Shown here one piece after another: positions 1 through 64,000 of a stretch of DNA of 64,000 nt. This stretch comes from Rhodoplanes sp. Z2-YC6860 (lineage in GTDB: Bacteria; Pseudomonadota; Alphaproteobacteria; Rhizobiales; Xanthobacteraceae). The stretch lies in NCBI RefSeq assembly GCF_001579845.1, contig NZ_CP007440.1:4300029-4364028 (forward strand). Reading direction: 5' to 3'. The number at the start of each line of letters is the position of its first letter. Position 1 is the first letter of the stretch. The notes beneath the pieces were generated by a model. That model did no database searches. It saw only the letters and a program-made list of their open reading frames with translations, and was not told the origin of the DNA. The position numbers were made by a program, and so were the translations under genes.

Positions 1-530
1 ACATGCTGTTTCAGTCCTTCGTCAAGGCCGACGAAGGCGAACTGTCGCGGCGGCTCGCCGATCTCGTCCGCCGCGAGACCTGCGCGGATGTGGCGCGCGA
101 GATGCAACTTGGTGAGGCGATCCGGCTCGGCGCTTCGGAGGCCAATGCCGGAGGCCGCACCCGCACCGCGATTCTGGCCGACGTCTGCGAGGCGGTGATC
201 GGCGCGGTCTATCTCGACGGCGGGTTTCCCGCTTCGGTGAAACTCGTCGAGAAATTCTGGGGCGAGCGGATGCGCGTGCCGGCAAAGCCGCTGCGCGATC
301 CCAAGACCATGCTGCAGGAATGGGCGCAGGCGCGCAGCCTGCCGACGCCGGCCTACAAGGAGGTCGAGCGCACTGGGCCGCACCACAGCCCGGTGTTTCG
401 GATTTCGGTGACTCTGCCGGACCGCGAACCGGCCGAAGGCATTGGCCGATCCAAGCGCTCGGCCGAGCAGGCCGCGGCGGAAGCGCTGCTCAAGCTCGTC
501 GGCGTACTGACGGATCGTCCCAATGCCTGA
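1..530 (+). CDS. rnc: Ribonuclease III, C-terminal part (cut by window edge)
   Basis: RNase III cleaves double-stranded RNA and takes part in rRNA and mRNA processing in the cytoplasm. The visible 175 residues hold the end of the catalytic RNase III domain, including the conserved stretch LADVCEAVIGAVYLDGG around residues 59-75. A double-stranded RNA-binding domain follows, from about residue 101 (DPKTMLQEWAQ) to 168, with the typical SKRSAEQAAAEALL helix. The start codon lies upstream of the window, so the ATG at position 3 is internal. The stop overlaps the start of era by 8 bases, as in many alphaproteobacterial rnc-era operons. Confidence 0.95.
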   Translation, partial: MLFQSFVKADEGELSRRLADLVRRETCADVAREMQLGEAIRLGASEANAGGRTRTAILADVCEAVIGAVYLDGGFPASVKLVEKFWGERMRVPAKPLRDPKTMLQEWAQARSLPTPAYKEVERTGPHHSPVFRISVTLPDREPAEGIGRSKRSAEQAAAEALLKLVGVLTDRPNA

Positions 531-1458
531 GCATACCGAGAGCGCGGTCCAAGACACGAACCAGCCCACCCGCTGCGGTTTCGTCGCGTTGATCGGCGCG
601 CCGAACGCCGGAAAATCGACGCTGACCAACGCGCTGGTCGGCAGCAAGGTCGCGATCGTTTCCCCCAAGGTGCAGACCACCCGCACGCTGGTGCGGGGCA
701 TCGCCATGGAAGGGCCGGCGCAACTCATCTTCATCGACACGCCGGGGATCTTTTCGCCACGGCGCCGGCTTGATCGGGCCATGGTGACGACCGCTTGGAC
801 CGGCGCGCACGACGCCGACGTTGTCGCGGTGCTGATCGATGCCAAGAAAGGCCTCGACGACGAGGCCGAAGGGATCATCGGGAAGCTCGACGAAGTGCGG
901 CAGCCGAAGGTTCTGATCCTCAACAAGGTCGACCTTGTCGACAAGGAGAAGCTGCTGGGTCTCGCGCAAGCGCTCAATACGAAGGCCAGGTTCGACACGA
1001 CCTTCATGATCTCCGCGCTGAGCGGCGACGGCGTCGCCGACGTGCGCAAATGGCTCGCCGGGCATGTGCCCGAAGGCCCGTGGCACTATCCCGAGGACGA
1101 GGTTTCGGATGCGCCCGTGCGCATGCTCGCCGCCGAGATCACCCGCGAAAAGCTTTATCTCAAGCTCCATCAGGAACTGCCGTATCAGTCGACGGTCGAA
1201 ACCGAGACCTGGACCGAACGCAAGGACGGCTCAGTGCGGATCGAGCAGACCATTTTCGTGGAGCGTGAGAGCCAGCGGAAGATCGTGCTCGGCAAGGGCG
1301 GCCAGACCATCAAGGCGATCGGCGAGGCGGCGCGGCGCGAACTCGCCGAGATCATCGAGCAGCCGGTCCATCTGTTCCTGTTCGTCAAGGTGCGCGAGGA
1401 CTGGGGCAACGATCCAGAGCGCTACCGGCAGATGGGTCTGGAATTTCCCAAGGAATGA
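523..1458 (+). CDS. era: GTPase Era
   Basis: Era is an essential GTPase that binds the 3' end of 16S rRNA and assists 30S subunit maturation. The 311-residue protein shows the P-loop GAPNAGKST at residues 25-33, the G3 motif DTPG at 72-75 and the G4 motif NKVD at 134-137. The C-terminal KH RNA-binding domain carries the GKGG turn near residue 257. Length is normal for the family. The ATG overlaps the end of rnc by 8 bases and its stop overlaps the next start as ATGA, so rnc, era and the following gene are probably translationally coupled. Confidence 0.97.
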   Translation: MPEHTESAVQDTNQPTRCGFVALIGAPNAGKSTLTNALVGSKVAIVSPKVQTTRTLVRGIAMEGPAQLIFIDTPGIFSPRRRLDRAMVTTAWTGAHDADVVAVLIDAKKGLDDEAEGIIGKLDEVRQPKVLILNKVDLVDKEKLLGLAQALNTKARFDTTFMISALSGDGVADVRKWLAGHVPEGPWHYPEDEVSDAPVRMLAAEITREKLYLKLHQELPYQSTVETETWTERKDGSVRIEQTIFVERESQRKIVLGKGGQTIKAIGEAARRELAEIIEQPVHLFLFVKVREDWGNDPERYRQMGLEFPKE

Positions 1459-2513
1459 GTATGGCGCTCCGCACCGCAGCCGCCGCATTGCTTCTGCTGT
1501 GCGCAGTGGGTGCGGGATGGGCGCAGGACGGCGGCCGCCAAGCGCTGCAGACCAATGAGGCCGATATCGGCGGGTTGCGGCCAGCGGGATCGCTTGCGAC
1601 GGCCGACATCGCCGCGGTGTTCTCTTACGTGCTGAACGCCCTTCCGGAGCGGGTGAACGTCCTGCCCACGGAGAACTACTACTACGTGCGTTTCGTGCGC
1701 GACGGCGTGCGCTATGTCGGCAACATCCGGCTGGCCGCGGCGGACCGCGACCAGGGCAAGGTGAACTTCTCGTATAGCGAAGAGCCCACCGATTGGAACA
1801 GCGAGCCTGAAGAGCGCCACGAGGCTTTCGGCTCCGACAAGGGCGTCTCTGTCGAGAAGCTTTCGCCGCTTGAGTATCGTGTGTCGCGCGCCGGCAAGAG
1901 CGTCACCTTCGCCCTTAACGATTTGTCGAAGGTGAAGCCGCCCGCAGGACTTCTTGCAGCTGATGAGAAATTCTTAGGGCCGGTGTTCGACGAATCCGGC
2001 ATCCGGTTCTTCCTGGTGTTCAACACGCGGCTGAAGATCTTCCATTTCGTGCTCGATGAGACCGAGCCGGTCGCAGATGCCTTCTTTCCCAGCAAGATCA
2101 CGACCCAGATCGAAATCGGCAAACGCACCGGCTTTGCATTCTACGTCGCGGGCAGCCGGAAGATTCTGATCGGCGCGAGCGAGCGGCAGTCGCGGCTCAA
2201 CACCTATCTCGATGGCCCCTTCGACCAGCTGCCGGAGAACTTCATCGCCGGCGACGAACTGCGCGACGCCGAGATTGCCGCCGAGCCCGGCGTGAAGGGG
2301 CACATCGACCGTCTCGGCAATTTCGACAACGGCGAGGGGCGCTTTCTGATCCATCCCTACATGCTTTACCGCGAGCTGGCCGATCTCGCGGTGTTTCAGC
2401 GTTGCGTCACGTCGCCGAGGATCAAGCCGGGCGACCGGCCGCTTTGCTTCGTGATCGATGATGAGGAGGCGCAGCGGAAACATCCGCGGCCGCGGGCGCT
2501 GACGAGGCGTTGA
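1455..2513 (+). CDS. Conserved secreted protein of unknown function
   Basis: I do not recognise a named family for this 352-residue protein. It begins with a clear Sec signal peptide (MSMALRTAAAALLLLCAVGAGWA, cleavage likely just before QDGG), so it should be periplasmic. The mature part is mixed and soluble, without further membrane segments, and ends in a basic tail. The start overlaps the era stop as ATGA; a second ATG lies two codons later. Its place between era and recO suggests expression with the rnc operon, but nothing in the sequence ties it to RNA or DNA metabolism. Confidence 0.8.
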   Translation: MSMALRTAAAALLLLCAVGAGWAQDGGRQALQTNEADIGGLRPAGSLATADIAAVFSYVLNALPERVNVLPTENYYYVRFVRDGVRYVGNIRLAAADRDQGKVNFSYSEEPTDWNSEPEERHEAFGSDKGVSVEKLSPLEYRVSRAGKSVTFALNDLSKVKPPAGLLAADEKFLGPVFDESGIRFFLVFNTRLKIFHFVLDETEPVADAFFPSKITTQIEIGKRTGFAFYVAGSRKILIGASERQSRLNTYLDGPFDQLPENFIAGDELRDAEIAAEPGVKGHIDRLGNFDNGEGRFLIHPYMLYRELADLAVFQRCVTSPRIKPGDRPLCFVIDDEEAQRKHPRPRALTRR

Positions 2514-2583
2514 GCGCCGCCGGTGTTCCAAATCCGAAGTCCGCGCGGTTGTTCAGCAGGCTGGCGGGGATTAAAATTGTCCC

Positions 2584-3330
2584 ATGGAATGGACCGATGA
2601 CGGCATCGTGCTGGGGACCCGGCGCCACGGCGAGGCGAATGCCATTCTCGAAGTCCTGACCCAGGACCACGGCCGTTATCTCGGCTTGGTGCGCGGTGGT
2701 GGCAGCTCCCGGCAGCGGCCGATGCTGCAGCCCGGCAACGCGGTGCGGGTGACCTGGCGGGCGCGGCTCGACGAACATCTCGGGCACTATCAGGTCGAGC
2801 CGCTGCGGCTGCATGGCGCCGCGCAGCTTGCGGCCTCGCACGCACTCTACGGCATCACGCATCTTGCGGCGCTGTGCCGGCTGCTGGCGGAGCGCGATCC
2901 GCATCCGGAGCTTTATGAGCAGCTTGTCGGTATTTTGGAGCTCTTCAGCGAGCCGCTGACCGTCGCGGCCGCGATTGTGCGTTTCGAGTTGCAGATCCTG
3001 GCCGAGCTTGGTTTCGGCCTCGATCTCGAAAGCTGTGCCGCGACCGGGACAATGAACGATCTCGGTTTCGTGTCGCCGAAATCGGGCAGGGCGGTGTCAC
3101 GACTCGCTGCCGAGCCCTGGCAGGATCGGATGTTCCGATTGCCGGCCTTCCTGTCGGCAGAGGTCGAGCCTTCATCCGAGGACATTGCCGACGGCTTCGC
3201 GCTGACGGGTTTTTTCATCTCGCGCCGCGTGCTCGAGCCGCGCGGTCTGACCTTCGCCGATGCCCGCGAAGGGTTCCTGACAGCCGTGTTCGGCCGGCAG
3301 CCCGGAGCGCCGGCGCGGATCGCGCAATAG
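2584..3330 (+). CDS. recO: DNA repair protein RecO
   Basis: RecO acts with RecF and RecR to load RecA on SSB-coated single-stranded DNA and to anneal strands. The 248-residue protein has the N-terminal OB-fold opening [17 protein letters not shown], followed by the helical RecO_C region with the usual LYERLLGLL-like segment (here [12 protein letters not shown], about residue 108). Family length and the rnc-era-recO gene order, common in Hyphomicrobiales, support the call. The zinc-binding cysteine pattern seen in some RecO proteins is largely absent, as is common in this lineage. Confidence 0.95.
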
Positions 3331-3346
3331 CCGAAGCCGGCTGGCC

Positions 3347-3562
3347 TTAGCGGCTGGTCATGCTTTTGGTGTTCCAGCAGAACAGCCGGCCGCAGGCTTC
3401 GCGGATGCAGTTCGTCGGGACTTGCTCTACGGCCCGCGAAACCGGGGCCGACGAGCTGATGCGATATGACGCATGGGCCGGAATCCGATCGCCCGCCGAA
3501 GCATTGGAGATGGTGGCAAGGCCGACAGCGGCGAGGAAAGCCGCTCCAAACAGATACCGCAC
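3347..3562 (-). CDS. Small secreted protein, unknown function
   Basis: This 71-residue ORF starts with GTG and has a convincing signal peptide (MRYLFGAAFLAAVGLATISNASA, then GDRIP). The mature part of about 48 residues contains three cysteines (CIREACGRLFC), which could form disulfides in the periplasm. It lies convergent with recO, 16 bases from its stop. The ribosome binding site is weak, and no family is recognised, so the call rests on the signal peptide and cysteine spacing only. Confidence 0.5.
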   Translation of the reverse strand: MRYLFGAAFLAAVGLATISNASAGDRIPAHASYRISSSAPVSRAVEQVPTNCIREACGRLFCWNTKSMTSR

Positions 3563-3707
3563 GTTCGCACTCTACCGCCCTAGGGGCCTCACCCAGGGCT
3601 CACTCGAAGCGCCGCATTGATATTTTTGCCCGAACCTGCGGCTTGCGGCAAGCCGCCGCAAGGCGATTTTGCAACGGCAAAGGCTGGCAGGTCCGCAGCG
3701 GCGGATT

Positions 3708-3941
3708 CTAGCGCCGGCGCCAGAACCGCCACGAATAGCGGCCCGGCCGCCACCAGCAGAGCCGCCGGCTGGTGAAATACCGGTGGCGGCAGACATAGAC
3801 CACCTGATCAACCGCATTGGTCTCGGCAACGCCAGCCTGGATGCCGGAAGCGGTGCCGACCGTCATGGCGCTCGCGGGAATGAGAGCTGCCGCTGTCAAA
3901 ATGGTCGAAGCAGCGGTGAGCGTAAGCAGAGCACGACGCAT
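3708..3941 (-). CDS. Small secreted Arg/Trp-rich protein
   Basis: The 77-residue protein has a signal peptide (MRRALLTLTAASTILTAAALIPASA) and a short mature part ending in a basic, tryptophan-rich tail (CWWRPGRYSWRFWRRR). Small proteins with this VCRHRY...CWWRPGRY ending recur in Bradyrhizobium-like genomes from memory, with no known function. The start at 3941 was chosen because it follows a strong GGGAGGG ribosome binding site and gives the signal peptide; a longer frame reaching 4262 has a low-complexity, non-secretory N-terminus and is rejected. Confidence 0.7.
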   Translation of the reverse strand: MRRALLTLTAASTILTAAALIPASAMTVGTASGIQAGVAETNAVDQVVYVCRHRYFTSRRLCWWRPGRYSWRFWRRR

Positions 3942-4080
3942 CGAGAATCCCTCCCTGGGCTGCCCCTTTCGTCTGCGTGCCTCACATCGCGCGCGCTTGC
4001 AAGGCCGCTGCAACACGTCCTCACAAAACAAAGCCGACCGCTTGCGCGGCCGGCTCGTTATCAATTGAAAGCGTGAAAGC

Positions 4081-4371
4081 TTAGAAGCAGTAGTAGCGCC
4101 GGCTGCTCCACGGCCGATGGCACCAAGCGCCCCAGCCACGGCCACGGCCCCAACCACGGCCCCATCCGCCACGGCCACGACCACGGCCCCAGCCACCACC
4201 ACGCCCACGGCCTCCGCCGCCACGGCCGCCGCGCGCTTCAGCGCTCGTCGTGCTCGTCGCAAGGAAAACGCCGGAGGTCGTCACCGTGCCCACCGCGTAA
4301 ACTGCCAGAAGCGCACCGGCTGCCAATACGCGCGTCACGGCCTTCCGAACGCCAGTTTTCTCGATCGCCAT
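4081..4371 (-). CDS. Secreted Gly/Arg/Trp-rich repeat protein
   Basis: The 96-residue protein has an N-terminal signal/membrane segment (about residues 10-45, ending SAEA) and then a low-complexity mature part made of GRGGGWGRGRG-type repeats, closing with WCHRPWSSRRYYCF. The extreme Gly/Arg/Trp content suggests a disordered periplasmic or surface peptide. A well-formed EcfG-type promoter (GGAAC-N16-CGTT) lies about 130 bases upstream, so it is probably a general stress response gene. Function is unknown. Confidence 0.75.
   Translation of the reverse strand: MAIEKTGVRKAVTRVLAAGALLAVYAVGTVTTSGVFLATSTTSAEARGGRGGGGRGRGGGWGRGRGRGGWGRGWGRGRGWGAWCHRPWSSRRYYCF
4125..4235. repeat. Degenerate tandem repeat inside the Gly-rich gene
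   Basis: The plus strand shows repeated CCACGGCC / CCACGGCCCC units with spacing of 6-15 bases. They encode the Gly-Arg-Gly-Trp repeats of the minus-strand gene at 4081-4371. Slippage here would change repeat number in the protein. Confidence 0.7.
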
Positions 4372-4850
4372 TTAGTTCTCTCCTATTTTGTCTCGCCAAA
4401 GCGAAACCATTCCAGCGGAGTTGTGGCGCCGAAAATCCGGGCGCCGGCGGTCGCGCAAAAAAAAGCACTTGAATTCAAGTCTCGTGCTTCGTCGAAGCAA
4501 AACGGTATCGCTGCCTGAATGTTCCCAGCTGCGGGACCGGAAGCCCCGTTAACGCATGAAAGATAAGGCAAACCAGCGAAAACCGTCAAGCAACGGACGG
4601 CATTGCGTAAGCGGATCGTTTCGCAACGCAGTATGAAGCGTTGTTCAGACTGCAAGCATGTTCACTTTGACACAGCGCATGCGCGGCCGCATGTCACAAC
4701 TTCGACACGTGGACAGGGATTGCTGCGCTTGATCGCTCCGCCCGCCCGTGATGCATTCACCTCAACGTAATAACTCGTCGTCACCTCCGCGAAATTTCGC
4801 GATCGGTTGCGCTGCTTCGTCGCGGCTGACCGTCAACCCAAAGTGACCCT
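4372..4850. other. Intergenic region with promoter elements, no gene seen
   Basis: This 479-base gap separates the minus-strand Gly-rich gene from the plus-strand carbamoyltransferase gene. It holds an EcfG-type promoter for the minus strand, a perfect 14-base palindrome ACTTGAATTCAAGT at 4467-4480 just downstream of that promoter's expected start point, and a small hairpin GCTTC-GTC-GAAGC at 4487-4499. No open frame in it has coding character. Confidence 0.6.
4501..4525 (-). promoter_or_regulatory. EcfG-type (general stress response) promoter
   Basis: On the minus strand the sequence reads GGAAC (4525-4521), 16 bases, CGTT (4504-4501). This matches exactly the GGAAC-N16/17-CGTT consensus known for EcfG sigma factors of alphaproteobacteria. 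It points at the Gly-rich secreted protein gene starting at 4371, giving a leader of roughly 120 bases. Confidence 0.75.
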
Positions 4851-6671
4851 ATGCCGGACAAGAACACCTACATTATCGGTATCAACGCCTACGACCACGA
4901 CGTGAGCGCTTGCCTGCTTCGCAACGGTGAGGTTGCTTTCGCAATTGCGAAGGAACGGATCAACCGGCAGAAAAATGCGACGGGCTTCTACCACGAGGCC
5001 GTGGAGTATTGCCTGAGGGCCGAGGGCATCACGATCGACGATGTCGATCTGGTGGTGCGCAACACCTACGTGCTGCCGGTCGACGAACTGGAGAAGCGGC
5101 TCACCTACATGGAGATGCCGCTTTACCTGCCGGCGATGGAGCGCGAACTCGCAAAGAACCATCCGTGGTTCAACACCAAGTCCGACAAGGTCGTCACGAT
5201 CTCGCATCACCTCGCACATGCCTACAGCGCGTTTGCGGCCTGTCCGTTCGAAGAGGGCGTGGTGATGATTGTCGACGGCGTCGGCGGCTATCGCAGCGAC
5301 GTCATGGAGCCGTATCCGCAGTCGCCCAGCAACGCGTCGCCGCTCGCGCGTGAGTCCGAGAGCTACTACCGTTTCAGCGGCTCGAATCTCGAAGCGATCA
5401 AGAAGGTCTGGCTTGAGCCGGGCAAAGGCTTTCTCTCGGACGAGTTCTACAACATGCAGGGCCTTGGCGCGGTTTACAGCCGCGTCTCGACCTACGTATT
5501 CGGCGACTGGAACAAATGCGGCGAGCTGATGGGACTCGCGCCTTACGGACGCCCCCATGCGGCGAAGCCGTTTCTCGAAATGCAGAATGGCGACCTCAAG
5601 GTGAATCCGTGGCCCGAGGCTTACAACCAGCCCTGGCTTGAGGAAGTCGCCGCCGGGCGGAAGTGGGACGCGGATCCCGCCATGAAGCATTGGGAGGATC
5701 TGGCCTGGCAGATCCAGGACGACACCGAACAGGTGCTGCTCGCGCGCGCCCGCTGGCTGCGCGAGACCACGAGCGCGAAAAATCTCGTCATGGCGGGCGG
5801 CGTGGCGCTCAACTGCGTCGCCAATGGCAAGCTCGCGCGGGAAGCAGGCTTCGAAAACGTCTGGGTTCAGCCGGCCGCCGGCGATGACGGCAATGCCATC
5901 GGCTGCGCGCTCTACGGCCATCTCGCGGTGATGAAGCAGCCGCGCAAGTACACCATCGAGCATGCGTTTTTCGGGCGGCCTTACAGCGACCAGGAGGTCA
6001 AGGACGCGATCAGCAAGACGGCGATCAAGCTCGTGAGCAAGGCCGTGGTGAGTCCGGACATCTGCAAGGAGACCGCGAAGATCCTCGCCGACGGCAACGT
6101 GATCGGCTGGTTCCAGGGCCGCTCGGAGTTCGGCCCGCGGGCGCTCGGCAACCGCAGCATCATCGCCGACCCGCGCACGCCGGAGATGAAGGACATCCTC
6201 AACAGCCGTGTGAAGCACCGCCAGCCGTTCCGGCCGTTCGCTCCGATCGTGCTGGAAGAGCGCGCCGACGAGATTTTCTTAGGCCCAGGCGACTCGCCCT
6301 ACATGTTGATGGCGAAGCAGGTGCATCCGGACTGGAAAGACAAAATTCCGGCCGTGGTCCATGTCGATGGCACCGCGCGGGTGCAGACCGTCTCCGAGAA
6401 GACAAACCCGCGACTCTACCGGTTGCTCAAGGAGTTCGAGGCGCTCACCGGCGTGCCGGTGCTGATCAACACCTCGTTCAACATCAAGGGCGAGCCGATC
6501 GTCGAGACGCCGCAGGACGCACTCGAGTGCTTCCTGGGCACCGGCATCGATTACCTGATCCTCCACGACATCATCATGTCGAAGACCGCGCTCCACAAGG
6601 TGCTGACGCCGGTGCTCGGCGTCTATTCGGACGTCAAGTTCATCGTCCAGAGCGGCATGCAGGCGGCGTAA
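4851..6671 (+). CDS. NodU/CmcH-family carbamoyltransferase
   Basis: Members transfer a carbamoyl group from carbamoyl phosphate to a hydroxyl of a sugar or antibiotic; NodU modifies Nod factors. The 606-residue protein has the N-terminal Kae1-like ATPase half, with HHLAHAYSAF near residue 119 and VDGVGG near 140, and the C-terminal carbamoyltransferase half, with GRSEFGPRALGNRS near 423 and LINTSFNIKGEP near 539. These are the signature motifs of the family. No nod, antibiotic or polysaccharide genes flank it, so the acceptor cannot be told; a role in modifying a cell-surface sugar is a guess. It sits alone between two unrelated units. Confidence 0.85.
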   Translation: MPDKNTYIIGINAYDHDVSACLLRNGEVAFAIAKERINRQKNATGFYHEAVEYCLRAEGITIDDVDLVVRNTYVLPVDELEKRLTYMEMPLYLPAMERELAKNHPWFNTKSDKVVTISHHLAHAYSAFAACPFEEGVVMIVDGVGGYRSDVMEPYPQSPSNASPLARESESYYRFSGSNLEAIKKVWLEPGKGFLSDEFYNMQGLGAVYSRVSTYVFGDWNKCGELMGLAPYGRPHAAKPFLEMQNGDLKVNPWPEAYNQPWLEEVAAGRKWDADPAMKHWEDLAWQIQDDTEQVLLARARWLRETTSAKNLVMAGGVALNCVANGKLAREAGFENVWVQPAAGDDGNAIGCALYGHLAVMKQPRKYTIEHAFFGRPYSDQEVKDAISKTAIKLVSKAVVSPDICKETAKILADGNVIGWFQGRSEFGPRALGNRSIIADPRTPEMKDILNSRVKHRQPFRPFAPIVLEERADEIFLGPGDSPYMLMAKQVHPDWKDKIPAVVHVDGTARVQTVSEKTNPRLYRLLKEFEALTGVPVLINTSFNIKGEPIVETPQDALECFLGTGIDYLILHDIIMSKTALHKVLTPVLGVYSDVKFIVQSGMQAA

Positions 6672-6694
6672 TCCGCTGCAAAAACCGAGGGTTC

Positions 6695-6716
6695 CAGCCC
6701 GCCTGTTGGCGGGCTG
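6695..6716 (+). terminator. Hairpin after carbamoyltransferase gene
   Basis: CAGCCCGCC, a TGTT loop and GGCGGGCTG form a perfect 9-bp stem 23 bases after the stop at 6671. There is no following T-run, so it may be an intrinsic terminator of weak type or an mRNA-stabilising hairpin. Confidence 0.5.
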
Positions 6717-6761
6717 AATCTCCGCTTGTCCGCTTGATTCGGACGCAGTACCCCAACGTCC

Positions 6762-9032
6762 ATGGGTAAGACTCTGATTCCCGCTGAACCGTCCGATATC
6801 CAGGAAATCCAGCTCCGCGAGGCTCTGGAAGAGCGCTATCTCGCCTATGCGCTGTCCACCATCACGGGCCGGGCGTTGCCGGACGCCCGCGATGGTCTCA
6901 AGCCTGTGCACCGGCGCATCCTCTACGGGATGCGGCTCCTGCGGCTAGATCCAGGCGCGGCGTTCAAGAAGTCCGCCAAGATCGTCGGCGACGTGATGGG
7001 CACGTTCCATCCGCACGGCGATCAGGCGATCTACGACGCGCTGGTGCGCCTCGCGCAGGACTTCGCCTCGCGCTATCCGCTGATCGACGGGCAGGGCAAC
7101 TTCGGCAATATCGACGGCGATAACCCGGCCGCCTACCGCTACACCGAAGCGCGCATGACCGAGGTCGCGCGGCTTCTCCTCGAAGGCATCGACGAGGATG
7201 CGGTCGACTTCCGGCCGAACTACGACGGCCAGTCCACCGAGCCGGTGGTGCTGCCCGGCGCGTTCCCCAATCTGCTCGCCAACGGTGCGCAAGGCATCGC
7301 GGTCGGCATGGCGACCGCGATCCCGCCGCACAACGTGCACGAGATCTGCGACGCCGCGCTGTTCCTGATCGACAATCCGAATGCGCGGCCGAAGACGCTG
7401 CTCAAATACATCAAAGGCCCGGACTTCCCGACCGGCGGCATCATCGTCGACAAGCCCGACGCCATCGCCGAGGCCTACGCCACCGGCCGCGGCTCGTTCC
7501 GTGTCCGTGCCAAGTGGACCAAGGAAGAGGGCAGCCGCGGCACCTGGCAGATCGTCGTCACGGAGATTCCGTGGCTGGTGCAGAAGCAGCGCCTGATCGA
7601 GCGGATGGCCGAGCTCTACAACGAGAAGAAGCTGCCGCTGATCGACACCTTCCGCGACGAGTCCACCGAGGACGTTCGCATCGTCATCGAGCCGAAGTCG
7701 CGCACGGTCGATCCCGGCATCCTGATGGAGTCGCTGTTCAAGCTGACCGAGCTTGAGAGCCGCATTCCGCTCAACATGAACGTGCTTTCCAAGGGCAAGG
7801 TGCCCAAGGTGATGGACCTCGCCGAGGTCCTCAGAGAATGGCTCGATCACCGCCGCGAGGTGCTGATCCGCCGTTCCAGGCACCGCCTGAGCGAGATCGA
7901 GCACCGCCTTGAAGTCTTGGGCGGTCTGCTCGTCGCCTATCTCAATCTCGACGAGGTCATCCGGATCATCCGCACCGAGGACGAGCCGAAGCCCGTCCTG
8001 ATGAAGCGGTTCAAGATCACCGACGTCCAGGCCGACGCCATCCTCAACATGCGGCTGCGCAACCTCCGCAAGCTCGAGGAGATGGAGATCCGGCGCGAGG
8101 ACAAGGATCTGCGCACTGAGAAGTCCGGAATCGAAAAGCTCCTGAAGTCCGAGCCGCAGCAGTGGGAGGTGGTCGGCGGCCAGATCAAGGAGGTCCGCGA
8201 GAAGTTCTCCAAGAAGACGCCGCTCGGCAAGCGCCGCACCGAATTCGCAGAGGCGCCCGAGCACGACGAGGCCGCGATGGAAGAGGCCATGGTGGTGCGC
8301 GAGCCGATCACCGTGGTGGTTTCGGAGAAGGGCTGGATCCGCGCGCTGCGCGGCCACCAGACCGATCTGTCAGGCGTCACGTTCAAAACCGATGACGCGC
8401 TGAAATTCGCCTTCCCGGCGGAGACCACGTCCAAAATATTGGCATTTGCCACCAACGGCCGGTTCTACACGCTCGACGCCTCGAAGCTTCCCGGCGGCCG
8501 AGGTCACGGCGAGCCGGTGCGTCTGTTCATCGACATGGAGCAGAACGACGACGTGATTTCGTTATTCCCGTATCACTCCGGGCGGAAATTCATCATCGCC
8601 AGCACCACCGGCCGCGGCTTCATCGTGCCGGAGGCCGACTGCCTCGCCAACACGCGAAAGGGCAAGCAGGTGCTCAACGTGAAGGACGGCGAGAAGGCGG
8701 CAGCCATCAACACTGTCGAGGGCGAACTCGTCGCGAGCATCGGCGAGAACCGCAAGATGGTGATCTTCCCGATCGATCAGGTGCCGGAAATGTCGCGCGG
8801 CGCGGGCGTGCGCTTGCAACGATACAAGGACGGCGCGCTGTCCGACGTCACCACGTTCACGGCCGAAGCAGGCCTCACCTGGATCGACAGCGCCGGCCGC
8901 AGCTTCACGATGACGCTGAAGGAATTGGCCGACTGGCGGGGCAACCGCTCCGACGCCGGCCGGCTCGCGCCCAAGGGCTTCCCGAAGAGCAATCACTTCG
9001 GCCGGCTGCCGGAAGGCAAGAACGGCGCCTGA
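6762..9032 (+). CDS. parC: DNA topoisomerase IV subunit A
   Basis: ParC is the DNA-cleaving subunit of topoisomerase IV, which decatenates daughter chromosomes together with ParE. The 756-residue protein has the winged-helix/tower region with the active-site tyrosine in [10 protein letters not shown] (Tyr127), the quinolone-determining region [15 protein letters not shown] near 80-95, and a C-terminal beta-pinwheel from about 500. The GyrA-box QRRGGKG is absent and the C-terminal domain is short, which favours ParC over GyrA. It appears to be monocistronic. Length fits alphaproteobacterial ParC. Confidence 0.95.
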
Positions 9033-9051
9033 TCGGGTAAACCCGTCGGCT

Positions 9052-9074
9052 GCGCGCGGTGTTGAACCGCGCGC
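9052..9074 (+). terminator. Hairpin after parC
   Basis: GCGCGCGGT, loop GTTGA and ACCGCGCGC form a perfect 9-bp stem 20 bases after the parC stop, followed shortly by CGTTTG. This is likely an intrinsic terminator with a poor T-tract. Confidence 0.5.
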
Positions 9075-9123
9075 CGTTTGCCGCGACCAACCTTCGATAT
9101 CCTCATCGAGGGCGGCAGGCACA

Positions 9124-9564
9124 ATGGTTGCGAAGGCACATCGGGTTTCATCCGGCTCCCTGCGATGGCGCGGTGCAGCCGCCGTGCTCGGCGTGGCGGC
9201 GACGCTGCTCATGGCCGCCGCTGCGCAGGCGGCCTGCCTCAAAGCACAGACGGACAATCAGGTCGCCGAGGGCAGGTTGACTTCGGTTCAGGTGAGCGTT
9301 CCGGACTACAAATTCAAAGAGCAGGCCTACATCCTGCAGCTCAAGTCGGACGCTTGTCTTGAAGGGACCGAGGAGTTCGACAAGGTCGACCATACCGATC
9401 GTATCCACGTCTTTTCGCTTGACGACGCCATGCGAAAGAAGCTCCGCGCCGCGGTCGGCAAGACGGTCCGTGTCAGCGGCAATGCATTCGGCGAAGAGAA
9501 CATCCATCATCACGCGCCGATCGTGATGGGGGTGAGCAGCATCGAGTTGCTGCCCGGCAAGTAG
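9124..9564 (+). CDS. Small secreted protein, DUF4431-like
   Basis: The 146-residue protein has a basic N-terminus and a hydrophobic signal segment ending AAAAQAACL near residue 38. The rest resembles DUF4431 proteins: a small beta fold with a C-terminal segment on the theme GKTVRVSGNAFGEENIHHHAPIVM, which matches the family's R-V-x-G-x2-F-x-A-x-T-x-H-H-H-x-P-V ending. The triple histidine suggests possible metal contact. The family has no established function. It ends 6 bases before the convergent antiporter gene. Confidence 0.7.
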   Translation: MVAKAHRVSSGSLRWRGAAAVLGVAATLLMAAAAQAACLKAQTDNQVAEGRLTSVQVSVPDYKFKEQAYILQLKSDACLEGTEEFDKVDHTDRIHVFSLDDAMRKKLRAAVGKTVRVSGNAFGEENIHHHAPIVMGVSSIELLPGK

Positions 9565-9570
9565 CCGTTT

Positions 9571-11868
9571 TCAACTCACCACGAACACGATCGAGCGGTC
9601 CGACTTTTCCAGAACCGCGGTCGCAGTCTCGCCGAGAAACAGCTCTTTGCCCGGTCGTCGCTCGACGCCGATCACGATGAGGTTGTGGCGGTGCTTGGCT
9701 GCCTCCTTCAGGATCGCGTCGTCGGCGTTCTTTTCCGCGCGCAGGGCGGGGGCGGCTGCGACGTCGTAGGTTTCGCCGAGCTTGACGATATCCTTCAACA
9801 CTGCGTCGGCCATCTGCTTGGTGCGGGCCCTCGCGCCGTTCTGCTTCGGCGGCGCCACGTAGAGGGCGGTCACCGGCGCTCGTGTGGCCCGCGCCATCGA
9901 GATGGCGACCTCGGCGGCGCGCCGCGAGGGGCCGGTGCCGTTGACCGGCACGAGGATGCTCAAGCCGGCATGAGCCGGATCCTTGATGTGTCCATCGCGA
10001 GCCTCGACGATGGTCAGCGGGCCCTCGAAGCCTGTCGCAAGCTGCGTGACATCGGTGTTGAACTTGTGGCCGCGGAGCGTGGTGTTCTGCAGGCCGACCA
10101 CCATCATGTCGTAACCCTTCTCGGCCTCCTTGGCGACGACTTCTGCCTCGGTTGTCTTGTTCGTCAGCACGGTGACGTCGAGCTTTTCGGCTTCCTTCTT
10201 TTCCCCGCCTTCGGTCTCGTCGTTCGCGACCTGACTGGCGGTGTCGCGCAGCAACTGCGCGGCGGATTCTGCTGCCTGCTGAGCCGCTTCCTTTTCGTCG
10301 GACGAGGGAGCCTTGCCGTCCGCCTTCCTGCCGCCGGTCTTCCTGCCAGGAGTGACGTGCATCACCGTGGTCGGCATCGCGGTCGTTCCCGCCACCATGC
10401 CGGCGACGCGTGCGGCGAACCGTCCGTTGGCGCTGTCGTCGATTGCCACGAGCAGCCGTTCCATGTTTGACACGAAGCCTTTCGCGTCCTGTTCCTCGCG
10501 TTCGAGGCGCTCCTTTTCCTCCTTGCGGATCGGCACCCGCCCCAGCGCCCATCGCAAGGTCGGCGGCATGGCGAGCGTGGTGAGGATCGCCATGGTGACG
10601 ATCATCGTGAACAGGTCCTGGCTCAGCGCGCCCATCGACAGGCCGATGGTCGCGACGATGACCTCCGTCGAGCCGCGTGCGTTCATGCCAGTCGCAAGCG
10701 CCAGCGCTTCCCGGCGACTCAAGCCCCCGAGCTCACCGCCAAGGAAAGCGCCGCCAAACTTGCCAACGGTGGCAATCAGGATGAGCCCGCAGGTCAGCAA
10801 CAGCAGGTTCGGGTCTTTGAGCACCGTGAGGTCGGCGCCGAGTCCCGCGGTGCCGAAGAACACCGGCATGAAGAACGCGACGATCAGCCCGCGCAGCTCA
10901 TCCTCGATGTGGCGTGTCAGCAGCGGCGATTCACCGATCAGGATGCCGGCGACGAAGGCGCCGAGCACAGTGTGCACGCCGATCAGGGAGGTGGTGAGCG
11001 CCATCGCGCCCATGATCAGGAGAATCGCAGTGATCACCGCGAGCTCGCTGACAAACGTGTCGTTCACCCAGCGGATGATGAACGACACCACGCGCCGGCC
11101 GATCGTCAGGCTGAACGCCATGAACGCGATCGTGCCGATGACGCTCTGCGCGATGCTGAACGGATCGACATGGCCCTTCAGCGCAAGGCCGAAGATCACC
11201 GCGATGATGATCCAGCCTATGGTGTCGTCGACGATCGCCGAGCCGATGATCACCTGGCCGACGGTGCGGCGCAGGAAATTCATCTCGCGCACCACGGTCG
11301 CCACGATCTTCACCGAGGCGATCGACAGCGCGGTTCCGAGAAACAGTGAGGTGATCAACCGCTTGTCCGGATCGGGGATCATCGCATCGGGCAGGAATTC
11401 GCCCAGCGCAAAGCCCAGCGCAAACGGGATAATCACGCCCGAGACCGAGGCCGCGATCGACGCGCGGCTCGATCGTTTCACCAGCGCGAGGTCGGTCTCC
11501 ATCCCGGTCATGAGCAGGATCAGCAGCACGCCGAACTGCGCCACCGCATCGAGCATGGCCTTCTGCTCTTTCGAGGGCGGGAAGATCGCGTGCTGCAGGT
11601 CGGGAAACAGCGCGCCAAGCAGCGAGGGGCCGAGCAGGAGGCCCGCCATCAGCTGCCCCATGATCGCCGGCTGGCCCATCCGCAACAGCGCTTCGCCGAG
11701 CAGGCGGCCGACCAGCAGCAGCACCATGAGTTGAGCAACAAACACCGCTTCGGAGGGGCCATTGCTGCCCTCGGCCGCAAGTGCGGCCGGCGCGGACAAC
11801 AGCAGCAGCACGGTGGAGGCTGCCATCCACCCGGAGATGCGCCTTATCGAGCCGCCTGCGTGCGTCAC
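9571..11868 (-). CDS. CPA2-family cation/proton antiporter with C-terminal UspA domains
   Basis: This 765-residue membrane protein should exchange Na+ or K+ for protons across the inner membrane. Residues about 1-440 form the Na+/H+ exchanger domain with a signal-like start and some 12-13 hydrophobic helices; the ion-site region [14 protein letters not shown] (near 207-220) has the two aspartates typical of CPA2 exchangers. After a charged linker (near 440-465) come two universal-stress-protein-like domains: [20 protein letters not shown] near 470 and [20 protein letters not shown] near 625. A Lys/Asp/Glu-rich insert (about 505-560) separates the halves of the first. UspA tails probably sense nucleotides; that is inference from family knowledge. 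Confidence 0.9.
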
Positions 11869-11966
11869 GGTCGTTCCAGCAGCGAGTTTTCGGGGTCCAA
11901 ACGGGAAGGGCGTCGGATAACGGGTCGTTTCGATCCGGGTTCCGTCCGTTTTGCCGCAAAATGCAA

Positions 11967-11983
11967 TTGCAAATTATTCGCAA
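11967..11983. promoter_or_regulatory. Candidate Mur (Mn-responsive Fur-family) operator
   Basis: TTGCAAAT-T-ATTCGCAA is a 17-base inverted repeat with 7 of 8 positions paired. It lies 47 bases upstream of the mntH start, between mntH and the divergent antiporter gene. Mur represses mntH in rhizobia through TGCAA-rich palindromes, so this is a good operator candidate; direct evidence is lacking. Confidence 0.5.
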
Positions 11984-12029
11984 CAAGCTTAGCTTTGGTT
12001 TCACTGGAAACCGAGTCCTGCGAATTGAA

Positions 12030-13391
12030 ATGTTGATGTCGACAAAATCCGAGCCGGCCGCGCCCGAACGGGCTTCGACTGGCGGCTGGCGCAGGGAACG
12101 TGAGCGCCCGTCGCTGGCGGAGGTGTTCGGCTCTGTTGCGACCAAGCCGTCCGGCTCGTTCTGGCGCAAGCTCGTGTCGTTCCTGGGCCCCGGCTACCTC
12201 GTCGCCGTCGGCTACATGGACCCAGGCAACTGGGCGACTTCGCTCGCCGGGGGCTCCAAGTTCGGCTACGCGCTGCTGACGGTTGCGCTGTTGTCCAACT
12301 TGATGGCGATCCTGCTGCAGGCGCTGTGCGCTCGGCTGGGCATCGGCGCAGGGCGCGATCTGGCGCAGGCCTGCCGCGACGCGTTTCCGGCTGTGGTGTC
12401 GCGGCCGCTGTGGCTGCTTGCTGAGATCGCGATCTGCGCCACGGACCTCGCCGAGGTGATCGGCACCGCGATCGGGCTCAATCTTCTGTTTGGCGTTCCG
12501 CTCGAGATCGGCGTGCTAATCACCGCGCTCGATGTCTTCATCATCCTGTGGCTGCAAAATCTTGGCTTCCGCTGGATCGAAGCCTTCATCGTGACCTTGC
12601 TCGGCGTGATCGCAGTCTGCTTCGGTGTGCAGATCGCCATGGCCGATCCGGACTGGGCCGCTGTGATCAAAGGCTTCGCGCCGACCACGCAGGTGGTCAC
12701 CAATCCGGACATGCTCTATCTCGCGCTCGGCATCCTCGGCGCCACCGTGATGCCGCACAATCTCTACCTGCATTCCGGGGTGGTGCAGACGCGCCGCTAT
12801 GGCGACAGCGTCGAGGACCGTCGCGAGGCGATCGGGCTTGCGACCGCCGACTCCACCATCGCGCTGATGTTCGCGCTTCTGATCAACGCCTCGATCCTGA
12901 TCCTCGCGGCGGCGACCTTCAACAAGGCCGGCAAGACCGACGTCGCCGAACTCGATCAGGTGCACGCGTTTCTCGCGCCGCTGCTCGGCTCCTCGATCGC
13001 CCCGACGCTGTTCGGCATCGCGCTGTTGTGTTGCGGTCTGAACTCCACCGTCACGGCGACGCTGGCCGGTCAGATCGTCATGGAAGGCTTCCTCGACATC
13101 AAGCTGCCGTCCTGGGCACGGCGCCTCGTGACGCGGTCGATCGCCATCGTGCCGGCCGCGGTGGTGACCATCTGGTACGGCGAGAAGGGCACGGCGCAGC
13201 TTCTGATTCTCAGTCAGGTCGTGCTGAGCCTGCAGCTGCCTTTTGCCATCGTACCGCTGGTGATGTTCACCGCCGACCGAAGAAAACTCGGCGAATTGAT
13301 CGCGCCGCGATGGGTGACGGCGCTGGCGGCGCTGACCGCGCTGCTGATCATCGTTCTGAACATAAAGCTGCTGTGGGACCTGGTCTTCTGA
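12030..13391 (+). CDS. mntH: Nramp-family divalent metal transporter (MntH-like)
   Basis: Nramp proteins import Mn2+ (and Fe2+) with protons through the inner membrane. The 453-residue protein carries the metal-site motif DPGN ([15 protein letters not shown]) in helix 1 and MPHNLYLHS in helix 6, with about 11 membrane segments. An open frame extends upstream to 11781, but that part is non-coding in character; the ATG at 12030, or the one at 12036, gives the normal soluble N-terminal tail. A candidate Mur box lies upstream, consistent with repression when manganese is plentiful. Confidence 0.92.
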
Positions 13392-13431
13392 AATGGAAGA
13401 AATCGACGTCAGGCTAAGTCAGTAGGGGGCA

Positions 13432-15489
13432 ATGGTGTTGTTGAGTGGCGTGCAATGCGCGAAGCTTTCGCGCAAACGGGAACGTGCGACCAGACGGTCG
13501 TGGTCGAGTTGGCTGTTCTGCGGCGTGGCGGTGCTGGTATCCGCGCCGGAGTTGGCCCTGGCGGCCGATCTACCGCCGGTCACAAAGGCTCCTGCCGCCC
13601 GCGTGCTGCCATTCGACTGGAGCGGCGCCTACGTGGGCGGCCATGTCGGCATCACCCGCGGCCAGGTCGACAACACGCTGACCGAAAGCCGGCCAGTCGG
13701 ATCGAGCGAAAGCTTCGGCCCTGCCTTCGGTGGTGTCCAAGCCGGCTACAACCTCATTCTGAATTCCGGTCTGCTGCTCGGCCTCGAAGCCGACATGACT
13801 TTCACCAATCACCTGATCCCCAACCAGGTGATCGCCACGCGCGAAAGCTCGTCCACGACCATCACCGAGACGCTGGACTATGTCGGCACCGTCCGCGGCC
13901 GCATCGGCTATGCATTCGACCGCTTCCTGGTCTACGGCACCGGCGGCTTCGCCTATTCGCAGGCGCGCATCGTCGAGAGCCCCGGTAGCCTTGGGCCTGA
14001 GGACGACAAGCGGTTGATGTTGCGCTCCGGCTGGGCCGCGGGTGGCGGCGCCGCGATCGCGCTCAATCAATATTGGAGTGCGCGGGTCGACTATCTCTAT
14101 CACCAGTTCGGGCCGATCTCGCTGACGATGCCGTCGGGGCGCAATTACGAGTCGACCTTCGACATGCACATGCTGCGCGTGGGCCTCGACCGGAAGCTCG
14201 GCGGGCCGGAGGTGTTCGGTCCGCAGGTCAGCGACGACAACGGATCGGGCTTCGGCGACTGGAATGTGCACGGGCAGGTGACCGTGATCGGGCAGGGGCA
14301 CGGCACGTTTCGTTCGCCCTATGTGGGTCCGAACAGCTTGTCGCCGAACCCGCAGGCGCGCAACACGTCGACCATGACGGCGTTTCTCGGCTTCCGCCCC
14401 TGGGAGGGCGGCGAGATCTATCTCAATCCGGAGCTGATGCAGGGCTTCGGTCTCGATGGTGTGCACGGCGTCGCGGCATTTCCCAACGGCGAGGCGCAGA
14501 AGTCGAACTTCCCGACGCCGCGCTTCAACATGGCGCGGATGTACCTGCGCCAGACGTGGGGGCTCGGCGGCGAGCAGGAGGTCATCCCCGATGGTCCCAA
14601 TCAGCTCGCGACCAAGCAGGACATCGACCGTGTCAGCGTGACGGTCGGAAAATTCTCGGTGCTGGATTTCTTCAATCTCAACTCCTATTCGGGTGAGCCG
14701 CGCACGGGCTTCATCAATTGGAACATGTATGGCGGCGGCTCCTACGACTGGACCATGGACCGGCTGAGCTGGACATGGGGCGCCATGACCGAGATCAACC
14801 GGAAAGACTGGGCGTTCCGTGTCGGTTATTTCCTCTTGCCGTCGGTCTCGAACGTCGACAATTTCGATATGAACATTCCGCGGCACGGCGAAGTCGCAGC
14901 CGAGCTCGAACTGCGCTACGAGCTCTTCAAGCAACCCGGCAAGCTCCGGCTGTTCGGCTGGGTCAATCACGGCACCATGGGCGGCTATGCCGACGCTGTG
15001 GCCCTGCCGGTCACGAGTCCCAACTATCCGGATATCGAGGCGACGCGAAAGACACGCACCAACTACGGCGTTGTCGTCAATCTGGAGCAGGCCATCACGA
15101 AGGAGCTCGGCGTGTTCTCACGCGTCACGTGGAGCCCGGGGCAGACCGAGCTGATCGGCTGGACCGATGTGCATCGCAGCGCTTCGCTCGGTGCCCAGCT
15201 CAAGGGCACGGCCTGGGGCAGGCCGAACGACAAAATCGGTGTCGCCGGAATCGTCGAAGAGCTTTCAAGCGAAGCGCGCAGCTATTTCGCCGCGGGCGGG
15301 CTCGGCATTGTCATCGGCGACGGCAAGCTCAACTACCGGCCCGAAAAGGTGCTGGAGGCCTACTACGCGTTCTCCATCAACAAATGGAGCACGTTTACCT
15401 TGGACTATCAGTTCGTCGCCAACCCGGCCTACAACGCCGATCGCGGCCCGGTCTCGTTCTATTCGGTGCGCTACCATGCCGAATGGTGA
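13432..15489 (+). CDS. Outer-membrane protein: opacity-type barrel fused to OprB-like porin
   Basis: The 685-residue protein has a signal peptide ending ALAADLPP near residue 45, typical of rhizobial Omp25/Omp31 proteins. Residues about 58-250 match the small opacity-type beta-barrel (FDWSGAYVGGHVGI, YGTGGFAYSQ). Residues about 262-685 match a carbohydrate-selective porin of the OprB type, with WNVHGQVTVIGQGHGTF, GQ-type strands and a C-terminal aromatic strand ending RYHAEW. Two barrel domains in one chain is unusual but recurs in Bradyrhizobium-like genomes from memory. A GTAGGGGG ribosome binding site precedes the ATG. It should sit in the outer membrane and pass sugars or small solutes. 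Confidence 0.8.
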   Translation: MVLLSGVQCAKLSRKRERATRRSWSSWLFCGVAVLVSAPELALAADLPPVTKAPAARVLPFDWSGAYVGGHVGITRGQVDNTLTESRPVGSSESFGPAFGGVQAGYNLILNSGLLLGLEADMTFTNHLIPNQVIATRESSSTTITETLDYVGTVRGRIGYAFDRFLVYGTGGFAYSQARIVESPGSLGPEDDKRLMLRSGWAAGGGAAIALNQYWSARVDYLYHQFGPISLTMPSGRNYESTFDMHMLRVGLDRKLGGPEVFGPQVSDDNGSGFGDWNVHGQVTVIGQGHGTFRSPYVGPNSLSPNPQARNTSTMTAFLGFRPWEGGEIYLNPELMQGFGLDGVHGVAAFPNGEAQKSNFPTPRFNMARMYLRQTWGLGGEQEVIPDGPNQLATKQDIDRVSVTVGKFSVLDFFNLNSYSGEPRTGFINWNMYGGGSYDWTMDRLSWTWGAMTEINRKDWAFRVGYFLLPSVSNVDNFDMNIPRHGEVAAELELRYELFKQPGKLRLFGWVNHGTMGGYADAVALPVTSPNYPDIEATRKTRTNYGVVVNLEQAITKELGVFSRVTWSPGQTELIGWTDVHRSASLGAQLKGTAWGRPNDKIGVAGIVEELSSEARSYFAAGGLGIVIGDGKLNYRPEKVLEAYYAFSINKWSTFTLDYQFVANPAYNADRGPVSFYSVRYHAEW

Positions 15490-15517
15490 AGGAGCGCTCT
15501 GTCGATAGCCGCCGCAG

Positions 15518-16930
15518 CTAATATTTCAGCGTCGTCGTGACGCCGAAGATCGCGGCGTCGCCAATTCTCGACAGACCTGTCGGGTCGAGTGGATTGGACA
15601 CACCGCCGGACGGCCGCCACACATACTGAAAGTAGGGCGCAATCAGCCAGCCGGGCTTGATGTGCGCCTCGTAGATCATCTCGAGCAGCGTTTCGTTGCT
15701 GCGCACCGGAGTCGGCAGGCTGGTGAAGTCCTGACTGTCGATATCGAGCGCGCGCGCCGTCGGCGAGATGTGCATGTAGGCCATCGCGATGCCGAACCGA
15801 TCGAGCGGGCGGCCCGGGATCATGCCGCTGAAGCCGATGCCGCCGTCGATGTAGAGATCGATCAGGTTGCGGTCGGGCGGGCTATAGGCGATCCGCGCGA
15901 AGGCGGTGATGCCCTGCACCGATGCGTTGACGCCCTTTTCGGTCACCGACGCGGGACGATACAGCGTCTGCTCGATCACGGCGAAGTAGCCCTGGTTGCC
16001 GCGGTGGCGCGCGGGAATGCCTGTGCCGGCGGGATCGGCGAGCGAGAGGCCTTGCATGGTGAAGCGCTGATCGTCGAACGAGCCGAAATGCTGCCAGGCG
16101 CCGGGCGTGAAGTTGCCCGGCAGCGTCATGCCGGCGATCTCCAGCGAATAGTCCCAGCGCACCTGGCCGATCAGCCATGGCGGGTCCTGCAGACGAAACG
16201 CCAAGCCGTGATTGTCACGCAGTTGCGGATCGCCCGGGCCTGGGGCCGCCGGATTGCCGTTGAAGACCGCAACAAAGGCGGTGACGCCTTCGGCCGGTTG
16301 CGCTTTGACGCGAATGCCCGGCACGGCGATCGGCGGCGCGGGGCCACCGGCCGGCAGATTGGTCGCCTTGATCGCGGGCCAGCCGAAGGTGCCGTTGATG
16401 AACAGGTCGTCGGTCTGGCTGTCGAAGAATTCAACGTCGGCGGCCTGCTGGCCCGCCTTGATCGCAAGCTTGCCGTCCCACAACGTCTTCTCGAGATAGG
16501 CCTCGTAAAGCCGGGTGTCGGGCAACGCCTCGATCTCGCTGACGGTCGCCAAGTTGCCGATGTAGTCGTGCGTCAGCCCGCGGCCCCAGATCTCGAACAT
16601 GTTGGCGTGGAATTTCAGGCCGTCCAACCCAGCAAGCTTTTCGAGATCGGCATCGACGCCGAGGTCGAGCCGGCCGAAATTGATGAAGCCGCGCTTCATG
16701 CCGCCCGAAACATTGCCGATATTGTCCATGATGAAGGTGGCGCCGAACGACAAACCCTTTTTGTCGAGGTCGCTGCGCCAGTCGTTGAACCACTTCGGGA
16801 TCGGCAGCCATTCCGCGGCAGTTTCATCCTTGGCGCCGGCCAAGGCTGCACCGGGACAAAGAACTGAAAAGATGAACTGCGACAGCGCAGCGAAAACAAC
16901 AACACGCAGAAATGAGGACGCTTGTACCAT
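15518..16930 (-). CDS. Carbohydrate porin, OprB family
   Basis: OprB porins let sugars and other small solutes through the outer membrane. The 470-residue protein has a signal peptide (cleavage near AALAGAKDE, about residue 33), then a porin region with the OprB pattern GRLDLGVDADLEKL, LPDTRLYEAYLEKTL and LAIKAGQ, and ends with the aromatic outer-membrane signature TTTLKY. It is convergent with the fused porin at 13432-15489, with 28 bases between the stops. No transporter for the imported solute is adjacent. Confidence 0.88.
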   Translation of the reverse strand: MVQASSFLRVVVFAALSQFIFSVLCPGAALAGAKDETAAEWLPIPKWFNDWRSDLDKKGLSFGATFIMDNIGNVSGGMKRGFINFGRLDLGVDADLEKLAGLDGLKFHANMFEIWGRGLTHDYIGNLATVSEIEALPDTRLYEAYLEKTLWDGKLAIKAGQQAADVEFFDSQTDDLFINGTFGWPAIKATNLPAGGPAPPIAVPGIRVKAQPAEGVTAFVAVFNGNPAAPGPGDPQLRDNHGLAFRLQDPPWLIGQVRWDYSLEIAGMTLPGNFTPGAWQHFGSFDDQRFTMQGLSLADPAGTGIPARHRGNQGYFAVIEQTLYRPASVTEKGVNASVQGITAFARIAYSPPDRNLIDLYIDGGIGFSGMIPGRPLDRFGIAMAYMHISPTARALDIDSQDFTSLPTPVRSNETLLEMIYEAHIKPGWLIAPYFQYVWRPSGGVSNPLDPTGLSRIGDAAIFGVTTTLKY

Positions 16931-17085
16931 CGCGCTTCGTCATCAAACCGAGCGCGAAGGCTGAACGCTGCTGCGTCACGCCTGCGATTGTGCAGGATTG
17001 CGCCCTGCCACAGTGGTAGGGAAGCTTTGTAACGGTCGGATGACTGTGCCGATCGGGCCGTACGAGGCGGTGGCCGCAGAACGCG

Positions 17086-17865
17086 TTACCGCTTCTTCGG
17101 CACCAGCGCTTCGTTCTCGCTGGTGACCTTGACCCAGCCGTCGGGCATCAGCCGCTCCTGGGGCAGGAAGCGCGATTTGTAGTCCATCTTGCGGGAGTCA
17201 CGGACCCAGTAGCCGAGATAGACGTAGGGCAGGCCCATGCGCTTGGCGCGTTCGATATGGTCGAGGATCATGAAGGTGCCGAGCGACCGCCACGCTTCTT
17301 CGGGGTCGAAGAACGAATAGACCATCGAGAGCCCATCGCCGAGCACGTCGGTGAGCGCCACCGCCAGCAGGTTACCCGAACCCCGTCCATTGATTGAAGA
17401 GTCCGGACCACGGCGGCGGTATTCGACGAGGCGCGTCTTCACGTGGCTGTCCTCGACCATCATGGCATAGTCGAGCACCGTCATGTCGGCCATGCCGCCG
17501 TCGCGATGGCGGGAGTCGAGATAGCTTCGAAACACCGAGTACTGCTCGGAGGTCGGCACCAGCGCCCGCATGTCGCCAACGAGGCCAGCGTTGGCATCGA
17601 GCACGCGGCGCATGTTGCGCGACGGCTTGAACTGGTCGGCGATCACACGCACCGAGACGCAGGCGCGGCAGGTTTCGCAGGCCGGCCGATAGGCGATCGA
17701 CTGGCTTCGCCGGAAGCCGCCGTGAGTCAGAAGATCGTTCAGCCCCGGCGCACGCTCGCCGACCAGATGGGTGAACACCTTGCGCTCCTCGCGGCCCGGC
17801 AGATACGGGCATGGTGAGGGCGCGGTCAGATAGAATTGCGGCGTATCGCGGGAATGCTGAGTCAC
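17086..17865 (-). CDS. bpt: Aspartate/glutamate leucyltransferase
   Basis: Bpt transfers leucine from Leu-tRNA to N-terminal Asp or Glu of proteins, marking them for ClpAP degradation by the bacterial N-end rule. The 259-residue protein has the conserved N-terminal ATE_N region with [13 protein letters not shown] and the cysteine-rich [13 protein letters not shown] (near 62-74), and the C-terminal GNAT-like domain with [26 protein letters not shown] and YLGYWV. Length and motif order fit Bpt. It lies next to an RDD-family gene on the same strand, an arrangement familiar from related genomes. Confidence 0.93.
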
Positions 17866-17974
17866 GGACGTCCGGCGCCTCGTTTGCGAAGCCTTGGCTT
17901 GCGGAGGGTTTGCCTCGATGCCGTAATCTTCGCCCCGAAAGCGGCCCGCGTCAAAGGGCGTCCGCGGTTGTGCA

Positions 17975-18514
17975 TCAAGCCGGCCGGTGGAGCGTCCGCA
18001 GCGCCGCCGCCCGCTCTACGTTGTTGATCACAATGGTTCCAACCAGGAAATCGTGCAGGCAGCGCCGCCGCTCATTGAACAGGCAGACCACCAGGACCAG
18101 CGGCGTGATCGCCGAGATGGTGATCCAGAACACCACCGCATGCACCGCGCCCAGCACGAAATAAGCCGGTGCGCCGTACCAGGTGCGCATTTCGATATCC
18201 ATGATGCGCATGCCGATGGTGGCCGAGGACGCGCTGCCGAGCGTCATGCCGTAGTAGACGATCGCCCAGACCACCATGCCGGGCCAGAGCAGGCCGTACA
18301 GGAAAAAGCCCAGGCCGAAGGTGACGATGCCGATGACGAAAATGAACATCGACACGAAGACGACCGGAAGCGACAGGATCAGAAAGTCGATCAGGAAGGC
18401 CACGATGCGTCGCGCCACCACGCCCTCGAACAGCTCGGGATTGGTGACCGGGTCATAGGCGTGAGGTTTGACTTCAAACGACACACCAATTCGTTTGGGC
18501 TCGCTCGCGGCCAT
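17975..18514 (-). CDS. RDD-family membrane protein
   Basis: The 179-residue protein has the RDD-domain start [21 protein letters not shown], with the Arg and Asp that name the family, and three to four membrane helices. A short cytosolic segment with [13 protein letters not shown] closes the domain. The start at 18514 (MAASEPKR) is preferred to the frame's first ATG ten codons upstream because it matches the usual short N-terminus. RDD proteins are poorly understood; some affect ion or compatible-solute transport. It lies upstream of bpt on the same strand. Confidence 0.85.
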
Positions 18515-18647
18515 GATTCGGTAGCCTATCGCAATCGGACACAAAAATGGGCAGAAAAACCGGCTTTACAAGGGCATCCAAAGCCGCATGGGAAGCCTCG
18601 GCTCCCGCGGCGCTTTGTCATAAATTGCCGGCCTGTGGAGGTCGAGT

Positions 18648-19886
18648 TTGAGCACCATTCAGCTTGCGGTCGGGCTGGCCGAAATCGAGGACGCGCGGCG
18701 CGTGATCGCGGGCCATGTGCTGCGTACGCCCATGCTGCCGGCGCCGCGGCTGTCGGCGCTGGCCGGCACCGAGGTCTTCGTCAAATACGAAAACCTCCAG
18801 GTCACCAACTCGTTCAAGGAGCGTGGCGCGCGGGTGAAACTTGCCGCGTTGACGGAAGCCGAGCGCAAGCGCGGCGTCATCGCCATGTCGGCTGGCAATC
18901 ACGCCCAGGCCGTGGCCTACCACGCGGCGCTTCTTGGGATCGCCGCGACCATCGTGATGCCGGTGACGACGCCGTTCGTGAAAGTCGCTTCCACCAGGGC
19001 TTACGGCGCCTGCGTGCTGCTCGACGGCGAGACGGTGAGCGAAGCACAGGCGCGCGCCGAGGCTGAGGCGAAGGCGCAGGGGCTGACCTGGGTGCATCCC
19101 TATGACGATCCGTTCGTCATCGCCGGCCAGGGTACGATTGCATTGGAGATGCTGGAGGAGGTGCCCACACTCGACACGCTGGTGATTCCGATCGGCGGCG
19201 GCGGGCTCATCTCCGGCATCGCGACGGCCGCCAAGGCGATCAAGCCGGCCATTGAGATCGTCGGCGTTGAATCGATGCTCTATCCGTCGATGTGGAATGC
19301 GATCAACGGCGCGCAACGCGTGATCGGCGGCGCCACCCTCGCCGAGGGCATCGCCGTGAAGAACGTGGGCTCATTGACCTTGCCGATCATCCGCAGCCTC
19401 GTGAGCGACATCCTCCTGGTCGACGAGGAGCACATCGAGCGCGCCGTGAATGCGTATCTGACGTTGCAGAAGGCCATGGCGGAGGGTGCGGGCGCCGCGG
19501 GGCTCGCTGCGATGCTCGCCGAGCCGCGGCGTTTCAAGGGCAAACGCGTCGGACTGGTGCTGTGCGGCGGCAACATAGATCCGCGGATCCTCGCCTCGAT
19601 CATGATCCGCGAATTGGAGCGCGACAGCCGGATCGTATCGTTCCGCCTGACCATCGCGGACCGCCCGGGTTTGCTTGGCCAGATTGCCACCATGCTGGGA
19701 CGGCTCGGCGCCAATATCTTGGAAGTCGATCACCGGCGGATGTTTCTCGACGTGCCGGCCAAGGGCGCGCGTCTCGATATTACGGTCGAGACCCGCGACG
19801 CGGCGCATGCGGACGAGATTTTCGCAGCCTTCGAGGCGGAAGGGTTTTCGCCGCTGCGCGTCGACCCCGGCAATACGATGGAGTAG
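18648..19886 (+). CDS. ilvA: Threonine dehydratase (PLP enzyme with ACT domain)
   Basis: The enzyme converts threonine to 2-oxobutyrate and ammonia, the first step to isoleucine or a catabolic route. The 412-residue protein has the PLP lysine in NSFKERGARVKL (near residue 53), the PLP phosphate loop in IGGGGLISGIA, and a C-terminal single ACT domain (from about 330, RLTIADRPGLLGQIATML). One ACT domain with this length matches the shorter threonine ammonia-lyase type rather than the two-ACT IlvA. The start codon is TTG, supported by GGAGG six bases upstream. It may be biosynthetic or catabolic; context does not decide. Confidence 0.88.
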   Translation: MSTIQLAVGLAEIEDARRVIAGHVLRTPMLPAPRLSALAGTEVFVKYENLQVTNSFKERGARVKLAALTEAERKRGVIAMSAGNHAQAVAYHAALLGIAATIVMPVTTPFVKVASTRAYGACVLLDGETVSEAQARAEAEAKAQGLTWVHPYDDPFVIAGQGTIALEMLEEVPTLDTLVIPIGGGGLISGIATAAKAIKPAIEIVGVESMLYPSMWNAINGAQRVIGGATLAEGIAVKNVGSLTLPIIRSLVSDILLVDEEHIERAVNAYLTLQKAMAEGAGAAGLAAMLAEPRRFKGKRVGLVLCGGNIDPRILASIMIRELERDSRIVSFRLTIADRPGLLGQIATMLGRLGANILEVDHRRMFLDVPAKGARLDITVETRDAAHADEIFAAFEAEGFSPLRVDPGNTME

Positions 19887-19890
19887 CCGA

Positions 19891-20526
19891 TCACTCGGCT
19901 GAATGGCGACCGTAGGCAGGCTCGGCGCGCAAAAACGGATTCGCAGTCGCGGCCACGGCCGTTTCCTCCTCGGCGGGGCGCGGATGCGGCGTTGGCACCG
20001 CGGCGTGCATGGCGGCGAGCACCGACTCCGGCGGCCTGGGACGCGGCATGGGGATGCGGCCGATGATCGGCATCGCCGGCGCCTCGATGGCGGGTGCGGC
20101 CGCAGGCGGCGGAATTTCAGGCACCGGATTGGCGAACGCCACGGGTGCCGCTGCCGTGCGCACGGGTTGCGGGGGCGGGAACGGGTTCGCCGCCTGCGGG
20201 GCTGCGCCGACCGTCGCAGCCGTGGGAGGCGAATAGGACGAAGCCGCAGGCACGACCGCTGCCGTGGCCGGCATCATGACAGCGGGCCATGCGGGTTCAG
20301 GCTTCGGCGATGACGGCTCGGCTCGTGCCGGCAGGGCTGGCGGGGGCGCAGGCGCGGCCGCCAGCATCATCGGACCCGGAATGGCGACGGTCGGCGGCGA
20401 GATGTAGGCCCGGACGAACCAGGTGACACCGGCAACGCAGGCCACCACCGGGATTATCACAGCGATGGCCGAAACCCAGCGTCGCGCCGGACGGCGGTCG
20501 AGAATGAGATTGCCTTCCAAATCCAT
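19891..20526 (-). CDS. Single-pass membrane protein with Pro/Ala-rich tail
   Basis: The 211-residue protein has a short cytosolic N-terminus, one membrane helix (about residues 18-42, VSAIAVIIPVVACVAGVTWFV) and a long proline- and alanine-rich tail that is probably disordered and periplasmic. No family is recognised. It is convergent with the threonine dehydratase gene, with 4 bases between stops. The hydrophilic proline-rich tail resembles TonB-like or envelope-spanning linkers, but the characteristic C-terminal domains are missing, so no function is assigned. Confidence 0.65.
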   Translation of the reverse strand: MDLEGNLILDRRPARRWVSAIAVIIPVVACVAGVTWFVRAYISPPTVAIPGPMMLAAAPAPPPALPARAEPSSPKPEPAWPAVMMPATAAVVPAASSYSPPTAATVGAAPQAANPFPPPQPVRTAAAPVAFANPVPEIPPPAAAPAIEAPAMPIIGRIPMPRPRPPESVLAAMHAAVPTPHPRPAEEETAVAATANPFLRAEPAYGRHSAE

Positions 20527-20628
20527 ATCCGCCTCCCCAACACAACACCCGGCGGGAAAGCTGTTTTATATCAGATTTTTAGATCTGCGGCAGCCCTTTT
20601 TTAGACGTTGGGCCGTGATCGCCCTCGA

Positions 20629-21606
20629 TCACTGCTTCTCGATCCTGGCGTCGTCGATCACCCGAGCCCATTTGCCGACTTCGCTCTTCAGCAAGTTCCC
20701 GAGCGCTGTGGGATCGGCCGGCTGCGGCTCAAGCCCAAGCTCGGCATAGCGTTTCTTGAGGTCCGGATCGGCGAGAGTGGCGTGGATTTCCCGGTTCAGT
20801 GTCGCCACTGCCTCGGGGGGAACACCAGCCGGAGCGAAGATGCCGTTCCAGGTCACGACGTCGAAACCTTTGACGCCGGATTCATCGACGGTCGGCACAT
20901 CGGGAGCGTAGGCGGCCCTAACCGGGGTGGTCGAGCCGAGCGCCTTGATCTGCTTCGCCTCGATCGCCGATTTCAGCGCGCCGTAGGACTGCACGATGGC
21001 GTCGACATCGTTGCGCAGTACGGCAGTCACGAGGTCGCCGGGCGTGCGGAACGGCACAATGGTGAAGTTCAGCCCGGACATCGACTTGAGCAACGCGGCG
21101 GCGAGGTAGTTCGTCGAGCCCACCGTGGTGGTGCCGATGTTGAGCATACCCGGCGTGTCGAAGGCTGCCTGCAGCAGCCGGGGCAGCGTGGGATAGGGCG
21201 AGGCCGCATTGACCGCGATGATGTTGGCGAAGGTGCTGAGCCCGCTGACTGGCACGAAGTCGGCGACCGGATCATAGGGCAGGCTTTTCAGCAGAGAGAC
21301 ACTGACGGCGGTCGACGTCGAAAAGACCATCAGCGAATAGCCGTCACGCGGCGCGGAGAGAACGGACGCGGCTGCGGTGGTGCCGCCGGCCCGCGGCTGG
21401 TTGTCGACGATGATGCTGGTGCCAAGCCGCGGCGCGAGCTTGTCGGTCATGATGCGAAGCGAAACGTCGGACACCGAGCCCGCGGCGAACGGCAGCACGA
21501 TGCGGATGGGCCGCGACGGATATTTGTCCTGCGTGAACGCCGGCAGGGCGGTTGCCAAAAACGCAGCGATCGCCAGCGGCAGCGCGGCAAGCCTCCAAGG
21601 TCTCAT
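20629..21606 (-). CDS. Bug/TctC-family solute-binding protein
   Basis: Bug (TctC) proteins bind small carboxylates in the periplasm, classically for tripartite TctABC transporters. The 325-residue protein has a signal peptide (ending ALPAFTQ), then YPSRPIRIVLPFAAGSVSD, the conserved SRPIR...PFAAG opening, and later motifs LPYDPVADFVPVS and PTVDESGVKGFD. A GGGAGG ribosome binding site precedes the ATG. No tctA or tctB genes lie nearby. The FAH-family hydrolase gene 15 bases upstream on the same strand suggests an operon handling an organic acid. Confidence 0.88.
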   Translation of the reverse strand: MRPWRLAALPLAIAAFLATALPAFTQDKYPSRPIRIVLPFAAGSVSDVSLRIMTDKLAPRLGTSIIVDNQPRAGGTTAAASVLSAPRDGYSLMVFSTSTAVSVSLLKSLPYDPVADFVPVSGLSTFANIIAVNAASPYPTLPRLLQAAFDTPGMLNIGTTTVGSTNYLAAALLKSMSGLNFTIVPFRTPGDLVTAVLRNDVDAIVQSYGALKSAIEAKQIKALGSTTPVRAAYAPDVPTVDESGVKGFDVVTWNGIFAPAGVPPEAVATLNREIHATLADPDLKKRYAELGLEPQPADPTALGNLLKSEVGKWARVIDDARIEKQ

Positions 21607-21621
21607 CCGTTCCTCCCGGAA

Positions 21622-22407
21622 CTAAGGCTCGGCGACCACGCGGTTGCGCAGCACGCCGATGCCGCTGATCTCGACCTCGATGGTGTCGCCCACCTTGAGG
21701 GCCTTGGGTAGTTCATCGGTGCCGAGCCAGACCACGTCCCCCGGCGACAGCGTATTGGTCCTGGATATATCGCTGATGACATCACCGGCGCTGAACAGCA
21801 TGTTGCCGGTCGGAAACCGGTGCACGGTCTCGCCGTTCAGCCGCACGGTCGTGGTCATGTCGCGCGGCTCGATACCGGTCGCGATGAATGGCCCCATCGG
21901 CTTGAAGGTATCGGCGTTCTTGCCGCGCAGGTTGGTCGGATCGTTCTTCTGCCAGTCGCGTTCGGTGACGTCGTTGCCGATGGTCCAGCCGAAGATGCAG
22001 GCGCTCGCCTCCTGCGGCGACACGTTGCGGCAACGCTTGCCGATCACGGCCACGAGCTCGCCCTCGTATTCGAAGCGCGGGCCGGAGTCCTTCGGCTTCA
22101 CGATGTCCTCGCCGCTCGCAACCAGCGCGCTGTTGGCGCGATAGCCGACGCGGGGCCGATCATAGAACTTCGGCTCCTTGAAGCCCTTGACCTTGGAGCG
22201 TTCGATGACGTGATTCTTGTAGTTCGAGCCGATCGCGTAGAACGTCGGCGGCATCACTGGCACCAGAAGCTTGACGCTCGCAAGCGGCAGCTTCGGCTCC
22301 ACTCGCCGATGTTGCGACCAAGGCTCGCCATGGATGGCAAGAACGAAGTCGCCTTCGACAACGCCATAGGAGATGAGCCCGTCCTTTTCGAAGCGGCACC
22401 ACAACAT
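21622..22407 (-). CDS. Fumarylacetoacetate hydrolase-family protein
   Basis: FAH-family enzymes hydrolyse or decarboxylate beta-keto acids in aromatic catabolism. The 261-residue protein has the family core [11 protein letters not shown], the metal-binding acidic residues in [13 protein letters not shown] (near 114-126) and [14 protein letters not shown], and the ending [28 protein letters not shown]. It sits between hemB (upstream, 6-base gap) and a Bug solute-binding protein gene (downstream, 15-base gap) on the same strand. Substrate cannot be read from sequence; uptake and cleavage of an aromatic ring-fission product is a reasonable guess. Confidence 0.85.
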
Positions 22408-22413
22408 ACAGAT

Positions 22414-23514
<1,101 letters not shown>

Positions 23515-23628
23515 TTATCGCGTCCGGCCCGAGGCTTCCAGTCGGCTTGCCTGTGGTGCGGAAATGCTAGTCTTGGGCGTTCCGTGTCCAGGAATACCGG
23601 CGAGATAAAGCGAAAGGAGGGAGGCCCC

Positions 23629-24768
23629 GTGGATTTCGATCTCACCGAGGACCAACGCGCGTTCCAGGCCACGGCGCGGCAGTTTGCCCGCGACAGCATG
23701 ATGCCGAACGCGCGCGCCTGGGACGAGGGCGAGATTTTTCCAGTCGCCGAGTTGCGGCAGGCTGCGGCGCGGGGCTTCGGCGGGATCTATGTGAAGGACG
23801 ACGTCGGCGGCTCGGCGCTGACGCGGCTCGACGCCGCCATCATCTTCGAGGAGCTGGCGCAGGGCTGCACCTCGACCGCGGCTTACATCTCGATCCACAA
23901 CATGGCGGCCTGGATGATCGACGCCTTCGGCGGTGAGACGCAGCGCCAGAAGTTCCTGCCGAAGCTCTGCACCATGGAGCATTTCGCGAGCTACTGCCTG
24001 ACCGAGCCGGACTCGGGCTCGGACGCCGCAAGCCTCAAAACCAAGGCCGAACGCTCCGGCGACCACTATGTGCTGAACGGCAGCAAGGCGTTCATCTCCG
24101 GCGGCGGCGTGTCCGACGTTTACGTGTGCATGGTGCGCACCGGCGGGGCAGGGCCGAAGGGCATCTCGTGCATCGCCGTCGAGAAGGGCACGCCGGGACT
24201 TTCGTTCGGCGCGCAGGAAAAGAAGCTCGGCTGGAAGTCGCAACCGACTGCCATGGTCATCTTCGAGAATTGCCGGGTGCCGGCCGAGAACCTGATCGGC
24301 AACGAGGGCGACGGCTTCAAGATCGCGATGGCAGGACTCGACGGCGGCAGGCTCAACATCGCGGCCTGTTCGATCGGCGGCGCACAGTTTTGTCTCGACC
24401 GAACGATCGAGTATATGCGCGAGCGCAAGCAGTTCGGCTCGCGGCTGTCGGACTTTCAGGCGCTGCGCTTTCGCATCGCCGATTACGCGACCGAGCTTGA
24501 AGCCGCGCGGCTGATGGTGCGGCGCGCGGCGCTCGCTGTCACCAACCGCGAGCCAGGCGGCACGCGGCTCGCCGCGATGGCCAAACGCTTCGCGACGGAC
24601 GCGGGTTTTGAGGCGGTCAACGGCTGCCTGCAACTGCACGGCGGCTACGGCTATCTGCGCGACCATCCGATCGAGCGCGTGCTGCGCGACGTGCGGGTGC
24701 ATCAGATCCTGGAAGGCACCAACGAGGTGATGCGGCTGATCGTCAGCCGCGACATGTTGGGGAATTGA
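23629..24768 (+). CDS. Acyl-CoA dehydrogenase, isobutyryl-CoA dehydrogenase-like
   Basis: The enzyme oxidises a short or branched acyl-CoA to its enoyl-CoA with FAD, passing electrons to ETF. The 379-residue protein has the family signatures [17 protein letters not shown] (near 122) and [14 protein letters not shown], and the catalytic glutamate in [13 protein letters not shown] near the C-terminus. The start is GTG at 23629 after a strong AAAGGAGGGAGG site; the open frame continues upstream to 21820 but overlaps hemB antisense and is not coding. Overall it looks most like the ACAD8 type, fitting the valine-pathway genes at 32340 and 36119, although substrate is inferred. Confidence 0.85.
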
Positions 24769-24769
24769 G

Positions 24770-25198
24770 ATGGTCGGGCTGCTGGCATTGATCTGCGCGG
24801 CCGTGTTCTTCGGCGCCGCAGCGATCATCAATGTGGCCGAACAGCCGGCGCGGCTTTCGCTCGACGACCGCGCGATGCTGCTTGAATGGCAGCAGAGTTA
24901 CAATCATGCGGCGCCGATGCAGGCCGGGCTGGCAATGGCGTCGGCGATCCTGGGGTTGATCGCGGCGTGGCAGACGCGCGACTGGCGCTGGGCTTTGGGT
25001 GCGATCCTGATCCTGGCCAACTGGCCCTACACGCTGCTTGTGATCAAGCCCGTCAACGACAAGCTGCATGCCATCCCGGCCGAGCAGGCCGATGCCACTG
25101 TGCGGCCGTTCGTCGTGTCCTGGGGCCGGCTGCATGCCGGGCGCAGCGCCCTCAGCCTGGCCGCGACGTTGATCTTTCTTTGGGCCGTCGCGGGTTGA
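24770..25198 (+). CDS. DUF1772 (anthrone oxygenase-like) membrane protein
   Basis: This 142-residue integral membrane protein has four predicted helices and the DUF1772 pattern: an N-terminal GAAAIINVAEQPARL, a central NWPYTLLVIKPVNDKL and a C-terminal WGRLHAGRSALSLAATLIFLW with the conserved Trp-x2-Leu-His. It starts one base after the acyl-CoA dehydrogenase stop, so the two are probably cotranscribed. Some fungal relatives act on anthrones; the bacterial function is not known. Confidence 0.75.
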   Translation: MVGLLALICAAVFFGAAAIINVAEQPARLSLDDRAMLLEWQQSYNHAAPMQAGLAMASAILGLIAAWQTRDWRWALGAILILANWPYTLLVIKPVNDKLHAIPAEQADATVRPFVVSWGRLHAGRSALSLAATLIFLWAVAG

Positions 25199-25248
25199 AC
25201 GTTATTCGATCACGCGGTCGGCCGATACCAGCAGCGTCTGCGGGCGCT

Positions 25249-26241
25249 TCATTCGATCGCCTCGTCGGCACGCGCGAGCAGCGTCGCCGGGATGTTGATG
25301 CCGAGCGCCTTGGCCGTCTTCATGTTGACGACCAGTTCGAACCGTGTCGGCAATTGCACGGGAAGTTCGCTGGGCTTTGCACCCTTAAGGATGCGGTCGA
25401 TGTAAGCAGGTGCGCGCCGGTAGAGGTCGACCTGGTCGATGCCGTAGGAGATCAGGCCGCCATCGGCAACAAAATAGCGATAGGGATAGATCACAGGCAG
25501 GCGCAGGCGAGCCGCAAGAGATATCGCCAGATCGCGATTTTTCTGAACGGCGGTGAAAGCATCCGGCATCACAACGAGGCCAGTGTTTGGCTGACCCGCC
25601 AGAGCGGTGACCGCATTTTCGATTTCGCCGGCATTGTGAACGGGAGCGGCGGTTGCCTCGATGCCTTGAACACGTGCGGCAGCCACAAAGGGATCGAGGT
25701 AATACTTCGAGTAGGTCGCAGTATCGGGATTGAACATGAGCGCCGCGCGCTTGGCGTCCGGCACGATCTCTTTCAAGAGTTCGATCCACTTGCCGCCCAG
25801 CGAGGCTTCGAGATTGATGAAGCCGGTGATGTTGCCGCCCGGACGGGGCAGGCTGGAAACGAAACCGCTGCCCACAGGATCGGACACGATGAGAAATACG
25901 ATCGGGATCGTCTTGGTCTCGCGCTGAAGTGCCGCCGTCGGCTGCGTGGTGTGCGTCACAACCAGATCGGGCTGTGACGCAACGAGCGTTCTGGCGTCGG
26001 CTTTCATCCGCTCGAGATCGGCCTGGCTCCAGCGGATGTCGAACGTCACGTTCTGGCCTTCAGTCCAGCCGAGCTTCTTGAGGCCGTCGCGGAGTGCCGC
26101 GAGGCCTGCCTGGGCCTGCGAGTCGTGTTCGCTGCCGCCCATCAGGATGCCGATCCGGCGTGCCCGATCGGATTGCTGCGCGCTCGCCGCACACGGCCAT
26201 GCCGCCGAACCCAACAATGCGAGAAAAGTCCGACGTCTCAT
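25249..26241 (-). CDS. Orphan ABC substrate-binding protein (ABC_sub_bind family)
   Basis: The 330-residue protein has a twin-arginine-like start (MRRRTFLALLGSAAW) and signal cleavage after ASAQQ, then the periplasmic binding fold of the PF04392 family: RRIGILMGGSE, DIRWSQADLERMKADA, FLIVSDPVGSGFVSSLPRPGGNITG and a conserved closing NMKTAKALGINIPATLLARADEAIE. These proteins are numerous in Bradyrhizobium-like genomes and usually lack adjacent permeases, as here. It is the last gene of a run of three coupled solute-binding-protein genes; the start overlaps the stop of the gene upstream as ATGA. Confidence 0.88.
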   Translation of the reverse strand: MRRRTFLALLGSAAWPCAASAQQSDRARRIGILMGGSEHDSQAQAGLAALRDGLKKLGWTEGQNVTFDIRWSQADLERMKADARTLVASQPDLVVTHTTQPTAALQRETKTIPIVFLIVSDPVGSGFVSSLPRPGGNITGFINLEASLGGKWIELLKEIVPDAKRAALMFNPDTATYSKYYLDPFVAAARVQGIEATAAPVHNAGEIENAVTALAGQPNTGLVVMPDAFTAVQKNRDLAISLAARLRLPVIYPYRYFVADGGLISYGIDQVDLYRRAPAYIDRILKGAKPSELPVQLPTRFELVVNMKTAKALGINIPATLLARADEAIE

Positions 26242-27266
26242 TCGATCACCCCGTCGGCGCTGGCGACCAGCGTCGTCGTCAGGTTCAAATTGAGATTCTT
26301 CGCAGTCTTGAGATTGATCAGGAACTGAAAGCGGCTCTGCTGATAAAATGGCAGATCGGCAGGGTTCGCGCCCTTCAGGATCTGGTCGACATACTGCGCG
26401 CCGTGGCGAAACGCGTCGGGCAGATCGACCGCATAAGCCATCAGTCCGCCGAGCTCGACGTATTCGCGATAGGGATAGATCGTCGGCAGATTGGTTTGGC
26501 GTGTGAGCTCGATGATGAGCTTCCGATTGGTAAAATTCTCGGCCTGGTCGTGCACCAGCAGCGCAGACACCCCGTTTTGCTGCGCCGTGGCGAAGGCGCG
26601 CCGATAGTCTGGCTCGGCTGCCTCATCCACGGAGCAACTCACGACGGACAGGCCGAGCAACGGAGCCGCCGCTCGCAGCGCTTCACCCGCACGGCCGGTA
26701 ATCTCCCAGTAGCCGGGGGAGCTCAAGAGCCCGACACGGGTGGCGTGTGGCACCGCCTCCCTCAGAAGCCCGAGGCGCTTGGTCCAGATCTCAATGCCGG
26801 CATCCACCGCGGCGCCGGTGATGTTGCCGCCCGGGTGCGCGAGACTGTCGATCAGGCCCGCGGCAACCGGATCGTTCAGGATCGCGACGATCGGGATGCG
26901 GGTGGTCGCGGCCTTCAAACCGCGGGCCATCTCGACGCCGCTGGTGAAGACCAGGGACGGCCGGCTTCGCACCACGGTCCGTGCCAGGGTGTCGTAAAGG
27001 TCCAGGCGTCCTGCTCCGGAATAGCGTTCGATCGTAAGGTTGGTGCCCTCGATGTGGCCCAGCTGGCGAAGCTCATCCTGGAATGCCCGATAGGCGCGGA
27101 CGTCGGTGCTGCTTCGCAAATTGTCCAGGGGAGCCGACGGGTGGACCCATGCGATGCGGTTCACCTTCGACTGCTGGCCACGGGCGGCGAGCGGCCACGC
27201 GCTCGCCATGCCGCCGATCAGCGCAATGAACTCCCGCCGTTTCATGGTGCGAAGCGCGAGCGTCAT
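26238..27266 (-). CDS. Orphan ABC substrate-binding protein (ABC_sub_bind family)
   Basis: The 342-residue protein has a twin-arginine-like signal (MKRREFIALIGGMASAWPLAARGQQ, starting at internal Met 8) and the PF04392 fold, with VAILNDPVAAGLIDSLAHPGGNITG and the ending INLKTAKNLNLNLTTTLVASADGVIE. Start at 27266 overlaps the ModA-like gene stop as ATGA; the ATG at 27245 gives a more typical signal peptide. Both ends overlap neighbours, so the three genes are one translational unit. About half the length resembles the downstream paralog, suggesting duplication. Confidence 0.87.
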   Translation of the reverse strand: MTLALRTMKRREFIALIGGMASAWPLAARGQQSKVNRIAWVHPSAPLDNLRSSTDVRAYRAFQDELRQLGHIEGTNLTIERYSGAGRLDLYDTLARTVVRSRPSLVFTSGVEMARGLKAATTRIPIVAILNDPVAAGLIDSLAHPGGNITGAAVDAGIEIWTKRLGLLREAVPHATRVGLLSSPGYWEITGRAGEALRAAAPLLGLSVVSCSVDEAAEPDYRRAFATAQQNGVSALLVHDQAENFTNRKLIIELTRQTNLPTIYPYREYVELGGLMAYAVDLPDAFRHGAQYVDQILKGANPADLPFYQQSRFQFLINLKTAKNLNLNLTTTLVASADGVIE

Positions 27267-28024
27267 CCCGGGGTCATGCCCTTGGCTTTGATCGCGGTGA
27301 GCGATGCCGGCGTCCTGAGGAAGCTGATGAACGCTTTGGCGGCGTCCGCTTCCGCGCTTTTCGTCGCGACCGCCGCGCTGAACACCAGCTCCTGTTGAAG
27401 GTCGCCAGGGAAGGGACCCGCAAGCTCGACTCCGGGCGCGGCCAGCACGTTGGTGAGGAATACGCCCAACTCGGCATCGCCCTTGGCGACAGCTTGTGGG
27501 ATCTGTGCCGGTGTCGACTGGAGCTTGATCTTGGCTTTCATGGCATCCGCAATGCCGAGCTTTGCGAACACGCTCAGCACATACGCGCCCGCCGCGCTTT
27601 CCGGCAGCATCGCAATCGACGGCGTGTTTCGCAGCGTCTGCTTCAGCGCCTCGGGCGAGCTGACATCGGGCTTCGGTGCGCCGGCGCGCACCGCCACGCC
27701 ATAGCCGACGCGGGCGATATCGACGGTCGGGCCCGGCGCGAAGCGCTCGCGGGCGGCCGCGTCCTTGAACACCTCGACCGGGACGACGCCGACGTCGAAC
27801 GGCGTGTCGGAAGCGACCTGCTTGATCAACTGCGGCGTTGAGCCGAACTGGACCGTGACTTTGTGGCCTGACGTGCGTTCGAACTGCGGGCCAAGCTCAT
27901 TCAGCACGGCGGTCATCGAACCTCCAGCGATGACCTTGAGCTCGGTGGCCCGGGCGGCGGGCGGCAACACAGCGAGCGCCAGGCTCAGCACCGAGCCTGT
28001 GGCGGCAAGCGAAAACATCCCCAT
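27263..28024 (-). CDS. ModA-like periplasmic substrate-binding protein
   Basis: The 253-residue protein has a signal peptide (ending PPAARATELK) and the type II binding fold of the molybdate-binding family: LKVIAGGSMTAVLNELGPQFERTSGHKV, PFDVGVVPVEVF, and FAKLGIADAMKAKIKL. Family members bind molybdate, but many rhizobial relatives bind other, unknown anions or organic compounds, and there is no modB or modC here. It is the first gene of the coupled three-gene solute-binding run on the minus strand and lies divergent from a Bug-family gene. Confidence 0.8.
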   Translation of the reverse strand: MGMFSLAATGSVLSLALAVLPPAARATELKVIAGGSMTAVLNELGPQFERTSGHKVTVQFGSTPQLIKQVASDTPFDVGVVPVEVFKDAAARERFAPGPTVDIARVGYGVAVRAGAPKPDVSSPEALKQTLRNTPSIAMLPESAAGAYVLSVFAKLGIADAMKAKIKLQSTPAQIPQAVAKGDAELGVFLTNVLAAPGVELAGPFPGDLQQELVFSAAVATKSAEADAAKAFISFLRTPASLTAIKAKGMTPG

Positions 28025-28201
28025 GGCGATCCCCCTGGCGCGGCATTGTACCGCAACGGCTCGGACGAAATTGCGGAAAATGCCGAATTTATGTGTGGCT
28101 TGCCGCTCCCGCGACGGCGCATATCGGTATGCATAAAATCTCTATACGGAACGCGGCACCCGCCGTTACGATCCGTGCAACGGGGAATCTGGAGGGATGG
28201 A

Positions 28202-29170
28202 ATGAGGCGGCGTGAGTTCATCGCTTTGACTGGCGCGGCGGCCTTGTGGCCGCGAGCAGCGAGCGCACAGCAGACCGACTATCCCAGCCACCCGGTGCGG
28301 ATCGTGATCGGCTTCGGGGCCGGCGGCGGCACCGATACGGTCGCGCGCATTGTCGCCCAGAAGCTTCAGGAGAACCTGGGCGGCACATTTCTGATCGAGA
28401 ACAAGCCGGGCGGCGGCGGCCGGCTCGCGCCGGACACCGTGGCGAAATCGGCGCCCGATGGCTACACGCTGCTCGGCGCGGCGGCTGGCGCCATGACCAT
28501 CGGCACGGCGATCTGGCCGAACATTCCCTACAACGTCTTCAAGGACTTCGAGCCGATCTCGATGATGGCCGACTACCCGCTGCTGGTGGTCGTCAACAAG
28601 GACCATCCGGCCAAGACGATCGCCGAGCTGGTGGCATGGCTCAAGGCCAATCCTGGCAAGGCCAACTATCCGACGCCGTCGCCGGTGTTCACGCTGCCGA
28701 TCGAGGCGTTCAAGATCAAGACGGGCGCGCCGGCCACCGCGATCTCCTATCGCAGCAGCAACGAATCCGTGACGAGCCTCCTCGGCAATCAGACGGCGTT
28801 CGGTTTCGTCGAGACGCCGGCCGTGGTGCCGCAGGTGAGGGAGGGCAACATTCGCGCGCTTGCCATAACGACGGCCTCGCGCATCGCCGAACTGCCCGAT
28901 GTGCCGACGCTCGCCGAAGCGGGCGTTCCGGACCTGGTCGCCGGCACGTGGTACGCGCTCATGGCGCCGGCCGGCACACCCGCACCGATCGTCAAAAAGC
29001 TCGAAGCTGCAGCGCGGAAGATTGGCGCCTCTGACGATTACAAGGCCAAGTTGAAAAGCCTGTCGGGCACCGCAATTGGCAGCAGCGCGGCAGAGCTGAC
29101 GGCGCAGATGAAGTCCGAGGTGGAGCGCTGGTCGGCGGTGGTGAAGTCGGCAAACATCAAGTTCGAGTAA
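28202..29170 (+). CDS. Bug/TctC-family solute-binding protein
   Basis: The 322-residue protein starts with a twin-arginine-like signal (MRRREFIALTGAAALWPRAASAQQ) followed by YPSHPVRIVIGFGAGGGTDTVAR, the Bug opening. Later motifs PYNVFKDFEPISMM and LPDVPTLAEAGVPD are also typical. A GGAGGGATGGA site precedes the ATG at 28202; the frame's upstream extension to 28046 has no coding character. It heads a likely operon with a Rieske protein, a small protein and an amidohydrolase. It probably binds an organic acid that these enzymes then process. Confidence 0.88.
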   Translation: MRRREFIALTGAAALWPRAASAQQTDYPSHPVRIVIGFGAGGGTDTVARIVAQKLQENLGGTFLIENKPGGGGRLAPDTVAKSAPDGYTLLGAAAGAMTIGTAIWPNIPYNVFKDFEPISMMADYPLLVVVNKDHPAKTIAELVAWLKANPGKANYPTPSPVFTLPIEAFKIKTGAPATAISYRSSNESVTSLLGNQTAFGFVETPAVVPQVREGNIRALAITTASRIAELPDVPTLAEAGVPDLVAGTWYALMAPAGTPAPIVKKLEAAARKIGASDDYKAKLKSLSGTAIGSSAAELTAQMKSEVERWSAVVKSANIKFE

Positions 29171-29271
29171 TTGGAAAAGAAGGCGCGATTCGCCTATGTT
29201 GGACCCGCTCTGAGCGCCGATGAAACGGCGCCGTGCGGTTCCATCGCCGGAACAAGGAAACGGAGTGAGGA

Positions 29272-29640
29272 ATGCCCCAATCGTATCTCGTGTGCCGCGC
29301 CGACGAGCTGAAGGATGGCGACCGCCGGGTCGTGTCCTGCGACGGCACCGAAGTGGGTGTGTTCAAGGTGGATGGCGAGTTCGTCGCCTGGCACAACGAG
29401 TGCCCGCACCGCCAGGGCCCGGTCTGCCAGGGCCGCTTGTACAAGCGCGTGATCGAGCCGCTCGCCGCCGACGGCACCGTCCGCGAACTGGCCTACGAAG
29501 AGAGCGTCACCAATCTGGTCTGCTCGTGGCACGGCTATGAGTTCGATCTCAAGACCGGCGCCAACCAGGGCTACGACAAGGTCAAGCTGCGCAAGGTCAA
29601 GCTCGAGCACAAGGACGGCAACCTGTATGTCGTCGTCTGA
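29272..29640 (+). CDS. Stand-alone Rieske [2Fe-2S] protein
   Basis: The 122-residue protein is a single Rieske domain with both cluster motifs: CPHRQGPVCQG (C-x-H, about residues 44-46) and CSWHGYEF (C-x2-H, about 84-87). It should act as a soluble ferredoxin that passes electrons to an oxygenase or other enzyme; no oxygenase large subunit is present nearby. Its last 14 bases overlap the next gene. A second copy of this kind of protein lies at 53801-54217 in a similar context. Confidence 0.9.
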   Translation: MPQSYLVCRADELKDGDRRVVSCDGTEVGVFKVDGEFVAWHNECPHRQGPVCQGRLYKRVIEPLAADGTVRELAYEESVTNLVCSWHGYEFDLKTGANQGYDKVKLRKVKLEHKDGNLYVVV

Positions 29641-30022
29641 TCGCGCCAACGACGAATTCGGCTGGATCGACCGCTACGCCGCGGACCTGCATCGCTCGGC
29701 GAAAGAGCTGGTGGAGAAGGGCGAGGCCGCGCGAGTCTCCGACGAGGCGTTGGCCCAGATCATCACCGCCGCGGTGCGGCTCTATTATGCGAAGTCCGAG
29801 CTCGAGGACCGGCCGGTGCCGGCGATCGTGCAGGAGGGGCCCGAGACCGTGACCGCGACCGAGATGCTGGTCGCCGTCTCCGAGATGCTGCGCGACGTGC
29901 ATCTCGGCCCGATGGAGCTCGGACTTTGGTTCCGGAGACGGCCCGGCGAGAACGATCCCATGCCGGACGAACATCATCATACAACTCGCGTTGCGACAGG
30001 AAATGCAGGGAGCAAGCCATGA
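29627..30022 (+). CDS. Conserved small helical protein, unknown function
   Basis: The 131-residue protein is soluble and largely helical, with RYAADLHRSAKELVEKGE and a conserved-looking EMLVAVSEMLRDVHLGPMELGLWF near residues 83-106, and a His-rich tail (EHHHTTR). I do not recognise a family. The ATG at 29627 lies inside the end of the Rieske gene and the stop overlaps the amidohydrolase start as ATGA, so it is part of a translationally coupled three-gene unit. That position suggests a small subunit or adaptor for the Rieske or amidohydrolase protein. Confidence 0.75.
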   Translation: MSSSDRANDEFGWIDRYAADLHRSAKELVEKGEAARVSDEALAQIITAAVRLYYAKSELEDRPVPAIVQEGPETVTATEMLVAVSEMLRDVHLGPMELGLWFRRRPGENDPMPDEHHHTTRVATGNAGSKP

Positions 30023-31251
30023 ACCAGCCAGTGGTGGGCGTGCCGCAGATGCTGCCGGCCCAGGTGATCGACACCTCGACCGACAGCCGTGAAATCCTCC
30101 GGCACGCCAAGATCGCGGCGCGGCGCAGAAAGCTTCAGGACTGGTTCGTGGTCGACGTCGACGCGCACCACGTCGAGACCGTGTCGTGGCAGGAGATCGT
30201 GCAGTACATCGACGATCCAGTGATCCGCGATCAGGCGCTGCACTTCCACCGCGACCGCATCGGCGCGCCGCCGTACGGTCTCAACGGCGATCTCGGCCTG
30301 CGCTATCAGAGCGTCGGCGGCCGCATCCCGCACCAGGACGGCCTGCGCGAGAAGGTCGAAGACGTGAGCGTGCATCGCGACGTGACGCTCACCCGTCGCG
30401 CCATGGACTCGCTCGGCGTCGACAACATGGTGGTGTTTCCGACGCCGATGCTGTTCCTCGGCATGCATCCGCAGCCGGAAATGGAGATCTGGCTGTCGCG
30501 CGCCTACAACAAGTGGATGTCGGAGAAGCTTCTATCCGCCGACGACCGCATCAAGTTCCTCGCGGTGCTGCCGTTTCACAGCCCCGAGGAATGCGAGCGG
30601 ATCGTGACCGAGTCCGCCGGCAAGAAGGGCATCATCGGTTTCGCCATTCCGTCGACCCGCCACTCGGCCGTGCACCACAACAAGTACATGCGCCTCTACC
30701 GCATGATCGAGGAGACCGGTATGCCGCTCTCCTTCCACGCCGGCTATCACTGGGACGATCCGTCGCTGAAGACCGTCAACCGCTTCCTCGGCATGCACGC
30801 GCTGGGCTTCGCGTGGCCCAACATCGTGCATTGCACGAACTGGGTGCTGAACGGCATTCCGGCTCGCTTCCCCAAGCTCAAGGTGATCTGGATCGAGTCC
30901 GGTCTCGCCTGGGTGCCGTTCGTGATGCAGCGGCTCGACGATCAGTTCCTGATGCGGCCGTCGGAAGCGCCGCAGCTCAAGCGGCTGCCGTCGGAATACA
31001 TGCGCGACCATTGCTGGTACACGACGCAGCCGATGGAATCGACAAACATGAAGGGGCTGGAGTGCACGCTCGACATGATCAAGGCGGACACGCAGCTCCT
31101 CTACGCATCGGACTGGCCGCACTTCGATTTCGATCTGCCGAGTGAGATCACCGACCTGCCGTTCCTCTCCGAACAGGCCAAGCGCAACATCCTGGGGCTC
31201 AACGCCGCGCGGATCTTCAATCTCGATCCGAAGCCGGTGAAGCAGCTCTGA
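30019..31251 (+). CDS. Amidohydrolase-2 family metal-dependent hydrolase/decarboxylase
   Basis: The 410-residue protein is a TIM-barrel of the PF04909 family. Likely metal ligands lie in VVDVDAHHVE near residue 38, the barrel histidine in SFHAGYHWDD near 237, and the catalytic aspartate in LLYASDWPHFDFDLP near 365-380. The family includes amidohydrolases and non-oxidative aromatic decarboxylases such as ACMSD and gamma-resorcylate decarboxylase. The start overlaps the small-protein stop as ATGA. With a Bug binding protein and a Rieske protein in the same run, it is probably part of an organic-acid or aromatic pathway; substrate is unknown. Confidence 0.85.
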   Translation: MNQPVVGVPQMLPAQVIDTSTDSREILRHAKIAARRRKLQDWFVVDVDAHHVETVSWQEIVQYIDDPVIRDQALHFHRDRIGAPPYGLNGDLGLRYQSVGGRIPHQDGLREKVEDVSVHRDVTLTRRAMDSLGVDNMVVFPTPMLFLGMHPQPEMEIWLSRAYNKWMSEKLLSADDRIKFLAVLPFHSPEECERIVTESAGKKGIIGFAIPSTRHSAVHHNKYMRLYRMIEETGMPLSFHAGYHWDDPSLKTVNRFLGMHALGFAWPNIVHCTNWVLNGIPARFPKLKVIWIESGLAWVPFVMQRLDDQFLMRPSEAPQLKRLPSEYMRDHCWYTTQPMESTNMKGLECTLDMIKADTQLLYASDWPHFDFDLPSEITDLPFLSEQAKRNILGLNAARIFNLDPKPVKQL

Positions 31252-31270
31252 GGCGTGCGCCATCGACGAC

Positions 31271-31302
31271 AAAAAGCCCGGCCGCAAGTGGCCGGGCTTT
31301 TT
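31271..31302. terminator. Strong bidirectional intrinsic terminator
   Basis: AAAAAGCCCGGCC, loop GCAAGT and GGCCGGGCTTTTT form a 13-bp stem with A- and T-runs on the two sides. It lies 20 bases after the amidohydrolase stop and 20 bases before the convergent DUF1236 gene's stop, so it can serve both. Confidence 0.92.
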
Positions 31303-31321
31303 GCTTCAGTAGGCCTCGACG

Positions 31322-31741
31322 TTAGTCGATGACCTCCACGATCCGACGCGTGCGCGGCTCGACGATCACCGGCCGTTCGTTGACGACGGTGTAGCGGTAA
31401 CCAGGCCGCACGTGATATTCGGCCGGCACGTCGTAATAGGTCACGCCGGCCTCCGGCAGCACGGCGCCGACGCGGACCTGCTCACGATAGTGGTAGGACG
31501 GGCGGCGCTCGCGCACCACGTAGTCGCGGAAGCGCGGACGGTCGTCGACACCCAGGATGCCTTCCACGGTGCCCGTTGCCGCACCTACGGTGCCGCCGAC
31601 GATGGCGCCGACCGGACCCGCGGCCCGTCCGCCTTCCTCAGCGCCTTCGGCTGCACCACGCAGCGTGCCTTGGGCATGGGCCATGATTGGGAACGCAACG
31701 ACTGCGGCAACGACTGAAGCTTGCAGGATGGCTTTCTTCAT
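31322..31741 (-). CDS. DUF1236-type secreted protein
   Basis: The 139-residue protein has a signal peptide (MKKAILQASVVAAVVAFPIMAHA), a glycine-rich segment (GRAAGPVGAIVGGTVGAATGTVEGILG, resembling a glycine-zipper) and a C-terminal DUF1236 repeat (VRVGAVLPEAGVTYYDVP, YRYTVVNERPVIVEPRTRRIVEVI). Start at 31741 follows a GAGGGAG site; the longer frame to 31975 runs through the promoter. A perfect EcfG-type promoter lies 50-75 bases upstream, so the gene probably belongs to the general stress response. DUF1236 proteins sit in the envelope; function unknown. Confidence 0.85.
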   Translation of the reverse strand: MKKAILQASVVAAVVAFPIMAHAQGTLRGAAEGAEEGGRAAGPVGAIVGGTVGAATGTVEGILGVDDRPRFRDYVVRERRPSYHYREQVRVGAVLPEAGVTYYDVPAEYHVRPGYRYTVVNERPVIVEPRTRRIVEVID

Positions 31742-31792
31742 TCCGGACTCCCTCATCTGAAAAGCGCCCGCTGGCGAGCGCGACCGCATGAC

Positions 31793-31817
31793 AACGTGAT
31801 CGGGCGTCCTGCGTTCC
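31793..31817 (-). promoter_or_regulatory. EcfG-type (general stress response) promoter
   Basis: On the minus strand GGAAC (31817-31813), 16 bases and CGTT (31796-31793) match the EcfG consensus exactly. It lies 52 bases upstream of the DUF1236 gene start, a good distance for a short leader. Confidence 0.8.
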
Positions 31818-32016
31818 ATTGACGCACACACAACGGAACTCGCTCTGCGGCTGCGATTTGATTCGCAACGATCGTCTCGCGCGTGACGACCACAGTTTTG
31901 CGCCAATGATGAATGGCTGTTCGGAAAGGTCGCGTCGCGGCAATCGGAACGATCAGAATCGTTTTGAGGTTGCAATGACGAATGGCGATCTCCGTCGATC
32001 CAACTTGGGAGGCCAC

Positions 32017-32241
32017 ATGCGAGCCTTGAAGAGCACAGTGATTGCGATGGCTGCTGTCGTGACGCCCGCGCTTGCCGCCGACGGATATTATATCGTGCGC
32101 GATCCTGTCGCGAGGCGTTGCACCGTCGTCAATCAGCGGCCGACGCTTTCCACCACCGTCATCGTGGGCGGCACCGTGTACAAGACGCGCGAAGAAGCGG
32201 AAAAGGCCATGATGAGCGCGGGGGCTTGTTCTGAGGAATAG
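32017..32241 (+). CDS. Small secreted protein, unknown function
   Basis: The 74-residue protein has a signal peptide (MRALKSTVIAMAAVVTPALAADG) and a short mature part with two cysteines (RRCTVVNQRP and SAGACSEE) and the pattern YYIVRDPVARRCTVV...GGTVYKTREEAEKAM. Proteins with this layout are familiar from Bradyrhizobium-like genomes, with no known role. The start at 32017 follows TTGGGAGG; the longer frame to 31819 runs through the divergent promoter region. A good intrinsic terminator follows, which supports expression as a single gene. Confidence 0.75.
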   Translation: MRALKSTVIAMAAVVTPALAADGYYIVRDPVARRCTVVNQRPTLSTTVIVGGTVYKTREEAEKAMMSAGACSEE

Positions 32242-32263
32242 GCCCGCGTAGGGCGGCAGGCGG

Positions 32264-32293
32264 AAAAGGCCCGGTGCTTGCGCCGGGCCTTTT
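32264..32293 (+). terminator. Intrinsic terminator
   Basis: AAAAGGCCCGG, loop TGCTTGCG and CCGGGCCTTTT form an 11-bp stem with a T-run, 22 bases after the small secreted gene at 32017-32241. Confidence 0.88.
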
Positions 32294-32339
32294 CCTGTGC
32301 TCCACGCTATGGCTCATCGATAACAGCAAGTCTTCCAGG

Positions 32340-33413
32340 ATGACTCCCGCAGAGCCCGAAATCCTGTTTGCCAGAAAAGGCGCCGCGGGCCTTGTCACGC
32401 TGAACCGGCCCCAGGCGCTCAATGCCGTGACGCTCGGCATGGTGCGGGCGCTTACCGCGCAGCTGGAGAAGTGGCGGAACGATCTGTCGGTGACGCGTGT
32501 CGTGGTCACCGCTGCGGGCGGCAAGGCGTTCTCGGCCGGCGGCGATATCCGCGCGCTGTATGACGCCGGCACGTCGGGACGGCATGCCGAGATGCTGGCG
32601 TTCTACGGCGAAGAGTACGTCCTCAACACGATCATCAAGCATTATCCCAAGCCTTATGTGTCGCTAATCGACGGCATCTGCATGGGCGGCGGTGTCGGCG
32701 TGTCGGCGCATGGCTCGCACCGCGTCGCGGGCGACCGCTATCTGTTCGCGATGCCCGAGGTCGGCATCGGCTTTTTTCCAGATGTCGGCGCGACCTGGTT
32801 TCTGCCACGCATGCCGGGCGAGCTCGGCGCCTATTGCGCGCTCACCGGCGAGCGCTTCGGCGCGGCCGATGGAATCGCGGCCGGCATCGCCACCCATCGC
32901 GTGGCGTCGCCGCGGTTTACCGACCTGGTCGAAGCGCTGTGCGGAACTGCGCCGGTCGACGCGATGCTCGCGGCCTTTGCGGCCCCCACAAAAGATGCAG
33001 CGAGCGAGTCCAAGCTCGCGCCGCACCGGAGCACCATCGACCGGCTGTTCGCGGGCGGCCGCGTCGAGGACATTCTCGCCGCCCTCGATGCCGATGGCGG
33101 CGAGTTCGCGCAGAAAGCAGCCGCCACAATCCGAGCCAAATCGCCGGTCGCGCTGAAAATCGCACTGGCGCAGGTGCGCAAGGGCAAGGACCTTGCATTC
33201 GAAGCGTGCATGGCGACCGAGTTTCGCATAGTGTCCCGCGTCATCCATGGCCACGATTTCTACGAAGGGGTGCGCGCGGTGATTGTCGACAAGGACAACG
33301 CGCCGAAATGGCAGCCGGCAGCGCTTGCCGAGGTGAGCGACGCCGAGGTCGCGCGGCACTTTGCGCCGCTGCCGGACGGCGAGTGGCAGCCGCCTGAACT
33401 GGTGCGCGGATGA
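32340..33413 (+). CDS. Enoyl-CoA hydratase/isomerase family, 3-hydroxyisobutyryl-CoA hydrolase-like
   Basis: The 357-residue protein is longer than a simple enoyl-CoA hydratase and matches the ECH_2 type that contains 3-hydroxyisobutyryl-CoA hydrolase of valine breakdown. Motifs are LVTLNRPQALNAVTLGMV (near 19), the oxyanion region GGKAFSAGGDIRALYDAG and DGICMGGGVGVSAHGSHRV, and MPEVGIGFFPDVGATWFLPRMPG, where the Glu and Asp of the hydrolase active site lie. The frame runs upstream to 32274 through the terminator; the ATG at 32340 is chosen. The stop overlaps the next gene as ATGA. Confidence 0.87.
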   Translation: MTPAEPEILFARKGAAGLVTLNRPQALNAVTLGMVRALTAQLEKWRNDLSVTRVVVTAAGGKAFSAGGDIRALYDAGTSGRHAEMLAFYGEEYVLNTIIKHYPKPYVSLIDGICMGGGVGVSAHGSHRVAGDRYLFAMPEVGIGFFPDVGATWFLPRMPGELGAYCALTGERFGAADGIAAGIATHRVASPRFTDLVEALCGTAPVDAMLAAFAAPTKDAASESKLAPHRSTIDRLFAGGRVEDILAALDADGGEFAQKAAATIRAKSPVALKIALAQVRKGKDLAFEACMATEFRIVSRVIHGHDFYEGVRAVIVDKDNAPKWQPAALAEVSDAEVARHFAPLPDGEWQPPELVRG

Positions 33414-33862
33414 CCGACCAGCACGCCGTCCCCAACGATCCGATCCGCAATCTCGAGCCCGTTCACGCCGGCGAGCCCGAGGTCCAGGAGACGCGCTGGA
33501 CCGGCCGGCTGGTCATCTTCCTGCGCGTCATGGCGGTGCTGTCGCTCACCAAGGGGCTCTATCACTGGGCCATCGTGTGTGGCTTCACCGGCCCGACCGA
33601 CGGTTTCGAATATCAGCCGACCCCGTGGCAGACCGCGACGATCTTCTTCGCCGTGATCGATCTCGTGGCGGCGGTCGGGCTCTGGCTCGCGGCCGCCTGG
33701 GGCGCGGTGGTGTGGCTCACCGCCGCGGTGTCGATGGCAGCCGTCGAGGTGTTCTTCCCGCAGGTCTATGGCGGCCGGATGCTCGTCGTGGTCGCCGAGT
33801 TTCTGCTGCTGTTCGGTTACCTGTTTCTGGCCATTCAGTCGGCCCGCGAGCATCCGAACTAG
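33410..33862 (+). CDS. DUF6163-family membrane protein
   Basis: The 150-residue protein has four membrane helices and an acidic cytosolic N-terminus. The layout WTGRLVIFLRVMAVLSLTKGLYHWA near residue 30 matches a family seen in Hyphomicrobiales (DUF6163), often next to 3-hydroxyisobutyryl-CoA hydrolase genes. It overlaps that gene by four bases (ATGA), so the pair is translationally coupled. No function is known. Confidence 0.8.
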   Translation: MTDQHAVPNDPIRNLEPVHAGEPEVQETRWTGRLVIFLRVMAVLSLTKGLYHWAIVCGFTGPTDGFEYQPTPWQTATIFFAVIDLVAAVGLWLAAAWGAVVWLTAAVSMAAVEVFFPQVYGGRMLVVVAEFLLLFGYLFLAIQSAREHPN

Positions 33863-33967
33863 CCTTCACAGGCGCCGGGGCGCTATAGCTTCGATGACAT
33901 AGCTTTGGCTGCGGGTGCCGCGAGGGCACGACCGCACGCTTTGCGTATCCGAATGGGGGAGACTGCC

Positions 33968-34954
33968 GTGAACCGCCGCGAAATTCTCAAAGCCGGAATG
34001 GGCTCGCTGACCGCCGTGGCCGCAGGCCTGCCGGCCATGGGCCCGGCGCGTGCGGCGGATTGGCCGACCAAAGCGGTTCGTGTCGTGGTGCCCTATGCGC
34101 CGGGCAGCGCCACCGATCTCGTGCCGCGCACGGTGCTGGAGCAGGTCGGCCACGATGTCGGTCAGTCCTTCGTGGTCGAGAACCGGCCGGGCGGCGGCAC
34201 CACCGTGGGCTCCAACCAAGTCAAGCAGGCCGATCCTGACGGCTACACCATGCTGATCCATTCCAATGCGATCGTCACGGTGCCGGCGATCCAGGCCAAC
34301 GTGCCGTACGATCCGGTCGCCGACTTCTCGGCCATCACGCCGCTCGGCAACGTGCCGATGGTGCTGGTCGTGGCGCCGAGCAAGGGCATCAAGAGCGTCA
34401 AGGAATTGGTCGCCAAGGCGAAGGCCAACCCGGGCCAGATCAACTACGGCGCGGCCGGCATCGGTACGCCGCCGCACCTCGCCATGGAGCGCTTCCGCCT
34501 CGCCGCGGGCTTCGAGGGCCAGCTCGTGCCGTTCAAGGGTGCGCCGGAAGCGCTGACCGAAACGATGACCGGCCGCATCGACATCTATTTCGCGCCCATC
34601 ACGCCGGCGCTGCCGCTGATCCGGGACGGCAAGCTGCTGGCGCTCACGGTGGCGAGCTCCAAGCGGGCCTCGGCGCTCCCCGACGTGCCGACCTCGATCG
34701 AGGCTGGTGTGCCGGACAGCGATTTCGATTTCTGGGTCGGTGCTTTCGTGCCGAAGAAGACGCCGCGCGACGTGGTCGCCAAGATGCACGCCAGCATCGT
34801 CAAGGCGATCAAGACTCCGTCGGTGCAGGAGAAGCTCGGCAAGCTCGGCGTCGAAGAGCTGATCATGACGCCGGAAGCCTTCGACGCGCGTATCGCCAAG
34901 GAGGCCGTGATCGCCAAGAAGCTTGCCAAGGACGCCAAGATCGAGCCGCAGTAG
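33968..34954 (+). CDS. Bug/TctC-family solute-binding protein
   Basis: The 328-residue protein has a signal peptide (start NRREILKAG, cleavage after PARAADW) and the Bug motifs WPTKAVRVVVPYAPGSATD, VPYDPVADFSAITPLG and LPDVPTSIEAGVPDSD. The start is GTG at 33968, with GGGGGAG six bases upstream; an ATG at 33953 overlaps that site and is less likely. It stands alone, 105 bases after the DUF6163 gene and before an ABC_sub_bind gene, and has no transporter partner. The ligand is probably a small carboxylic acid. Confidence 0.87.
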   Translation: MNRREILKAGMGSLTAVAAGLPAMGPARAADWPTKAVRVVVPYAPGSATDLVPRTVLEQVGHDVGQSFVVENRPGGGTTVGSNQVKQADPDGYTMLIHSNAIVTVPAIQANVPYDPVADFSAITPLGNVPMVLVVAPSKGIKSVKELVAKAKANPGQINYGAAGIGTPPHLAMERFRLAAGFEGQLVPFKGAPEALTETMTGRIDIYFAPITPALPLIRDGKLLALTVASSKRASALPDVPTSIEAGVPDSDFDFWVGAFVPKKTPRDVVAKMHASIVKAIKTPSVQEKLGKLGVEELIMTPEAFDARIAKEAVIAKKLAKDAKIEPQ

Positions 34955-35048
34955 AATGAAGCGATAACGAGTTACGGGAGCGAAGCCGTTTTCCACCCGT
35001 ATCGCGTGCGTATTTGAAGCGCTACTGTTCGCAGAGCCAGGAGCGGCC

Positions 35049-36029
35049 ATGCGGCGACGTGTATTTCTCGGTGCTCTCGGGGCCGCCGCACTCGCGTGGC
35101 CGCATGCCGCCGGCGCGCAAGACAAAGGCAGAGTCGCCCGCATCGGATGGCTCACGGCGCAGCGGGAATCGAGCCTGATCCCGTTCCTTGCCGCGTTGCG
35201 CGGGGCCTTCGCCGATATCGGGTACGTCGAGGGGCGAAATCTCGTGATCGACTATCGCTTCGGCGATGACGATCTCGGTCGCGTGCCGGCGCTTGCCGCC
35301 GAGCTGGTGAAGCGCAATGCCGATGTCATCCTGGTGCAGGGAAGCGCAGTTTCCGAAGCCGCCAAGCTCAACCTGCCTGTCCCCTTGGTCTATGTGTTCA
35401 GTGGCGACCCTGTCACGGCCGGCTTCGCCGACAGCCTGGCGCGTCCGCGCGGCAACATGACCGGCCTGACCTTCATGGCAGCCGAGTTCAACGGCAAGCG
35501 TCTGGAGCTGCTGCGCGACATCATTCCAAATCTGCGCCGCGTTGCGATCGTGGCCAATCCGGCGCATCCCGGCGAGCATCTGGAGCGCAACTACACGCAG
35601 GACTATGGGCAGCAGCTCGGCTTGCGGACCGACTATTTCGCAACCCGGAGCCGTGACGAGCTCGATCGCGCCTACACCGCTATGGCGAGCGATCCGCCGC
35701 AGGCGATTTCGCTGTTCGCCGACGGCTTTGCGATCGAGTACCGCCAGAGCATCATCGACTTCGGCCTCAAGCTGCGCATACCGGTCGTATCCGGCTGGCC
35801 GGTTTTTGCCAGGAGCGGCGCGCTGTTCACCTATGGGCCGCATCTGGAATCGTCGTATCGGCGGCTGGCCTATTACGTCGACCGCATCCTCAAGGGCGCG
35901 CACCCATCCGATCTGCCGATCGAGCAGCCGACCAAGTTCGAGCTTGCGGTCAATCTCAAGACCGCAAAGGTACTCGGACTGACTGTCCCTCAGGCGCTGC
36001 TCGCGACCGCGGACGACCTGATCGAGTAA
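35049..36029 (+). CDS. Orphan ABC substrate-binding protein (ABC_sub_bind family)
   Basis: The 326-residue protein starts MRRRVFLGALGAAALAWPHAAGAQ, a twin-arginine-like signal, and continues with the PF04392 pattern: GRVARIGWLTAQ, FSGDPVTAGFADSLARPRGNMTG and the ending NLKTAKVLGLTVPQALLATADDLIE. Like its four paralogs in the window it has no neighbouring permease or ATPase gene. It lies 94 bases after a Bug-family gene on the same strand, so two different binding-protein families are side by side. Confidence 0.87.
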   Translation: MRRRVFLGALGAAALAWPHAAGAQDKGRVARIGWLTAQRESSLIPFLAALRGAFADIGYVEGRNLVIDYRFGDDDLGRVPALAAELVKRNADVILVQGSAVSEAAKLNLPVPLVYVFSGDPVTAGFADSLARPRGNMTGLTFMAAEFNGKRLELLRDIIPNLRRVAIVANPAHPGEHLERNYTQDYGQQLGLRTDYFATRSRDELDRAYTAMASDPPQAISLFADGFAIEYRQSIIDFGLKLRIPVVSGWPVFARSGALFTYGPHLESSYRRLAYYVDRILKGAHPSDLPIEQPTKFELAVNLKTAKVLGLTVPQALLATADDLIE

Positions 36030-36118
36030 ATTTTTTCGTCCTCCGAAGGTTTAATCGGCCGGCGCTTGTCGCCTCGCAGCCTTCCCGGCTTTAATCACCC
36101 AAAACCGGGAGAACGCAC

Positions 36119-37006
36119 ATGGCGACCATTGGCTTCATCGGCCTCGGCAACATGGGTTTGCCGATGGCGCAGAACCTTCTCAAGGCCGGCCACAAGGTCC
36201 AGGGCTTCGACGTCACCAAGGCACAGGCCGATGCGCTGGTTGCCTCCGGCGGCACGGCAGCTCCGAGCGTCAAGGCCGCCGTGACGGGCGCCGAAGTCAT
36301 CGTCACCATGCTGCCCGCGGGCCAGCACGTCCGCGAAGTCTATCTCGGTCCGGACGGCGTGCTCGCAGCCGCCGGGCCCGGCACGCTGCTCATCGACTCC
36401 TCGACCATCGACGTCGACAGCGCGCGCGCCGTTGCGGCTGCGGCCGACGGCAAGGGCCTGCCGATGCTGGATGCGCCGGTGTCGGGCGGCACCGGTGGCG
36501 CGCAGGCCGGCACGCTGACCTTCATGGTCGGCGGCAGCGACCAGGCCTTCGCGCGTGCCAAGCCGTTTCTGGAAAAGATGGGCAAGACCATCGTGCACGC
36601 CGGCGGCGCCGGGAATGGCCAAGCCGCCAAGATCTGCAACAACATGATCCTCGGCGTGTCGATGATCGCCGTATCCGAAGCATTCGTGCTCGCCGAGAAG
36701 CTCGGCCTCGACGCGCAGAAGCTGTTCGACATTTCATCGAAGTCGTCGGGCCAGTGCTGGTCGATGACAGCCTATTGCCCCGTGCCGGGCCCGGTGGCCA
36801 CTTCGCCCGCCAATCGCGATTATCAGGCGGGCTTCACCGCGGCGATGATGCTCAAGGATCTGAAGCTCGCACAGGACGCGGCGAAATCCGCGGGCGCTGC
36901 GACCCCGCTCGGGGCCGACGCCGCCGATCTCTACGGCCGCTACGTCGAGAGCGGGGAGGGACCGCGCGACTTTTCCGGCATTATTCGTTTCCTTCGAGAC
37001 CGTTGA
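36119..37006 (+). CDS. mmsB: 3-hydroxyisobutyrate dehydrogenase
   Basis: The enzyme oxidises 3-hydroxyisobutyrate to methylmalonate semialdehyde with NAD in valine breakdown. The 295-residue protein has the Rossmann start TIGFIGLGNMGLPMAQNLL, the substrate-site motif DAPVSGGTGGAQAGTL near residue 119, the catalytic lysine in GNGQAAKICNNMILG near 170, and the C-terminal DLKLAQDAA segment. These features fit mmsB over other beta-hydroxyacid dehydrogenases, especially the SSKSSGQCWSM...NRDYQAGF block. It stands alone but other valine-pathway genes lie at 23629 and 32340. Confidence 0.93.
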   Translation: MATIGFIGLGNMGLPMAQNLLKAGHKVQGFDVTKAQADALVASGGTAAPSVKAAVTGAEVIVTMLPAGQHVREVYLGPDGVLAAAGPGTLLIDSSTIDVDSARAVAAAADGKGLPMLDAPVSGGTGGAQAGTLTFMVGGSDQAFARAKPFLEKMGKTIVHAGGAGNGQAAKICNNMILGVSMIAVSEAFVLAEKLGLDAQKLFDISSKSSGQCWSMTAYCPVPGPVATSPANRDYQAGFTAAMMLKDLKLAQDAAKSAGAATPLGADAADLYGRYVESGEGPRDFSGIIRFLRDR

Positions 37007-37133
37007 TCGCGCGCCGCGATTCGCTGTGTTCGCGCGCCAGGAATAATCCGACAAGAGCCGGACACCGGCGATGGAACTTTTTGTGCCGGCCGGCTGTTGT
37101 ACGGGCCGTTCGAAACGACTTGGTGCTGGCTGT

Positions 37134-37913
37134 ATGACCGCCGCCTCTGCTCTCGCTGCTGCTGTACCACCGCCTTCCGGCCGCAAAGTGCCGTGCGAGA
37201 AATGTCCGCTACGCGGCATTCACGCGTTGCGTGAATTCTCGGCCAAGGAGCTCGAGTTCGTTACCGAATTCAAATCGGGCGAGCTCAATGTGCAGGCTGG
37301 CACCAACATTCTCCTGCAGGGAACCAACAGCGCGCACCTCTATACAATTTTGTCGGGCTGGGCGTTTCGATACAAATCGCTGGCTGACGGCCGCCGTCAG
37401 ATCCTGAACTTCGCGCTGCCTTCCGACTTCCTCGGCCTGCAAGGCTCGGTCAACGACGAGATGCAGCATTCGGTCGAAGCGCTGACCGACATGACGCTCT
37501 GCGTCTTTCCGCGCGACAAGCTTTGGAATCTTTTTCGCGACTACCCGACGCTTGCGTTCGACGTCACCTGGCTCGCAGCGCGCGAGGAGCAGATTCTCGA
37601 CGAACATCTGCTCAGCATCGGCAGGAGGACTGCGCTTGAGCGGCTCGCTTATCTTTTGCTCGCGGTGTTTCAGCGTGCCGAGGAGGTGGGTCTTGCCAAG
37701 GGGAACACGATCCAGTTTCCGTTCACGCAACAGCACGTTGCCGACATGCTCGGCATGTCGTTGGTCCACACCAACAAGACCCTGAGGCGCCTGTCGGCCA
37801 CCAAAGCGATCCGCTGGAAAGAGCGGCGTTTCGAGCTGTTGGACCGCGAGGCCCTGACCAACCTCGCGAGCTACGAGCTGCCGCGAGAGCGGCCCAATCG
37901 GCCATTCATCTGA
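37134..37913 (+). CDS. Crp/Fnr-family transcriptional regulator
   Basis: The 259-residue protein has a cNMP-binding-type sensor domain (VQAGTNILLQGTNSAHLYTILSGW, about 58-82) and a C-terminal helix-turn-helix FTQQHVADMLGMSLVHTNKTLRRL near 202-225. A pair of N-terminal cysteines, CEKCPLR, and one in LTDMTLCVF could hold a redox group, but the full FNR cysteine pattern is not evident. The start at 37134 fits the family better than the in-frame ATG at 37071; neither has a strong ribosome binding site. Target genes are unknown. Confidence 0.85.
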   Translation: MTAASALAAAVPPPSGRKVPCEKCPLRGIHALREFSAKELEFVTEFKSGELNVQAGTNILLQGTNSAHLYTILSGWAFRYKSLADGRRQILNFALPSDFLGLQGSVNDEMQHSVEALTDMTLCVFPRDKLWNLFRDYPTLAFDVTWLAAREEQILDEHLLSIGRRTALERLAYLLLAVFQRAEEVGLAKGNTIQFPFTQQHVADMLGMSLVHTNKTLRRLSATKAIRWKERRFELLDREALTNLASYELPRERPNRPFI

Positions 37914-38041
37914 TCGCTACGCGCGGTCGCCGTTAATCCGGCTGCCAGTGGTGCAGCCCTCTCGGCATATGTGTCAAATTTAGTAGTGGGCTGGGTCTCT
38001 CCGCGTTTAGTCTTAAACCCTGTGGAGGGGACTCAACTGCA

Positions 38042-38230
38042 ATGTCGAGAATTTTCACGCCTTGCGATGCTACTGGGAAGTTGATCGACACCGGCATCGA
38101 GATCGAGCGTTCGTCATTCGTGTTGATCCCACCCTTCATCGGCAAGATCGAATGCCCGCATTGCAACGCCGAGCACCAATGGTCGAAGGATTCCGCCACG
38201 ATCGTTGATAACGAAACTGACACTCCTTAG
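38042..38230 (+). CDS. Small zinc-ribbon-like protein
   Basis: The 62-residue protein has a CPHC knuckle near its middle (GKIECPHCNAEHQWSKD) with His nearby, plus one early cysteine (FTPCDATGK). It may bind a metal ion through a half zinc ribbon, although a second CxxC is missing. A GGAGGGG site lies upstream, about 12 bases from the ATG. Small proteins of this type occur next to regulators in rhizobial genomes from memory. Function unknown. Confidence 0.6.
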   Translation: MSRIFTPCDATGKLIDTGIEIERSSFVLIPPFIGKIECPHCNAEHQWSKDSATIVDNETDTP

Positions 38231-38574
38231 CTGCGGGAATCCCAGTTTGGAACGCCGTTTGCGCTGCTTCGGCGCCGATCATGCTTACGCATTCGTTTTC
38301 GCACCGGCGCCGATTGTTCTGGTCTCTACATACCATCTGCCGCTGTGATTTGCGGAAGTCGCCGTTTTATCGGCGTTGTCGAGCGGGGCAGGGTGAACGC
38401 TGCGTAAAGCAGCGCGCATGCATTTGAAATTACCGGCAGTTTACCTTCGGCGATAAACCCAAAGTTTATTCTACAATTTAAGCTGATCTTCAGCCGCGTC
38501 GCTTATCGTCCAGGGCATCGACGGGAAAACAGGGCCCGTTGGTGCGTATAAAAAACGATATGGAAGGCGTCAGA
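38231..38574. other. Intergenic region upstream of ldtR with a candidate operator
   Basis: The 344-base gap has no gene. Its distal part is AT-rich for this genome, with a TACAAT -10-like box at 38472-38477 and an inverted repeat ATAAAC-ccaaa-GTTTAT at 38453-38469. The repeat could be the operator of the MarR-type regulator encoded just downstream (self-regulation), but the motif was not found before the L,D-transpeptidase gene. Confidence 0.35.
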
Positions 38575-39087
38575 ATGAAGACCGTAATGAAAGCGGTCGA
38601 ACCGGCCGATCGTCAGGCCAAGTTCGATCTTATCCGGCCGCTCTATCTCGATGCCTTGACGCTCGTGGAGCGGCTGCATCGGCGATTGCTTGATGTCATC
38701 AAGGACGAGTTCGACCGGCGAGGGCGCTCCGACATCAATTCGGTGCAGGCGCTGCTCCTCTACAACATCGGCGACAAGGAGCTGACCGCGGGCGAGCTCC
38801 GCACGCGCGGTTACTATCTCGGCTCCAACGTGTCGTACAATCTGAAGAAGCTCGTCGAGATGGGCTTCCTCGATCACCAGCGCTCGCGCGTCGACCGTCG
38901 TTCGGTTCGCATCCGTCTGACCGAGACCGGCCGCGAGGTGCGTGACATCGTCGAGGCGCTCTACCAGAAGCACGTGCGCACGGTGGAGCAGGTTGGTGGC
39001 ATCACCGCCGACGAGTTCACGACGCTGAACAAGTCGCTGCATCGGCTCGAGCGCTTCTGGACCGATCAGATTCTGTATCGGCTCTGA
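38575..39087 (+). CDS. ldtR: MarR-type transcriptional regulator LdtR
   Basis: LdtR is a winged-helix regulator, described in Liberibacter and Sinorhizobium, that controls an L,D-transpeptidase gene and osmotic-stress tolerance. The 170-residue protein shows the highly conserved block FDLIRPLYLDALTLVERLHRRLLD, INSVQALLLYNIGD and the recognition region TRGYYLGSNVSYNLKKLVEMGF followed by the wing SRVDRRSVRIRLT. The start at 38575 follows GGAAGG; a GTG at 38539 and an ATG at 38560 are in frame upstream. The L,D-transpeptidase gene is 3 kb downstream. Confidence 0.9.
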   Translation: MKTVMKAVEPADRQAKFDLIRPLYLDALTLVERLHRRLLDVIKDEFDRRGRSDINSVQALLLYNIGDKELTAGELRTRGYYLGSNVSYNLKKLVEMGFLDHQRSRVDRRSVRIRLTETGREVRDIVEALYQKHVRTVEQVGGITADEFTTLNKSLHRLERFWTDQILYRL

Positions 39088-39316
39088 TACCGAAAGCAGC
39101 GGCGTAGCGAGTCGCTGACTCGCGCCAGAGAACTGTGGAGAGCACCTCGTTTCACGGGGCGCTCTCTGTTCGTAACCGGCGCCCTGAGAGGCTCTCGCAA
39201 TCGCTCAATAGCTTTGGCATGCGGCTCGATCGCCGCAGCGACGATCCGCGCACTCACCAAAAGGCTTTCATCGGCATTGTCTCGATCAAGGGCGACTTGA
39301 TGGAGAACAGATCCCG

Positions 39317-39574
39317 ATGCAGGTCATTGGAATATTCGTTGTATGCGTTGTCATCCTCGACGCGATCGGAGTAGCCGTGAGTTCGCTCGTCGAGAGTTAC
39401 TCACCGAACGCGAGCCTTCTGGTGTTTCTCGGCTTCTACGTCGTGAACTTCATCATCGCGTGGCAAGTCGCGGTTTTTCTCACCGAGAAGTTCTTGGTGA
39501 GCGACGCCCAGCGGAAGGCAAACGAGGAGCATATCGATTGGGTGAATTCAAAATTCGCTGGTGTGCGTAAGTAA
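39317..39574 (+). CDS. Small membrane protein, unknown function
   Basis: The 85-residue protein has two predicted membrane helices (about 3-22 and 34-57) and a short charged tail (SDAQRKANEEHIDWVNSKFAGVRK). The ribosome binding site is not obvious and no family is recognised, but the hydrophobic pattern with a regular helical tail is better than expected for a chance frame. It opens the gene-poor stretch of 39-42 kb. Confidence 0.55.
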   Translation: MQVIGIFVVCVVILDAIGVAVSSLVESYSPNASLLVFLGFYVVNFIIAWQVAVFLTEKFLVSDAQRKANEEHIDWVNSKFAGVRK

Positions 39575-39580
39575 AAAAGT

Positions 39581-39614
39581 CGGGTGCGAGAAGAAGGCGA
39601 CCTTCTCGCACCCG
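39581..39614 (-). terminator. Intrinsic terminator, minus strand
   Basis: CGGGTGCGAGAAG and CTTCTCGCACCCG form a perfect 13-bp stem. On the minus strand it is followed by ACTTTTTTAC, a good T-run; on the plus strand no T-run follows. It therefore ends a minus-strand transcript coming from above 39615. Confidence 0.8.
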
Positions 39615-39766
39615 ATACCATAAAGAACGCTTAGTGCCTGTAGCAGCCGCAATACTCATCGATGACGGCGCGTTGCGCTGGAATTTGGACAGCTCGCATA
39701 ATTCGCTGTTCGGTCCTTTGCGAGGTTTTGCCGTGCTCGGCCCTATGCCAACGACCGCTGAAAACA

Positions 39767-39794
39767 AAAACCCCGCCAATTCTGGCGGGGTTTT
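39767..39794. terminator. Intrinsic terminator, both strands
   Basis: AAAACCCCGCCA, loop ATTC and TGGCGGGGTTTT form a 12-bp stem. T-rich sequence follows on either strand and is longer on the minus strand (GTTTTTGTTTT). Confidence 0.85.
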
Positions 39795-40027
39795 CGCGTG
39801 GTGATCGAGGGGCTTCCCAATGTCGATCGCGATGACTGTCCCTCATAGCTGTGGCGATTTGAAGGAGGGAAGATTAAATCGGCGTAATCTGAAATGGTGC
39901 CAGTGTAAGGGGCGCGGCACTGTGGTGCTGCGGACGCGTAAAAGGACCACTTCGACGACGCCAACGACGGGGGGAAGACTCCCCGCAGACAGGTGAACCC
40001 AAGAGCGGCGAAATCCGACCAAGGGAG

Positions 40028-40171
40028 ATGACACCAGAGCAAGAAGCCCGGGCGAAATACGAAGCGCGATGCGTTGCCGCGTATATGAGGCTCATCGGGT
40101 TGCCGGAAAACAGAGGCAAGTCCCGCGATGAGCTCAGCCGAATGGCGGCGGAAGAAGTGAAGGCGGCATGA
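40028..40171 (+). CDS. Small charged protein (47 aa)
   Basis: The frame encodes MTPEQEARAKYEARC..., a 47-residue charged helical peptide ending in EEVKAA. AAGGGAG directly touches the ATG, which is too close for an ideal ribosome binding site, so translation may be weak or start differently. Its stop overlaps the next small gene as ATGA, a coupling unlikely for chance frames. Function unknown. Confidence 0.45.
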   Translation: MTPEQEARAKYEARCVAAYMRLIGLPENRGKSRDELSRMAAEEVKAA

Positions 40172-40311
40172 GCACCAAGCTTGCCACGGGTCTGGTTGCT
40201 GCTGCGGTGTGCGGGTATTTCGCCTGGGTGCAGATCAGTTGCGCGCTCGACGCGCATTGTCACCTGAATTGGTGCGGCAAGCAGGCCTGCGGGATTTCTT
40301 ACGACAAGTGA
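40168..40311 (+). CDS. Small Cys-rich exported peptide (47 aa)
   Basis: The frame encodes a 47-residue peptide with a hydrophobic N-terminal segment (LATGLVAAAVCGYFAWV) and four cysteines in the last 25 residues (CALDAHCHLNWCGKQACG). It looks like a membrane-anchored or exported disulfide-rich peptide. It is coupled by ATGA to the small gene before it, and a plus-strand terminator lies about 115 bases downstream. Similar small Cys peptides occur in Bradyrhizobium-like genomes from memory. Confidence 0.55.
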   Translation: MSTKLATGLVAAAVCGYFAWVQISCALDAHCHLNWCGKQACGISYDK

Positions 40312-40939
40312 GCAGCCGCCGAGATAGCAATGCGGCCCAAATTGCGCGCGCTCGTATCGGCACTACGGCCTGCACAGCCAATGCTGTTGATGGGTGCCTG
40401 ATGGTGGAGCGGTCGTAACTTATTTGGCCGCGACCAATTCAATCTTTTGGCTTTGGCGGTCGCGGTTTTTTGCGTGGCATTTTCAGGATGTTGGATTTGA
40501 GTGTCCTTCTTCGCGTCACCAGATCGTGCGGCTTAACGACAGTCGTGCTCGTTGAAAGCTTCACGTGCTTCCAGAATTTCTGGAGTATGAAAATCAGTGG
40601 TGCCACGGGCTCTTTACAAACGTCGATTGAGACCGGCGGCTTATAGATCGCGTTTCCTCAAGGCACGAAACGGAGTCCGCAATTAAGGAAAACCCTCAAG
40701 GTGAATCCGTGGCTCGACGGGTGAATGTCACCGACAGCCGCGCATTTCTCTCTTGTGATCAGAAGATTTCCTGATCGGTGATAACTCATAGCTTTCGCAT
40801 GAGCGCACAAGCGCAAGTTTGCGAAGCAGCTCTTTTATGCGTGTCCGCGCGGACGTAACCGCCAGGGTATTCTGGCAATGGCGTGTCCGGCCGTGCATAC
40901 TCCATGTGTTTCTGATCGGCATTCTAACGGGAGGCATTC
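40312..40939. other. Gene-poor region
   Basis: The 628 bases hold a plus-strand terminator near the beginning (40428-40471) and otherwise no gene I can support. Base composition is more AT-rich than the neighbours and small frames on either strand lack signals, so this may be decayed accessory DNA. Confidence 0.4.
40428..40471 (+). terminator. Intrinsic terminator with long loop
   Basis: CCGCGACC and GGTCGCGG pair across a 22-base loop, followed directly by TTTTTT. It probably ends the transcript of the two 47-residue genes. Confidence 0.65.
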
Positions 40940-41239
40940 ATGCGGGTTGTTTCGACCAGCTTATTCTCCGCAATGGTACTGACCTTGACCGTCAATTCCG
41001 GATGGTGCGCAAGTGCCAAAGCACCTGTCGGCAACACCACTACTCCTGCTCGCTTGGGAACTGCGTCTTCTGATGCGGGCAGCGGCAAGCGCACCACCCC
41101 GGTGACCGGTACCTCGACCTCCACGAAAAATCGGACCGCCGTTCAAAAGTCCGGGCAGCCGCCGCAAGGCAAGCCGGTGCCACACTCGACGGGAAATTCA
41201 GCCATGGACCGGTTGCAGGGCATACAAGGGGGAATGTAG
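40940..41239 (+). CDS. Small secreted Ser/Thr/Pro-rich protein
   Basis: The 99-residue protein has a signal peptide (MRVVSTSLFSAMVLTLTVNSGWCASA) and a mature part rich in Ser, Thr, Gly and Pro with many basic residues, probably disordered. A strong GGGAGG site precedes the ATG by eight bases. The low complexity leaves function unknown. Confidence 0.6.
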   Translation: MRVVSTSLFSAMVLTLTVNSGWCASAKAPVGNTTTPARLGTASSDAGSGKRTTPVTGTSTSTKNRTAVQKSGQPPQGKPVPHSTGNSAMDRLQGIQGGM

Positions 41240-41303
41240 CGGCCCGTCGGTTGATGTGAGGCCGAATGCGAAGCGCCAGAGGTCTCTGTTGTCAGAAAGT
41301 AAA

Positions 41304-41330
41304 AGACCCCGCCGTGGGTTGGCGGGGTCT
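41304..41330 (-). terminator. Intrinsic terminator, minus strand
   Basis: AGACCCCGCC and GGCGGGGTCT pair in a 10-bp stem with a 7-base loop. On the minus strand TTTACTTTC follows. It lies about 95 bases downstream of the tRNA-like element at 41426-41504. Confidence 0.65.
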
Positions 41331-41425
41331 GGGCAAGCGCTGAAGAGGCGGGGATTGCCGCTTGCTTGAGCGCAAGATTCGCCAGATCGAACAGTGTCGC
41401 CGTGCGAAATCGCACACTGTGTGTA

Positions 41426-41504
41426 TGGAGGCCGGGCCCTGGAATTGAACCAAGGCTATCGGGGTTTTGCGGAACCCCGCGCGTCGCCTCTCCGCCACCC
41501 GGCC
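41426..41504 (-). tRNA. tRNA-like element, aberrant anticodon arm (U73, CCA encoded)
   Basis: On the minus strand GGCCGGG (5') and CCCGGCC (3') form a perfect 7-bp acceptor stem followed by T and CCA. A T-arm CTTGG-TTCAATT-CCAGG is canonical, with one extra G between it and the acceptor stem. The D-arm is short. The anticodon arm is CGGGGTT-CCGCAA-AACCCCG: a 7-bp stem with a 6-base loop in place of 5 bp and 7 bases, so no anticodon can be assigned. U73 would fit Cys or Gly. It could be a degenerate tRNA gene or an unusual tRNA. Confidence 0.55.
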
Positions 41505-41662
41505 AGGGAGGCAGCGTAGGTTCTATTCGTGGCCCAGCAATTTGTTTTTCGTATTTAGCTTAACGCGGCCGCCGGTGGATCGTTGACCGGGGGACGGCAC
41601 ATGTCGTCGCTATCGCCGTGGTGCCGGCCGGTAAATGAAGAAGCGGCGTCGCTTCGACATCT

Positions 41663-41699
41663 CAAAAAACAACCCTTGGCCTGGGGTGCCAAGGGTTGT
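41663..41699 (-). terminator. Intrinsic terminator, minus strand
   Basis: ACAACCCTTGG and CCAAGGGTTGT form an 11-bp stem with a 9-base loop; on the minus strand a T-run (TTTTTTGAG) begins at the end of the stem. It lies directly downstream of the tRNA-like element ending at 41707. Confidence 0.85.
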
Positions 41700-41706
41700 G
41701 AGGACG

Positions 41707-41775
41707 TGTGGACGGGTGGGCACGAACCACCATCTGTATGCCGGACATACTGCTCTAGCATTGAGCTACGTCCGC
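41707..41775 (-). tRNA. tRNA-Gly-like element, aberrant anticodon arm
   Basis: The minus strand begins GCGGACGTAGCTCAATGCTA, close to the usual tRNA-Gly start GCGGGCGTAGCTCAATGGTA. The D-arm (GCTC...GAGC) and T-stem (GGTGG/CCACC) are intact. The acceptor has one mismatch (C2-A71), the T-loop TTCGTGC lacks the conserved A58, and the anticodon stem GTATG/CATAC closes a loop of only 5 bases (TCCGG). No CCA is encoded. It is followed within 8 bases by a strong terminator. It may be a decayed tRNA or a tRNA-derived RNA. Confidence 0.5.
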
Positions 41776-42143
41776 AACTCCGTGAGCGTAGCCGGCGAAC
41801 TTGAAAAGCGGCCTAAGCGCCGCATCAGAGATTCTTCTGACACCGGAATAGCCTCGGCCTGTGCGTCCCGGGCATTTCGGACTTGCCGAGTATCGCGCTG
41901 GGATGCGGCAAGTCGTCCTTCGGTCGGAACAGCGAACTGTGGACGATGGCCGCGGCTTGCCGGGCCCTGGTCACAAATTCGCCCAGCCATCCCCCTACCG
42001 ATCCCAAAGGGTTGATCGGCTGGGGCTTGCCGAGCGGAATCGGCTTTTGGTACAGCCACTTCAATCTTTGGATTCGGGGGCTTCGCTATCGGGCGCTTGA
42101 GACCTGATCGTGACGATCGGGGGCCTGGGCCATCGGGGACGCT

Positions 42144-43439
42144 ATGACGACATCGGACCACCGCCACATTTCCCGCCGCACGGTGCTGCGGGGCCTCACA
42201 CAGGCTGCGGCCGTGACCGGCGGGCTTGCCGCCACCCAGGCCTTCGCTCAGAGCCGGGACCAGATGCTCGACGCCCTGATCGACGAAACGGTCAGCGGCG
42301 ACTACGGGCAGGGCTTCGATTCCGCCTCGCGCAACATCCAGATGCCCAAGGCGTCGCTGCCGACGCTGTCGCCCGCGACTGTCGAGCACACCGCGCAGGC
42401 CATCGAGCAGTTCAATGGCATCGTCACCAAGGGCGGCTGGCCCGAGGTGGCGAGGTCCGACCGGCTGCGACTCGGCGCCCGGCAGCCGGCGGTGATTGCG
42501 CTCCGCCAGCGGCTGATCACGTCGGGCGATCTCGACGCCAACGCCGGCGTGAGCGACGTTTACGATTCCTATGTCGAAGCCGCGGTGCGGCGCTTCCAGG
42601 CACGGCACGGCCTTTCGGTCGACGGCATCGTGAGGGACCAGACGCTGAAGGCGATGAATGTGCCGGCGCAGGTGCGGCTGGCACAGCTCCAGACCAACCT
42701 GGTGCGGCTGCGCAGCATGAGCGGCAACCTCGGCGCCCGCTACGTGCTCTGCAACATCCCAGCAGCGCGGATCGAGGCGATCGAGGGCAACGTCGCGGTG
42801 TCGCGGCACACCGCCGTCGCCGGAAAGCCGGACCGGCCGTCGCCCGACATCAACAGCAAGATCATCGAGATCAACTTCAATCCGTACTGGACGGTGCCGG
42901 TTTCGATCGTGCGGCGCGACCTCATCCCGAAGATGCAGGCGGAGCCGGACTATCTCACCAACAACCGCATCCGCATCTTCGACATGCGCGGCGAGGAACT
43001 CACGCCCTCGCGGATCAACTGGTATTCGCAGGAGGCGGTGAACTACCGCTTCAAGCAGGACCCGGGCGACTTCAATTCGCTCGGCTCGATCCGCATCAAC
43101 TTCCCGAGCAAGGACGGCGTGTACATGCATGACACGCCGCTCAAGAACCTGTTCGGCGAGGATCAGCGTTTCCATTCGTCGGGCTGCGTGCGCGTGCAGA
43201 ACGTCCGCGAGCTGGTGAACTGGCTCCTGAACGAGACGCCCGGCTGGTCGCGCCAGGAGATCGACGCGGTGATCAAGAGCGGCGAGCGCAAAGACGCGCG
43301 GCTGAGCAAGCCCGTGCCGCTCTACTGGGTCTATGTCACCGCCTGGGCGACGCCGGACGGCGTCATCCAGTTCCGCGAGGACATCTACAACCGCGACGCC
43401 GCCGGTCCGTCGGTGTCGACCTCGACCCGGCGCGGCTGA
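42144..43439 (+). CDS. L,D-transpeptidase family protein (LdtP-like)
   Basis: The enzyme makes 3-3 cross-links in peptidoglycan or attaches proteins to it, in the periplasm. The 431-residue protein begins with a twin-arginine signal ([19 protein letters not shown], cleavage after QAFAQ), has a peptidoglycan-binding domain (about 135-180, [21 protein letters not shown]) and a YkuD catalytic domain with the active-site segment [11 protein letters not shown] (catalytic Cys about residue 350). The class is YcbB-like in layout. LdtR, the known regulator of such a gene in Liberibacter, is encoded 3 kb upstream. Its 3' end overlaps the convergent gene by 55 bases. Confidence 0.9.
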
Positions 43440-44470
43440 GAATCCTTGAGCGCCTGCTTCACCGCAGGCGCGACCTTCGTGCCGAACAGCTCGATCGACC
43501 GCATGGTCTTGGCATGCGGCATGGTGCCGACACTCATCTGCATCAGATAGCGCTGATGGCCGAGCTTCTCATGCTGATAGAGGGTCTTCTCGATCACCTG
43601 TTCGGGGCTGCCGATCATGAGGTGCCCCTGCAACGGCAGGCCTGAATTGAACTGCGCCCGCGTGGTCGGCGGCCAGCCGCGTTCGCGGCCGATATGGCTC
43701 ATCTGCGCGGCGTAGCTCGGAAAGAACTCGTCGGCCGCCTGCTGTGAGGTGTCGGCGACGTAGCCGTGGGTGTTGATGCCGACCGGCAGTGTCTTGGGAT
43801 CGTGGCCCGCATGGGCGGCGGCCTTGTGAAACAGCTCGACGAACGGTGCGAAGCGCTCGGGCATGCCTCCGATGATCGCCAGCGCCATCGGCAGGCCCAG
43901 GGTGCCGGCGCGAACGGCCGACGGCGGGTTGCCGCCGACCGCGATCCAGATCGGAATCTTGTGCGGCGCGCGCGGATAGACCGCCTGATCATGCAGAGGA
44001 GGGCGGTGCCGGCCCTGCCAGCTCAGGCGCTCGTGGTCGCGCACCGCGATCAGCAGTTCGAGCTTCTCGGCGAACAGCTCGTCGTAATCGTTGAGGTCAT
44101 AGCCGAACAGCGGGAAGGACTCGATGAACGAGCCGCGTCCCGCCATGATCTCGGCGCGGCCGCCGGACAGCAGGTCCAGCGTTGCGAACTGCTCATAGAC
44201 CCGCACCGGATCGTCGGAGCTCAGCACCGTCACCGCGGTCGACAGCCGGATGCGCTTGGTGCGCTCGGCCGCGGCCGCAAGCAGCATCTGCGGCGCTGAC
44301 GCCAGAAAGTCCGGCCGGTGATGCTCGCCGATGCCGAACACGTCGAGGCCCACTTGATCGGCCAGCGCGATCTCTTCCATCAGATCGCGCAGCCGCTGCA
44401 CCGGATCGAGCAGCCGTCCGGTGCCGGGATCCGGCGTGTTCTCGACAAACGTGTAGACACCGATATCCAT
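43385..44470 (-). CDS. LLM-class flavin-dependent oxidoreductase
   Basis: This 361-residue protein is a luciferase-like monooxygenase using FMNH2 or a similar flavin, with a TIM-barrel fold. Motifs are [23 protein letters not shown] near residue 33-55, [30 protein letters not shown] and [20 protein letters not shown] near 174. It fits the group of LLM oxidoreductases that lack a known substrate. Its C-terminal 55 bases overlap the end of the L,D-transpeptidase gene on the other strand. Confidence 0.87.
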
Positions 44471-44598
44471 CGTCGACCTTTCGCGCCGGCGGTGCGCCTG
44501 CCAATCGCACCCACAGATAGTGGAACTTCGGCTTCAGCGCGAGCCGCTGGCGCAACGATCCATTCGCGGGCTAACCTCGTGGCGGGAGAAGCGCCGTC

Positions 44599-45579
44599 AT
44601 GAGAAGCGTCAGAAGAACGCTCGTCCTGCTTGGATTGCTGACATTGGCCGCAACTCGAGCGCAGGCCGATCCTGTCGCCGACTATCCGAACGGGCCGGTG
44701 AAGATACTGGTGCCGTTTGCGGCCGGCGGCCCGACCGACGTCGTGGCCCGTATCCTGGGGGACCTCCTCTCGATGCGTTGGGGCGGCAAGACCGTGGTGA
44801 TCGAGAACCGGCCCGGCGCCGGCACCATTGTTGCGACCGCAGCGGTTGCGAAATCCGCGCCGGACGGGCTGACGCTGCTGATGGCGACCAATTCGCTCCT
44901 CATCAATCCCGCGATCAGCCAGTCGCTGCCCTACGACACCGCCAAGGATTTCGCGCCGGTCAGCATGATCGCGGTGCAGCCAGCCGCGCTCGTCGCCAAC
45001 AAATACTTCGAGGTCAAAACCGTGGCCGACGTGGTCGCGGTCGCCAAGAAGCAGCCGGTCAATTACACCTCGCCTGGGCCGCGCGGGATCGGCGATCTGG
45101 CCGGGCAGATGCTGCGCCAGCGCACCGGCATCCCGGCCCAGAACTTCATCCACATCAACTACAACGGCAGCGCGCCGGCGCTCACCGACGTGATCGCGGG
45201 GCGGGTGCCGTTGATGTTCGACATCTGGCACTCGGCGCGGCGTTACGTCGAGACCGGCGATCTGAAGCTGATCGCGAGCGCCAGCGCCGACCGGCTGCCT
45301 GGCGCGCCCAACGTGCCGACCATCTCGGAAACCTATCCGGGCGTCGACGTCATCGCGTTCAACGCCGTGGTGGCGCAGGGCTTAACGCCCGCGCCGATCG
45401 TCGAGAAGCTGTCCGCCGACATCCGCGCCATCGTCGCCTCGGATGCCTTCCTGGATCGCGTCAAGAATCTCGGCATCAATTCATACGGCACCACGCCGGT
45501 CGAACTGCGCGCCTGGATGACCAAGGAGATCGCGCGCTGGAAAGAGGTTACTCAGGCCTCCAACATCAAGGCTGATTAA
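44599..45579 (+). CDS. Bug/TctC-family solute-binding protein
   Basis: The 326-residue protein has a signal peptide (MRSVRRTLVLLGLLTLAATRAQA) and the Bug pattern YPNGPVKILVPFAAGGPTDVVAR, LPYDTAKDFAPVSMI and PNVPTISETYPGVDV. It ends four bases before an amidohydrolase gene, so the two are an operon. No tctAB genes are near. It is the second Bug - amidohydrolase pair of the window; the substrate is probably an aromatic or aliphatic acid. Confidence 0.88.
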   Translation: MRSVRRTLVLLGLLTLAATRAQADPVADYPNGPVKILVPFAAGGPTDVVARILGDLLSMRWGGKTVVIENRPGAGTIVATAAVAKSAPDGLTLLMATNSLLINPAISQSLPYDTAKDFAPVSMIAVQPAALVANKYFEVKTVADVVAVAKKQPVNYTSPGPRGIGDLAGQMLRQRTGIPAQNFIHINYNGSAPALTDVIAGRVPLMFDIWHSARRYVETGDLKLIASASADRLPGAPNVPTISETYPGVDVIAFNAVVAQGLTPAPIVEKLSADIRAIVASDAFLDRVKNLGINSYGTTPVELRAWMTKEIARWKEVTQASNIKAD

Positions 45580-45583
45580 GCGC

Positions 45584-46657
45584 ATGTCCGAACCGGGTGC
45601 CATCGACTGCGACGTCCATCCGAGCGTGCCGGATGTCAGCGTGCTGCTGCCGTATCTCGACACGTTCTGGCGGGATTCCGTCATTGACCGGGGCTTGAGC
45701 TCGCTCGACTCCAACAGCTATCCGCTGAAATCGCCGCTCACCGCGCGGCCGGAATGGCGCGGCAAAAACGGCCTCGCGGCGGCGGACGCCAAGCAGGTCG
45801 CCGACCAGGTGTTCGGCCGCTGGCAGTCGGGCACGGCGATCCTCAACTGCCTCTACGGCGTGCAGCTCCTGTTCAGCGAGGACATGGCGGCGGCGTTCTG
45901 CCGGGCGATCAACGACTGGCTCGCGAAAGAGTGGCTCGACCGCGATCCCAGGCTTCGCGCCTCCATCGTCATCCCGATGCAGAGCCCCGAATACGCGGTC
46001 GACGAGATCGAGCGGCTGGCCAACGACAAGCGCTTCGTCCAGGTGCTGGTTCTCGTGATGCAGGAGGTGCCGCTCGGCCGCCGCCAGTTCTGGCCGATCT
46101 ATGCGGCCTGCGAGCGCCACGGCCTGCCGCTCGGCATCCACGCAGGTTCGTCCTACCGCAATCCGGTCACGTCATTGGGCTGGCCGACCTGGTACATCGA
46201 GGACTATGCGGCGCAGTCGCAAGGCTTCCAGTCGCAGATGGCGAGCCTGATCACCGAGGGCGTGTTCGCCAAGCATCCGGGGCTGAAGGTCGTGCTGATG
46301 GAGTCCGGCGTCACGTGGCTGCCAGGCTTCCTCTGGCGCTTCAGCAAGTTCTGGCGCGGCTTGCGCACCGAGGTGCCCTGGGTCGACCGCGCGCCATGGG
46401 AGATCGTCCGCGACCACTTCCGGCTGACCATGCAGCCGTTCGATGCGCCGGACGGCCGGGAAGCTGTCGAGCGCGCCATCGAGCACCTGCGCTCCGACGA
46501 GATTTTGCTGTACGCCTCGGACTATCCGCACTGGCAGTTCGACGGCGATGCCGTGGTGCCGGACGGTTTCTCGCCGGCTTTGCGCAAGAAGATCGCGGTC
46601 GACAATCCGCTTGCCACCTATCCAAGGCTCAAGAACGGGATGGCGGTCTCTCGCTAG
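45584..46657 (+). CDS. Amidohydrolase-2 family metal-dependent hydrolase/decarboxylase
   Basis: The 357-residue protein has the TIM-barrel metal motif AIDCDVHPSVPD at its start (residues 7-15), the barrel histidine in PLGIHAGSSYRNP near 185, and the catalytic aspartate in LLYASDYPHWQFDGD near 309-323. The segment VVLMESGVTWLPGFLWRFSKFWRGL is shared in form with the amidohydrolases at 30019 and 52499. It follows a Bug gene by four bases. No Rieske gene is attached in this copy. Confidence 0.85.
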   Translation: MSEPGAIDCDVHPSVPDVSVLLPYLDTFWRDSVIDRGLSSLDSNSYPLKSPLTARPEWRGKNGLAAADAKQVADQVFGRWQSGTAILNCLYGVQLLFSEDMAAAFCRAINDWLAKEWLDRDPRLRASIVIPMQSPEYAVDEIERLANDKRFVQVLVLVMQEVPLGRRQFWPIYAACERHGLPLGIHAGSSYRNPVTSLGWPTWYIEDYAAQSQGFQSQMASLITEGVFAKHPGLKVVLMESGVTWLPGFLWRFSKFWRGLRTEVPWVDRAPWEIVRDHFRLTMQPFDAPDGREAVERAIEHLRSDEILLYASDYPHWQFDGDAVVPDGFSPALRKKIAVDNPLATYPRLKNGMAVSR

Positions 46658-46714
46658 GCTGTCGAGCCTTATGCCGGTCGTGGTCGCCCAAACAATCCGC
46701 GCGCAAACACAGTC

Positions 46715-47098
46715 TCAGGGCACAACCTGAGTTTTCAGATATCCAATGACATTTACAATGTCTTCGTCTTTCTTCAATCCCGGAAACATCATCTTGGTGC
46801 CCGGCACCTTTACCTGAGGATTTCGCAGATACTCCATCAGCGTGGGTTCGTCCCAGACGATGCCGGAGTTCTTGTTCGCGTCGGAATAGTGATAGTCGGG
46901 AAACGTTCCTGCCTTCCGTCCAACGACGCCGGTCAGTACGGGACCGATCGAGTTCAACGCGTGGTCGCCGATCTGATGGCAAGCCCGGCACGCGTTGAAT
47001 ATCTTCTGACCGGCCGCGACGTCCTGGGCTTTGGCGCCCATCGGGACCGACAACCAAAGCGCGACGACCAGCAAACTGCTCCTGGTGAACAACTGCAT
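46715..47098 (-). CDS. Class I c-type cytochrome
   Basis: The 127-residue protein has a signal peptide (ending MGAKAQDVA) and one heme site CRACH (about residue 37-41). The sixth ligand methionine is in VPGTKMMFPGLK near 101-108. It looks like cytochrome c2 (GPVLTGVVGRKAGTFPDYHYSDANKNSGIVW), an electron carrier in the periplasm. It is the last gene of the metallophosphoesterase - cupredoxin - cytochrome c run on the minus strand, so it may take electrons from the cupredoxin or serve the same pathway. Confidence 0.9.
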   Translation of the reverse strand: MQLFTRSSLLVVALWLSVPMGAKAQDVAAGQKIFNACRACHQIGDHALNSIGPVLTGVVGRKAGTFPDYHYSDANKNSGIVWDEPTLMEYLRNPQVKVPGTKMMFPGLKKDEDIVNVIGYLKTQVVP

Positions 47099-47149
47099 TG
47101 CTATCCTGCTAGCTTTCCGAGGCTTCGTGATACCCGCGTCTAGCGCCGG

Positions 47150-47485
47150 CTATGGCGTGACGACGATCTGTCCCTTCATGCGAGGGTGGAGACTGCAGAA
47201 GTAATCGTAAGTTCCCGGCGTCTCAAACTTGAACGCGAACTTGTCTTCGCCGTCGAGTGCCTGCGAGCGAAAGCTGCCATCGATCGCGACGACAGTGTGC
47301 ACGATGTCGTCGTCGTTCTCCCACGTCACCGTCGTGCCGACCGGGACGCTCAGAGTCGGGGACTTGAACGTGAAATTTTCGATGGTGATGCTTGCCGGAC
47401 CTGGCAGCGCCACAGCGGCGTAGATCATGCAGGACGTCGCCCCCCCGATCAGGAAGGCGAGCGTGAGATCAGATTTGATGGACAT
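47150..47485 (-). CDS. Cupredoxin-domain protein (amicyanin/pseudoazurin-like)
   Basis: The 111-residue protein has one N-terminal signal/anchor segment and then a type I copper domain. Copper ligands are the His of DDDIVHTVVAIDG and the Cys, His and Met of YFCSLHPRMKGQIVV near the C-terminus. The start at 47485 follows from the signal peptide; the frame extends upstream to 47563 without coding character. It lies 51 bases from the cytochrome c gene and 91 bases from the metallophosphoesterase gene, all on one strand. It should carry electrons in the periplasm. Confidence 0.87.
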   Translation of the reverse strand: MSIKSDLTLAFLIGGATSCMIYAAVALPGPASITIENFTFKSPTLSVPVGTTVTWENDDDIVHTVVAIDGSFRSQALDGEDKFAFKFETPGTYDYFCSLHPRMKGQIVVTP

Positions 47486-47576
47486 GACGACCGACGTTTT
47501 CGAGAGGAAGATTGCTAGGGGCCGCATCTTCCGCCGAACGTCGGCGAAAGATGCGTGTGACATGGCGCGACGCGAC

Positions 47577-48521
47577 TCAGGCTTCCGAGAGCGCCTTGTC
47601 GACGATTGCCAGCGGTTGTGTCCCCGCCTTCACTGTCACTGAGGCGGTTCCCAGGACGCTTCGAAGCTTGTCGTCGGGCACCTTCATGGGGCCCGGCGAC
47701 GGCGCTGTACCAGGCGCGGGCTGTGGGAAGGCGGTCGAGCGGGCCGTATGGAACGTGACCGAGCCTTCGACCTTCTGCATCACCTGATGGATATGGCCAT
47801 TGAGGACGGTCACCGACCCGAACCGCTTGAGCAAACCGAGTGCTTGAGCCGAATCGTCGGTGCCCCAGCCCCATTCGGCACTGACCGTCCACAGTGGGAT
47901 ATGCGCGAACACCACGATGGGCGTGGAAGCGGTCTTGGCCTTGAGGTCGGCTTCGAGCCACTTGAGTTGCTCGGCACCCAGCGATCCCATGCCGCCACCC
48001 TTGAGATCGGCCACGTTGACCAAACCGACGAAGTGCACGCCGTTGTGATCGAACGAATACCAGCCGGTGCCCATGGCCTTCGTCCGCTTACCGTATCGGT
48101 CCAGGTAGGCCTTGCCCTGCTGCTCGTCGACGATGTCGTGCTCGCCAGGGACGTAGAACGTGTCGAGCTTGGTTTTGCCGATCACCTGATCGGCGTCATC
48201 GAACTCGTTCGGCTTCGAAAGATGCGTGATATCGCCGGTATGAATCATGAAGCTCGGCTTTTTCGGCAAAGCGACGATTTTGCCAATGGCCTCGTCCAAG
48301 GTACCGAGGGGGTTGGTATTGGCCGGCTTATTGAAGCCGATGTGGCTGTCCGAAATCTGGAGGAAGGTAAATCCAGTAGCGGCGGCGTTGGCTTCGGAAA
48401 TCCCGAGCAGTGTGGAACTCGGGACACCGCCTGTTACCGTCCACAGCATGCCCGTTCCAGCCCAAAGCATGCATTCCAAAGCACCACGCCGGCTGACGCC
48501 GTCGCCTTCATCTTCGGCCAT
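47577..48521 (-). CDS. Exported metallophosphoesterase (calcineurin-like)
   Basis: The 314-residue protein has a twin-arginine-type signal (GVSRRGALECMLWAGTGM) and a calcineurin-like phosphoesterase domain with the metal motifs SDSHIGFN near 57, HTGDITH near 94, GEHD near 126 and NGHIHQ near 236. GEHD in place of the common GNHD is a small but notable change at a metal-site residue. It leads the run with the cupredoxin and cytochrome c genes. A candidate ECF promoter lies 36-61 bases upstream. Substrate unknown. Confidence 0.87.
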   Translation of the reverse strand: MAEDEGDGVSRRGALECMLWAGTGMLWTVTGGVPSSTLLGISEANAAATGFTFLQISDSHIGFNKPANTNPLGTLDEAIGKIVALPKKPSFMIHTGDITHLSKPNEFDDADQVIGKTKLDTFYVPGEHDIVDEQQGKAYLDRYGKRTKAMGTGWYSFDHNGVHFVGLVNVADLKGGGMGSLGAEQLKWLEADLKAKTASTPIVVFAHIPLWTVSAEWGWGTDDSAQALGLLKRFGSVTVLNGHIHQVMQKVEGSVTFHTARSTAFPQPAPGTAPSPGPMKVPDDKLRSVLGTASVTVKAGTQPLAIVDKALSEA

Positions 48522-48556
48522 CTGTCACTCCTCTGATTTGACCGCCCGAAGATGAA

Positions 48557-48582
48557 GATCAGCGGTGCCTCCGCTTTATTCC
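48557..48582 (-). promoter_or_regulatory. Candidate ECF sigma promoter before the metallophosphoesterase operon
   Basis: On the minus strand GGAATAA (48582-48576) is followed, after 16 bases, by ATC (48559-48557). The -35-type box and spacer match the two promoters of the nearby ECF sigma unit exactly, and the last box differs by one base (ATC for GTC). The distance to the gene start (36 bases) fits a promoter. Confidence 0.5.
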
Positions 48583-48683
48583 AAGGATTCGAACTTTCGT
48601 TGCTTTTCGCCGCAAATATTTAATTGGGTCGCGTCGGAGTCGGAGATGAGCAAAGTTCTCAAGCTAACGCGTGGCCGGGACCA

Positions 48684-48753
48684 TAGGCGAGCGAAGCGAC
48701 GCGGTCCTTTGGACGGCCGTAGGCGAGCGAAGCGACGCCGTCCTTCGGACGGC
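48684..48753. repeat. Two near-identical 34-bp direct repeats
   Basis: Units at 48684-48717 and 48720-48753 share TAGGCGAGCGAAGCGACG and GTCC-TT-GGACGGC, differing at two positions. Each ends in a GTCC/GGAC hairpin. They lie between the anti-sigma and metallophosphoesterase genes. Confidence 0.85.
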
Positions 48754-48794
48754 TATGCCCCGGCCATGACGTGGGTAGACGGTGCCTGCCTCGG

Positions 48795-49586
48795 CTACAA
48801 CAGCGCCGGCAATTCCCGCAGCTCGCCCGCGTTGAGATCGGAGATCGCGCGGAACGCCATGCCGCCGCGGCACCAGCTCGCGATGTTGTAGCCTTCCGCG
48901 GTTTCGATCTTCACCGCATCGGCGTCATTGCTCGGCCAGATGAACACGTTGATCTGGTGCAGGCGCTTCTTGTAGACGACGACCGCGACGCGCTTGCCGT
49001 CGATATAGTCGAGCCGGCCGCCGACCAGCGTGTAGCCCTCGGCGCTGAGGTCCTTGACCACCGGCGTGAACTCGAGCCGGCCCGCAAACCACGGCTTCAC
49101 ATTGTGCTGGTCGTTCGACACCACCTGCACAGTGCTGTCCTGGATCAGCGAGCGCACATGGGCGGCGAGCACGTCGCGGTTGATCAGCTCCTGATTGTCG
49201 ACCGTCTGCAGATGCCACCACGTGCCCGACACCGAGAGCACGCAGACCACCAGCATGGCGGCGATCTGGCGGAGCACCGGGGTAAAACTACGGGTCCTCG
49301 CGGCGAGCCTCGCCGCAAACGACACCGGCGGCGCAGGCTCCGCGACGATCTCGGCCATTTCCGACTGCTGCTCAACTGCGAGCCGCGCCTGGATGCGCCG
49401 GGCGAGCCCCTGCGGCGCACGCTCACGCGCGCCGGCAATCTTGGCGCTCAGCTCTTTCAGCTCGTCGCGATAGCGCGCGCAGGCCGGACAGCTTTCGGCG
49501 TGCTCGGCGACGCTCTGGCGCTGCCCGTTCGACAGCTCGCCATCGAGTAGGGCGCCGATGCGCTCGCGCGCATGATCACAGCGCAT
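48795..49586 (-). CDS. Anti-sigma factor with zinc finger and one membrane helix
   Basis: The 263-residue protein has an N-terminal zinc-binding anti-sigma domain (MRCDHARERIGALLDGEL with HAESCPACARYR, the H-x3-C-x2-C finger, about residues 28-35), one membrane helix near 105-125 (IAAMLVVCVLSVSGTWW) and a periplasmic C-terminal domain of about 135 residues. It should hold the ECF sigma factor at the membrane and release it on a periplasmic signal. It overlaps the sigma gene by 11 bases. The C-terminal domain is not recognised and would be the sensor. Confidence 0.9.
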   Translation of the reverse strand: MRCDHARERIGALLDGELSNGQRQSVAEHAESCPACARYRDELKELSAKIAGARERAPQGLARRIQARLAVEQQSEMAEIVAEPAPPVSFAARLAARTRSFTPVLRQIAAMLVVCVLSVSGTWWHLQTVDNQELINRDVLAAHVRSLIQDSTVQVVSNDQHNVKPWFAGRLEFTPVVKDLSAEGYTLVGGRLDYIDGKRVAVVVYKKRLHQINVFIWPSNDADAVKIETAEGYNIASWCRGGMAFRAISDLNAGELRELPALL

Positions 49587-50136
49587 TCTGGTTCTCCTTC
49601 TGCATCAATCCCGTCAACACGTCTTTGAGGTCGGCTCTGGCCCGCGACAACCGCGACATCACGGTGCCGGCCGGTATGCCGAGCACGGAGGCGATGTCCT
49701 GATAGGACAGCCCCTCGAATTCACGCAGCACGATCACCTCACGGAACGCCGGCGTCAGCTTCGCGAGCGCGCGGCGGACCAGCGAGCGTTCGCCGTCGCT
49801 GATCAGCACGTCCTCGGCCGAGGGGTCTTCGCTCGCCGGCTCGAAGGCCGGACCGTCTTCGCCATCGCGACGGCCCAGCGCATCCTCGATCGACACCACG
49901 TTGGTGTTGCGCTTTCGGACCGACAGCCAGCGATAGGCGACGTTGCGGACGATGGTTAACAGCCAGGGCCGGATATCGCCGCCGTGAAACTGGGCAAAGG
50001 CCTTGTACGCCCGCAAATAGGCGTCCTGGACCACGTCCTGGGCGTCCGCGTCGTTGCGGGTGAGCCAGTAGGCGAGGTTATAGGCCGCATCGAGGTGCGG
50101 CAGCGCTTCCGTGTCGAAATCCTGACTGCTCGGCAT
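49576..50136 (-). CDS. ECF RNA polymerase sigma factor
   Basis: The 186-residue protein (start at 50136; an in-frame ATG at 50160 is also possible) has the sigma region 2 segment DAQDVVQDAYLRAYKAFAQF and region 4 helix-turn-helix EGLSYQDIASVLGIPAGTVMSRLSRARADL. It is coupled with the anti-sigma gene downstream. Its own promoter carries the same GGAATAA-N16-GTC element as the divergent MBL operon, so it is probably autoregulated. I cannot place it in a named ECF group from sequence reading. Confidence 0.92.
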   Translation of the reverse strand: MPSSQDFDTEALPHLDAAYNLAYWLTRNDADAQDVVQDAYLRAYKAFAQFHGGDIRPWLLTIVRNVAYRWLSVRKRNTNVVSIEDALGRRDGEDGPAFEPASEDPSAEDVLISDGERSLVRRALAKLTPAFREVIVLREFEGLSYQDIASVLGIPAGTVMSRLSRARADLKDVLTGLMQKENQNAL

Positions 50137-50194
50137 ATGACAAGTCTCTGACAACGGCACTTTTTTCGGGGTTAGCGGTCAACTCAACTCCATG

Positions 50195-50221
50195 TGACTC
50201 CGGGAAGGGCGCGTTTATTCC
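50195..50221 (-). promoter_or_regulatory. ECF promoter of the sigma/anti-sigma operon
   Basis: On the minus strand GGAATAA (50221-50215), 16 bases and GTCA (50198-50195) form an ECF-type promoter, 59 bases before the sigma gene start at 50136. The divergent unit has the same element. Confidence 0.7.
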
Positions 50222-50260
50222 AGGGCTTAGGCCGGCCTTCCACGGAGCTCTCGGGACCCG

Positions 50261-50286
50261 GGAATAATCCCTGGCGGGCAAGAGTC
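50261..50286 (+). promoter_or_regulatory. ECF promoter of the MBL - TPR - DoxX operon
   Basis: GGAATAA (50261-50267), 16 bases and GTC (50284-50286) match the divergent promoter in boxes and spacing. It lies 58 bases before the MBL hydrolase start at 50345. Confidence 0.7.
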
Positions 50287-50344
50287 CTCAGTCCGTCGCT
50301 ACCACCCCAGTAACCGACTGAATTCCATCGAACAGAGGACGTTC

Positions 50345-51316
50345 ATGCCTAACCTCAACCGTCGCGATTTCGTCACATCGACCGCGTTCGCCGCGGCCCT
50401 GGGATTCACCGGAAAACTCGCCGTTTCTCCGGCTTTCGCCCTGCAAGACGTGCCCGACCCCAAGCCGGGCTTCCACAAATACAAGGTCGGCTCGGTCGAG
50501 GTGACCGCGCTCTATGACGGCATCTGGCGCAAGCCCCACGATCCGGGCTTCATCCGCAACGCCTCGGTCGACGAGACCAAGGCAGAGCTGGAGAAGGCCC
50601 ACCAGATCACCGAGTTCATGCCGATTCCGCTGACCGTCGTGGTTCTCAAGATCAACGGCGAGCACATCCTGGTGGATTCCGGCTCCGGCGCCGGCCAGTG
50701 GCAGCCGACCGCGGGCCATATCGCGGGCTACATGCAAGCGGCCGGCATCGATCCGAAGTCGATCAAGAAGATCCTGATCTCGCACTTCCACCCGGATCAC
50801 ATCTTCGGCCTCCTGGAAAAGGGCACCAACAAGCCGACGTTCCCCGACGCCGAGCTGATCGTCACGTCGGCCGAGTACAAGTGGTGGACCGAGGAGGGCC
50901 GGATCGAGAAGCTGCCGGAGGCCCGCAAGGGCCTCGGCCAGCGCATCCATGCCTCGTTCCCGAACTGGAAGAACTTCAGGCTGATCGACGGCGAGAAGGA
51001 AGTCGCGCCAGGCGTGCGCCTGATCAACACGCCGGGCCACACGCCGGGCCATGCGTCGTTCGTTGTCAGCTCCGGCAACAAGACGCTGATGGTGTCGAAC
51101 GACGTGGCCTATGTGCCGGCGCTGCTCGCGCCGCATCCGGAATGGCAGGGCACCTACGATCAGGACGGCCCGCTCGCCGTCACGACCCGCAGGAAACTGC
51201 TCGACCAGGTGATTGCCGACAAGATGATGATCTGCGGTGCGCACTTCCCGTTCCCCGGCACCGGTCAGTTCGTCAAGGACGGCGACCACTACGCGTTCAC
51301 GACGGTCTCGGCCTAG
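50345..51316 (+). CDS. Exported MBL-fold metallo-hydrolase
   Basis: The 323-residue protein has a twin-arginine signal (LNRRDFVTSTAFAAALGF, cleavage near AFALQD) and a metallo-beta-lactamase fold with the zinc motif HFHPDH at about residue 148-153, a second His in NTPGHTPGHASFV near 230, and the C-terminal MMICGAHFPFPG. Substrate unknown; relatives include periplasmic hydrolases with various roles. It is the first gene of an operon under the ECF-type promoter, followed by a TPR protein and a DoxX protein. Confidence 0.9.
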   Translation: MPNLNRRDFVTSTAFAAALGFTGKLAVSPAFALQDVPDPKPGFHKYKVGSVEVTALYDGIWRKPHDPGFIRNASVDETKAELEKAHQITEFMPIPLTVVVLKINGEHILVDSGSGAGQWQPTAGHIAGYMQAAGIDPKSIKKILISHFHPDHIFGLLEKGTNKPTFPDAELIVTSAEYKWWTEEGRIEKLPEARKGLGQRIHASFPNWKNFRLIDGEKEVAPGVRLINTPGHTPGHASFVVSSGNKTLMVSNDVAYVPALLAPHPEWQGTYDQDGPLAVTTRRKLLDQVIADKMMICGAHFPFPGTGQFVKDGDHYAFTTVSA

Positions 51317-51364
51317 GGCGTGATCCCGAAAAGTGTGAAGCGGTTTTCGGAAAAGATCACGCCC
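51316..51364. repeat. Rhizobiales-type palindromic intergenic repeat
   Basis: GGGCGTGATC ... GATCACGCCC flank an inner CCGAAAA / TTTTCGG pair, giving a long interrupted palindrome beginning at the MBL gene's stop. Copies of this CGTGATC-CGAAAA type are common intergenic repeats in Bradyrhizobium- and Mesorhizobium-like genomes from memory. As a hairpin it may weaken readthrough into the TPR gene. Confidence 0.8.
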
Positions 51365-51487
51365 AAACACTAAAAGCCGCCCAGCCGCCTGAACCATCCA
51401 CATGCGATCGATCGGGACGGATGCGTTCCGATCGAGCCGGCCTCCCTCGGCCTTCGTGACCCCAAGCTTTTGAAAGGAGAAAGACTC

Positions 51488-51943
51488 ATGAAAACTCTTC
51501 GTTCGACCCTGATCGCCTTTGCACTCCTCACCGGCGTTGCCGCGACCCCGGTGCTCGCCGTCGACAACATGGAGAGCACCGATGCCCCGGACCTCACCGC
51601 GGTGCGCGCCAGCATCAAAGCCAAGGACTACAAGAGCGCCATCACCGAGCTCACCGGCATGATCGACAAGGGCATTCAGCATGCCGATGTCTACAATCTG
51701 CTCGGCTTCAGTCTGCGCCATGAGGGCGACATGAAGGGTGCCCAGACGTTCTATGCCAAGGCGCTGGATTACAATCCCGAGCACAAGGGCGCGCTGGAAT
51801 ATCAGGGCGAGATGTTCGTGAAACTCGGCCAGTTCGACAAGGCGCAGGCCAACCTTACCAAGCTCGCCAAGCTCTGCCCGCAAGGCTGCGAGGAGCGGGA
51901 AGATTTGGAAGAAGCGATCAAGACGAAGGTCGTCAAGGACTAA
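51488..51943 (+). CDS. Exported TPR-repeat protein
   Basis: The 151-residue protein has a signal peptide (MKTLRSTLIAFALLTGVAATPVLAVDN) and about three tetratricopeptide units (YKSAITELTGMIDKG, ADVYNLLGFSLRHEGDMKGAQTFYAKAL, GALEYQGEMFVKLGQFDKAQANLTKL), then a disulfide-capable pair CPQGCEE. It probably acts as a periplasmic scaffold. A GAAAGGAG site precedes the ATG. It lies nine bases before the DoxX gene and follows the MBL gene, so the three may be a unit. Confidence 0.85.
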   Translation: MKTLRSTLIAFALLTGVAATPVLAVDNMESTDAPDLTAVRASIKAKDYKSAITELTGMIDKGIQHADVYNLLGFSLRHEGDMKGAQTFYAKALDYNPEHKGALEYQGEMFVKLGQFDKAQANLTKLAKLCPQGCEEREDLEEAIKTKVVKD

Positions 51944-51952
51944 GTCTGGAAC

Positions 51953-52369
51953 ATGAACGACCCGCTCAACCACACATTCGGGCCTGCGGCTGACGCCGCA
52001 GGCCGCATCTTGCTCGCGGCGCTGTTTCTCTACGAAGCTTATGCCAAGCTGACGGGCTACGCTTTGGCGGTGAAATACGCAGCGGCCTTTGGCGTGCCGT
52101 CGACGCTGATGCCGCTCGCGATCGCGACCGAACTCGGTTGCGGCACGCTGCTGGTGCTCGGCCTGTTCACGCGGCTCGCCGGCATCACTCTCGCGGGCTT
52201 CTGCCTGGTGACGGCTTTCATTTTTCACACCAAGTTCAGCGACGGCAATCAGGTTCTGCACTTCGGCAAGGATATCGCGCTGGCCGGCGCCTTCCTGTTC
52301 GTTGCGGGCCACGGCGCGGGGCCGTTGTCGCTCGATGCGCGGTTCTTCCGAAGACGGGAACCGGAGTGA
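51953..52369 (+). CDS. DoxX-family membrane protein
   Basis: The 138-residue protein has four membrane helices in the DoxX layout, with RILLAALFLYEAYAKLTGYA near residue 17 and CGTLLVLGLFTRLAG near 62. DoxX proteins are linked to thiol and oxidative stress and sometimes to quinone-dependent oxidation. It ends the MBL - TPR - DoxX run under the ECF-type promoter, which is a common context for such proteins. Confidence 0.87.
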   Translation: MNDPLNHTFGPAADAAGRILLAALFLYEAYAKLTGYALAVKYAAAFGVPSTLMPLAIATELGCGTLLVLGLFTRLAGITLAGFCLVTAFIFHTKFSDGNQVLHFGKDIALAGAFLFVAGHGAGPLSLDARFFRRREPE

Positions 52370-52498
52370 AAGCAGCCGGTTTAGCCCCCAAATCCGGCAT
52401 GCTATAATCGGCTTGTGGCCGGCGAATCCCGGCTGCCCACTCCACGAAAGGGCCGGTGCGCCACCGGCCAAATCTGGTCCGCCAGAGGGAGGCCGCGC

Positions 52499-53599
52499 AT
52501 GAACATCGAGGTCCGGGCGAAGGAGCGGTCGCAAAAGACCAGGCTCGACATCGTCGACTGCGATTTCCATCCCAAGCTCACACTCGAGCAGTTGAAGCCG
52601 TTCCTCTCCAATCAGTGGTGGAGCTATCTGCAGACCTACGGCAACCGCTCGCGGCACGGCTACGCCAAGGGCTATGCGTACCCCAAGATGACGCCGCAGG
52701 CGGCGCGCCGGGATGCCTGGCCGCCCACCGGCGGACTGCCGGCGAGTGATCTCGAATTCGTCCAGCAGCAGCATCTCGACTTTTACGGCATCAGCGCCGC
52801 GATCATGAATCCGCTGTCGCCGACCGGGCAGGGCGATCAGAACATCGAGCTGTCGATCGCGATGGCGGCCGCTTCGAACGAGGCCCAGGTCGCGCAATGG
52901 ACCGCGCGCGAGCCGCGCTGCAAGGCGTCGGTCGTGGTGCCCTATGAGGATGGCGTGGCCTCCGCCAAGGAGGTCCGCAAGCACGCCGGCGACAGAAATT
53001 ATGCCCAGGTCTTCATGCTGAGCCGCACCGGCGAGGCGGCCGGGCGCAAGCGCTACTGGCCGATCTACGAGGCGGCGGTCGAGGCAGGGCTGCCGGTCGG
53101 CATCCATGCGTTCGGCTATTCGGGCTGGCCGATGACCGGTTCGGGCTATCCGTCGTTCTACATCGAGGAGATGACCGAGCATGCCGTCTCGGCCCAGGCC
53201 ATGGTGACGAGCTTCATCATGGAGGGCGTGTTCGAGCGGCTGCCGGAATTGAAGGTCGTGCTCATCGAATGCGGCTTCGGCTGGCTGCCGGCGCTCGGCT
53301 GGCGGCTCGACAAGCACTGGAAGCGGCTGAAGGACGAGGTGCCGCATCTGAAGAAGGCGCCGTCGGAATACATCCGCGAGCATTTCTGGGTGACAACACA
53401 GCCGATGGAGGAGACGGAAAATCCGGACCAGCTCATCGAGGTGATGAACTGGATCGGCATGGACCGGATCATGTTCTCCAGCGACTATCCGCACTGGGAT
53501 TTCGACGATCCGTTCGTCACGCTGCCGCCATCTCTCACCGAGGCGCAGCGCCGGGATGTCTACGCCGGCAACGCGCGAAAGCTTTATCGGTTGGATTGA
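52499..53599 (+). CDS. Amidohydrolase-2 family metal-dependent hydrolase/decarboxylase
   Basis: The 366-residue protein has the TIM-barrel metal motif IVDCDFHPKLT near residue 18, a barrel histidine in VGIHAFGYSGWP near 201, and the catalytic aspartate in MFSSDYPHWDFDDP near 322-335. It shares VVLIECGFGWLPALGWRLDKHWKRLKDEVP, a longer version of the segment seen in the other two amidohydrolases. GAGGGAGG precedes the ATG. A compound palindromic repeat separates it from a Rieske gene. Substrate is not known. Confidence 0.85.
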   Translation: MNIEVRAKERSQKTRLDIVDCDFHPKLTLEQLKPFLSNQWWSYLQTYGNRSRHGYAKGYAYPKMTPQAARRDAWPPTGGLPASDLEFVQQQHLDFYGISAAIMNPLSPTGQGDQNIELSIAMAAASNEAQVAQWTAREPRCKASVVVPYEDGVASAKEVRKHAGDRNYAQVFMLSRTGEAAGRKRYWPIYEAAVEAGLPVGIHAFGYSGWPMTGSGYPSFYIEEMTEHAVSAQAMVTSFIMEGVFERLPELKVVLIECGFGWLPALGWRLDKHWKRLKDEVPHLKKAPSEYIREHFWVTTQPMEETENPDQLIEVMNWIGMDRIMFSSDYPHWDFDDPFVTLPPSLTEAQRRDVYAGNARKLYRLD

Positions 53600-53610
53600 T
53601 GCACGTGCCT

Positions 53611-53793
53611 CTCGTGTCCCGGGCGCAATGCATCGCGAAGCGTTGCGTTGCAGACCCGGGACCCAGCTTTCTTTACGTTGCAGCCAATCGGGGTCCCGGA
53701 TCAGCCATAGCGCGTCAAAGACGCGCGTATACGCGCTTATGGCACCACTCCGCGCCTTCGGCGCTACGCGCTGCATCGCATCCGGGACACGAG
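53611..53793. repeat. Compound palindromic repeat (REP-like)
   Basis: CTCGTGTCCCGG at 53611-53622 and its exact reverse complement at 53782-53793 flank about 160 bases that contain internal GGGTCCCGG / CCCGGGACCC pairs and CGCGC-type hairpins. The whole gap between the amidohydrolase and Rieske genes is made of it. It looks like a mobile or amplified intergenic element. Confidence 0.8.
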
Positions 53794-53800
53794 ACCACCC

Positions 53801-54217
53801 ATGGCTAAAAAACACGTCGTCGCCGCGTTAGGCGAAATCCCGCCCGGCGGGAAAAAGCTCGTGTCCGCCGATGGGCGCGCCATCGTGGTCTTCAACCTCG
53901 ACGGCGAGTTCTTCGCGCTGTCGAACCGCTGCCCGCATCGCGGCGGCAGCCTTTGCGAAGGCAATATCACCGGGCTCGTCTTGTCCGATGAGCCCGGCCA
54001 TTACGAATATATCCGCCGCGGCGAGATCATCCGCTGCCCCTGGCACGCCTGGGAGTTCGACATCCGCACCGGCAAGTCCTGGTGCGACCCGGACAAGATC
54101 AAGGCGCGCCGCTTCGGAGTCTCGGTGGAGAAGGGCGCAAAGCTGATCGAAGGTCCCTACGTGGCAGAGTCCTTCAAGGTCAGCGTCGAGGACGACTACG
54201 TGGTGGTCGAGGCCTGA
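53801..54217 (+). CDS. Stand-alone Rieske [2Fe-2S] protein
   Basis: The 138-residue protein is one Rieske domain with CPHRGGSLCEG (C-x-H near 45) and CPWHAWEFDIRTG (C-x2-H near 78). The insertion between the motifs (GLVLSDEPGHYEYIRRGEIIR) is longer than in simple ferredoxins but similar in form to the protein at 29272. It ends 21 bases before an ABC_sub_bind gene. It presumably passes electrons to an oxygenase that is not present in the window. Confidence 0.9.
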   Translation: MAKKHVVAALGEIPPGGKKLVSADGRAIVVFNLDGEFFALSNRCPHRGGSLCEGNITGLVLSDEPGHYEYIRRGEIIRCPWHAWEFDIRTGKSWCDPDKIKARRFGVSVEKGAKLIEGPYVAESFKVSVEDDYVVVEA

Positions 54218-54238
54218 CCGCTCCGCTACTCTCGCGAC

Positions 54239-55228
54239 ATGCGGGGCGGCATCAAGCGGCGTCAATTCATCCAACTGCTGTCAGGAGCAGCGGTCGCGTG
54301 GCCGCTTGAGGCCCGGGCACAAAAGGCCGGTCGGCCTGTCATCGGCTATCTCAGCAGCAAGGGTGAAGCCGCCGAGGCAGGAATTCTCGCCGGCGTCCGC
54401 AAAGGCCTCGGCGAGCAAGGTTTTACCGAAGGCCAAAATGTTGCCTTTGAATACCATTGGGGCGGGGGCGATTACGACAAGCTGCCGAAGCTCGCCGCGG
54501 GGCTTGTTGCCCGGGACGTCGATATCATAGCCGCTTCGGGATTGCCGGCGACGCTCGCCGCCAAGGCCGCGACCGCGAAAATTCCGATCATTTTCCGCCT
54601 CGCGATTGACCCGATTGCATTCAAGCTGGCGCAAAGCTTCGATCGGCCGGGCGGCAACCTGACCGGCGTCACGATGCTGTTCGATCCGCTGACGCCGAAG
54701 AAGCTGCAACTGCTCCACGAACTGGTTTCGTCCGCCTCGATCGGCATCTTGATCAACCCCAAAAATCAGAACGCGGTGTCGCACAAGGCACACGCCGAGA
54801 CTGCGGCTGCCGCGCTTGGCTTGCGCATGACCGTGCTCAACGCGAGCAGCGGCAGCGAGCTTGGTCCGGCCTTCGATCACGCGCGGCAGGCGAAGCTTGG
54901 TGCGATCCTTGTTGGCGACGACCCGCTGTTCGACACCGAGAGCCAGCGGCTCGTCGAAGCGGCCAACCGCTCGAAAATCCCGACCATGTACTACGTCCGC
55001 GATTTCGTGGTGGGCGGCGGGCTGCTCAGCTATGGGCCGAGCTTCGATGAGATGTCGTACCAGGTCGGCATCTATGCCGGGCGTATTCTCAAAGGCGCCA
55101 AAGCCACCGAGCTTCCGATCGTGCAGCCGACCAAATTCGAGCTTGTCATCAACCGGAAAGCTGCGCGTGCGATAGGCCTCGAGATTCCGTCCAAGCTGCT
55201 GTTCACGGCCGACGAAGTGATTGAATAG
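54239..55228 (+). CDS. Orphan ABC substrate-binding protein (ABC_sub_bind family)
   Basis: The 329-residue protein starts MRGGIKRRQFIQLLSGAAVAWPLEARAQ, a twin-arginine-type signal, and shows the PF04392 pattern VIGYLSSKGEAAEAGILAG, FRLAIDPIAFKLAQSFDRPGGNLTG and INRKAARAIGLEIPSKLLFTADEVIE. It is the third gene of the amidohydrolase - Rieske - binding-protein run and is followed by a paralog in tandem. Confidence 0.87.
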   Translation: MRGGIKRRQFIQLLSGAAVAWPLEARAQKAGRPVIGYLSSKGEAAEAGILAGVRKGLGEQGFTEGQNVAFEYHWGGGDYDKLPKLAAGLVARDVDIIAASGLPATLAAKAATAKIPIIFRLAIDPIAFKLAQSFDRPGGNLTGVTMLFDPLTPKKLQLLHELVSSASIGILINPKNQNAVSHKAHAETAAAALGLRMTVLNASSGSELGPAFDHARQAKLGAILVGDDPLFDTESQRLVEAANRSKIPTMYYVRDFVVGGGLLSYGPSFDEMSYQVGIYAGRILKGAKATELPIVQPTKFELVINRKAARAIGLEIPSKLLFTADEVIE

Positions 55229-55295
55229 GGTGGCTCGACGCTCATGTGGCCCGTGCTAATGTCGTACGGGGCGACGATGGGGCTGGACTTGTTTT

Positions 55296-56276
55296 ATGAA
55301 GCGGCGTGAATTTCTGACTTTTCTCGGCGGCGCGGCCGCCTGTCCGATCAAGGCCCAGGCACAACAACAAAAGCTTCCCGTGGTGGGCTTCCTGCACGCT
55401 TTGTCGTCGAGCAACATCAAGCTCTATCTGCCGAAGGTCAGCCAAGGCTTGAGGGAGGCAGGTTACGTCGAGGGGCGCGATTTCGTCTTCGAAGCGCGCT
55501 CCGCCGAAGGCCAGAATGACCGGCTGCCGGGGCTCATTGCCGAGTTGATCGGCCTGAACGCTGCCGTGATCATCGCGGCCGGCGGCAGCGAGCCCGCCAA
55601 GCTCGCAAAGGCCGCCACCTCCACCATTCCAATTGTGTTTGTGAGCGGAGCCGACCCGCTGAAGGCCGGTCTGATTGAAAGCCTCAACCGGCCGGGCGGA
55701 AACGTCACAGGTGTGAGCCTGATCGGCTCGGCGCTGGAGGCAAAACGCCTGGAGCAGTTGGCGAGCCTCGTACCGGGCGACGGCGTGATCGGTGTGATGA
55801 TCAATCCGAAATATCCCGATGCCGCGCTTCAGGCGCGCGAGCTGTCAGACGCCGCGAGCGTGATCAAACGGCCGATCGAGATTCAAAGCGCCAGCACCGA
55901 CGAGGAAATCGAAGCGGCCTTCGCAGCCTTCGCAACCAGGCACGTTGCGGCGGTGCTGGTGGCGCAGGATGTGTTCTTCAACAGCCGCCGCGAAATGCTT
56001 GTAACGCTAGCGGCACGTCACAATTGGCCCGCGATCTACAACCAGCGCGAATATCCGCAGATCGGCGGCCTGATCAGCTACGGCACGCATTTCGCCGACG
56101 GCTATCGGCAGGGTGGCGTCTATGCCGGAAAGATCCTCGCCGGAGCCAAGCCCGCCGAGTTGCCGGTCGAGCAGCCGACGAGGTTCGAGCTGGTCGTCAA
56201 CACCAAGACCGCGGCGGCGCTCGGCCTGGAAATTCCGGCGAGGCTTCTCGCGACCGCCGACGAAGTGATCGAGTGA
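55296..56276 (+). CDS. Orphan ABC substrate-binding protein (ABC_sub_bind family)
   Basis: The 326-residue protein starts MKRREFLTFLGGAAACPIKAQAQ, a twin-arginine-type signal, and has the PF04392 pattern LPVVGFLHALSSSNIKLYLPKV, VSGADPLKAGLIESLNRPGGNVTG and NTKTAAALGLEIPARLLATADEVIE. It lies 67 bases after its paralog. The ending matches the paralog and the copies at 25249 and 26238, showing repeated gene duplication in this window. Confidence 0.87.
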   Translation: MKRREFLTFLGGAAACPIKAQAQQQKLPVVGFLHALSSSNIKLYLPKVSQGLREAGYVEGRDFVFEARSAEGQNDRLPGLIAELIGLNAAVIIAAGGSEPAKLAKAATSTIPIVFVSGADPLKAGLIESLNRPGGNVTGVSLIGSALEAKRLEQLASLVPGDGVIGVMINPKYPDAALQARELSDAASVIKRPIEIQSASTDEEIEAAFAAFATRHVAAVLVAQDVFFNSRREMLVTLAARHNWPAIYNQREYPQIGGLISYGTHFADGYRQGGVYAGKILAGAKPAELPVEQPTRFELVVNTKTAAALGLEIPARLLATADEVIE

Positions 56277-56300
56277 ACGCTCGGGCCGGCGCCGCGCGGC

Positions 56301-57341
56301 CTAGACTTCGAATTCCAGGGTGATGTGGCAACCCGCCGAGGTCGGCGCGTAGACCACCGCCGAGCCAAGCCCGCGCGCCAGCGCGTTGACGATGCGGCTG
56401 CCGACACCGGTGCCCTTGATCGGGCCATCGCCCCGCCAGCCGACACCGTCGTCCTCGACCTTCAGGCTGACCTTCTTGGCCGCGATCTTTTTCAGCAGGA
56501 CGCGGATTTCTCCGCCTTTGTCGGTCGGATACGCGTATTTGAAAGCGTTGGTGACCAGTTCCGTGACGACCACGCCGATCGAGACGGCTTTGTCGGTCGG
56601 AACATGGGTCGGCTCGGCCGTGAGCCGAACCGTCGAGGCGTGGCCGGATTCTTTCAGCGTCGCTTCAAGATCGCGCAGCAGGCTTGCGAGATATTCCGAT
56701 ATCTCGACCGACCTCACATCGGCCGACGTATAGAGCCTGCGATGCACGCCCGCGATCGCAGAGATGCGGGCCTGGATCTCACCGAGTGCGTCGCGCACCG
56801 CCGGCTCATTGATCGACTTCGATTGCAGACCAACCAGCGAGGCGACGAGTTGCAGACTATTGGCGACACGATGGTTGACCTCGTGCAGCATCACCTCGGC
56901 GCGTTCCTTGGCTTCGCGGACTTCGCGCTCGGCGCGGTCGCGCTCGCGCTGCAGTCGCGCCTTTTCGATCGCCTGATCGACCGCGCTGCCGAGAAGTTCG
57001 AAGAATTCTTCGCCAACGGTTTTGGTGACGTAGTCCGCAGCGCCGGCCTTGAGGGCGGCGACGGCAACAGCGGCATCCGCATTGGCAGTCACATACACCA
57101 CCGGCGGCGGCGCCGGCAGCGGCTTCAGCGCCGCGAGAACATCGAGACCGGTGCCTGCGGTGAGAAAATGATCGAGGCCGATCACGTCGATCGGCTGCTC
57201 ATCGCCGGCTTGCTGCAATCGTGCCAGCCCGGCCTCGGCCGTCGGCACGGTCTCGACCTCGTAGCCGCGACGGCTCAGCGCGCGCTGGACGAGGCGCGCG
57301 AGCGCAGGATCGTCATCGATGTAAAGGACGCGGGTCGGCAC
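56301..57341 (-). CDS. Response regulator fused to HWE/HisKA_2-type histidine kinase
   Basis: The 346-residue protein has an N-terminal receiver domain (about 3-125) with the phospho-acceptor Asp in VIGLDHFLTAG, then a HisKA_2 phospho-acceptor segment with the conserved His in LHEVNHRVANSLQLVASLVG (near residue 155) and a C-terminal ATPase domain with GVVVTELVTNAFKYAY and VEDDGVGW. Fusion of a receiver directly to a kinase suggests phospho-relay from the partner kinase. It is the last of three overlapping or adjacent two-component genes. Confidence 0.87.
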   Translation of the reverse strand: MPTRVLYIDDDPALARLVQRALSRRGYEVETVPTAEAGLARLQQAGDEQPIDVIGLDHFLTAGTGLDVLAALKPLPAPPPVVYVTANADAAVAVAALKAGAADYVTKTVGEEFFELLGSAVDQAIEKARLQRERDRAEREVREAKERAEVMLHEVNHRVANSLQLVASLVGLQSKSINEPAVRDALGEIQARISAIAGVHRRLYTSADVRSVEISEYLASLLRDLEATLKESGHASTVRLTAEPTHVPTDKAVSIGVVVTELVTNAFKYAYPTDKGGEIRVLLKKIAAKKVSLKVEDDGVGWRGDGPIKGTGVGSRIVNALARGLGSAVVYAPTSAGCHITLEFEV

Positions 57342-57353
57342 GCGGCTTTCTTC

Positions 57354-57800
57354 TTATTGGGTTTCGGGGACCTGCATCACGGCGAAGAACAGGCCGAGCT
57401 GGCGGATCGCGTTGGCAAAGCCTTCGTAGTTCACCGGCTTGGTGATGTAGACGTTGGCGCCGAGATCGTAGCAGCGCTGGATTTCCCGTGCATCGTCGGT
57501 TGTGGTCAGCACCACGACGGGCGAGCGCTTGGTGTGCTGGTTCGACTTCAGCTTTTCGAGGATGTCGATGCCGGTCATGTCGGGCAGGTTGAGATCGAGC
57601 AGGATGAGGAGCTGACGCCCCGCGCTGACCTCGCCCGAGCCGTCGTCACCGAGAAGAAACTTCAACGCATCAGTGCCATTGGCGAACGGGGTGATCTCGT
57701 TGTTGACCCCGGCACGCCGGATGTTCTTCTCGATGAGGCGCGCGTGGCCCTCATCGTCCTCGATCATGATGATGCTGACCGGTTTGGCTTGGCTGTTCAC
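57354..57800 (-). CDS. CheY-like response regulator (Rcp1-type)
   Basis: The 148-residue protein is a single receiver domain with the acidic pair IEDDEGHA near residue 13, the phospho-acceptor Asp in LILLDLNLPDMTG near 68-70, the Thr in VVVLTTTDDA and the Lys in YITKPVNYEGF. Length and pattern match Rcp1-like regulators that work with hybrid or bacteriophytochrome-type kinases. It lies one base from the kinase gene upstream and 12 bases from the receiver-kinase gene downstream, so the three are cotranscribed. Confidence 0.9.
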   Translation of the reverse strand: MNSQAKPVSIIMIEDDEGHARLIEKNIRRAGVNNEITPFANGTDALKFLLGDDGSGEVSAGRQLLILLDLNLPDMTGIDILEKLKSNQHTKRSPVVVLTTTDDAREIQRCYDLGANVYITKPVNYEGFANAIRQLGLFFAVMQVPETQ

Positions 57801-57801
57801 G

Positions 57802-59322
57802 TCAGGCGGCTCCCGCTTGCATGGACATGACTTTTTGCATGGACAGGACTTGCCGCAGATCGCGCGGCAGGTTGATCTTCATCGTGGTTCCTCGTTCGAG
57901 CTCGGATTGCAGGGTGATGTCGCCGCCCAGATTGCGCACCATCGTGCGCACATGGGCGAGGCCGATGCCTTCACCGGGCTGATCCTGCGATCCCGATCTC
58001 CGGAACAGGTCGAAAATGCGCTCGTGGTCTTGTTTGGCGATGCCCCGGCCGTTGTCCTCGACCTCAACCACGATGCGCTGACCGCGTTCCTGTGCGGCGC
58101 GAATGCGGATTTTCAGCGGCCGATTTTTGGCGCGGTATTTGACCGCGTTGTCGAGCAGATTGCCGAACACCTGTTCGAGCGCGAGGCGGTCCGAAACCAC
58201 AGGCGGCACGCTGCCCTCGATCTTCACCTCGCCGCCGGCATCCGTGACCTGGTGTTGAACCGAGGCGGCGGCGGTTTCCAGCAGCGAATGCAACTCGATG
58301 GTCTCGGGCTTGAGCACGCGCCGGCCCTCGCGCGACAACTTCAGGATGGCATTGATCAGGCCGTCCATTTTTCGCGTCGAGGATCGGATGAAATTGATTG
58401 CTTCCGGCAGATCGTCGAGCGCTGCGGCGCGGGCGCCTTTGACGACCGGATCCTCGCTCGCCTCGTCGGTCTGCTTGACGTGATCCTGGATCGCCGTGAG
58501 GCAGCCTTCGAGCTCGCTGGTGAAGCCCATGATGTTCACGAGCGGCGCGCGCAGATCGTGGGTCACGATGTAGGCGAAGCGCTGGATCTCTTCGTTGGCG
58601 CGACCGAGGTCGGCGGTGCGCTCGCGCACGCGTTCTTCCAGGCCGACGTTGAGGGTCTGCACCTCACGCTGCGCCTCGATGAGTTGCCGCGTGTAGAGCA
58701 GCACGGTCCAGACTGCGCCACCAACCACCAGCAGGATCACGATCGCGCCCGCGATGGTGACCATTTGCAGTTGCGAGATGCTCTCGCGCTGGCTTTGCAC
58801 GACCTCTTGGATGCGATCTTCCGCCCGCACCACCATCGCCGCGATCGTGGTTCGGGCCTGCTCCATGATCTCGCGTCCGCTGTTGGCCTTCACGATCACC
58901 ATCGCCGAATCTCGCTGCCCGGCGTTGTAAAGTTCGATCGTCCGGGCAAGCTCCGCGCGCTTGGCTTCGATGATGGGGATCAGCTTGGCGAAGGCGTCCC
59001 TTTGGACCGCGTCCTTATCGGTCAGCTCGCGGACACGTTCGATCTGGCCCGGCAGCCGTTGTTCGGCATTGGTATAGGGGGAGAGATAATCCTGGTCCCC
59101 GGTCAACAGGAAACCGCGCTGGCCGGTTTCGAGGTCGGCGAGCGAGTTTCGAATGTCGATGATGGCGCCGCGCTGCTGGCGTGCGGCGGTGACCTGGTCG
59201 GTCGTGATGCGGGCCTGCTCGACCAGCCAGAAATTGAAGGCGACGATTGCGACGAGGGCTCCGACCCCGACCAGGATGGCGAGAACGGTCGAGCGGATGA
59301 AGGCGATTTTTGTAATTGGCAT
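57802..59322 (-). CDS. Membrane sensor histidine kinase with CHASE3 domain
   Basis: The 506-residue protein has an N-terminal membrane helix (about 8-30, STVLAILVGVGALVAIVAFNFWL), a periplasmic CHASE3-type sensor region (DIRNSLADLETGQRGFLLTGDQDYL near 55), a second helix near 185-208, a coiled linker, then HisKA with the phospho-acceptor His in AYIVTHDLRAPLVNIMGF and HATPase with LEQVFGNLLDNAVKY and VEDNGRGIAKQDHERIF. The start at 59322 gives the signal-like helix; the frame extends to 59625 without support. It heads the three-gene cluster. Confidence 0.88.
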   Translation of the reverse strand: MPITKIAFIRSTVLAILVGVGALVAIVAFNFWLVEQARITTDQVTAARQQRGAIIDIRNSLADLETGQRGFLLTGDQDYLSPYTNAEQRLPGQIERVRELTDKDAVQRDAFAKLIPIIEAKRAELARTIELYNAGQRDSAMVIVKANSGREIMEQARTTIAAMVVRAEDRIQEVVQSQRESISQLQMVTIAGAIVILLVVGGAVWTVLLYTRQLIEAQREVQTLNVGLEERVRERTADLGRANEEIQRFAYIVTHDLRAPLVNIMGFTSELEGCLTAIQDHVKQTDEASEDPVVKGARAAALDDLPEAINFIRSSTRKMDGLINAILKLSREGRRVLKPETIELHSLLETAAASVQHQVTDAGGEVKIEGSVPPVVSDRLALEQVFGNLLDNAVKYRAKNRPLKIRIRAAQERGQRIVVEVEDNGRGIAKQDHERIFDLFRRSGSQDQPGEGIGLAHVRTMVRNLGGDITLQSELERGTTMKINLPRDLRQVLSMQKVMSMQAGAA

Positions 59323-59460
59323 CGAGGGGTCTGTGTCGACGCCAGCTATATCGAATGCCGATGCGAAGATACACTGTTTCCGACGCCTTATCGGTCTGCG
59401 ATTCCGCGCGTCGAAAGTTCCGATTGAGGCGATGCGTCTTTTGACATAACCGCTGATGCC

Positions 59461-59649
59461 ATGGCCGACCCCAACGATCACGAGATCTATTTTGAGTTCG
59501 TCGCGATCGGCAACGCCGTCAAGGTGACGGCGATTGACAGCGTGACCGCGATCGAGGTGTCGGTGATGGGACCGTCCAATGCCGCCAAGTCGGATCTCGA
59601 ACGTCTGGCGTTGCGTAAACTTCAAGCGAGGCTGAAGCGGGAAGGGTGA
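59461..59649 (+). CDS. Small conserved protein (DUF6898-like)
   Basis: The 62-residue protein (MADPNDHEIYFEFVAIGNAV...) is a short soluble beta-alpha protein with the pattern EIYFEFVAIGNAVKVTAIDSVTAIEVSVMGP and a basic C-terminal helix. It matches a small family found across Rhizobiales (DUF6898, from memory). Function unknown. It lies divergent from the CHASE3 kinase gene. Confidence 0.75.
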   Translation: MADPNDHEIYFEFVAIGNAVKVTAIDSVTAIEVSVMGPSNAAKSDLERLALRKLQARLKREG

Positions 59650-60261
59650 ATTCTAAGACATGCTGGATGATCTCTTGACGCACTATTTTGTTCTTGACAA
59701 GTTCTGATTTGCCTCGTTCACTGAGGGCGTCATCTAGAGACGTCTATTTGGCGGAGCGGGGTGTGGCGCCTGCAGGCGTGGCTCGTGACCACGTCCCAGG
59801 GTGCGAGGTCATTGTCCGTCTCCGATGAGGGGGCCGCCTTCAGTGGCAGGGCGCGGTCGGGTGAAAGCGGGCGCAAATGCCCCCTGGAGCATGGTGGGTG
59901 AAAGCCCAGCCGGTCCGATCGAATCTCGAACGGTGGCCTCGCAATAAATCGCCACAAGTGGAGCGCCGGGAGGCGAGCGGGCTTCGCAAGCCCGCGGCAC
60001 CTCCCAAGGGTGCCGACGACCACGTAGCGCCAACCGGCGCTCCGCGCCCTCACGCATGTGAGGGAGCAGGAAGAATAGAGGCGCTGGCCCCGTGCCTGAT
60101 CTGAAGGGGCCGATGAATCACGCCTGGATCGATGCCTGCCCGCCCTGCGTGAGGCAAAAACCCACTGTTCACCCAACATCTTGCGGGCTGTGTGCGGCCA
60201 CCGTCCAAGCCTTGGCGCATTCCGGACGATATGGTAGGCCACACCATCCCTGGAGAACCCA
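59650..60261. other. 612-base leader region upstream of glyA
   Basis: No protein gene is supported. A minus-strand frame at 59730-60344 spans it but overlaps the start of glyA and has no ribosome binding site. The middle holds a dense set of perfect hairpins (59968-60064, listed separately), pointing to a structured RNA or leader. Confidence 0.5.
59968..60064 (+). ncRNA. Candidate structured RNA / leader with competing hairpins
   Basis: Within about 100 bases lie three perfect hairpins: GCGGGCTT-CGC-AAGCCCGC nested in GGGAGG/CCTCCC (59968-60005), GCGCC-AACC-GGCGC (60027-60040) and CCCTCAC-GCAT-GTGAGGG (60047-60064). A further pair, CGGCACC/GGTGCCG (59995-60015), overlaps the first hairpin and cannot form with it. 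Such mutually exclusive stems are typical of riboswitches and attenuators, though no known class is recognised and the distance to glyA (about 200 bases) is long. Confidence 0.45.
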
Positions 60262-61563
<1,302 letters not shown>

Positions 61564-61590
61564 CGGGGAAGAAGGGGTAAGGGGCGGAGA

Positions 61591-62091
61591 ATGCGTTGTC
61601 CGAGTTGCGGGTCCCTCGACACCCAGGTCAAGGACTCGCGTCCGACCGAGGACTCTGCCGCCATCCGGCGGCGGCGGGTCTGTCTGTCGTGCAATTTTCG
61701 CTTCACGACGTTTGAGCGCGTTCAGCTCCGCGAGCTGACCGTGATCAAGCGCAACGGCCGGCGCGCGCCGTTCGATCGCGACAAGCTGATCCGCTCGTTG
61801 TCGATTGCGCTCCGCAAGCGGCCGGTCGATCCCGAGCAGGTCGAGCAGATGGCCTCGAAGATGGTGCGGGAGCTGGAAAGCCTCGGCGAGAACGAGATCA
61901 CGTCGGAGACCATCGGCGAGACGGTGATGGAGCACCTGCGCGGGCTCGACGACGTGGCCTATGTGCGCTTCGCCTCGGTCTACCGCAATTTCCGCGAGCC
62001 GAAGGACTTCCAGCAGGCGCTCGATGAACTTTCGGGTGAGGACGAGCCGACCAAGCCGCCGGCCAAGCCTCCAGTTGCCGCACGGCGATGA
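61591..62091 (+). CDS. nrdR: Transcriptional repressor NrdR
   Basis: NrdR represses ribonucleotide reductase genes in response to dATP/ATP. The 166-residue protein has the N-terminal zinc ribbon with cysteines 3, 6, 31 and 34 (MRCPSCGS and [14 protein letters not shown]) and an ATP-cone from about residue 49 ([23 protein letters not shown]). A purine-rich GGGGCGGAGA site precedes the ATG. Its stop overlaps ribD as ATGA. Length and order match Hyphomicrobiales relatives. Confidence 0.97.
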
Positions 62092-63227
62092 CGAGCGCGG
62101 CCGAAACACCAGCGGTCGCAACCGCGGCGGCTTCTTCCGACGATTGGCGTTTCATGCAGCTCGCGCTGGCGCTTGGCCGCCGCGGGCTCGGCCGGACCTG
62201 GCCGAACCCGGCGGTCGGCGCCGTGGTGGTGAAGGACGGCGTGATCGTCGGCCGCGGCTGGACCCAGCCCGGCGGCCGTCCCCACGCCGAAACCGAAGCG
62301 CTCAAGCGCGCCGGCCGGGACGCCAAGGGCGCGACGATGTACGTGACGCTGGAGCCGTGCTCGCATCATGGCAAGACGCCGCCGTGTGCGGACGCGATCA
62401 TCCGCGCGGGTGTCGCCCGCGTGGTTTCGGCGCTGGAGGACGTCAATCCGCAGGTCGCCGGGCAGGGTTACGCGAAGCTTCGCGAGCGCGGTATCGTCGT
62501 CGACACCGGGCTCGGCCGCGAGGAGGCGAGGCATGACCACGCCGGCCATTCGCGGCGGATGCGCGACGGCAGGCCTCATGTGCTGCTGAAGCTTGCCGCG
62601 TCGTCCGACGGCAAGGCCGGGCTCCCCGGACGGAAACCCGTCGCCATCACCGGAGAAGCAGCACGCCAGCGCGTGCATCTGATGCGCGCCGAGGCGGACG
62701 CCATTCTCGTTGGCATCGGCACGGTGCTGGCCGACGATCCGCACCTGACCTGCCGGCTGCCCGGCATGTTCGAGCTCTCGCCGGTGCGCGTGGTGCTCGA
62801 TGCCAAGCTCCGCATTCCGCTGTCGACTGCGATCGTCGGCACCGCGCGCGACGTGCCGGTCTGGGTGTTCGGCGCGACGGGCGCTTCGCCGATCGCCGAA
62901 GACATTCTGAAGGCCAAAGGCGTCGAGGTGTTTCGGGTCGACGCGACGGACGGCCGGCTCGACCTGCATCAGGTTGTGAAAGCGCTGGCCGAGCGCGGCA
63001 TCACGCGATTGATGGTCGAAGGCGGCCCGATCGTTGCGGCGTCATTCCTTGCGGCCGATCTGGTCGACGAGGCCGCACTGTTCCGCTCGCCGAACGAAAT
63101 CGGCCCGACCGGCATCGACGTGCTGGAGGGCATGCCGCTAGGCGCGCTGACACAGTCGGCGCAGCTCACCAGGGTGGCGACCGAGGCGGTCGGGGACGAT
63201 ACACTGACGAAGTACGAACGGGCGTAA
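62088..63227 (+). CDS. ribD: Bifunctional pyrimidine deaminase/reductase RibD
   Basis: RibD deaminates and reduces the pyrimidine intermediate in riboflavin synthesis. The 379-residue protein has an N-terminal deaminase domain with the zinc motif [12 protein letters not shown] near residue 63 and [15 protein letters not shown] near 90-105, and a C-terminal reductase domain (from about 160, [18 protein letters not shown]). The start overlaps the nrdR stop, and ribE follows by seven bases. This arrangement gives two consecutive steps of the riboflavin pathway. Confidence 0.95.
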
Positions 63228-63234
63228 TTCCCAG

Positions 63235-63840
63235 ATGTTTACAGGTATTGTCAGCGATGTGGGTGAGGTGGTCGCGGTCGAGCCGCGGGCCGAAGGCTTG
63301 CGCAGGCTCAAGGTCGCTTGCGGCTATCCGGTGGAGTCCATTGCGATCGGCGCGTCGATCTCGCATTCCGGCGTCTGCCTCACTGTCGTCGAAGCCGCCA
63401 AGCTCGGCAATCGCACGGCGGTTTCGGTCGATGCCGCGGCAGAGACGCTCAGGCTCACCACGGCGGGCGATTGGAACGCCGGTACGCGGCTCAATCTCGA
63501 GCGCGCGATGAAAGTCGGTGACGAGCTCGGCGGCCATATTGTGGCAGGTCACGTCGACGGCGTGGCTGAGCTCGTCGCGCGCGAGGATCTGCCCGATATG
63601 GCGCGGCTCACGCTGCGTGCACCCAAGGAACTGATGCGCTTTGTCGCAACCAAGGGCTCGGTCGCGCTCGACGGCATTTCGCTTACCGTCAACGAGGTCA
63701 CCGACGAAACCTTTTCGGTGCTGATCATTCCGCACACGCTTGCGGTCACAACGCTCGGTGTCGCCAAAACCGGTGACCGGATGAACCTGGAGATCGATTT
63801 GATGGCGCGCTACGCGGCGCGTTTGATGGAGACGCGGTGA
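63235..63840 (+). CDS. ribE: Riboflavin synthase, alpha subunit
   Basis: The enzyme makes riboflavin from two molecules of 6,7-dimethyl-8-ribityllumazine. The 201-residue protein has two related lumazine-binding halves, beginning with MFTGIVSDVGEVVAVE, and shows GASISHSGVCLTVVE and later KGSVALDGISLTVNEV as the repeated motif, and GGHIVAGHVDGVAE at the start of the second half. Length is typical. It follows ribD by seven bases. Confidence 0.95.
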   Translation: MFTGIVSDVGEVVAVEPRAEGLRRLKVACGYPVESIAIGASISHSGVCLTVVEAAKLGNRTAVSVDAAAETLRLTTAGDWNAGTRLNLERAMKVGDELGGHIVAGHVDGVAELVAREDLPDMARLTLRAPKELMRFVATKGSVALDGISLTVNEVTDETFSVLIIPHTLAVTTLGVAKTGDRMNLEIDLMARYAARLMETR

Positions 63841-63872
63841 CATTTGACCGCTTGGGAGGGGGAGGATTGCAC

Positions 63873-64000
63873 ATGCGTACAGCGTTGTTGCCGGTGCTCG
63901 TGGTGTTCGGCGGCGTCCTTGCCGAGGACGCCAAAGCCCAGACCTTCTGCGCAGTGAACAGCCAGGGTGCGACCAACTGCTCTTTCACGTCGATTACGGC
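63873..64000 (+). CDS. DUF3551-type small secreted protein (cut by window edge)
   Basis: Only the first 42 codons are visible. They encode a signal peptide (MRTALLPVLVVFGGVLAEDAKAQ) and TFCAVNSQGATNCSFTSIT, the characteristic start of DUF3551 proteins (FCA...G..NC.F.S). A GGAGG site lies eight bases before the ATG. These small disulfide-rich secreted proteins are common in Bradyrhizobium-like genomes; function unknown. It follows ribE by 32 bases but is probably a separate unit. Confidence 0.8.
   Translation, partial: MRTALLPVLVVFGGVLAEDAKAQTFCAVNSQGATNCSFTSIT

Follow-up and report, generated by a model that had tools for sequence, protein, structure and literature searches.

EcfG (ECF15), the sigma factor of the general stress response, reads promoters of the form GGAAC-N16/17-GTT and uses NepR/PhyR. 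The ECF26 group (RpoE1, RpoE3, RpoE4 and RpoE6 of S. meliloti; SigE of Starkeya novella) combines a -35 element GGAATA(A) with a GTC-type -10, both like the elements of the locus described here. The mapped S. meliloti promoters of rpoE4 and SMc01418-rpoE1 are exactly GGAATAA-N16-GTC, with the spacing of our locus too, and the cross-species ECF26 consensus is -35 GGAATA and -10 GT, as given in the accessible portion of PMC6180224. For RpoE1 the available part of PMC3616915 gives the consensus GAAT-N18-GTCT, and sigE of St. novella is itself without the consensus according to the accessible text of PMC6527743. As far as the available excerpts of this literature tell, RpoE1 and RpoE4 are autoregulated, and the group has linked anti-sigma factors, small regulons and redox-type targets (sulfite oxidase, cytochrome c, pseudoazurin); the predicted system and the redox-type genes reported below resemble them in these respects. 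A DoxX-family gene is under an ECF sigma factor in Haemophilus influenzae (RpoE2, hypochlorite) and in Caulobacter crescentus (sigma-F, heavy metals), as described in the accessible portions of PMC7907618 and PMC3511200.

Here we analysed a 64 kb stretch of the Rhodoplanes sp. Z2-YC6860 genome (the window), in which an ECF sigma factor gene and a gene for an MBL-fold hydrolase diverge from a 208-base gap (sigma ATG 50136 on the minus strand to MBL ATG 50345 on the plus strand). The gap holds two predicted ECF promoters that face outward, with 39 bases separating their -35 elements (Table 1). Their letters, coordinates, 16-base spacers and outward orientation, as given in the initial annotation of this DNA, were exact on re-check.

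Table 1 Predicted promoters and genes of the sigma factor locus, in window coordinates
Feature	Position	Strand	Details
Predicted ECF promoter, sigma/anti-sigma operon	50196..50221	minus	GGAATAA-N16-GTC (-35 50221-50215, -10 50198-50196), 59 nt to sigma ATG; positionally kept in 9/9 orthologous gaps
Predicted ECF promoter, MBL-TPR-DoxX genes	50261..50286	plus	GGAATAA-N16-GTC (-35 50261-50267, -10 50284-50286), 58 nt to MBL ATG; positionally kept in 9/9 orthologous gaps
Third predicted promoter	48557..48582	minus	GGAATAA-N16-ATC, 35 nt to metallophosphoesterase ATG
ECF sigma factor, 186 aa	49576..50136	minus	Pfam Sigma70_r2 + Sigma70_r4_2, scanned on the longer 194-aa frame; alignment
Anti-sigma factor	48795..49586	minus	zf-HC2 zinc finger (HAESCPAC), hydrophobic segment at about residues 101-119
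MBL-fold hydrolase	50345..51316	plus	twin-arginine-like N-terminus (NRRDFV, by eye), HxHxDH motif
TPR protein	51488..51943	plus	adjoins MBL in 9/9 orthologous loci
DoxX-family membrane protein	51953..52369	plus	near MBL in 7/9 orthologous loci (window counted)
Metallophosphoesterase	47577..48521	minus	twin-arginine-like N-terminus (by eye); DSH, GDITH, GHIH motifs
Cupredoxin (plastocyanin/azurin-type)	47150..47563	minus	start codon uncertain
c-type cytochrome	46715..47098	minus	CRACH

The sigma factor is a two-domain sigma70 protein with regions 2 and 4 alone (Pfam), and its start was placed at ATG 50136 rather than at GTG 50160 because orthologues align from the former. The anti-sigma frame shares 11 bases with the sigma frame, and its product is a predicted inhibitor with a zf-HC2 match (6.9e-10), an H-x3-C-x2-C motif and one hydrophobic segment. 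By sequence, the solved structures nearest to the MBL protein are 7y7u, 4le6, 5hif and 1p9e, which represent methyl parathion hydrolase, organophosphorus hydrolase and dihydrocoumarin/acyl-homoserine-lactone lactonases. Methyl parathion hydrolase and both kinds of lactonase have the MBL fold. Our literature search turned up no published ECF control of such an MBL gene. Directly past the MBL stop codon lies a near-palindromic stretch (51318-51365; GTGATCCCGAAAAGTG...TTTTCGGAAAAGATCAC), whose first 16 bases are single-copy in the window and for which a repeat search gave no inverted pair. Genes for two amidohydrolases and a Rieske protein, together with genes for a luciferase-like protein and the binding protein of a tripartite transporter, lie in the flanks (43385-46657 and 52415-54217) and are likewise kept around the block in a Xanthobacteraceae MAG (L009); the first amidohydrolase, the luciferase-like protein and the transporter protein were named by eye.

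Taken alone, the window is weak to modest evidence for paired promoters. The exact motif GGAATAA-N16-GTC occurs twice in it, solely as the divergent pair, and matches with up to two mismatches are not enriched there (32 against 25.95 ± 4.98 expected; 11 of 100 shuffles were equally high). Throughout the genome (8.19 Mb) the exact motif has 8 matches, including the two of the divergent pair, and the reversed control has 6; it is not enriched there either. When the 208-base gap was shuffled with dinucleotides preserved, an outward pair of any 7-mer and 3-mer at spacers of 12-20 was present in 407 of 5000 shuffles, so the initial view that the pair is hard to explain by chance was too strong for the window alone. 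We accept the divergent pair as real because both boxes are conserved in relatives.

Orthologues were collected by a relatives search, one scan of named genomes, and sigma searches over the family, order and class. At E 1e-48 close sigma relatives are rare, occurring in 5 of 391 family, 3 of 397 order and 1 of 385 class genomes (overlapping sets, own genome counted). Eight further genomes, among them the Xanthobacteraceae MAG, Inquilinus limosus DSM 16000 and Aestuariivirga sp. YIM B02566, have a sigma relative (53-82% identity) next to an MBL gene that diverges from it and precedes a TPR gene. With the window they make nine distinct genomes, L055 having been dropped as a duplicate of L009. 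In every gap a box points toward each gene, so that 18 of 18 sites in the nine genomes read GGAAT-N18-[GA]T[CT], with the -10 loosened from GTC to RTY after a first, stricter scan; strict GGAATAA-N16-GTC is found at 7 of the 18. A search for orthologous loci without the motif, the check proposed along with the pair, thus ended with both boxes present in all nine genomes once the -10 was relaxed.

The spacing is the most informative trait of these gaps. Of the hits counted over all spacers in the nine gaps, 18 have N16, one has N10 and 8 in total fall at N21-24; spacers of 11-15 and 17-20 have no hit. All but one of the 19 GGAAT occurrences belong to boxes, and when each gap was shuffled 2000 times, the rate at which boxes arose in both directions did not exceed 0.001 for any of the nine. 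GGAAT is common to all 18 sites and is followed by A in 17; the letters after the spacer are G (17), A or G (14 and 4), G or A (12 and 6), T (18) and C (17). The distance from box to box differs among loci, whereas the -35/-10 spacing is constant. Two identical GTC boxes, as initially described, are thus a local accident of the window: the 18 orthologous sites have GTC or ATC, once GTT, with a purine before. At L012, where the sigma factor has 48% identity and no MBL gene adjoins, GTA stands in place of RTC.

A third transcription unit behind the same motif had not been noticed in the initial annotation. The metallophosphoesterase, cupredoxin and cytochrome c genes lie downstream of the anti-sigma gene in the same orientation, with a box of their own (48582-48557) that reads TGATC, without the clade's usual G. 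The other eight of the nine divergent-block genomes yielded no metallophosphoesterase homologue at E 1e-20, so we count the third unit as a feature of the window's genome and not of the block. Sigma factors at 38-50% identity are often encoded behind metallophosphoesterase and cupredoxin genes and ahead of an anti-sigma gene. Loci of this build (L193 and L196-L201, from the window's order and from Burkholderiales) share with the window the sigma clade, the box type, and the metallophosphoesterase and cupredoxin families; unlike the window, these seven are single co-directional gene series, with no divergent MBL block seen. Upstream of their metallophosphoesterase genes the box has N16 in six (one with GGAATT) and N15 in L198. 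Two more loci of the same kind, L110 and L111, have other gene orders, and at L109 no box was found near the sigma gene. We found no published name for metallophosphoesterase-cupredoxin-sigma-anti-sigma loci. A literature search for such clusters gave nothing relevant besides two ECF papers with DoxX genes, which is no proof of absence.

The motif itself is already known, being a published ECF26 promoter of which the locus has a variant. It had been considered possibly new; however, S. meliloti ECF26 promoters are letter-for-letter the same (PMC6180224, accessible portion), next to the RpoE1 consensus in the available part of PMC3616915. ECF26 membership of the window's sigma factor, our working idea from these published promoters, was dropped after the trees. 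The ECF26 reference set comprised the named RpoE6 of pSymA and six sigma factors near sulfite-oxidase-type genes (PF03404, among 40 fetched regions). Two trees placed the window's sigma factor with the metallophosphoesterase-linked ones, apart from RpoE6 and the six sulfite-oxidase-linked ones, and a forced grouping with ECF26 was rejected with an AU p of 0.0099, the groups of this test having been named after the first tree. L041 was omitted from the second tree (long branch); the first had placed it among the metallophosphoesterase-linked sigma factors. Because of that naming and the only moderately supported wider clade (88/91), we regard ECF26 membership as not borne out rather than disproved. 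The -35 GGAATA of ECF26 is present in the window and at the orthologous sites. In the -10, ECF26 has CGTC/GT, whereas both window sites have AGTC and the clade as a whole purine-RTC. Apart from the separate branch and this -10, the window differs from ECF26 in its neighbours, which are MBL-TPR-DoxX and metallophosphoesterase genes and not sulfite oxidase.

Other ECF groups were considered as well. The EcfG (ECF15) promoter is likewise alphaproteobacterial, with GGAA in the -35 and GT in the -10 as in the window, but was rejected, as the fifth base is T rather than C at 18 of 18 sites and the triplet is RTC, with GTT at 1 of 18; the anti-sigma factor here is of the zinc-finger type instead of NepR/PhyR. 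EcfF/ECF16 of Bradyrhizobium was rejected too, its motif GTAAC(g,a)-N14-15-(c,t)CG(t,a) being different (PMC3420878, accessible portion). For EcfQ/ECF33 of Bradyrhizobium that paper, in its accessible part, reports that no common motif was found and that the aligned class 33 genes are without anti-sigma genes. ECF33, a group outside the sampling of our sigma trees, may still be that of the window's sigma factor.

All 30 aligned sigma factors of the window's clade and ECF26 together have the hexapeptide GTVMSR, at what we take to be the recognition helix. Of eight other sigma factors of the window's genome, two matched the helix pattern, with GTIKSR and GTVKSR, and six gave no comparable helix. 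The base preceding the -10 triplet is a purine at all 28 listed sites of the window's clade, versus C at 8 ECF26-type sites picked by position, 3 of which have an N15 spacer. Both sets are confined to matches upstream of sigma, metallophosphoesterase or sulfite-oxidase genes, with the exception of a DUF305 site (L202, among the 8); matches that fall within a sigma gene, as at L167, L172 and L195, are among those left out. One of the 8, at L154, lies about 1.1 kb before the sulfite-oxidase frame. Two sites near the sigma gene of L111, one of them with T before the triplet, do not count among the 28. Of the eight sites of Table 1 of PMC6180224, by our own reading of the accessible portion, seven have C before the triplet and the eighth has T.

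The window's genome also encodes an ECF26-like sigma factor, L040, which groups with the sulfite-oxidase-linked L154 (99/97, first tree). In the region of the ECF26-like sigma gene (L202, G000:C1:3469000-3478500), this gene (4047-4571, minus) is downstream of genes for DUF305 and YNCE-like beta-propeller proteins, and GGAATAG-N15-CGTC stands upstream of the DUF305 gene, ahead of the sigma gene. We tentatively suggest, at somewhat less than even odds, that two ECF lineages of the same cell, with a common -35 and GTVMSR, are kept apart by the purine or C before the triplet, and that each sigma factor changes together with its own and its neighbour's promoter. This base may insulate the two systems from each other. 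If true, divergent pairs would be a natural record of sigma-promoter co-evolution that avoids cross-talk.

A tenth divergent locus, L206 (sigma 48%), has sigma and anti-sigma genes opposite MBL-TPR-DoxX, with a short secreted-like frame between them. The RTY pattern has no match in its gap. Instead there are four boxes, all N16-CTC, which partly by eye form two divergent pairs flanking the short frame; three have GGAATA as -35 and one AGAATA (AGAATAA at the box nearest the sigma gene). The locus looks as if its sigma factor and promoters had changed together. Ten loci with divergent pairs, one with a matching -10 change on both sides, make a compact data set on ECF promoter specificity. Incidentally, the divergent pair of this locus (L206/L235, G439) was seemingly duplicated around the short frame with its secreted-like start, and a short secreted-looking frame lies between box and MBL gene at L212 and L213 too.

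The box was also followed at MBL loci without an adjacent sigma gene. A set of 29 MBL loci (L206-L234) consists of L206, one repeat of L060 (L215, dropped as a duplicate), seven loci that have TPR and DoxX and lack a sigma gene beside them, and 20 others, in which neither TPR nor DoxX was found within the ~1.5 kb fetched flanks. A box occurs within 400 bases upstream at 5 of the 7 (all but L209 and L211) versus 0 of the 20, where the Fisher p of 0.00026 overstates the case and the control is suggestive, not clean, because the 20 are more distant (MBL identity 40-52%, versus 61-63% in the 7) and the 7 come from two genera. A short frame intervenes between box and MBL gene in 2 of the 5 positive loci (by eye). 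All eight genomes carrying L206-L213 encode a sigma relative at 44-50% identity; at E 1e-30 one is found in only 12 of the 81 genomes of the relatives search (own genome counted). Six of the seven remote sigma matches have a box 364-566 nt upstream, a distance with space enough for another gene; none was found before the seventh (L242). The remote sigma factors are absent from the sigma trees. Before seven weaker sigma matches (L243-L249) no box of this kind was found.

These observations bear differently on the ways in which the pair could be explained. Chance similarity within one gap could draw on the shuffled gaps, some of which also hold an outward 7+3 pair, but both boxes stand at fixed spacing in 9 of 9 genomes, a comparison that already refutes chance and leaves it practically no probability. 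The gap has inverted symmetry, and the boxes might be the two halves of an inverted repeat to which a transcription factor binds, rather than two promoters. We find this very improbable, as the distance between boxes is free to vary and the spacing inside each is not, and as single boxes precede genes that have no divergent partner box.

The remaining alternatives concern which sigma factor is at work. With the same -35, a near-identical -10, a zinc-finger type anti-sigma factor and GTVMSR in all 30 aligned rows, the window's sigma factor could be a plain ECF26 member with a routine ECF26 promoter pair; its place among the metallophosphoesterase-linked sigma factors in both trees and the rejection of the forced grouping render this unlikely. 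That the promoters are read mainly by L040, the adjacency of the other sigma gene being incidental, is a rather improbable reading, even though the -35 and the GTVMSR helix are common to both, the window's two sites end in GTC like ECF26 sites, and a foreign ECF26 promoter responds to S. meliloti RpoE1, RpoE4 and RpoE6, though not to RpoE3 (PMC10880074, accessible portion). The box tracks the window-type sigma factor, adjacent or remote, and the purine that precedes the triplet at all 28 listed sites of the clade sets them against the ECF26-type ones with their C and, in three, their N15 spacer.

We prefer to read the boxes as divergent -35/-10 promoters of the adjacent ECF sigma factor, which would be autoregulated, held by its anti-sigma factor, and also drive the MBL-TPR-DoxX genes and the third unit; we assign this reading a probability of about 0.86. 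What we observed directly are the boxes with their conserved presence and spacing, the order of the genes and the sigma phylogeny; we infer which sigma factor reads these promoters, how it is released and how far the operons extend. A membrane anti-sigma factor, with a zinc finger, a single hydrophobic segment and a presumably periplasmic C-terminal part, would hold the sigma factor until some signal frees it. RNA polymerase with the sigma factor would then transcribe the sigma/anti-sigma operon leftward, which would give positive autoregulation plus a reset, the MBL-TPR-DoxX genes rightward, and the metallophosphoesterase, cupredoxin and cytochrome c genes from the third box. An autoregulated divergent ECF sigma factor that also controls the MBL gene is what had been expected initially, and it stays the best reading, with both boxes in all nine genomes that have the same block.

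Several of the encoded proteins appear to be exported, to judge by the twin-arginine-like N-termini and by the presence of a cupredoxin and a cytochrome c, and we therefore suspect a small periplasmic or envelope response of a redox or detoxification type. The zinc-finger anti-sigma factor with its single hydrophobic segment likewise suggests a periplasmic response. Sulfite, hypochlorite and metals may be named as candidate signals, as guesses by analogy. A DoxX gene in an ECF stress response is a likeness to H. influenzae RpoE2 and C. crescentus sigma-F; these, however, belong to other sigma groups with other anti-sigma factors, and in the accessible accounts their DoxX genes sit with families of unknown function (e.g. 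DUF2063), not with MBL and TPR. A divergent layout is ordinary for ECF sigma factors, and the interest of the locus lies in its sister-lineage relation to ECF26. What began as a motif spotted by eye is now a defined, testable proposal for a small regulon: three transcription units are predicted for it, and one base is a candidate marker to tell it from ECF26. The proposal also supplies a putative regulator for exported MBL hydrolases, metallophosphoesterases and cupredoxins that otherwise lack an explanation.

In our best reading, the sigma factor has a very small, probably periplasmic regulon and shares its -35 with ECF26. The pattern GGAATAR-N16-RTC has 26 matches in the window's genome, three being the window's sites, versus 14 for the reversed control (about twofold), and a large genome-wide regulon is not supported. 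Fifteen of the other 23 matches were inspected, the minus-strand ones without being turned and the surroundings read roughly; most of these distant matches overlap a long open frame, and the one plausible distant target is a DUF2189 membrane protein behind G000 4037918-4037893. Two identical 26-base matches (G000:C1:589531-589556 and 7244035-7244060; L001 and L008) lie 6.6 Mb apart, possibly as one duplicated stretch, and the L001 copy falls inside open frames. In the eight related genomes GGAATA-N15-GRRTC gives 40 matches, 14 of them divergent boxes, versus 5 for the reversed control, which may run low from composition. Among the nine of the other 26 that were inspected, the clearest two stand before a DUF2147 protein in G044 and before a cytochrome c gene of Inquilinus. 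In Inquilinus limosus (L115:546-2716, minus), GGAATAA-N16-ATC lies 45 nt before the cytochrome c ATG, and a beta-lactamase-family (PF00144) gene follows, possibly as an extra member of the regulon.
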